From: Methanobacteriota archaeon
GTDB taxonomy: Archaea > Thermoplasmatota > Thermoplasmata > UBA10834 > DTMW01
Assembly: GCA_011046235.1 (NCBI GenBank)
Contig: DSAX01000065.1
Location: 1-33,378 of the forward strand
Reading direction: 5' to 3'
DNA: 33,378 nt
Positions 1 through 33,378 of this stretch are shown one piece after another (within the stretch, counting starts at the first letter, position 1; the number at the start of each line of letters is the position of its first letter). A program made the position numbers and the translations under genes. The notes under the pieces are model-generated. The model worked only from the letters and a program-made list of their open reading frames with translations, did no database searches and had not been told where the DNA came from.

Positions 1-2
1 CC

Positions 3-1307
3 GAGAAATCCCCGATACGATTCGGGGTAGAATCAAAGGACAACAGCTGGGAAAGTGCAATTGAGGCGAACAAGGAGCAGATCGAGAGAAGGGTCCGTGC
101 GGCTGTTGACTTTATAAGGAAAGTGTGTCGCAAACATGAGAAACCGGTTGCGGTATCCTTCAGCGGTGGAAAGGACAGCCTCGTAACCCTTCATCTCGCT
201 CTGGAAAGCGGAATTCGGCCTCACATATTATTCGTGGACACTGGAATAGAGCTCCCCGAGACCTTGAGGGAGGTCGAGAGGGTCGCGGAGGAGACAGGGC
301 TCACGCTTCTCAGGGAGTCCGCGGGCGAGGCGTTCTGGGAGGGGCTGGAGATATTCGGGCCTCCTGGAAAGGACTTCAGGTGGTGCTGCAAGAGCTGCAA
401 GCTGGGTCCTGCGACTAGGCTCATAAGGAGGCATTTCCCGGAGGGGGTTGTCTCACTGATCGGACAGCGGAGCTACGAATCGGAGCAGAGGATGCGCAAG
501 GGAGCCGAGTGGACCAACCCCTGGACCCCGGGTCAGATCGGCGCGTCCCCGATTCAGAAATGGACGGCCCTGCATATCTGGTTGTACATATTCTCCCGAA
601 ATATCAGGTACAATCCCTGGTACGAGATGGGGCTCGACAGAATCGGCTGCTTCATGTGCCCCTCTTCCGATATCGCCGAGCTGGACATCGTCAGAGCACA
701 GTATTCAGGTTTCGAGCGATGGGATCGCTATTTGGATAGATACAAAGAAAAGAGGGGCCTCCAGGAAGAATGGTTCTCTCTGGCACTCTGGAGATGGAAG
801 AGAATCCCGCCCGCAATGAGGAATAAGTTGGAGGAGCTGGGGATCGCCCTGCCGAGAACGGTGGGGAGGTCGAAGGGGACTGCCCCCTTCGCGCTGAACA
901 GAACGGGAGTATACAGACCCTGCACCTCGGGAGGATTATCGTCAGAAGGGATCTTCTCTTGCAATCTCGACCTAGAACGCGTTGCAAACCTAATGAACGC
1001 CATCGGACCGGTGGAACTGAAAGAGGGCGAGATGGCCATGACTGACGGGATCGTCGTGTTCTCGGAAGGAGCGGTCACGATCAAAGGAGAGGACGAGGAC
1101 GAGATTGACGGCAGATCCAATATGCTCGAAAAGATCGTTAGGAGGGCGATGTTCTGCGTGGGTTGCGGCATCTGCGCAGCGAGGTGCAAGAATGATGCGT
1201 TGATCGTCGATGAAAGGGCGGTCATCGATCCGAAGTCATGTTCGCACTGCGGGGAATGTCTGGGACCATGTCCGGTCGATAGCTTCGAACGGGTAGAGGA
1301 CATCTAA
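3..1307 (+). CDS. PAPS reductase/adenine nucleotide alpha-hydrolase family protein with C-terminal 2x[4Fe-4S] ferredoxin domain (5' truncated by window edge)
   Basis: PP-loop motif SFSGGKDSL, CCKSCK motif, two C-terminal Cys clusters (CVGCGICAARC, CSHCGECLGPC). The frame stays open upstream of the listed GTG at 123 back to base 3 (EKSPIRFGVESKDNSWESAIEANKEQIERRVRAAVDFIRKVCRKHEK), so the gene starts outside the window. Confidence 0.85.
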   Translation, partial: EKSPIRFGVESKDNSWESAIEANKEQIERRVRAAVDFIRKVCRKHEKPVAVSFSGGKDSLVTLHLALESGIRPHILFVDTGIELPETLREVERVAEETGLTLLRESAGEAFWEGLEIFGPPGKDFRWCCKSCKLGPATRLIRRHFPEGVVSLIGQRSYESEQRMRKGAEWTNPWTPGQIGASPIQKWTALHIWLYIFSRNIRYNPWYEMGLDRIGCFMCPSSDIAELDIVRAQYSGFERWDRYLDRYKEKRGLQEEWFSLALWRWKRIPPAMRNKLEELGIALPRTVGRSKGTAPFALNRTGVYRPCTSGGLSSEGIFSCNLDLERVANLMNAIGPVELKEGEMAMTDGIVVFSEGAVTIKGEDEDEIDGRSNMLEKIVRRAMFCVGCGICAARCKNDALIVDERAVIDPKSCSHCGECLGPCPVDSFERVEDI

Positions 1308-2185
1308 GCTTGCAGTTTTCCGAGTGCTATTCTCAGCGCTTCGGATACCTCGCACAGGTTCGCGCCCCAGGGGAGAAAAACGGTGTTCCCATCAACCTGG
1401 ACACCGCTCTTGACCTTACAGCACCTCGCAATCGTTGGCAGGCCGATCTCCTCTGATTCACAGAAGTCTCGTGGACAGATATTGTGAAGCCTCGGCTCAA
1501 CCGAGTAAAGCTCCTTGAATATGCGGGAGGAGAGGGAGCAACCTATAAGATGTGATGAGGAAAGTCTGGAGCCGTCGACATCCGGGGACTGGTCTAGAAA
1601 CAGCGCCTCCCTTCCACTGCAGACTTCTGTCATCTCCCGGTCGGTCGCTCTGCACGGCAGGAAGATCAGATTCTCTGGCGGGATATCTTGCACAATATGG
1701 GAAAGGTCGATTTTCTTTGTCCGGAGATCTATGATTTCGTTCTCATCGCCAACTAATTGGCCAATGAGCGTCTCCAGCTTCGAAGGCTCCGGGGGCACGA
1801 CATCGATCAGCCCGATTTTCGCCGGCAGTGGTACATCTACGAACGAGACATGTTCGAACCTGCCCTGGACGATAACCAGCTTTCCTGGGTGTTCAGCCTG
1901 TATCCTGAGAAGATCGCCAATATCGAGGACATCCAAATCGGGACGGCCGACGAACTCGGTCCTGTCGGGAAGTGAGAGCACCTTCATCTCGGTAACGGGG
2001 CTGAATAGGTTTGTTCGCTTCTCCTTGGCCACTTTAACAACCGCCCACTCCTCGCCGTTTTTCAGCACGTAGAATTTGGTTCGAGAATAGGACATTCTCC
2101 CGATGAAATATCGTCTGAGGCCCTCCTCGGTGAGAAGGATGTCGGTTTCCTTGACCCCCACGTCGGCGCAATGAGATGGAATCAT
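1304..2185 (-). CDS. Conserved archaeal protein of unknown function (DUF7714-like), Cys-rich C-terminus
   Basis: ORF 1304..2434 on minus. The first ~83 codons overlap the carA start and look non-coding, so ATG at 2185 (MIPSHCADVGVKETD...) is more plausible. Family name is from memory of SRTKFYVL / GRPDLDVLDIGDLL / CCKVK motifs. Confidence 0.6.
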   Translation of the reverse strand: MIPSHCADVGVKETDILLTEEGLRRYFIGRMSYSRTKFYVLKNGEEWAVVKVAKEKRTNLFSPVTEMKVLSLPDRTEFVGRPDLDVLDIGDLLRIQAEHPGKLVIVQGRFEHVSFVDVPLPAKIGLIDVVPPEPSKLETLIGQLVGDENEIIDLRTKKIDLSHIVQDIPPENLIFLPCRATDREMTEVCSGREALFLDQSPDVDGSRLSSSHLIGCSLSSRIFKELYSVEPRLHNICPRDFCESEEIGLPTIARCCKVKSGVQVDGNTVFLPWGANLCEVSEALRIALGKLQA

Positions 2186-2333
2186 TCGATTGATCGCCGG
2201 ACCCCCAGGTGGATGGAACGACTTAAAGTTTGATGCGCCCCTGTTGGTTTTCGAACCTATAAGCACACCATATGCACATATCGAAACAAAATCTTCATAA
2301 CCCCCTCCCTGTATTTCTGCCAGGTCATCAGAT

Positions 2334-3422
2334 ATGCAAAAATTCCTAATCCTTGAGGACGGAACGGTCTTCAGGGGGGAATCTTTTGGCGCCGATAAGT
2401 CCGTCTTCGGTGAGATTGTTTTCAATACTGGCATGACTGGATATCAGGAATCTTTGACCGACCCGAGCTACCGCGGACATATACTCACGATGTCCTATCC
2501 GATGATAGGCAATTACGGACTGAACAAATACGACGACCAATCGGCGGAGGTCCATGTGCGAGGCTTTGTGGTGAGGGAGAGCTGCGACCTGCCGAGCCAT
2601 AGGTTTAAGGATCAGACATTGCACGAGTACCTGAAGAAGCACGATGTGCCCGGGATTTTCGGCATCGACACACGGGCTCTGATCATCAAGATCAGGGAGC
2701 AGGGTACGATGCGCGCTGCAATGACCGATTCCGAAGAGCACGAGGAGGTTATTGCTCAGTTGCGCAAAATGGACTTTCCCTCGATCGAGAACCTCGTGTC
2801 CGAGGTGTCCTGTCGCGAGCCGGTCAGACACAGGGGAGGATCTCGGAAGCATGTCGTGCTTATCGACTGCGGGATGAAGAAGAATATCCTGCGGATGCTG
2901 ATGGACCGTTTCACGGTCACCCAGGTCCCCTACGATTATCCTCCTGAGGATATCATGAAGCTGAAGCCCGATGGGCTGTTCATCAGCAACGGTCCGGGGG
3001 ACCCGGCACATAACGAAATCCGGGACACGACTGTCAGGACGATCCAGGAACTGGTCGCGGAGCTGCCCATCATGGGGATATGCCTGGGGCATCAGCTCCT
3101 TGGACGAGCAATGGGGGCGAAGACCTACAAGCTGAAATTCGGACACAGGGGATCGAACCAACCGGTGGGAAAGGACGGGCGCGTCTTCATCACCGTCCAG
3201 AACCACAGTTTCACGATCGATGCCAAGAGTCTGGACAATACGGAGCTGGAGCTGACCCTGGTCAACCAGAACGACCTCACACCCGAGGGCATCAGGCACA
3301 AGGAGCTACCGGTATTCTCCGTCCAGTTCCACCCAGAAGCCAACCCGGGTCCGAGGGATACCACGTTTCTGTTCGATGACTTCGCGAAGCTATTGGAGGA
3401 CCGACATGCCTCTGAGAAGTGA
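2334..3422 (+). CDS. carA: Carbamoyl-phosphate synthase small subunit
   Basis: FLILEDGTVFRGESFGA N-terminus; glutamine amidotransferase motif GICLGHQLLG; VQFHPEANPGPRDT. Confidence 0.97.
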   Translation: MQKFLILEDGTVFRGESFGADKSVFGEIVFNTGMTGYQESLTDPSYRGHILTMSYPMIGNYGLNKYDDQSAEVHVRGFVVRESCDLPSHRFKDQTLHEYLKKHDVPGIFGIDTRALIIKIREQGTMRAAMTDSEEHEEVIAQLRKMDFPSIENLVSEVSCREPVRHRGGSRKHVVLIDCGMKKNILRMLMDRFTVTQVPYDYPPEDIMKLKPDGLFISNGPGDPAHNEIRDTTVRTIQELVAELPIMGICLGHQLLGRAMGAKTYKLKFGHRGSNQPVGKDGRVFITVQNHSFTIDAKSLDNTELELTLVNQNDLTPEGIRHKELPVFSVQFHPEANPGPRDTTFLFDDFAKLLEDRHASEK

Positions 3423-6400
3423 TCTGAAGAAGATCATGGTGATCGGCAGCGGTCCGATTGTGATAGGTCAGGCTGCGGAGTTCGACTTCTCAGGATCTCA
3501 GGCCTGCAGGTCACTGAAGGAGGAGGGATACGAGATCGTCCTGGTGAACTCGAACCCAGCAACGATTCAGACCGACCCGGACATGGCTGACGCGGTCTAT
3601 ATCGAGCCGCTCACCGTCGAGATGGTGTCCAAGATACTGGAGAAGGAGAAGGTGGACGGCATAATGTCCGGTATGGGCGGACAGACCGCCCTCAACATTT
3701 GCTCCGAGCTGGCCGAGAGGGGATTGCTCGAGAAGCTCGGAATCGAACTCCTCGGTACGCAGCAGGAGGCGATCGCGCTTTCCGAAGACCGCGAGCTGTT
3801 CAGGAGGACGATGATCGAGATCGGCGAGCCCATCCCCAAGAGCAAGACCGTGGGATCGATAGAGGAGGCGCTCAGCGCGGTCGAGGAGATCGGAGGCTAC
3901 CCAGTTCTTATAAGACCCGCTTACACGCTGGGCGGAACCGGGAGCGGTGTGGCTTTCGACGAGCAGGAGTTCGTTCCGAAAGTCGGAATGGGGCTCGTAT
4001 ATTCGCGCATAAGACAGTGTCTGATAGAGGAAAGCGTGCTCGGCTGGAAGGAGTACGAATACGAGGTCATGCGGGACTCCAATGACAACTGTATCACCGT
4101 ATGCAATATGGAGAACCTCGACCCGATGGGAATACACACCGGCGAGAGCATCGTCGTCGCACCCGCCCAGACCCTGAGCGATTCGGATCATCAGATTCTC
4201 AGGTCTGCCTCGCTGAAGATCATCAGGGCTCTGAAGATAGAGGGCGGATGCAACATTCAGTTCGCTGTCGATTTCAATACGGGAGAATACCGCGTCATAG
4301 AGGTGAACCCGCGGGTGAGCAGGAGCTCCGCATTGGCTTCTAAAGCCACGGGATATCCTATCGCGCGCGTCGCTGCCAAGATCGCTGTCGGTAAGACCCT
4401 CGACGAGATCACCAATACCATCACCGGCAAGACCTGTGCCGCCTTCGAGCCCTCGATTGATTATATCGTGACCAAGATACCAAGGTGGCCATTCGACAAG
4501 TTCAGGACTGTAGACCGCAGGCTTGGCACCCAGATGAAGAGTACTGGAGAGGTAATGTCGATCGGTAGGATATTCGAGGAGTCTTTGTTGAAGGCGGTTC
4601 GGTCGCTCGAGATCGACAGGCTCGGCCTGGAACCGGACAGCTGGTCGGATGAAGCGATCGAGGAGGAGCTCAGGCATCCCACGGACATGAGGCTCTTCGC
4701 GATAGCGGAAGCGTTGCGGCGCGGGAACTCCGTCGAATGGATATGCAAATTGACGGACTGGGATCCTTTCTTCCTGCACAAGATTGAGAACATCATCGAA
4801 ATCGAGGGACGAATAAAGTCCGGGGAGATGGATGACCGTCTGCTCACGAAGGCCAAGAAGATCGGCTTTTCGGACGAGTACATCTCGATGCTTTCCAAGA
4901 GGACTGAGCGGCAGATTAGGAAATGGAAGAAGAAGCTGGACATTTCAACGGTTTTCAAGATGGTTGATACCTGCGCCGCGGAGTTCGAGGCTGAAACGCC
5001 CTACTTCTACTCGACGAATGAGCAGTTCTGCGAGGCGCGGCCGTCCAACAACAGAAAGGTGGTCATCCTGGGCGGCGGCCCGATAAGGATAGGCCAGGGC
5101 ATAGAATTCGACTACTGTTGCGTGCACGGGTCGCTCGCCCTTTCCGAGGAGAAAGTCGATTCGATAATCATAAACAACAACCCTGAGACCGTGTCGACCG
5201 ATTTCGACATCTCTACCCGTCTGTACTTCGAACCCCTGACAGCGGAGGAGGTCATCAAGGTAATCGAGACGGAGGATGCGGACGGCGTGATACTCCAGTT
5301 CGGGGGTCAGACAGCGGTGAACCTCGCAAAGCCGCTCGAGAAGGAGCTCGCGGGCGGCAAGTGTAAGGTCCTGGGTACCTCGCCCGAATCGATCGACCTC
5401 GCCGAGGACAGGGAGAAGTTCTCAAAGATGATGAACGAATTGGGAATCAAGCAGCCGGATGCGGGCACCGGATACTCTTTCGAAGAGGTCAAGATCATCG
5501 CCGACCGGATAGGATATCCCGTCCTGATAAGGCCGAGCTATGTGCTGGGCGGACGGGCGATGGAGATCGTGTTCAACGAAATCGAGCTCGAGGACTACAT
5601 GAGGAGCGCCGTCAAGGTATCGAAAAGGCATCCGATTCTTATCGACAAATATCTCTCTCACGCAATCGAGATCGATGTGGATGCGGTATGCGACGGCAAG
5701 GATGTGTTCATCGGGGGGATAATGGAGCACATAGAGGAGGCGGGCGTGCATTCCGGAGATGCGACCATGGTCCTGCCAACCAGGAGCCTGGACGACGACA
5801 TTCTTGAGAGGATAAGGGACATTACCAGGAGAACGGCGATCGCACTCGGGACAAAGGGGCTCATCAACCTCCAGCTGGCCGTTAGGAACGGCGAGGTCTT
5901 CATGCTTGAGGCGAACCCGAGGGCGAGCAGGACGATCCCATTCATATCCAAAGCGATAGGCATTCCCCTCGCCAAGGTGGCAACGAAGATCATGCTCGGT
6001 AGGAGCCTTGCGGACCAGGATCTTCGCGGGGAGGCTCGGATCGATCATTACGCCGTGAAGGCATCTGTATTTCCCTTCCTCAAGCTGCCCGGTGTTGACA
6101 GCATACTTGGTCCGGAGATGAAGTCGACAGGAGAGGTCATGGGTATCGACGGTAAATACGGCGCTGCCATGTGGAAAGCCATGTCTGGAGCGGGGATGGA
6201 ACTCCCCATGGAGGGAGAGGTCTACATCAGTGTCAGGGACCTTGACAAAGCGGCGGCGGGAACGCTCGCAAAAGATCTCGTGGATCTCGGGCTGAGAATA
6301 ATCGCCACCAAGGGCACTGCGGCCGCGATAAGGGAGGCAGGCGTCCCGGTGGAGACCGTCTTCAGGATCGCGGAGAAGACGCCTCCTGATGCCCTGACGT

Positions 6401-6621
6401 TGATGAGGCGCGGACGGGTCAAAATGATCATCAATACCCCGACAGAAAGCTCCGGAGCCAGGAGGGACGGGTATATGATGCGGCGTCTCGCAGTTGAGCT
6501 GCAGATACCGTTCTTCACGACGATTGAAGGGGCAAGGGCGGCTGTAGAGGCTATCCAACATGCAAAATCGCAGAAAATAGAGCCGGTCGATCTCGCCTTG
6601 ATTGCGAAATCGTCCCGCTGA
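3406..6621 (+). CDS. carB: Carbamoyl-phosphate synthase large subunit
   Basis: MPLRSDLKKIMVIGSGPIVIGQAAEFDFSGSQACRSLKEEGY; duplicated ATP-grasp domains (EVNPRVSRSSALASKATGYPIA, EANPRASRTIPFISKAIGIPLAKVA). ATG 3406 with GGAGG at about 3395; overlaps carA by 17 bp. Confidence 0.97.
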   Translation: MPLRSDLKKIMVIGSGPIVIGQAAEFDFSGSQACRSLKEEGYEIVLVNSNPATIQTDPDMADAVYIEPLTVEMVSKILEKEKVDGIMSGMGGQTALNICSELAERGLLEKLGIELLGTQQEAIALSEDRELFRRTMIEIGEPIPKSKTVGSIEEALSAVEEIGGYPVLIRPAYTLGGTGSGVAFDEQEFVPKVGMGLVYSRIRQCLIEESVLGWKEYEYEVMRDSNDNCITVCNMENLDPMGIHTGESIVVAPAQTLSDSDHQILRSASLKIIRALKIEGGCNIQFAVDFNTGEYRVIEVNPRVSRSSALASKATGYPIARVAAKIAVGKTLDEITNTITGKTCAAFEPSIDYIVTKIPRWPFDKFRTVDRRLGTQMKSTGEVMSIGRIFEESLLKAVRSLEIDRLGLEPDSWSDEAIEEELRHPTDMRLFAIAEALRRGNSVEWICKLTDWDPFFLHKIENIIEIEGRIKSGEMDDRLLTKAKKIGFSDEYISMLSKRTERQIRKWKKKLDISTVFKMVDTCAAEFEAETPYFYSTNEQFCEARPSNNRKVVILGGGPIRIGQGIEFDYCCVHGSLALSEEKVDSIIINNNPETVSTDFDISTRLYFEPLTAEEVIKVIETEDADGVILQFGGQTAVNLAKPLEKELAGGKCKVLGTSPESIDLAEDREKFSKMMNELGIKQPDAGTGYSFEEVKIIADRIGYPVLIRPSYVLGGRAMEIVFNEIELEDYMRSAVKVSKRHPILIDKYLSHAIEIDVDAVCDGKDVFIGGIMEHIEEAGVHSGDATMVLPTRSLDDDILERIRDITRRTAIALGTKGLINLQLAVRNGEVFMLEANPRASRTIPFISKAIGIPLAKVATKIMLGRSLADQDLRGEARIDHYAVKASVFPFLKLPGVDSILGPEMKSTGEVMGIDGKYGAAMWKAMSGAGMELPMEGEVYISVRDLDKAAAGTLAKDLVDLGLRIIATKGTAAAIREAGVPVETVFRIAEKTPPDALTLMRRGRVKMIINTPTESSGARRDGYMMRRLAVELQIPFFTTIEGARAAVEAIQHAKSQKIEPVDLALIAKSSR

Positions 6622-6634
6622 TGTCAACAATTCC

Positions 6635-6656
6635 AACCGATTGAGTGAAGTCGGTT
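6635..6656. terminator. Inverted repeat between convergent carB and thi4
   Basis: AACCGATT-GAGTGA-AGTCGGTT: 8-bp stem (one G-T wobble), 6-nt loop, within the 40-bp convergent intergenic gap. No adjacent strong T-run. Confidence 0.4.
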
Positions 6657-6661
6657 ACGTG

Positions 6662-7447
6662 TTATTTCTTGCCGAGCGCTTCGAGGGCGATCTGCGCTCC
6701 CTTTCTTCCGGAAAGAAGCATCGAGCCGAAGGTGGGGCCCATCCTGGGCAGCCCGAAGGTCGTCGCGACCGCCATCCCTATGACTATCAGGCCTGGATGC
6801 GCCCATCCGCTCTTCTCGACGACCGCGTCCTCCGATGCTTCGATCCACATACCGCCCTCGCCGGGAGCATCGAGCAGGTTCCGCTTTGCCAGCTTTTGAA
6901 CGACCTGGGCGTCGTGACCGGTCCCGTCGATTACTATCTTGGATTCAAACGCGACTGGGTCGATACAGCTGATCGCTCTGGGAAGGGTCGAAACAGGCGT
7001 CCAGTTGACGACAACCCCTCCAACGCGGTTCTTCTCTCGCAGGACCACGTCATCGAACATCGCCATGTTGAGTATCTTGGCCCCAGATTCGATTGTCGAG
7101 GCTATCAGCTTAGAAGTCGCCAGCGGCCCAGGGGTCGTGTATATTGAATCGGAATACTTGTCATAAGAGATATGGAGCTCGTCAAGGACTTTTTGTGCAG
7201 GGGACCTCACAGTTATCGTATTCATAAGAAACCCGCCCATCCAGAATCCGCCTCCGAGGTAGTTGTTCCTTTCCAGTATGAGTACCCGCACCCCGTTCTT
7301 GGCCAGATCTCGTGCCGCCATGAGGCCGCTCGGCCCGCTCCCGACGACGATCACGTCCATATCAGCGAACTGATTGATGTCCTTGTAAAATTGGCTGACG
7401 ATCGCTCTCGTAACCTCCGTCTCCGAGGCCTTTTCGAATATTGTCAT
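6662..7447 (-). CDS. thi4: Thi4-family thiazole synthase (sulfide-dependent adenosine diphosphate thiazole synthase family)
   Basis: DVIVVGSGPSGLMAARDLAKNGVRVLILERNNYLGGGFWMGG; PAQKVLDEL; GVVVNWTPV; DGTGHDAQVV; FGLPRMGPTFGSMLLSGRKGA. Confidence 0.93.
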   Translation of the reverse strand: MTIFEKASETEVTRAIVSQFYKDINQFADMDVIVVGSGPSGLMAARDLAKNGVRVLILERNNYLGGGFWMGGFLMNTITVRSPAQKVLDELHISYDKYSDSIYTTPGPLATSKLIASTIESGAKILNMAMFDDVVLREKNRVGGVVVNWTPVSTLPRAISCIDPVAFESKIVIDGTGHDAQVVQKLAKRNLLDAPGEGGMWIEASEDAVVEKSGWAHPGLIVIGMAVATTFGLPRMGPTFGSMLLSGRKGAQIALEALGKK

Positions 7448-7523
7448 TCAGAGTTCACCATCCGAAGCCCGTAGCAGTTCGATATAGTTAATTCTTTCAC
7501 TGTTAAATGAGGCTCAGGCACCC

Positions 7524-7540
7524 ATATTACGCTGTAATAT
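7524..7540. repeat. Perfect palindrome ATATTAC-GCT-GTAATAT
   Basis: 7-bp arms, 3-nt spacer, between the ACT-regulator stop codon and the thi4 start. Confidence 0.6.
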
Positions 7541-8046
7541 TAATAGATTGTGAGGCTTTTGACCCCCTTGGCCGAGCGCAGCCTCGGCAACATCTCAGGA
7601 GGTACTGTGGATTCCGTGATTATGAATATCTTCGGAGCCTCAGTGGTCTCAGGATCGTCAACGATGGCCTGTCTGATGCTTATTCCCGCCTCCGAGATGA
7701 TGGTGGCGATATCGGACAGTATGCCAGTCTGGTGAGCGTCATCGGATAGGATCTCTATTGCGCCCCAACCCATTGTCGAGGCGACATCCTTGAAATTGGC
7801 AGTCGGAAGCAGGTGCGCGAAGAAGCTCGAAAGCTGCTTGTCGGCCGATATGGTCTCCACCGCTGATCTCACCACTCTTCGGTCGACGCCTGCAGCCCTT
7901 GCCAGAGCCGTGTCGGATATCGACACCTTGCCGGAGTAGACACGTCCGTTGCGTACGCTCATCCCGTTCTTTAATATAACTCTGGCCACCTTTGCCTGGG
8001 AGGGGTAGCTGGAGAAGTAATCAGATATGACCTTCCACATTTCCAA
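7540..8046 (-). CDS. ACT-domain predicted regulator of amino acid metabolism (COG2150-like)
   Basis: HTH-like N-terminal half (ISDTALARAAGVDRRVVRSAVETI) and ACT-like C-terminal half (GILSDIATIISEAGISIRQAIVDDPETTEAPKIFIITE). Confidence 0.8.
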   Translation of the reverse strand: MEMWKVISDYFSSYPSQAKVARVILKNGMSVRNGRVYSGKVSISDTALARAAGVDRRVVRSAVETISADKQLSSFFAHLLPTANFKDVASTMGWGAIEILSDDAHQTGILSDIATIISEAGISIRQAIVDDPETTEAPKIFIITESTVPPEMLPRLRSAKGVKSLTIY

Positions 8047-8149
8047 TGAACGAAAATGTGATATAATAGATAAATTTAGCTATTGATGAACTTATTTCAA
8101 CAAAATATCTATGGCAAGAATGAAATAGGGATTCAGATGTAGGCCTGCT

Positions 8150-8166
8150 GTGCTATATATTAGCAC
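8150..8166. promoter_or_regulatory. TATA box embedded in palindrome GTGCTA-TATAT-TAGCAC upstream of the shikimate operon
   Basis: Perfect 6-bp arms with a TATAT centre, about 38 bp upstream of the ADH synthase ATG (8196); the TATA-like element spans roughly 8153-8160. Confidence 0.6.
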
Positions 8167-8195
8167 GGTAGCTATTCGAGAGTGGTGACGTCATC

Positions 8196-8951
8196 ATGTT
8201 GGGCAAGGAGATGCGCCTCAGGCGCATAATTGACGAGAAGACGGGAAACCTGCTGATCGTCCCAATGGATCATGGAGTATCACTGGGACCGGTCCAGGGA
8301 ATCAGCACGATTCAGGACAGCGTGAGAAAGGCGGGAGCCGGCGGAGCGACCTGTGTAGTCCTCCACAAGGGAATCGCTTCCCTGATGGATCGGGACAGTA
8401 TTGGTGACCTGGGACTGATAATGCACGTGTCAGCGAGCACATCCCTATCCTCAGACGCAAATACGAAGGTGCTGGTCGGAGGGGTGTACGATGCCATCCG
8501 GCTGGGAGCAGACGCGGTTTCTATTCATGTGAATCTCGGCGGGGCGAACGAGCCGGAGATGTTGGAGGATCTCGGTGAAATATCTTCCGAGTGCGCGGAG
8601 TCCGGCATGCCTCTCCTGGCGATGATGTACCCGCGGGGAGAGAATGTGGCAAACCAATTCGATCCACATGCCGTGATGCACTGCGCCAGGGTTGGTGCGG
8701 AACTCGGAGCGGATATCATAAAGACCAACTACACGGGCGATATCGAGTCCTTCAAGAAGGTCGTCTCGGGATGCGCTGTCCCGGTCGTGATAGCGGGCGG
8801 TCCGAAAATGGAGTCAGAAGAGGCACTGCTGACAATGGTACGAGATGCCATGACCGCAGGCGCAAGAGGCATATCGATCGGCAGGAACGTGTTCCAGCAC
8901 AAGGACATCGCCGGAATAACGAGGAAGCTTGCGGATATCGTTTTCTCGTGA
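8196..8951 (+). CDS. 2-amino-3,7-dideoxy-D-threo-hept-6-ulosonate synthase (ADH synthase, class I aldolase-like, AroA')
   Basis: LLIVPMDHGVSLGPVQGI; DAVSIHVNLGG; LLAMMYPRG; ADIIKTNYTGD Schiff-base Lys region; followed directly by DHQ synthase II. Confidence 0.92.
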   Translation: MLGKEMRLRRIIDEKTGNLLIVPMDHGVSLGPVQGISTIQDSVRKAGAGGATCVVLHKGIASLMDRDSIGDLGLIMHVSASTSLSSDANTKVLVGGVYDAIRLGADAVSIHVNLGGANEPEMLEDLGEISSECAESGMPLLAMMYPRGENVANQFDPHAVMHCARVGAELGADIIKTNYTGDIESFKKVVSGCAVPVVIAGGPKMESEEALLTMVRDAMTAGARGISIGRNVFQHKDIAGITRKLADIVFS

Positions 8952-8999
8952 CGGAAGATCGTTGCGTCCGGGACTCCGAAAATAAGGGGGAATAGGCAA

Positions 9000-10028
9000 T
9001 TGGAGAAGGCAATTTGGATTGACGCTAGCGGCCATTCGAAGCCGGAGGAGAGGAAGAGGCTCATACTCACTGCGCTGGAGAGCGGCTTCGGCCATATAGT
9101 GGTCTCTCCCGACGATACGCAGAGCAACAAGTACGGAAGATTCCACATGGTCATATCCGATGGCGACGAGTTCCTGCTGGATGGAGAGACGATCGGCAGG
9201 TCCGTTGTCATTACGAGCAAAATGGACGAGAAGCGCGCTAGGGACCTCGCTGGGAAATACGAGATTGTGGCAATCGAGGCCGCTGACTGGAAGGTGATTC
9301 CGCTCGAAAACCTAATCGTCCATTTCGCCAAATCCGAGTCGAGACTGTTCGTGCGGTCGGACAGCGTGGACGAATCGAAACTGTTCCTAGAGACGATGGA
9401 AAGGGGAGCGGACGGAATCATCTTTGTGCCTACCAGCATCGAGGATGTGAAGAGGATGAGCGACCTTCTCAGCCGACAGCTGCCGAAACAGGAACTGGCA
9501 GAAGGAGCCATCAAGCAGATAAGACACCTCGGCCTCGGTGACAGGGTATGTGTCGATACCTGCTCCCTGCTGAGCATCGGCGAGGGGATGCTGATCGGCA
9601 GCTCCTCCTCAGGTATGTTCCTCATTCACTCGGAGACATATGAATCGGAATATGTCGCGTCCAGGCCGTTCAGGGTCAATGCCGGTGCAGTGCATGCGTA
9701 TATACTGCTCCCAGACGGTTCGACGAAGTACCTCAGCGAGCTAAAGAGCGGGGATGAAGTACTGGTCGTTGATTTCAAGGGGAATTCCCGGCCAGCGGTG
9801 GTCGGGAGGGTCAAGATCGAGAGGCGGCCTCTGCTGCTCATAGAGGCCGAGGTGAGCGGACAGCTATACTCGACGATCGTGCAGAACGCGGAGACCATAC
9901 GCCTGGTGGCGGGGGAAACCGCGAAGTCGGTGACAGAACTGATGCCCGGAGACAGGGTAATGATCAGAGTCGAGGCCGGCGGACGGCACTTCGGAAGCTC
10001 GGTCGAGGAAACGATTCGGGAGAAGTAG
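9000..10028 (+). CDS. 3-dehydroquinate synthase II (AroB')
   Basis: KAIWIDASGHSKPEERK N-terminus; VCVDTCSLLSIGEGMLIGSSSSGMFLIHSE; RPFRVNAGAVHAYILLPDG. TTG start at 9000 preceded by aagggggaa. Confidence 0.93.
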   Translation: MEKAIWIDASGHSKPEERKRLILTALESGFGHIVVSPDDTQSNKYGRFHMVISDGDEFLLDGETIGRSVVITSKMDEKRARDLAGKYEIVAIEAADWKVIPLENLIVHFAKSESRLFVRSDSVDESKLFLETMERGADGIIFVPTSIEDVKRMSDLLSRQLPKQELAEGAIKQIRHLGLGDRVCVDTCSLLSIGEGMLIGSSSSGMFLIHSETYESEYVASRPFRVNAGAVHAYILLPDGSTKYLSELKSGDEVLVVDFKGNSRPAVVGRVKIERRPLLLIEAEVSGQLYSTIVQNAETIRLVAGETAKSVTELMPGDRVMIRVEAGGRHFGSSVEETIREK

Positions 10029-11510
10029 ATGACGAAGATTTGCGTCCCCATTGCGGGAGACGACATGCTGAGTGCACTCGAATTGGCACATAAGGCAATC
10101 GCTGGAGGCGCAGACCTGGTCGAGATCAGAGCGGATCTCATTCCCGGAGCAACGCCCGACTCCATCGGACAGATGTTCGGGACAGTTCTCGGAAGATCGG
10201 TGATCACGCTGAGGAGCAGGAGCGAGGGGGGGGGATCCGATCTGATCGGAAACGAGAGGTCTTCCTGGATCCGAGCTGCTTTGGAGCTGCCAGCCGCATA
10301 CATCGACCTAGAAATTGACACAGATTCTGGACTGATTCCGGAGGCGAAAAGACTGGAAAAGAAGATCATAGTCTCAAAGCATTTCTTCGACGAATGGGAT
10401 GAAGGACTTGTTTCGGATTATCTCACCAGATGCTGCGAAGACGGATCGATTGGAAAGGTCGCTGCAAGAGTCGAAAGCGTCGTTGATGCAATTGACCTGC
10501 TGAAGCTCATACCAAAGATCGGTTACGACAACCACGCACTGATGGCCATGGGAACAGGAGCGGAAATAACGAGGGCGATCGCAAATGCCGTTGGATCGAG
10601 TGTGGTCTTCTGCGCCCTCGATTCCGGAAAACAGGTCGCGCCCGGTCAGCTCGACCTGCGCTCTCAGAAACGCGTTACCGGTGATAACAGCGTCATCGTT
10701 GGGCTCATCGGACACCCGCTTCACCATTCCCTTTCACCGGTCATGCATAACGCGGCTTTCGACGCGCTCGGAATACCTGGCATATACCTGCCATTCGATA
10801 TCCCGAATCCCGAAATGGTAGATTCCTTTCTCAGGGACTGTGCGGACCTGAAGCTGCGGGGTATGAATGTCACGATCCCGTATAAGGAGGTGGCATTCCG
10901 GTCGGTCGATGAGATCGAAGGAGACGCTCAGAGGGTTGGGGCGATCAACACAATAGTAATCGACGGCCAAGGCGGACTTCATGGATACAACACCGATATA
11001 TTCGGCTTCTCGGAAGCGGTCCGTATCTCGGGTTTTGACCCGTCGGGCAAGCGAACTCTGATTGTAGGAGCTGGAGGCGCTGCGAGGGCGGCCGTCCTCG
11101 CTCTCGACAAGCTCGGTGCGGAGATATCAATAGCAAACCGCACGCCGGAGAGGGCGGTATCGCTGATTTCGGATATCGAGGTAAATGCAAGGACGATCGC
11201 TATTGCCGATCTGACAGACTCGGAACCGTTCAGCTTCATAGTCAACGCGACGCCTGTAGGAATGACTGGCTTCGGCGGTTCTGCGGCAATACCAGGCGAG
11301 CTCGTGGCCGAAGCGGAGGCGGTGATGGACATGATATATAATCCGCTGGAGACGAGGCTCATATCCGACGCAAGGAGCCATGGAAAACAGGCGATTTCCG
11401 GACTGGATATGCTACTGTTCCAGGGAGCGAAGGCCTTCGAGCTCTGGACAGGAAAACGGGCGCCTATAGATATTATGAGGGAGGCGCTTAAGAAGGAGGT
11501 CTCGGGATGA
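10029..11510 (+). CDS. aroDE: Bifunctional 3-dehydroquinate dehydratase (type I) / shikimate dehydrogenase
   Basis: N-terminal type I DHQD (KICVPIAGDD...VEIRADLI...IIVSKHFFDEW); C-terminal shikimate dehydrogenase (GLIGHPLHHSLSPVMHNAAFDALGI, NVTIPYKE, GYNTDIFGF, LIVGAGGAARA). One uninterrupted frame; start abuts aroB' stop (TAGATG). Confidence 0.93.
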   Translation: MTKICVPIAGDDMLSALELAHKAIAGGADLVEIRADLIPGATPDSIGQMFGTVLGRSVITLRSRSEGGGSDLIGNERSSWIRAALELPAAYIDLEIDTDSGLIPEAKRLEKKIIVSKHFFDEWDEGLVSDYLTRCCEDGSIGKVAARVESVVDAIDLLKLIPKIGYDNHALMAMGTGAEITRAIANAVGSSVVFCALDSGKQVAPGQLDLRSQKRVTGDNSVIVGLIGHPLHHSLSPVMHNAAFDALGIPGIYLPFDIPNPEMVDSFLRDCADLKLRGMNVTIPYKEVAFRSVDEIEGDAQRVGAINTIVIDGQGGLHGYNTDIFGFSEAVRISGFDPSGKRTLIVGAGGAARAAVLALDKLGAEISIANRTPERAVSLISDIEVNARTIAIADLTDSEPFSFIVNATPVGMTGFGGSAAIPGELVAEAEAVMDMIYNPLETRLISDARSHGKQAISGLDMLLFQGAKAFELWTGKRAPIDIMREALKKEVSG

Positions 11511-12385
11511 GACGTGGAAAAGCCTCCTGCAAGGGAGCGGTTACAGTCATGAACGCGATTCCGACAGGGATCGGATCTGCCTTGGGCATAACTCTTCAGA
11601 CGGATGCCGAGGTCGATATCGAGGACGGGGATTGCTCGATAGAAACCGATATCTGCGAGAAGGACGAGAACGACCTGCTCGCACGCGAATGCGTATACGG
11701 TGTATTCGAAAGGGCGGGAATTTCTGTTCCGCGGGTCACTGTGCGGACAAGATCATCGATTCCCATTTCACGAGGGCTGAAGAGCAGCAGCGCTGCGGCA
11801 AACGCAGTTGCCCTGGCAACGGCAAGAGGGCTGGGCATCGAACTGGAGGCCTTCGAGATAATCAAAATCGGCGTCGAGGCGGCCAAGAGAGCAAAAGTCA
11901 CGGTGACCGGGGCGCTTGACGATGCCTCAGCATGCTACTTCGGAGGAATCGTCGTGACTGACAACCTGGATATGAAGATCATAAAGAGGGACAAACTGGA
12001 GAACGAGGATCTCTGGATCATCCTGCACGTTCCGCAGGAGAAGATAAGGAAAAGCGGTCTTTCATCTTCGACCTTCTCCTCGGTAATCGAAAGATTCGCC
12101 GATGTTCAGAAGCTCGTTGACGAGGGACGGTACTTCGAAGCCCTGACATTGAACGGTGAGCTTTGCTCCGAAGCCCTGGGGCTGGATACAGACACAGCGC
12201 ACAAAGCACTGGACACGGGTGCCATCGCCGCAGGTCTTACGGGAACCGGTCCCGCAACCGCGATAATATGCGGTCAAGAATCCTTTGACGACGTCATGTC
12301 GGCGATCATGCATGATGGTTCCGACATAATCGTCGCAGAGCCAAACCTGACCCCGGCTCCGGAGGTGAGACAACGGCACTTCTGA
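11507..12385 (+). CDS. aroK: Archaeal shikimate kinase (GHMP kinase superfamily)
   Basis: GHMP motif ISRGLKSSSAAANAVALATARGLG; TVTGALDDASACYFGG; C-terminal GLTGTGPATAII. 4-bp ATGA overlap with aroDE, SD aaggaggt. Confidence 0.92.
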   Translation: MRRGKASCKGAVTVMNAIPTGIGSALGITLQTDAEVDIEDGDCSIETDICEKDENDLLARECVYGVFERAGISVPRVTVRTRSSIPISRGLKSSSAAANAVALATARGLGIELEAFEIIKIGVEAAKRAKVTVTGALDDASACYFGGIVVTDNLDMKIIKRDKLENEDLWIILHVPQEKIRKSGLSSSTFSSVIERFADVQKLVDEGRYFEALTLNGELCSEALGLDTDTAHKALDTGAIAAGLTGTGPATAIICGQESFDDVMSAIMHDGSDIIVAEPNLTPAPEVRQRHF

Positions 12386-13647
12386 TCTCGCACAGCTCAT
12401 TATCCGGGGAGATAGATGCCTCCCCTTCGAAAAGCTATACACACCGTGCAATTATCCTCGGAGCTCTATCGGGAGAGAAATTCCGGATCCAGAATCCCCT
12501 TATTTCGGATGATACGGCGTCAACCATGGCAGCTCTATCGATGATGGGAGCTACTATCGAGAGGACGAGCGATGCTATCATAATAGAACTGAAGGAACTC
12601 ATGGCACCCCTGGGAATCGTCGATGTTGGTAATTCCGGCACTACGTTACGACTCATATCGGGAACGGCGGCCCTGATTTCCGGAGAGACAGGATTGACGG
12701 GCGACGAGAGCATCAGGAAGAGACCGATCAAACCGTTGCTGAACGCTCTCAGGGAGCTCGGTGCGTCATGTAAAGGCACGGGCCCAGACGAATTGCCGCC
12801 TGTGAGCATCAGAGGCCCGATGACTGGGACCCAGGCGCATCTGCCAGGGGACGTCAGCTCGCAGTTCATCTCCTCTTTGCTGCTATCGTGTCCAATCAAG
12901 GAATCGGATACCGATCTGGAAATTACAGGCGAGCGGAAATCAAAGTCATATGTCGACGTGACTCTTCACATGCTCAGGGTGCTGGGAATAGAGATAGATG
13001 AGAGGGATAACGGATATCGGATCGGAGGCGGGCAGATACCGAAAGGAAAGGGATACGAAATTCCGGGCGACTTCTCGTCGGCATCGTTCCCCCTGGTCGG
13101 CGCTGCGATAACAGGCGGATCCGTAGTCATCAAAGGTCTGGATCCGAATATTCCGCAGGGCGATTCTCTGGTCATCGACGCCCTTGAGACATATGGTGCC
13201 GACATAACCTGCAGAAAGGGGTCCGTAATCTGCAGCGGCGCCAAGAAGACGCCATTCGAATTCGATGTCTCACATTCACCGGATCTGTTCCCTGTCCTTG
13301 CCGTGCTGGCTTCGACGGCTGAGGGTGAATCGACTCTGCTCGGTGGAGAACACCTGAAGTTCAAGGAAAGCGACAGGATATCGACGACGGTATCCATGCT
13401 CAATGATATGGGCGTCCATGCCGAAAGCAGAGGTGACGGATGTATAGTGTTCGGCACTGGCAGGATCAAAGGCGGTACTGTGAGCACCAAGGGAGATCAC
13501 AGGATAATGATGGCGGCGACAATTGCGGGGTTGGCCTCCGAGGAGGGTGTTAAAATGGATGACGATAATTCATATGCTGTTTCATACCCGAGTTTCCTGG
13601 ATGATATTCGCTCACTGGGAGGAGACGCGAAGGAGGTGACCGATTGA
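12382..13647 (+). CDS. aroA: 3-phosphoshikimate 1-carboxyvinyltransferase (EPSP synthase), probable CTG start
   Basis: The listed ORF starts at the internal ATG 12526. The open frame upstream encodes the conserved N-terminus LISHSSLSGEIDASPSKSYTHRAIILGAL...ISDDTASTMAA. No ATG/GTG/TTG exists in frame between the TGA at 12313 and 12526. CTG 12382 gives a CTGA overlap with the shikimate kinase stop; GGAGGTGAG at 12361-12369. Confidence 0.85.
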   Translation: MISHSSLSGEIDASPSKSYTHRAIILGALSGEKFRIQNPLISDDTASTMAALSMMGATIERTSDAIIIELKELMAPLGIVDVGNSGTTLRLISGTAALISGETGLTGDESIRKRPIKPLLNALRELGASCKGTGPDELPPVSIRGPMTGTQAHLPGDVSSQFISSLLLSCPIKESDTDLEITGERKSKSYVDVTLHMLRVLGIEIDERDNGYRIGGGQIPKGKGYEIPGDFSSASFPLVGAAITGGSVVIKGLDPNIPQGDSLVIDALETYGADITCRKGSVICSGAKKTPFEFDVSHSPDLFPVLAVLASTAEGESTLLGGEHLKFKESDRISTTVSMLNDMGVHAESRGDGCIVFGTGRIKGGTVSTKGDHRIMMAATIAGLASEEGVKMDDDNSYAVSYPSFLDDIRSLGGDAKEVTD

Positions 13648-14720
13648 ACTCATTCGGACAGATCTACAGGACGACCATATTCGGCGCCAGCCATGACTTG
13701 GCAATTGGCTGCGCAGTTGACGGATGCCCCCCCGGGGTCAGAATCTTGAAAGAGGAGATACAGAAGCAACTTGACAGGAGACGCCCTGGAGGATCGGACT
13801 TGAGCTCCCCCAGAAAGGAAAAGGACAGGATCGAGGTGCTCTCCGGCCTGCTGGATGGAAAGACTACCGGTGGACCCATTGCCGCAATAGTGCGGAACAA
13901 GGACGTCCAGCCGAGTGCATACGAGGCTTTCAGGAATGTCCCGAGGCCTGGTCATGCTGACTTCACCGCTTCAGTGAAGTACAAAGGACATCAGGACATC
14001 CGTGGCGGGGGCACCTTCTCCGGAAGGATGACCATTCCGATAGTCATCTCCGGATCGATCGCATCCCAGGTCATGAAGCCGAACGGCATTCGAATAGCCG
14101 CGCACAGCCTGAGGATCGGAAGGGTATGGGCGAAATCCAATCCGCCGGTTCCGAACATCGAGAGAATTGCCAGAAAAAACTCAGTCGCCTGCGCAGACCC
14201 AACAGTCGCGAAGCTCATGAAGGAGGAGATCCTCGACGCGAAGCGAGAGAAGGACAGCGTCGGCGGAATAATCGAATGCATAATGACCGGGCTCCCAGTG
14301 GGCGTCGGTGAGCCTTTTTTCGATTCGGTTGAGGGAGTGCTATCTCATCTTCTCTTTTCAATTCCAGCAGTTAAGGGGATAGAGTTCGGTGCAGGATTTC
14401 AGGTCGCGGAGATGAGGGGCAGCGAGAACAACGACGCCTTCGACATCCGAAACGGTAAGATCATCACAAGAACTAACAACGCCGGTGGCATTCTGGGAGG
14501 GATTTCGAACGGAATGCCAGTGATTCTAAGGGTTGCCGTCAAGCCCACCCCTTCGATTGGAAAATCCCAGCGCAGTATAAACTTGAAGGAAAAGAAGGTA
14601 ACAGATTTGGAGATAGCGGGAAGGCACGACCCATGCATCGTACCAAGGGCGGTTCCAGTTGTAGAATCGGCAGTCGCCATGGGAATCTTGGATCTCATGT
14701 TAGTGGGGGGCATACTCTGA
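13644..14720 (+). CDS. aroC: Chorismate synthase
   Basis: FGQIYRTTIFGASHDLAIGCAVDGCPPGV; RPGHADFTASVKY; RGGGTFSGRMT; TNNAGGILGGISNGMP; GRHDPCIVPRAVPVVE. TTG start in a TTGA overlap, SD aggaggtga. Confidence 0.96.
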   Translation: MNSFGQIYRTTIFGASHDLAIGCAVDGCPPGVRILKEEIQKQLDRRRPGGSDLSSPRKEKDRIEVLSGLLDGKTTGGPIAAIVRNKDVQPSAYEAFRNVPRPGHADFTASVKYKGHQDIRGGGTFSGRMTIPIVISGSIASQVMKPNGIRIAAHSLRIGRVWAKSNPPVPNIERIARKNSVACADPTVAKLMKEEILDAKREKDSVGGIIECIMTGLPVGVGEPFFDSVEGVLSHLLFSIPAVKGIEFGAGFQVAEMRGSENNDAFDIRNGKIITRTNNAGGILGGISNGMPVILRVAVKPTPSIGKSQRSINLKEKKVTDLEIAGRHDPCIVPRAVPVVESAVAMGILDLMLVGGIL

Positions 14721-15817
14721 TCGAAGAGAATATTGAGGCGTTCAGGAGATACATATCTCAGATAGACTCGGAACTGCTCAGTTTGATTTCCGAGAGACTG
14801 TCAGTCGCAAGGCGAATAGGTTCAATGAAGTACGCATCTGGAAAGGAGATAAGAGACCCAGAGATTGAGAGAAGGAACCTTTCGGCCATTAAGGAACGAG
14901 CAAAGGCAATAGATGTGCCTCCGGAATTGGCCACAAGCTTATTCGAGAAACTGGTAGACGAATCCGTCCGGGAACAGAGGGCTCTCGATGAGCTGATTCC
15001 TAACCGGGGAATATCCGGTAACTGCGTCATATACGGCGGTGCTGGAGGTATGGGGCGCCTGTTTGCAGAGCTACTGCTATTCGAAGGATACGAGGTTGTG
15101 ATTGTAAGATCATCCGGAGCAATCCTCAGATACCCGGATTTCGAGAGTACTGCACTTCCGGATGAATGTGAGCTCTCAATAGTATCGGTTCCGATGTCAA
15201 TTACGGCCGATACGATAAGCAGAGCGGCAAATGAGCTGAAATGCAAACGAATATACGAGATATGTAGCATGAAAAATCATTTAAAGGAAACAATATCTAA
15301 TGTCAGAAAATACGGTGTGGAGGTTGTCAGCCTACATCCGATGTTTGGTCCAGAGATCCGGTCCTTCAAGGACAAGCCCGTGATATTCTGCGGGAGCAGT
15401 AATACGGCATTTAAAGAGGATCCAGTCTGGAAGGCGTTTGCCTCCAGGGATGCAAGGCTGATGACCGTAGATTTTGAGATCCACGATCGGTTGATGTCCT
15501 ACATTCTTCAGACGACGCATGCTCTGAACATAATGTATTTTACACTGTTATCGAATAGCGGATTCGATCTACTCGATATCGCTGATAGGGCGAGCCCTAT
15601 ATGCGAAAGACAGCTCGAAAACGCACGGGCAGTAGCTCGTCAGGATCCGCAACTGTACTTTGAGATTCAGAAGCTCAGTGGAGTTAGAAAGGGACTGATA
15701 TCGGAATTAGAACGGGCTTTCGCAGAACTCAAGAAGGCGCTTGAAGATGACTCTGGGGAGAGATTTGAAGCGCTCATGAATATCGGAAAGGAATATTTCA
15801 AAGGAGGAGGAGCATGA
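14717..15817 (+). CDS. tyrA: Chorismate mutase / prephenate dehydrogenase fusion, probable CTG start
   Basis: Chorismate mutase AroQ-like helix (FRRYISQIDSELLSLISERLSVARRIGSMKYASGKEIRDPEIE) then TyrA NAD-binding domain (GGAGGMGRLFAELLLFEGYEV; SVPMSITADTI; LHPMFGPEI). CTG 14717 gives a CTGA overlap with aroC and has GGGGGG upstream; the listed ATG 14633 lies 28 codons inside aroC. Confidence 0.88.
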   Translation: MIEENIEAFRRYISQIDSELLSLISERLSVARRIGSMKYASGKEIRDPEIERRNLSAIKERAKAIDVPPELATSLFEKLVDESVREQRALDELIPNRGISGNCVIYGGAGGMGRLFAELLLFEGYEVVIVRSSGAILRYPDFESTALPDECELSIVSVPMSITADTISRAANELKCKRIYEICSMKNHLKETISNVRKYGVEVVSLHPMFGPEIRSFKDKPVIFCGSSNTAFKEDPVWKAFASRDARLMTVDFEIHDRLMSYILQTTHALNIMYFTLLSNSGFDLLDIADRASPICERQLENARAVARQDPQLYFEIQKLSGVRKGLISELERAFAELKKALEDDSGERFEALMNIGKEYFKGGGA

Positions 15818-16884
15818 ATAAGATACCAGCGGCAATATTCGGAGCATCTGGAATGGTGGGGCAGAGATTCGCCTCTCTGTTACAGAACCACCCGCAGATC
15901 GAACTGGTAGCGGCATACTCTTCAGATCGATCGAGGGGGAAGACCCTGGGAGAGATATGGAGAATCCCAGAGATACCGCTCATAGAAGATGTGTCATCTT
16001 TGAAGCTGGAGAAACTGGACGTAGAAGATGCTGCTGCGAAAGGGGTGAAAATCGCCTTCGGCGCACTTCCTGCAGACCTGGCAAGAGATGTCGAGCTCGT
16101 TGCAGCCTCAAAGGGGATCGCGGTGTTCTCAAACGCGGGAGCCTACAGGATGGAGTCAGACGTTCCGATATTGATACCGGAAATCAACTTCGACCATCTG
16201 AATATTGTGGACGTGCAGAGGAAGAACCGAAACAGCAAGGGGTTCATAGTCACGAACTCGAACTGCTCGGTTGCAGGTTTATCGGTAGCGCTTAAGCCTT
16301 TAGTAGACCGGCTCCGGTTCAAGAGGGTGTTCGTGAGCACATACCAGGCGATCTCCGGCGCGGGATATCCCGGAGTTCCTTCACTGGACATCAACGCCAA
16401 CTGCCTGCCCTTCATCAAGAACGAGGAGGAGAAGATGAATCGTGAGGCACGCAAGATACTCGGAAGCTTCAACGGCAAATCGATAGATCCACGGGATATC
16501 GAGGTCTGGGCACACTGCGTGAGGGTGCCCTGCAGGGATGGTCACCTCGAATCCGTCAGCATTCTACTGGATGGGCAACCTCCGAGCGTAGAAGAGTTGG
16601 AGCGGATATTCGATGAGTTCACGGGCGTACCACAGGAGCTGAAACTTCCGACTGCCCCGCAGCAGGCGATAATAGTGCGGAAGGAGAGGGACAGACCACA
16701 GCCCATCCTGGATGCAATGGCCGGCTATCCGGATAGAGCCAGAGGAATGGCGGTATCGGTTGGAAGGATAAGGATAGACGGCAATCTGCTGAGATTCTTC
16801 TGTCTAGTGCATAACACATTAAGAGGCGGCGCGGGAGATTCTGTGCTTAACGCGGAATGCGCAATCCATGAGGGAAAAACATAG
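15814..16884 (+). CDS. asd: Aspartate-semialdehyde dehydrogenase
   Basis: AAIFGASGMVGQRFASLLQNHP; VTNSNCSVAGLSVALKPL catalytic Cys; QAISGAGYPGV; VPCRDGHLESVSI. ATGA overlap with tyrA. Confidence 0.95.
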   Translation: MNKIPAAIFGASGMVGQRFASLLQNHPQIELVAAYSSDRSRGKTLGEIWRIPEIPLIEDVSSLKLEKLDVEDAAAKGVKIAFGALPADLARDVELVAASKGIAVFSNAGAYRMESDVPILIPEINFDHLNIVDVQRKNRNSKGFIVTNSNCSVAGLSVALKPLVDRLRFKRVFVSTYQAISGAGYPGVPSLDINANCLPFIKNEEEKMNREARKILGSFNGKSIDPRDIEVWAHCVRVPCRDGHLESVSILLDGQPPSVEELERIFDEFTGVPQELKLPTAPQQAIIVRKERDRPQPILDAMAGYPDRARGMAVSVGRIRIDGNLLRFFCLVHNTLRGGAGDSVLNAECAIHEGKT

Positions 16885-16934
16885 TCCATCAGGAGCGAGC
16901 TAGGCTTGCTGAGCGAGAAGGAGGAGTGAAAGAA

Positions 16935-18122
16935 ATGAAAAAAGAAAAGAAAATACGGACCTACGGCGAGATAAACGAGAAGATACTTGCGAAAAGTGTC
17001 TCTGTCATGACCGCCGAGGAATTCAAGGCGAAGGTTGAAACCGACGGCCTGGAGAAGGCTGCTGAGGAGGTCGATGTTGTGACCACCGGAACCTTCGGCG
17101 CTATGTGCTCCTCCGGACTGCTTCTCAACTTCGGTCACTCAGACCCACCGATAAAGATGCAGAAGATCTTGCTGGACGAGATTCCGGCCTTCGGCGGTCT
17201 CGCGGCGGTCGACACATATCTCGGCGCTACGGAGATGGACGAGAGCCTCAACTTCTTTCGCGGGGGCGCCCATGTAATAGAGGATATCGTACGGGGAAAG
17301 CCCGTGAGGCTAAAGGCTCACTCGTACGGGACGGACTGCTACCCAAGGAAGGACATTGATACATGGATATCATTGAAAACGGTTAACCAGGCCGTCCTGT
17401 TGAATCCGAGGAACTGCTATCAGAACTACGCCGCGGCGACGAACTCATCGGACAAAATAATCTACACATACATGGGCAAACTGCTGCCCGAGTTCGGAAA
17501 TGTCACATACAGCTCCGCGGGGGAATTGAGCCCGCTGTTGAACGACCCGTTCTACAGGACGATCGGCATCGGAACCAGGATATTCCTGGGAGGCGGTGAC
17601 GGATACGTCTTCTGGGAGGGGACGCAGTTCAACGCCAAGACACCGAGGGCTCCGAACGGCACGCCTACCCGTCCAGCGGGCGCCATCGCGGTGGTCGGCG
17701 ACCTGAAGAAGATGTCCGCAGATTATCTGCGGGGGCTGACGATGCACAGGTACGGGACCACGCTGGCCGTGGGGATAGGAATTCCGATCCCGATTCTCGA
17801 CCTGGAAATGGCCAAGTTCTGCTCCGTGAGAGACGCGGATATTTCTACCGCCGTCTTCGACTACAGCGAGGAGAAGAGGAGCAGAGGCGTTGTCAGGGAA
17901 GCAAATTACGAGGAGCTCAAGAGCGGCGAGTTGGAGATTAAGGGGACGAAGGTTCCGACCTCCTCCCTTTCGAGCATGTACAAGGCGAGGCAGATAACCG
18001 TCGAGCTCAAGAACCGGATTGTGAACGGGAACTTCTTGCTCCAGGAGCCAATCGAGAGATTCGACCTGGAGCATACCATGAAGCCACTTGAGATACGGAC
18101 CAGGGAGGAGGTGCTCAAATGA
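16935..18122 (+). CDS. DUF39 / homocysteine biosynthesis protein (L-aspartate semialdehyde sulfurtransferase family)
   Basis: TTGTFGAMCSSGLLLNFGHSDPPIKM; YLGATEMDES; GIGTRIFLGGGDGYVFWEGTQF; APNGTPTRPAGAIAVVGDLKKM. ATG 16935 preferred over GTG 16926 because GGAGG is at 16920-16924. Confidence 0.9.
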   Translation: MKKEKKIRTYGEINEKILAKSVSVMTAEEFKAKVETDGLEKAAEEVDVVTTGTFGAMCSSGLLLNFGHSDPPIKMQKILLDEIPAFGGLAAVDTYLGATEMDESLNFFRGGAHVIEDIVRGKPVRLKAHSYGTDCYPRKDIDTWISLKTVNQAVLLNPRNCYQNYAAATNSSDKIIYTYMGKLLPEFGNVTYSSAGELSPLLNDPFYRTIGIGTRIFLGGGDGYVFWEGTQFNAKTPRAPNGTPTRPAGAIAVVGDLKKMSADYLRGLTMHRYGTTLAVGIGIPIPILDLEMAKFCSVRDADISTAVFDYSEEKRSRGVVREANYEELKSGELEIKGTKVPTSSLSSMYKARQITVELKNRIVNGNFLLQEPIERFDLEHTMKPLEIRTREEVLK

Positions 18123-18520
18123 AAACAAAGCTAGTCCTGACTTTCCCTCAGATCGCTGTCCAAGAGCCAATCACATGCTCCCTGGTCGAAGAGTTCCGAA
18201 TCAAGATGAACATCCTGAGGGCACAGATCGACGAAAGAGGCGGCAAGATCGTCCTCGAACTGACGGGCACGAGCGACCAGATAAAGGACGGAATCCACTA
18301 TCTGAAGGACAAGAACGTGAAGGTCCAATCGATCGAGGAAGGGGTCAGGAAGGACGAGGACAAATGCACGCATTGCGGCGCCTGCATTTCGGTATGCCCG
18401 ACGGCAGCTCTCTGTTTTGACAAGGAGAGCTGGAAGGTGGTATTCGACGACCAGAAATGCGTAGTCTGCGGGCTTTGTATAGACGCATGTCCGACGACCG
18501 CGATGGAGCTTCTCCTGTGA
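18119..18520 (+). CDS. NIL domain + 2x[4Fe-4S] ferredoxin, partner of the DUF39 protein
   Basis: N-terminal NIL-like domain; Cys motifs CTHCGACISVCPTAALC and CVVCGLCIDACPTTA. ATGA overlap with the upstream gene. Confidence 0.9.
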   Translation: MKTKLVLTFPQIAVQEPITCSLVEEFRIKMNILRAQIDERGGKIVLELTGTSDQIKDGIHYLKDKNVKVQSIEEGVRKDEDKCTHCGACISVCPTAALCFDKESWKVVFDDQKCVVCGLCIDACPTTAMELLL

Positions 18521-18533
18521 AGAGGATGCGATC

Positions 18534-19274
18534 ATGATTAAGAAGAGGGTTGAGATCGGCGAGACAGCCGCTACCATCTCTTGCGAGGAAAGGTATCTCC
18601 AGCCGGTCATCGACGGGATCATCTCGGCAAGGAAGCAGATCACGGCCTACGGGCGCGCTAACCCGGATTTCTTCCTTTCCCTGGAGCCGATGGATCCAGA
18701 GCCGGGAGCTCCTGCCATCATAAGGAGAATGTGCATTTCCTCGGGCAGATCCGGAACCGGCCCTATGTCCTGCGTCGCGGGAGCAGTGGCCGCGGCCGGG
18801 GTCCAGTCGGCCATAGAAATGGGGTCGGAGCACTGCGTCGTCGACAACGGCGGCGACCTCGCAATGATCCTGAAGAGCCCGGTAAGCGTTGGAATCCTGG
18901 ATTCGCTTGAATCGGGATTCCTTCCGACTGTGGAGGTCGGGCCGACCGGGGGCGCGATAATCGGGATTTGCACCTCTTCCGGAGCCTACGGTCATTCAAT
19001 AAGCCTCGGCAGGGCGGACTCGACCACAGTCATGGCGCGCGACCCGATATTGGCAGATGCTTTGGCGACTGCTGCATGCAACGCATGTTCGGAGCCGTCG
19101 GAGATTCGGAACGCGTTGCGAGCGCTGCAGGATTTCGACGAGGTAATTTGGGCAGTTGCGAAGATAGATGGATTCATCGGCACCTTTGGGGATATGCCCC
19201 GGGTCAAATTCACTGAGAAGAGCAGGTCAGGCCTGACAATCCATTCGGCATTCAGAGCCGAGGTGCCAATCTGA
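18534..19274 (+). CDS. UPF0280 (COG2122, ApbE-like) family protein
   Basis: SGRSGTGPMSCVAGAVAAAGVQSAIEMGSEHCVVDNGGDLAM; ICTSSGAYGHSISLGRADSTTVMA. Context with DUF39 and ferredoxin matches the methanogen sulfide-assimilation module. Confidence 0.85.
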   Translation: MIKKRVEIGETAATISCEERYLQPVIDGIISARKQITAYGRANPDFFLSLEPMDPEPGAPAIIRRMCISSGRSGTGPMSCVAGAVAAAGVQSAIEMGSEHCVVDNGGDLAMILKSPVSVGILDSLESGFLPTVEVGPTGGAIIGICTSSGAYGHSISLGRADSTTVMARDPILADALATAACNACSEPSEIRNALRALQDFDEVIWAVAKIDGFIGTFGDMPRVKFTEKSRSGLTIHSAFRAEVPI

Positions 19275-19304
19275 GGACGATGACATTCGTGGGGATCGGA
19301 TAAT

Positions 19305-20669
19305 ATGAAGGTAATGAAGTTCGGCGGAACCTGTATGAGCAACAATGAGATGATGACCAAGGTCGAGGATGTCATCGCCAGGGAAAAGGAGGAGAAGGTA
19401 ATCCTCGTCTCAGCGGTTGCAGGCGTTACTGACAATATCTCCGGGTTCATAGAAAGCTTTCACTCGGATGAGGAGATCGAGAACTATGTCAAGGAGCTCA
19501 AGAAGCTCCATCTCAAGCTTCTCCCCCCGGATGAAGATCTGACGAAGGAGGCGACAACCGCGCTCGACCAGCGCTTCAACAAGCTCGAGACTCTGCTATA
19601 CGGCGTCAGCTACACCGAGGAGATCACGCCGAGGACACGCGATCTGATAATCAGTATGGGCGAGAGGCTCTCGTCGATCGTATTGGCGACAAGGCTTAGG
19701 GCGAGGGGGCTGAACTCGTCCTTCTTCAACTCAGATGAACTGGGCATCATCACGGACGGAGTCCACGGCAACGCGACTGCAGACCTGAAGGAGTGCGAAA
19801 GAAGCGTGGGTCCGAAGATATTTGCCCTTTCAAAGGCTGGCGTCATACCAGTTGTGACCGGATTCTTCGGAATTTCTCCCGGAGGACATGTGACCACTTT
19901 CGGAAGAGGTGGCACAGATTACTCCGCCTCGGTACTCGGATTCGCCTGTAGCGCTTCAGTCATCGAGATATGGAAGGATGTAGACGGTTTCATGACAGCC
20001 GATCCAAAGATGGCAACGGACGCGAAGCAGGTGGACAAACTATCATACGAGGAGGCTGCTGAGCTGGCATACTTCGGAGCTAAGGTCCTGCATCCGAGGA
20101 CCGTCTTTCCAGCTATGGAGAAGGATATACCGATCGCGGTCAGAAACGTCCTGAAACCGGATTCCGCGGGCTCAATGATATTCAAGAATTCGACGAAACG
20201 AAAGAACATCCTGAAGAGCGTGTCCTACCTGAGAAACATCGCGACGATCAAGGTCTTCGGGACGGGTGCGGGGTACAAGACCGGCTTTCTTAGAGATATT
20301 TCCGAGGCGATGTCTGAGGCCGACATCAACATCTACTCTGCGACCACCTCTCAGACATGCGTCGCGATGCTGATCGAGAAGTCCGATGTCAAGAAGGCTC
20401 AGGATATTCTGGAGAAAATGCTAGGAGGGTACTACGAGCGCCTCGAAGTGACGGAGAACATCGCACTTATCTGCACGGTGGGATCCGGCTTGGCGAGTAC
20501 TCGCGGAATAGCCGCACGCGTGTTCAAGGTGGTGGCGGCAAACGACGTGAACGTCGATCTGATATCTGCGGGAGCATCTACCGTTGCCTACCATTTCACG
20601 ATCGACAAGAAGGATCTACAGAAGACGATCAGGGCGATACACGACGAGTTCTTCCCGAAGAAATCCTGA
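19305..20669 (+). CDS. lysC: Aspartate kinase with C-terminal ACT domains
   Basis: MKVMKFGGTCMSN; GERLSSIVLATRLRARG; TTFGRGGTDYSASVLGFACSASVIEIWKDVDGFMTADPKM; LSYEEAAELAYFGAKVLHPRT. Confidence 0.95.
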   Translation: MKVMKFGGTCMSNNEMMTKVEDVIAREKEEKVILVSAVAGVTDNISGFIESFHSDEEIENYVKELKKLHLKLLPPDEDLTKEATTALDQRFNKLETLLYGVSYTEEITPRTRDLIISMGERLSSIVLATRLRARGLNSSFFNSDELGIITDGVHGNATADLKECERSVGPKIFALSKAGVIPVVTGFFGISPGGHVTTFGRGGTDYSASVLGFACSASVIEIWKDVDGFMTADPKMATDAKQVDKLSYEEAAELAYFGAKVLHPRTVFPAMEKDIPIAVRNVLKPDSAGSMIFKNSTKRKNILKSVSYLRNIATIKVFGTGAGYKTGFLRDISEAMSEADINIYSATTSQTCVAMLIEKSDVKKAQDILEKMLGGYYERLEVTENIALICTVGSGLASTRGIAARVFKVVAANDVNVDLISAGASTVAYHFTIDKKDLQKTIRAIHDEFFPKKS

Positions 20670-20674
20670 GACAT

Positions 20675-22627
20675 CTATCGAACGATTCTGACGAAGGTAG
20701 TGTGATAGGCGGAATTACCGCCGAATCGCTGGATATAGTCCGATGTAATGAAGTTAATGTTCTTTCCTTCATCGCATAATTTCGGCCAAAAACCCGTGTA
20801 GACGACGACGACTCCGACAGGAATCCTGTCTGAGATTTCCACCGGCAGGGTCAGAGAACCGGTCTGGTTCTCAATTGTGACCTTCGATTGATCCATGAGG
20901 CCCAACGTTTTCGAATCCTCCGGGCTGATCAGGATCCTCTGGGCAATATCATCCTTGAAAAGTAGATGAGTCGATGAATGGTTCATCTCGAATGTGCATG
21001 GGCTGAGGAGCTGGTAGGGATGAGTTCCCTTCAATGGGACATGGTCAGGCACAGAGGGCAAACCGTCCTCCTCCGCCGATCTTGAATATATTTCTATCTT
21101 TCCCGAGGGGGTCTGGTAGACATCTAGGGGGAGAGGGGACATCTTGGCGAATCCCCTGCGTCTCAACGCCTGCATATCGGAATCGATCCTCCTGCTCTTC
21201 TTTACGATATTGGAGATTATTGTCTTCTGGTCCTCGTATAGCTCTTTCTGCCGAAGTCCCAGAGACTTGGCGAGCGATTTAAACAGCTCCACATTGCTCC
21301 TGGATTCCTCCCACGGAGTAGCAGCTGGCTCATTGAGATTTACATAGTCATGGAAGTACGAGGAGACGAGATCCAAGTGCTCGAACATCGAAGTCGCTGG
21401 GAGAACAATATCGCTCCAATCGGCAGTATCTGTCATGAAAAGATCGTGTGTTACGATGAACGCATCGCTCGATGATAGCGCTTTCCTTAGAGCGTTCTGA
21501 TTCGGAAGAGTCGCGAGCGGGTTGGAGTTGATCACAAGCAGTACCCGAAGCCGCTCCTCCTCGATCAGCCTTGGCAGCTCAAGCACATTGAAGGAGCTAT
21601 CTGGAACCGTTCTCAGGTCGGCGGCGGTGAGGTAATCCATGTCGAAATCAGTCGCGTCGTTCGTGTATATGAATCCACGGTGCTGCCCAATAATGGATGG
21701 AATGAGCGAAATCGTTCGCACCATTTCCCCGCCATTCCTCTGCCTCTGAAGGCCTAGGCCGATTTGAATCACGCAAGGCCGCAGAGAGACGAATTCGGTC
21801 GACAGCTCGGCAATATCCGAAGGTCTCAAGCCGGTTATCTCCGATCCTCTGTTGATATCGTACTTCCTGGCGACTTCAACAAGGTTCTCGAATCCGATGG
21901 TGAATCTCTGCAGGAACTCCTGGTCGTGCATGTTGTTCTCGACGATGTGGTTTATCATCGTCAGCGCAAGTGCAGCGTCCGTTCCGGGACGGATCTGAAG
22001 GTGTCTGCCCATCTCTGCGGTCGGCGTTCGAATTGGGTCGATCACCCATACCGAGGCGCCCTTCTTCTTTGCCTTCTGGACTAGCTGCGCGCCATGCATG
22101 TTCGTCCACTTCGAATTGATGCCCCATAGGACAATGAGCCGGGCTTCGGGTATTTTCTCTGCGGGATAACCGTTCTGGCTTCCGAAGTTGTACTCTAAAG
22201 CCGCGTCCCCCGCGGCGGAGCAAATCGTATCGGCACTAATCGATCCGTTTATCGCGTTCATGAACCTGAGCGGGAAATATCGGGATAGAGTTCCGGTGTT
22301 TGCGTGTGTGTCGTATAAGCCTATAGACGAAGATCCAGACTCCCGAGTGGCGGTCTTGATGCGATCCGAGATCTCTTTCAGGGCGTCATCCCAGGTGATC
22401 GCAGTGAACTGGCCCGATCCTCTTTCACCGATTCTCCTTAGCGGCGTCCCGATCCTCAGGTCTGACTGCACCTTCTTGGAAAAAGCGCGGATCCTGGGGC
22501 ATATGACGCCCTGGGTAATCGGATGGGATTTATTACCATCAATCCCTACGATTGCATTATCCCTTACGCGGATGATAAGACTACAGGCGTCGTAGCAATC
22601 TCTGGTACATGCACAAATGACATTCAA
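20675..22627 (-). CDS. Molybdopterin-dependent oxidoreductase, catalytic subunit (DMSO reductase superfamily)
   Basis: N-terminal Fe-S Cys pattern (CACTRDCYDAC...GVICPR); ITWDDALKEISDRI; VLWGINSKWTNMHGAQL; WVIDPIRTPTAEMGRHLQIRPGTDAALALTMINHI; C-terminal molydopterin dinucleotide-binding region. TTG start. Confidence 0.88.
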   Translation of the reverse strand: MNVICACTRDCYDACSLIIRVRDNAIVGIDGNKSHPITQGVICPRIRAFSKKVQSDLRIGTPLRRIGERGSGQFTAITWDDALKEISDRIKTATRESGSSSIGLYDTHANTGTLSRYFPLRFMNAINGSISADTICSAAGDAALEYNFGSQNGYPAEKIPEARLIVLWGINSKWTNMHGAQLVQKAKKKGASVWVIDPIRTPTAEMGRHLQIRPGTDAALALTMINHIVENNMHDQEFLQRFTIGFENLVEVARKYDINRGSEITGLRPSDIAELSTEFVSLRPCVIQIGLGLQRQRNGGEMVRTISLIPSIIGQHRGFIYTNDATDFDMDYLTAADLRTVPDSSFNVLELPRLIEEERLRVLLVINSNPLATLPNQNALRKALSSSDAFIVTHDLFMTDTADWSDIVLPATSMFEHLDLVSSYFHDYVNLNEPAATPWEESRSNVELFKSLAKSLGLRQKELYEDQKTIISNIVKKSRRIDSDMQALRRRGFAKMSPLPLDVYQTPSGKIEIYSRSAEEDGLPSVPDHVPLKGTHPYQLLSPCTFEMNHSSTHLLFKDDIAQRILISPEDSKTLGLMDQSKVTIENQTGSLTLPVEISDRIPVGVVVVYTGFWPKLCDEGKNINFITSDYIQRFGGNSAYHTTFVRIVR

Positions 22628-22787
22628 ATGAAATCACATCCGGATGAGAGCGTCAGGCGGCCAATAGCTCGGTTCCAGCCTTTGATAGCAATTTTCTGAA
22701 ATAAAAAATGATTGACGGCAATTGATTTTGGTACAGGGTAGAAGGAGTCTATCGAAAACCCTCCCATCTTCTGATCCTGAGGCATCA

Positions 22788-23189
22788 TTAGCTCTGCTCG
22801 ATTGTCTTTCTGTATTGTTCTGCTGAGATCAGCTCCTCGAGTTCGGATGGGTCTGTGATCTCGATCTCCACCAACCAGCCGGACCCATACGGGTCTTCGT
22901 TAATGAGCTCGGGCTTCGCCGGCTCGTCGTTCCCAACAAGCTCGACATTCACCTTTGCGATTTTCCCGCTGATTGGAGCATAGATTTCAGACCTGGCCTT
23001 GACCGATTCCACCGCGGCGAACTCCTCCCCCTTCTCGACACTCCTGCCCGCTTCTGGAAGCTCCACATAGACTACCTCGTGCAGCTCCTCCTGGGCAAAA
23101 TCGGTGATACCGATAACGGCGATGTTATCCTTGATCCTGATCCATTCGTGCGTGTCCACGTATTTCAGGTCATCTGGAACCTCGCTCAA
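22788..23189 (-). CDS. gcvH: Glycine cleavage system H protein
   Basis: LKYVDTHEWIRIKDNIAVIGITDFAQEELHEVVYVELPEAG; lipoylation motif VESVKARSEIYAPISG; LINEDPYGSGWL. The listed ORF runs to 23249; TTG at 23189 (LSEVPDDLKY) preceded by cagggga is a plausible shorter start. Confidence 0.92.
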   Translation of the reverse strand: MSEVPDDLKYVDTHEWIRIKDNIAVIGITDFAQEELHEVVYVELPEAGRSVEKGEEFAAVESVKARSEIYAPISGKIAKVNVELVGNDEPAKPELINEDPYGSGWLVEIEITDPSELEELISAEQYRKTIEQS

Positions 23190-23262
23190 TGTGAATATCC
23201 CCTGCGTGGCGAATCCTCCTGATGGGATAAATAAGTTGAGAGATGTCATCTAATTTGCTGAG

Positions 23263-23754
23263 CTATAGGAACTCGGTGCAGGTCACGGCGGCGACGATCA
23301 GGATTAGACCGAGAACGGAGAGCGCTGAGTTGGCTACTATATCGTTATACTTGAAGTCGCCCCTGAACCTCCTGTTCGAGATGGGCCATAGCAGCCTGGT
23401 TCCCGCCCGAGTGAGCGAGTCGGTGGCCGGGTGCGAGAATGTCGATAGAAAAAGTGAAGCAAATATCGGGGCGATCCACCAATTGGAAAGGACAAATCCG
23501 GTGTATCGGACGATGAGTACGCATGGAATCATCATAGCCGCGGCAATCACGAGGGAAGAGCCGAGGCTATGGCTAAATTGGCTTCTGTGCGCCTTTTCAT
23601 CGGCCGCCGCGAAAATGAGATCCATATCGGGTATCACCGCGGATACACCGCCGAGGATGCCGAGCAAGCTAGCCATCGCAGCCTCGTGAGTGATCTGCGC
23701 GCCCGAAATCCACGAAATGCCCGCACCGAGGAGAAAATGCGTCTTGGTCTTCAA
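23263..23754 (-). CDS. Membrane-bound metal-dependent hydrolase, YdjM/DUF457-like
   Basis: THFLLGAGISW...GILGGVSAVIPDMDLIFA...HRSQFSHSLGSSL...FSHPATDSLTRAGTRLLWPIS; several hydrophobic segments. Confidence 0.75.
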   Translation of the reverse strand: MKTKTHFLLGAGISWISGAQITHEAAMASLLGILGGVSAVIPDMDLIFAAADEKAHRSQFSHSLGSSLVIAAAMMIPCVLIVRYTGFVLSNWWIAPIFASLFLSTFSHPATDSLTRAGTRLLWPISNRRFRGDFKYNDIVANSALSVLGLILIVAAVTCTEFL

Positions 23755-23928
23755 GTCTGCACGTTCCTAAACGGCGATGATATTGAGTTCTATTTCAATT
23801 TGATTTTGCCTGTCTCAAAAGATTTATTGTTACAATATTGTGAACCTAATTCTCCCCGACAGGTTCTCGGGAAGCTTATTTAGTCCTTGAACAATCTACC
23901 CGGTCAATAGATATTGGAGGGATATCTC

Positions 23929-25047
23929 ATGGAGAAGAATTCGATCTCATTCCTTGAGCGACTGACGAACTGCTTTGGACCCTCGGGGTTCGAACGGGAG
24001 CCGCTCCTGATCGTCAAGGAATACGTCAAGCCGCATGTCGACAAGATCACGACAGACAAGCTCGGCTCCCTGCACTTCGAAAAGCGGGGTAGCGCCGACT
24101 TCCCCAGAGTCCTGCTGCCGGGACATGTCGACGAGGTGGGATTCGTCATATCCGGCATCAATAAGCAGGGATTTCTGACATTCAACCCGCTCGGAGGATG
24201 GTTCGACCAGATACTTCTCGGCCAGAGGATCCGTGTACGAACCAACCTGGGGGATGTGGACGGAGTGATCGCGGCAAAGCCGCCCCATCTCCTCCAGGAG
24301 GAGGAGCGCAACAAGGTGTTCAAGAAGGAGCAGATGTTCATAGATGTCGGGGCATCAAACGAAGACGAGGCCAAGGCCATGGGGATTCGCATCGGCAACC
24401 CCGCCGTTCCGATCTCAGACTTCTCGACTGTATCGAAGAAGAAATACAAGGATGGCAAACTCTCCGGGAAGGAGACCATCTGCTTCGGAAAGGCCTTCGA
24501 CGACCGGGTAGGCGCGTTCATATCTGCCGAGAGCGTCAGGATAATAGCGACTCAGAAGATAAAACACCCGAACACCGTGATCGGAGCCGCCACGGTTCAA
24601 GAGGAGGTAGGTCTTCGAGGCGCGAGGACCACCGGGTTCGTCACACAGCCCGATGTATGCATCACTCTGGAGGTTGACATATCCGGAGATGTTCCTGGGA
24701 TAGAGCCGCACCAGGCCCCGACTCGCATGGGCGATGGCCCGGGAGTGACGACATATGATGGATCGATGATTCCGAACCAGGGGCTCGTGGAGTTCGTGAT
24801 TGACACCGCGAAAAGGGCGAAGATACCATACCAGCTTTCGCAGATCGCGAGGGGAGGCACGGACGCGGGGATAATACATATTTCCAATGCTGGCTGCCCG
24901 AGCGTCGTCCTCGGTGTGCCCACGCGGCACATACACTCACATGTTGGCATCTGCAGCATGAAGGATATCGAGAACTCCGTGAAGCTCGTGGTGGAGCTGG
25001 TCAAGAAACTGGATAAGAAGACCGTTAACGATTTCACGAAGATTTGA
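23929..25047 (+). CDS. M42 family metallopeptidase (aminopeptidase/endoglucanase family)
   Basis: LTNCFGPSGFEREPL; LPGHVDEVGFVI; KAFDDRVGAF; VQEEVGLRGART; RGGTDAGIIHISNAGCPSVVLGVPTRHIHSHVGI. ATG 23929 with SD ttggaggga. Confidence 0.93.
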   Translation: MEKNSISFLERLTNCFGPSGFEREPLLIVKEYVKPHVDKITTDKLGSLHFEKRGSADFPRVLLPGHVDEVGFVISGINKQGFLTFNPLGGWFDQILLGQRIRVRTNLGDVDGVIAAKPPHLLQEEERNKVFKKEQMFIDVGASNEDEAKAMGIRIGNPAVPISDFSTVSKKKYKDGKLSGKETICFGKAFDDRVGAFISAESVRIIATQKIKHPNTVIGAATVQEEVGLRGARTTGFVTQPDVCITLEVDISGDVPGIEPHQAPTRMGDGPGVTTYDGSMIPNQGLVEFVIDTAKRAKIPYQLSQIARGGTDAGIIHISNAGCPSVVLGVPTRHIHSHVGICSMKDIENSVKLVVELVKKLDKKTVNDFTKI

Positions 25048-25063
25048 ACGGGAAGCTATACAG

Positions 25064-25552
25064 ATGTTGCTCTCTGACGGGGATATACTGAGACTGCTCG
25101 GGAGCGGGGAGCTGGTAATCGAGAACTTCCACAGGGAGAACCTGACCCCGAACGGATATGACCTGACGATCGCGCATATCTCTATACCCTCAAAGGATGC
25201 GGAAATTGAAGAAGAAAAAGCCGTTATCCCCCCAATGACCTGGTTTCTGGTCGGGACCGAGGAGGTGTTATCGCTCCCGGACGATTTGGCATGCGACCTC
25301 TGGATCAAGACTTCCTGGGCGAGAAAGGGGGTCATCAGCTCCTTCGGCAAGATCGATGCCGGCTTCAGGGGAAACCTGACTCTCTCGGCTTTCAACGCCT
25401 CTCGGAACGAATTGGATATCTCCATCGGGCAGAAATTCGCCCAGATGAGCCTGATTCCACTGCATTCCCGAGCGGAAAAGGGGTACGCCGACAGGAGCGG
25501 GAACTTTCAGGACCAGCGTGGAATTACAATAGAGCCGCGCAAGCTCATTTGA
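25064..25552 (+). CDS. dcd: dCTP deaminase
   Basis: LSDGDILRLLGSGELVIENF...LTPNGYDLTIA; LWIKTSWARKGVISSFGKIDAGFRGNLTL; IGQKFAQMSLIPL. Confidence 0.88.
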   Translation: MLLSDGDILRLLGSGELVIENFHRENLTPNGYDLTIAHISIPSKDAEIEEEKAVIPPMTWFLVGTEEVLSLPDDLACDLWIKTSWARKGVISSFGKIDAGFRGNLTLSAFNASRNELDISIGQKFAQMSLIPLHSRAEKGYADRSGNFQDQRGITIEPRKLI

Positions 25553-26552
25553 GCGAGATGTCGAAGCCGTAGTATCTGAGGGTAGGGGAGTAGCTCTTTA
25601 CCATCCTGCTGTCTATATTTTCGACAGACCTGCCCAGTTCCGATATCTTGCACGAGATCGCATCAATTCTGTCCTCGAGCTCATCCTCGGCCATGATGTC
25701 GTATAGATGTATGATTCCGCCGTCCAGAAGCATTTCGCAGGCGATATCGAGGAAGTCAAAGGCGGAATGTGGCAGGTTCATTATTATGCGGTGAACGGGC
25801 GGTATTTCGGAATATATTTCCCTCACATCTCCCAAGAACGGTTTAACGACCTCCGTCACCTTGTTCAACTCGATGTTTTCCTTTAGCAGCTGGAACGCGA
25901 CTTCGTTTATGTCGCACGCGTAGACCATCTCCGGTGAATGGGTCTTAGCGATCAATATTGTAAAAGGGCCTACACCAGCAAACATGTCGAAGACTCTTTC
26001 ACCGTTGCGGACCTGGTCCGCGACGAGCTTCCTCTCGGTCGCCAGCCTCGGTGAGAAGAACATGGTCCGCGGATCGACTGAGAACACGAGGCCGTGCTCT
26101 CTGTAGCTCGTGAGCGTATCCGAAGAACCGTATATGATCTCCAGGTCCCTTGTACGCTCCTCACCTCTCACGCCCGAGTCGAGGCAGACCGTCTTGACCG
26201 GTTTGTTCACCTTCGCAATCGCCCTCCCGATCTTCTTCCGGTGCTTCCGGAGCTCATCCGAAAGCCTCACTATGGCCACATGACCGATGATGTCAAGAGA
26301 GCTCGGGAGAAGCGTTTCGAGCTCATCAGGCATATCCAGCAGATCCCTGTAATCTGTCGGCAGCTGCTTGAGCTCCCGGAAAGAGCGGGTGACCAGTTCG
26401 TAGCCCAGATCGACATTTATCTTGATAGGGAAGTAGACGTTCTTCGAATCTGAGCCGACCTGGAGGTCGGTCCTGAGGGCGCCCTTCTCCATCAACTTCT
26501 TCCTCAGCTGCTCCGCCTTTTTCTTGGGCACGACGACTGCGATGCTCTCCAT
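25545..26552 (-). CDS. trm5: tRNA (guanine-N1)-methyltransferase, Trm5 family
   Basis: FFSPRLATERKLVADQVRNGERVFDMFAGVGPFTILIAK; YACDINEVAFQLLKENIELNKV; IIMNLPHSAFDFLDIA. Confidence 0.9.
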   Translation of the reverse strand: MESIAVVVPKKKAEQLRKKLMEKGALRTDLQVGSDSKNVYFPIKINVDLGYELVTRSFRELKQLPTDYRDLLDMPDELETLLPSSLDIIGHVAIVRLSDELRKHRKKIGRAIAKVNKPVKTVCLDSGVRGEERTRDLEIIYGSSDTLTSYREHGLVFSVDPRTMFFSPRLATERKLVADQVRNGERVFDMFAGVGPFTILIAKTHSPEMVYACDINEVAFQLLKENIELNKVTEVVKPFLGDVREIYSEIPPVHRIIMNLPHSAFDFLDIACEMLLDGGIIHLYDIMAEDELEDRIDAISCKISELGRSVENIDSRMVKSYSPTLRYYGFDISLK

Positions 26553-26659
26553 TTCGACCCTGGGAGCGTGTTACAGAAGAATAACAGTTGCGGAGGCACA
26601 TATCCGGCCATGGGAAACAATATCTACCCTGTAATAGCTAGCACTGACGGCGTTGTCCA

Positions 26660-27451
26660 ATGGGCAAGATAGTTCTGATCGGGCTCGGCCTGCACGACGA
26701 GAAGAGCATAACGCTGGAGGCTCTGGAATGCGCCAAAGGGTGCGACATGCTGTTCGCTGAGCAGTACACATCGCTTCTCGCGGAGGGCTCAATCGAGAGA
26801 TTGGAGCGAAGGATCGGCAAGGAGATACAGCTGCTCGACAGAAAGCGCATCGAGGACGGCAGCTTCTTGATTCTAGCAAGGGAGATGGCAATCGGCCTTT
26901 TGATCCCGGGAGATCCTATGACAGCGACCACCCATGTCGACCTCCGGATAAGGGCGCACGAGAAGGACATCGAATGCGAGATAGTGCACGGGACTTCCGT
27001 AATCGTCGCCGTCCCCGGGATACTGGGGTTGCAGCATTACAAGTTCGGCAGGACCGTGACAATACCTTTCAACGAGGCAGGATATGACCCGACAAGTCCT
27101 CTGGAACTCCTGATGAAGAACCTAGAAAACGGTCTGCACACACTAGCGCTGCTCGATATACAGGCGGACAAGGAGAGATACATGACCGCCAACGAAGGGC
27201 TCGAATGGATACTGAGAACGGCCGAGAAATTGGGATATGATGTCATAGGAGAAAATTTGCTTGCATGCGTAGTTGCAAGAGCTGGATCGAAGGATTGCAT
27301 GGCACGCGCCGATAAATTGTCGGAGCTCATCAAAATGGAATTCGGACCGCCCCTGCACACGATCGTGATACCTGGGAAACTGCACTTCCAGGAGACAGAG
27401 GCACTGATACGCCTCGCGAAGGCTCCTCCTGAGTTGTTCATGAAGTTATAA
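26660..27451 (+). CDS. dphB: Diphthine synthase
   Basis: KIVLIGLGLHDEKSITLEALECAKGCDMLFAEQYTS; LLIPGDPMTATTHVDLRIRA; PFNEAGYDPTSPLELL; LHTIVIPGKLHFQETEAL. Confidence 0.94.
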   Translation: MGKIVLIGLGLHDEKSITLEALECAKGCDMLFAEQYTSLLAEGSIERLERRIGKEIQLLDRKRIEDGSFLILAREMAIGLLIPGDPMTATTHVDLRIRAHEKDIECEIVHGTSVIVAVPGILGLQHYKFGRTVTIPFNEAGYDPTSPLELLMKNLENGLHTLALLDIQADKERYMTANEGLEWILRTAEKLGYDVIGENLLACVVARAGSKDCMARADKLSELIKMEFGPPLHTIVIPGKLHFQETEALIRLAKAPPELFMKL

Positions 27452-28312
27452 TTTCGGTTTTCCTATGAGAAGGGATATCCTTAGCCGGTCCCCAAGAGAC
27501 GGGTCCTCGTAGCTTCCGATCATCAGCTTAGAGTTGGGAAGCCAGTTGTGAATCTCCCCGACCACATCCTCGACCTCCTTTTCATCGACTGGGTGGGAGG
27601 AGATAATGGCAAATGCGGAGGGAGAAGATTTCAGGTCGAAATCGAACCAGGGAGATTCGAACGCTTCTCTGATCGCATTTCTGTCCCGGTATGTTCCCCG
27701 GCCCAAGCCCACGCCGAGTCTAAAAGAGCCTGAGTTGCCAGCAACCTGCCTCATTACCGGAATGTCCGCGTTAGTCATCACCCTCGACAGGTCGAGGATG
27801 GGTCTCTCCATTATCGAATTCATTATCTTGAACGCCTTGTCGATAGGCATCCTGGGAACCAGATCCTTCAGCTTGTCGTTCTCGAAGCAGATGAGCAGCT
27901 CGGTTCTCCCCTCAATATCTTTCATCGCTTCTAATGCGGCGTTCCTTCTGGTTTCGCTTTCCACTGAGAAAGGCAAGGAAGAGATGCATAACGCATTCTT
28001 TCCAAGTATTTTGGCGACGGTAGAAAGAAATCTCATCCCGTGGCTTCCTGTTATTCCGCCCAGTCCTGCAATCAATATCGAAATCTCGCACTCCTCGAAT
28101 TTATCCCTGATTTGCTGCGGGATAATGTTCTTGGACAGCATGGATGGATCGGTCAGCGCGAAATTGACAAACTGCTCGGAAGAAATCACGAGCTTCTCTG
28201 CCCGCTGACAGCGCTCCAGGTCCGCTGCCGTGCTCCCAATCGCGACGCTCGGCAGTTTCGTCCCCGCGACGAAGTTGCAGCCCGCGCCTCCGATCCCGAA
28301 AATCTTGAACAT
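27446..28312 (-). CDS. Divergent FtsZ/tubulin superfamily protein (non-canonical)
   Basis: FKIFGIGGAGCNFV resembles FtsZ T1; ILIAGLGGITGSHGMRFLS resembles the GGGTGTG T4 loop; SSLPFSVESETRRNAALEAMKDIEGRTELLICFENDKL resembles KPF.FEG.(R)..A..GI..L....DTLIVIPNDRL; TNADIPVM resembles the FADVRTVM T7 loop. ATG 28312 (MFKIFGIGG) preferred over the listed 28369. Confidence 0.72.
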   Translation of the reverse strand: MFKIFGIGGAGCNFVAGTKLPSVAIGSTAADLERCQRAEKLVISSEQFVNFALTDPSMLSKNIIPQQIRDKFEECEISILIAGLGGITGSHGMRFLSTVAKILGKNALCISSLPFSVESETRRNAALEAMKDIEGRTELLICFENDKLKDLVPRMPIDKAFKIMNSIMERPILDLSRVMTNADIPVMRQVAGNSGSFRLGVGLGRGTYRDRNAIREAFESPWFDFDLKSSPSAFAIISSHPVDEKEVEDVVGEIHNWLPNSKLMIGSYEDPSLGDRLRISLLIGKPKL

Positions 28313-28502
28313 GAGCGGCTCTCGGCCGGGATTCAATCCGAAAGCCGTCTGGAGAGCGCACATCGTCACTTCGGATTACCGCATGCTGATATAATCTTAT
28401 TGCCAGTAATGCGGAAACGGAGGTAAGGAAAACTTGCCAATATTCCACTCACCTCAGCATAATTAAGTACTTACGCCATTATTCTCAGATAGGGGGAAAA
28501 CG

Positions 28503-28574
28503 ATGATTAACCCAAGGGTATTAGATCTGGAAATATGGGGAGAGGAATTATTTCAATTAAAATCATACGGTTAG
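28503..28574 (+). CDS. Candidate small ORF, 23 aa (MINPRVLDLEIWGEELFQLKSYG)
   Basis: ATG preceded by SD-like agggggaaaacg, in the AT-rich gap between the FtsZ-like gene and mre11. Not in the ORF track (below size cutoff). Confidence 0.25.
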   Translation: MINPRVLDLEIWGEELFQLKSYG

Positions 28575-28624
28575 AATCCAAATTAATTGGCAAGTATGGA
28601 CATTATTGAAAAAAGGGGCTCTGA

Positions 28625-29731
28625 ATGAGGATATTTCATGTCTCGGACACGCACATAGGATATTCGGCGTTTGCCAGAATCGACCCGGATACTGGCATAA
28701 ATCAGAGAGAGGCAGATTTCTACGCCTCATTCGAGAGATTCGTGGAAATCGCTCTAAAGGAGCAGCCGAACCTTGTGATTCACTCAGGCGACCTTTTTGA
28801 CACGGTTCGGCCTTCGAACCGAGCTATTTCATTTGCACTCAGGCAGATTAAAAAATTGTCCGATGCAGGAATACCGTTCATCGCCATCTCGGGCAACCAT
28901 GAAACCCCGAGGCTTAGGGAAACGGGGAGCGTGTTCAGGATCCTCGAGCATCTGCCCAATTGCAGCTTCGTGTACGAGAACGGATTCGAGAAGATAGTCA
29001 TGGATGGTGTGGAGATCATTTGCCACCCGCATTCTTCCGAGGATGAATTCAGGGAGGGTATGGCAGAGGCATCGAAGATAGAAAAGGAGCATCCACGGGT
29101 AGTGATACTTCATGTTGGCATAGTGGGTTTGGGCGTTTTTCGCACTGATGAAATCAACGAGCTGATCCTGAAACCTTCCGATATGGATCCAAGGGCGGAC
29201 TACATCGCCCTCGGTCATTATCACAAGTTCACCGAGATTTCGAAGAACACGGCCTATGCGGGATCGACTGAGAGGTTAAGCATTTCCGAGGCGGACAGCG
29301 AGAAGGGATTCATCGACCTCGAACTTGACTCCGGAAAGAAAAGGTTCGTTATGCTTCCGACGAGGCCGATGATAGACATACCCGCGTTGAAGGTTGATGG
29401 CGAGGATGCATCGACGGTCAGGGACAGGATATCGGAGGAGCTTGACAGAAGAGAGATCGACGACGCGATCGTCAGAATGGTAATTCGCGGGATTTCTCGG
29501 GAGGCTCATCGGTCGCTTGACCTGAACAGGATAAGAAAATCCGCCCAGAAGGCGCTCAATTTCGAACTCAGAATCGAGAGGGACGAGAAGGAGCAGGTGA
29601 TTAAGGGAGCGACTTCACAAATCGGCTCTCTGGAGGAGGAGTTCCGGAGATATCTGGAACAGCGCTGCCCGGAGCCCGAGGAAAGGAAGAAGCTCCATTC
29701 GATCGCAATGGACTTCTTCGAGGAGAAGTAG
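28625..29731 (+). CDS. mre11: DNA double-strand break repair protein Mre11
   Basis: MRIFHVSDTHIGYSAFARIDPDTGINQREADFYASF; HSGDLFDTVRPSNRAI; ISGNHETPR; ALGHYHKF; followed by rad50. Confidence 0.95.
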   Translation: MRIFHVSDTHIGYSAFARIDPDTGINQREADFYASFERFVEIALKEQPNLVIHSGDLFDTVRPSNRAISFALRQIKKLSDAGIPFIAISGNHETPRLRETGSVFRILEHLPNCSFVYENGFEKIVMDGVEIICHPHSSEDEFREGMAEASKIEKEHPRVVILHVGIVGLGVFRTDEINELILKPSDMDPRADYIALGHYHKFTEISKNTAYAGSTERLSISEADSEKGFIDLELDSGKKRFVMLPTRPMIDIPALKVDGEDASTVRDRISEELDRREIDDAIVRMVIRGISREAHRSLDLNRIRKSAQKALNFELRIERDEKEQVIKGATSQIGSLEEEFRRYLEQRCPEPEERKKLHSIAMDFFEEK

Positions 29732-29733
29732 CA

Positions 29734-32157
29734 ATGAGGCTGAACTACATCGAGCTGCGGAACTATCGTAAGTTCGAGAGGATCAAGCTGGAGTTCCCCG
29801 ATGGATTGGTCGGGATCTTGGGAAACAACGGCGTTGGCAAGTCGACCCTCGTAGAATCGGTCAGCTGGGCGCTTTTCGGCAATCAGAAGGAGATAGTCAG
29901 GACCGGCAAGGAGAGCATCAGGAGGAGCGACGCCCCGGATAACGAACCGACTTTCGTGAAACTGGAGTTCAGGTTCGCGGGCGACGAGTACGTCGTGACG
30001 AGGGAAATGAGTGGAAAGTCGCTCTCAATGGATGCTAAGCTGCTCATCAACGGGCATGTAGTCGCCACGGGGGCGAACGAGGTAACAAGCCTCGTACAGG
30101 AGAAGCTTGGAATGGACTACAAGTCGTTCTTCATCTCGGTCTTCGCGAGGCAGAAGGAGCTCAATGCACTATCGTCGCTGACCGAGAGAGACCGGAGGAT
30201 CACGATCGTCAGAATGCTAGGGATAGATCAACTGGACGATATAATAGACAACATTTCGAAATACGAGAGGGGTTCGCGGGAACGGACATCGGATCTCAGG
30301 TCTTTGCTGATAGACGAAGGCGGACAACCGAAGTCAAAGATCTTGGAGTCGAGTAGGAGCGAACTCGAAAAAGAGGCTACCGCGCTTTCGAAGGAAATCG
30401 AGTCGATGCGAGGAAGGCAATCGAAGCTCAAGGAGGAAGAGAAGGATACAGAGGACAGGTTGAGTAGACTATCCGAAAAGTTGCGAGGTCTTAGAGAGGC
30501 GCAGAAACTCCTGGAGAAGGATAAACGGATGCACGATTCAAGAAAGGAAAGAAGAGATCAGCTGGAGGGGGAGATCGCGGAGGCGAGAAAAGCAGCTGAG
30601 GAAGCTTTATCCTTACCGGAGCTGAACTCGGAGTATCAGACTCTCAAGAAGCAGACGGAGCAACAGATCTCGAATAAATCGAAGGCCGAGAGACTGAAGG
30701 AGATCGTGGGGGAAATCGAAGCCATCGATCAGGAGATCGCCGAGAACAGAGAAGAAATAGAAGAACTCAGCGAATCCCTTGAAAAGACCGCTTCGATCAA
30801 GGAAAAGGCCGACAAGACCGTTGAGATGATGAAGGCATCCGAGAAAGATCTCGTCGAACTGAGGAACGAAAAATCAAAGCTGGACCAGCAGATGACCAGC
30901 ATCGAGGAGAATATGAACTCGGAAAGGGAGCACCTATCTCAAATCGAAAAGTTGGGTCCTGAGAGCGTATGCCCTACATGCGAGAGACCCCTCGGGGACC
31001 ACTACGAACATCTCATGGAGAAGATGTCCTCGTCGATGAAATCCTCTGAGAATAAGCTTGAAGAGATACGAATTGCCAAGGAGATTGCAGAATCTGAAAT
31101 CAACGACCGGGCAAAGAAGATGGAGGCGCTCAAGAAGCGGCAGGAGGCCATTAAGCGGGAGGAGATGGCGCTTCAACAGGCCGAGCACTCAATGAAGGCG
31201 GCGAGTAAGAACATCGATAAAAACTCGCGTAGACGAGAAAAACTGGTATCGCAAATGAAGTCGATCGGAGAGATTGAATTCGATTCCGAAAAATTGAGCT
31301 CGCAGGAATCGAAACTCCGAGAGATCGAAAAGAGGAGGGACAGGCTGATAGGGCTGTCCACAATAGCAGGCAGATTGCCGGAACTGGAAAAGACCTTTAA
31401 GGAGATCGAAACTGAGCTGAAAAAGATGGGGGAGAAGATCGAGTCGGTACGAATCGATACAGGTGAAATAGTGAAGCTGGAAACCCTCGAAACCGAGCTG
31501 GTGGAAAAGAGAAAAGAGCTTAAGAAAAAATCGGAGGAGACTTACGAATCGATCGTCGGGCTGTCGGCAAAGAGGGAGTCGATCTCTGCGGAGATGAAAT
31601 CCATCGAGAGAGAGAAAAAATCACTTGGAGAGATCGAAGCACAACTCGCAGGTATTGAGGATAAACAGCGGAGCAGCTCGAAGCTGCTCGAGATAATGAA
31701 GGAGTTCAGAAAGGACCTGATCTCCAGGATCATCCCGACGCTCTCCCAGGTGGCGACGGACCTCATCCTCCAGCTGACGGAGGGGAAATACACCGCGCTC
31801 ACGCTCGACGAGGGGTACAACATATACATCGAGGACAACGGGGAGGAGCACAGGCTGGAGAGATTCTCGGGCGGGGAGACCGACCTCGCGAACCTATGTC
31901 TCAGGCTGGCGATATCCAAGGTGATTTCGGAGCGCGCGGGAACCGAGGGAATGAACTTCATCGTGCTCGACGAGATCTTCGGCTCGCAGGATGCCCTCCG
32001 GAAGAGGAATCTGCTGTCCGCGTTCAACGCGCTCTCGAGACAGTTCAGGCAGATATTCCTGATTACCCATATCGAGGAGATCAAGGACTCCCTCAGCGGG
32101 ATAATCGAGGTCTACGAGGACGAGCGGGGCGTGAGCCACGCGAAGCTGACCGCGTGA
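29734..32157 (+). CDS. rad50: DNA double-strand break repair ATPase Rad50
   Basis: Walker A GILGNNGVGKSTLVESVSWALFG; long coiled coil with zinc hook CPTC (codons 30970-30981); signature RFSGGETDLANLCLRLAIS; Walker B FIVLDEIFGSQD. Confidence 0.96.
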   Translation: MRLNYIELRNYRKFERIKLEFPDGLVGILGNNGVGKSTLVESVSWALFGNQKEIVRTGKESIRRSDAPDNEPTFVKLEFRFAGDEYVVTREMSGKSLSMDAKLLINGHVVATGANEVTSLVQEKLGMDYKSFFISVFARQKELNALSSLTERDRRITIVRMLGIDQLDDIIDNISKYERGSRERTSDLRSLLIDEGGQPKSKILESSRSELEKEATALSKEIESMRGRQSKLKEEEKDTEDRLSRLSEKLRGLREAQKLLEKDKRMHDSRKERRDQLEGEIAEARKAAEEALSLPELNSEYQTLKKQTEQQISNKSKAERLKEIVGEIEAIDQEIAENREEIEELSESLEKTASIKEKADKTVEMMKASEKDLVELRNEKSKLDQQMTSIEENMNSEREHLSQIEKLGPESVCPTCERPLGDHYEHLMEKMSSSMKSSENKLEEIRIAKEIAESEINDRAKKMEALKKRQEAIKREEMALQQAEHSMKAASKNIDKNSRRREKLVSQMKSIGEIEFDSEKLSSQESKLREIEKRRDRLIGLSTIAGRLPELEKTFKEIETELKKMGEKIESVRIDTGEIVKLETLETELVEKRKELKKKSEETYESIVGLSAKRESISAEMKSIEREKKSLGEIEAQLAGIEDKQRSSSKLLEIMKEFRKDLISRIIPTLSQVATDLILQLTEGKYTALTLDEGYNIYIEDNGEEHRLERFSGGETDLANLCLRLAISKVISERAGTEGMNFIVLDEIFGSQDALRKRNLLSAFNALSRQFRQIFLITHIEEIKDSLSGIIEVYEDERGVSHAKLTA

Positions 32158-33054
32158 TCAGGCGAACTCCCCGAGCTTCTTCTGGTCCTGGATGACTATC
32201 TCCTTTTCCTCGTGCGGGATGCCGAGCAGGTCCATCATGTACAGCGCGTTCTTGGCGGCCTTGGCCATCCCGTGGTTGTTGAAGTATATCCTGACCTCGT
32301 CCGCGTTCTGGATGATCTCCTCAAGGCGGGGCTTCCAGCGGCCCAGCTGCTCCTCGGAGTAGAGGTAGTCGTATCGGTTTATCCGGTGGTCGTCCTCCCT
32401 TTCGTCGTCCTTGAACCAGATATCGTAATTTCTCCCGTGGAACCTGACATAGGCGTGCCTGGCCGTAAGGGAGCGGGTAATCGGAAATGCCGGGCCGTCG
32501 ACTATCGTGTTGGTGATCCCGAACTCCACCAGAAGATCGAGCACATCCGATTTGAGCTCAGTCCCTCGATCGTTCAGCCAGCTCCTGTGGCGGAACTCTA
32601 CCGCGTACTTGAAGCGGTCCGCGCTGACGACCTCGAACAGCTTCCTCAGCTTCTGCATGCTCGCCTCGTCCAGGAGCTTGAAGTACGGCGAGAGCTGGAT
32701 CAGGACGGTGCCGAGGACTCCTCCGTCGGCGAGCGGTCTGATGCAGATATCCTCGAAGCTGGACGCCTGGGCCGCGGCCTTGTCTGCTGCGTCGTTCACG
32801 ATCGTCTGATGGGTTATTATCTGGGGCATCTTGACCGAGAAATCGAAGTCCGGGATCTGAGAGCTCTTCTCCACCCAGCTCTTCACGATATCCTCAGTCG
32901 GCACCCTATAGAAGGTTGAATTAATCTCGACCGTCGGGAAGAACTTGCCGTAGTAGTGCAACCACTCGAACCGCCTGTTTGCCAGGCTCGAGGGATAGAA
33001 CCGGCCTATCCAGTCATCGTATGACCAGCCCGAGCAACCGATCGAGACAACCAT
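32158..33054 (-). CDS. DUF72 domain-containing protein
   Basis: VSIGCSGWSYDDWIGRFYP; FFPTVEINSTFYRVP; FDFSVKMPQIITH; YAVEFRHRSWL; ARHAYVRFHGRN; RIYFNNHGMAKAAKNALYMMDLL. Confidence 0.93.
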   Translation of the reverse strand: MVVSIGCSGWSYDDWIGRFYPSSLANRRFEWLHYYGKFFPTVEINSTFYRVPTEDIVKSWVEKSSQIPDFDFSVKMPQIITHQTIVNDAADKAAAQASSFEDICIRPLADGGVLGTVLIQLSPYFKLLDEASMQKLRKLFEVVSADRFKYAVEFRHRSWLNDRGTELKSDVLDLLVEFGITNTIVDGPAFPITRSLTARHAYVRFHGRNYDIWFKDDEREDDHRINRYDYLYSEEQLGRWKPRLEEIIQNADEVRIYFNNHGMAKAAKNALYMMDLLGIPHEEKEIVIQDQKKLGEFA

Positions 33055-33179
33055 ATCAATAATGATAATTGATTGAAGATAAAAAAATGTTATGCTCCTA
33101 TCTGATTTTTATCACTGTTTTATCTATACCGGCTTTTCGACATCACAACGCTTAATATCCAGGGACAACCTGATATTCC

Positions 33180-33378
33180 ATGTCCGAGGTTCACCGCGAA
33201 AGCGATCGGCCCCGGGCGATCGTGCACCGAAATATGGGCCCCTTCAGGACCTTTGGGTGGGAACCCCAGGCATGACTGAGGGACAATAAGGTGCACAACA
33301 TTCCCCGGGCATGGGTCAGACCAGTGAGAGTGCGAGGAGCATACCGTGACCTGCGTTGTTATGCTCGGGGTACAATGC
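33180..33378 (+). ncRNA. Candidate structured RNA or uncharacterised GC-rich region (3' end outside window)
   Basis: No credible long ORF; GC-rich after an AT-rich promoter-like segment (cttaatatcc about 33150). Complementary arms: CGATCG 33203-33208/33217-33222, GTGCACC 33222-33228/GGTGCAC 33290-33296, GGGT-GGGA-ACCC with GNRA-type loop, GAGCATA...TATGCTC. Confidence 0.35.

Follow-up and report, generated by a model that had tools for sequence, protein, structure and literature searches.

Comparative sequence evidence indicates that the aroA gene of the window (the whole 33,378-nt stretch of archaeal DNA analyzed here) has a non-canonical start, and the start codon is very likely ACG 12373. 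We propose, with a probability of roughly 0.87, that aroA is translated from this codon: a Shine-Dalgarno sequence would place the ACG, ribosomes translating aroK would cross the site, and initiator tRNA-Met with anticodon CAU would supply an N-terminal Met. The basis of this proposal, i.e., the position of the ACG, its conservation, the Shine-Dalgarno sequence and the geometry of the overlap with aroK, was observed directly. The product of aroA, EPSP synthase, is a key enzyme of aromatic amino acid synthesis.

Gene model of aroA and the shikimate operon

The aroA frame contains an in-frame TGA at 12313-12315, and direct reading confirmed the observation of an earlier note that no ATG, GTG or TTG follows before ATG 12526. 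The same stretch was said to encode the conserved N-terminus of EPSP synthase, as it does: the frame translates as WFRHNRRRAKPDPGSGGETTALLISHSSLSGEIDASPSKSYTHRAIILGAL, with PSKS at 12424-12435, and the ORF matches TIGR01356 with profile position 1 at 12406 (E 4.6e-119; 397.9 bits against a cutoff of 287). Positions 12373-13644 match PF00275 (E 1.6e-106). The full-length match to the family model identifies the gene as aroA, encoding EPSP synthase. We also agree that a start at ATG 12526 would remove the active-site region. The features of the locus are as follows.

12373-13647, + strand: aroA (EPSP synthase), proposed coding sequence from ACG to stop TGA, 424 residues with the first read as Met; from TIGR01356, PF00275 and the start-column comparison
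12373-12375, + strand: ACG, proposed aroA start codon, 17 codons before PSKS; from the comparison with relatives
12361-12368, + strand: Shine-Dalgarno sequence GGAGGTGA, with the first G 12 nt ahead of the A of the ACG; GGAGGTG invariant in 20/20
11507-12385, + strand: aroK, archaeal GHMP-type shikimate kinase (TIGR01920, E 2e-69); final 13 nt shared with aroA
12382-12384, + strand: CTG, the start favored in the earlier note, judged not to be a start; 21 nt from the Shine-Dalgarno sequence, in an unconserved column
13644-14720, + strand: aroC (chorismate synthase), TTG start; Shine-Dalgarno sequence also GGAGGTGA, distance also 12 nt, an internal yardstick

The upstream part of the operon encodes a 2-amino-3,7-dideoxy-D-threo-hept-6-ulosonate synthase-type aldolase, DHQ synthase II, a fused aroD/aroE and the GHMP-type aroK, which ends in TGA 12383-12385. 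The remainder consists of aroA, aroC, chorismate mutase/prephenate dehydrogenase and aspartate-semialdehyde dehydrogenase. The sequence GGAGGTGAG, reported earlier at 12361-12369, is present there, 5ʹ of the ACG. Counted in alignment from the first G to the first base of the codon, the Shine-Dalgarno distance is the same for the ACG, the aroK ATG and the aroC TTG (12 nt each).

The start codon in relatives

Relatives were sampled from the window's family, order and class (Thermoplasmata), together with named records, and columns were counted back from PSKS. The order members are all metagenome-assembled and include records CP070748.1 (Euryarchaeota archaeon bin352), JAJISI010000074.1 (Thermoplasmatota bin18) and JAEHCM010000005.1 (Thermoplasmata SG225.bin4). 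In the 20 order members readable at the start column, the codon is ACG in 18 and GCG in two. Thus, the alignment with relatives that the earlier note called for finds ATG, GTG and TTG absent from this column in 20/20. A non-canonical codon is conserved at the homologous start position, and the strong Shine-Dalgarno core GGAGGTG accompanies it in every one of these members. Since the lack of a canonical start in the column, the Shine-Dalgarno sequence and an ACG at a fixed position recur together in 18/20 order genomes, the arrangement is more than a chance feature of one sequence.

The conserved N-terminus extends 5ʹ of any ATG, GTG or TTG in the window and in most order members. In a few members, a GTG, ATG or TTG follows the start column at a distance of 2-4 codons. 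The two GCG-bearing species have an ATG 3 or a GTG 4 codons downstream; hence, a slightly later start may serve there. Among archaeal loci outside the order, 49/59 have ATG exactly 17 codons before PSKS, and the remaining named loci mostly start one codon off or have CTG in the column. Class members have ATG there, with one GTG, other than a sister family (f23) in which the column holds GTG (5), CTG (5) or ATG (1). CTG in the start column was seen at L032, L033, L035, L186 and L189, all from f23, and at L070, a Thorarchaeota contig; the CTG-started aroA of f23 overlaps aroK as CTGA. Separately, in family f9 one locus (L178, genome G027) has ACG at column -18, where other f9 members have ATG; an ATG follows two codons later.

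The window comes from a draft genome in 154 contigs, and the earlier note regarded an assembly indel as the main competing explanation. However, 17 other genomes, with protein identities of 43-57% and the single-contig CP070748.1 among them, have the identical Shine-Dalgarno-ACG arrangement. These independent relatives refute the idea that an assembly or sequencing error erased a canonical start, and we give it practically no weight.

The earlier note considered CTG 12382 the probable start, with ACG 12373 as an alternative. The overlap of this CTG with the aroK stop as CTGA is real, and CTG is the strongest commonly tested codon beyond ATG, GTG and TTG, at 0.86% of AUG in E. coli (PMC11497404). 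Moreover, the CTGA geometry does exist in relatives; however, in f23 it is found at the homologous start column and not at the column of CTG 12382, which lies three codons further 3ʹ. The latter column has CTG in only 3/20 order members, the others having GTA, ATA, GTC, AGG, CTA or ATG, and the aligned Shine-Dalgarno distance would be 21 nt rather than 12. We therefore consider a start at CTG 12382 very unlikely and prefer ACG 12373, which combines a conserved column with the usual Shine-Dalgarno distance of the operon.

Is the ACG itself under constraint? We mapped changes on a protein tree of the order (20 members). All seven positions of GGAGGTG were unchanged, including three that are aroK wobble bases. 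The C and G of the ACG are the first and second bases of a conserved aroK Arg codon; hence, only the A, an aroK wobble base, provides independent evidence. It changed twice, whereas upstream aroK wobble bases changed 7.95 times on average, about four times as often; 9 changes fell on the wobble base at -3 from the ACG. The overlapping aroK Pro codon is CCA in 17/19 against a background of 15% of Pro codons in these genes, and the overlapping Arg codon is CGN in 20/20 against 32% of Arg codons, although formal probabilities for these biases are overstated because the sequences are related and kinship is ignored. In the window, a Gln codon, CAA, replaces CCA in aroK, such that the residue is changed and the A of the ACG is retained.

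On the 5ʹ side of the Shine-Dalgarno sequence, codon periodicity is confined to the aroK frame, and from about +15 it is confined to the aroA frame. This switch indicates that translation in the aroA frame begins in the Shine-Dalgarno/ACG region. In the systems tested, initiation at ACG is very weak. Across the genome, GGAGGTG-N4/5-ACG shows no enrichment, and among 27 Shine-Dalgarno-ACG sites inspected, only those of aroA head a long ORF that has no other good start, which indicates that ACG starts would be rare even here.

Relative to aroK, aroA is read in the -1 frame, and the two genes overlap in every order genome, by 10-16 nt in 20/20 members. This geometry would suit an AroK-AroA fusion produced by ribosomes that slip by -1 ahead of the aroK stop, with GGAGGTG as the stimulator; Shine-Dalgarno-like stimulators occur in known frameshift sites. 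However, the 20 order sequences share no slippery heptamer (GGTTCCACG, GGTCCCACG, GAGACAACG), and no conserved slippery sequence was found before the 0-frame stop. Nor does the downstream gene generally lack a start of its own: homologues have ATG or GTG at the same column, often with a Shine-Dalgarno sequence, and relatives with an NTGA overlap have separate canonical aroA starts, in f23 with a similar Shine-Dalgarno sequence 5ʹ. Other archaea make AroK and AroA as separate proteins. Frameshifting is thus highly improbable.

How could initiation at ACG 12373 work? We propose that ribosomes translating aroK run across the aroA start site, where the nearly full-length Shine-Dalgarno sequence would set the ACG in the P site at optimal distance. 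The ordinary Met-tRNAi (anticodon CAU) would then initiate at the ACG even though the second base is mismatched, and the product would begin with Met, as M-ALLISHSSLSGEIDASPSKS. As for origin, the end of aroK in the sister families overlaps the aroA start as NTGA. The AroK C-terminus is ...REVVP or similar in f23 and ...REVVPRLL in the window's order. The ancestor may have had the overlap that these families still have. A single T-to-C change, from ATG(A) to ACG(N), would have abolished the stop of aroK and extended its product by the conserved Pro-Arg-Leu-Leu tail. Initiation at the ACG, Met as the first residue, coupling to aroK and this evolutionary path are inferred. The ACG now lies within an aroK Arg codon, and reversion to ATG would consequently replace that arginine. 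This constraint would be a non-adaptive reason for retention of the ACG; regulation, through a low output of AroA, is an equally possible reason.

Initiator tRNA and other non-canonical starts

A search for the initiator tRNA with the exact sequence GGGCTCRTAACCC returned no match, which led us to an altered anticodon stem. The initiator tRNA-Met genes of the order (A1:U72, anticodon CAT) read TCAGG-CTCATAA-CCTGA, i.e., they have A29:U41, in each of the 18 order genomes in which the stem was read, including that of the window.

L147:1368-1443 (genome G000, contig C127), and also L148 and L211-L226: initiator tRNA-Met with A29:U41, from the anticodon-stem reading

The class relatives checked retain GGG in this stem; f23 keeps GGG even though it has CTG aroA starts. 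All initiator genes read have anticodon CAT, and none has the CGT that would read ACG. The C-terminus of a uS9-like protein in genome G012 ends in QKSYR and looks ordinary. We discarded AGG..CCT matches in families f3, f9 and f23 that were located outside tRNA genes. Apart from this, initiator tRNA genes of f23 and f9 (L198-L207, L208-L210) have an apparent intron-like insertion just 3ʹ of the anticodon.

The three G-C pairs of the initiator tRNA are described as present almost everywhere and as important for the fidelity of initiation (PMC7531240). The 16S rRNA of E. coli makes contact with pairs 29-41 and 30-40, and CUG is no longer discriminated against once 30-40 is altered (PMC11497404). 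The replacement of the near-universal G29:C41 by A29:U41 is a possible enabling factor for the ACG start, as a correlation within one lineage.

We also surveyed genome G012 (1.6 Mb) against part of genome G010 (0.8 Mb), both inside the order, and kept only hand-checked cases with a conserved N-terminus, a well-placed Shine-Dalgarno sequence and no canonical start.

L266:7296-7760, - strand; L355; L302:3653-4117, - strand: ATP-cone proteins with ACG in the start column; TTG in G018 (L348)
L323:14173-15201, + strand: DHQ synthase II, apparent CTG start in G012
L245:14635-15252, - strand: CDP-alcohol phosphatidyltransferase-like gene, apparent CTG start in G012
L322:15270-15722, + strand: cytidylyltransferase gene, apparent CTG start in G012
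L250:9057-9428, - strand; L287:682-1050, + strand: response regulator, conserved ATC at the start position behind GGAGG; GTG three codons later in G010

The ATP-cone protein (PF03477) has ACG in its start column, with TTG in G018 and ATG in G000 at or next to the column. Both ATP-cone paralogues of G012 have ACG, and in a G012 copy the frame lacks canonical codons between the upstream stop and a point at least 40 codons downstream. The cytidylyltransferase gene has CTG in G012 versus TTG in G010. It is conceivable, if doubtful, that a relaxed start rule applies across the order, in which A29:U41 lowers discrimination and ACG, CTG and ATC serve as stable, conserved starts behind strong Shine-Dalgarno sequences in several genes, that of aroA being the most widely conserved.

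These other starts also bear on mRNA editing. Conversion of ACG to AUG by C-to-U editing, as in plastids, would require a change only at the C of the ACG, and such editing is known in plant organelles. However, we know of no mRNA C-to-U editing in archaea, and the CTG and ATC starts of the order are beyond repair by this route. We regard editing as a most improbable source of the aroA start.

Significance and comparison with known systems

What is the significance of an ACG start in aroA? Gene finders that accept ATG, GTG and TTG would cut the active-site lysine region (PSKS) from EPSP synthase throughout the order. A natural ACG start kept order-wide would widen the set of archaeal start codons. 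It would also be a test case for the strength of the Shine-Dalgarno sequence, overlap with the upstream gene and initiator tRNA structure as determinants of start-codon fidelity in archaea. Furthermore, with the changed initiator tRNA, the old question of what role the three G-C pairs play can be put to the test in nature.

Natural non-canonical start codons are already known, and an ACG conserved across an archaeal order would be a variant of this kind. Streptomyces sigR (GTC) and bacterial infC (ATT/ATC) likewise have conserved natural starts outside ATG, GTG and TTG, with an extended Shine-Dalgarno sequence (PMC5472188); that of sigR, AGGAGGTG, is thought to stabilize a weak initiation complex (PMC5472188). 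However, these are bacterial genes subject to discrimination by IF3, whereas archaea use aIF1, aIF1A and aIF2. In contrast to sigR and infC, the aroA codon, ACG, has its mismatch at the second base, and the gene encodes a biosynthetic enzyme.

Closer to the window, aroA of f23 (soil Thermoplasmata) and of the Thorarchaeota locus L070 is non-canonical at the same column, and in f23 it also overlaps aroK. Unlike the ACG of the window, the CTG of f23 is mismatched only at the first base, keeps the 4-nt NTGA overlap and occurs with a GGG stem. For the initiator tRNA, the nearest parallel is in Mycoplasma: as described by Ayyub et al. 2018 (cited in PMC10568206 and PMC7531240), the first G-C pair is also A-U there, and non-canonical starts occur in the same organisms. 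In M. pneumoniae (PMC10568206), the stem is AU/GC/GU and is accompanied by changes in rRNA, uS9, uS13 and IF3, whereas the stem of these archaea is AU/GC/GC.
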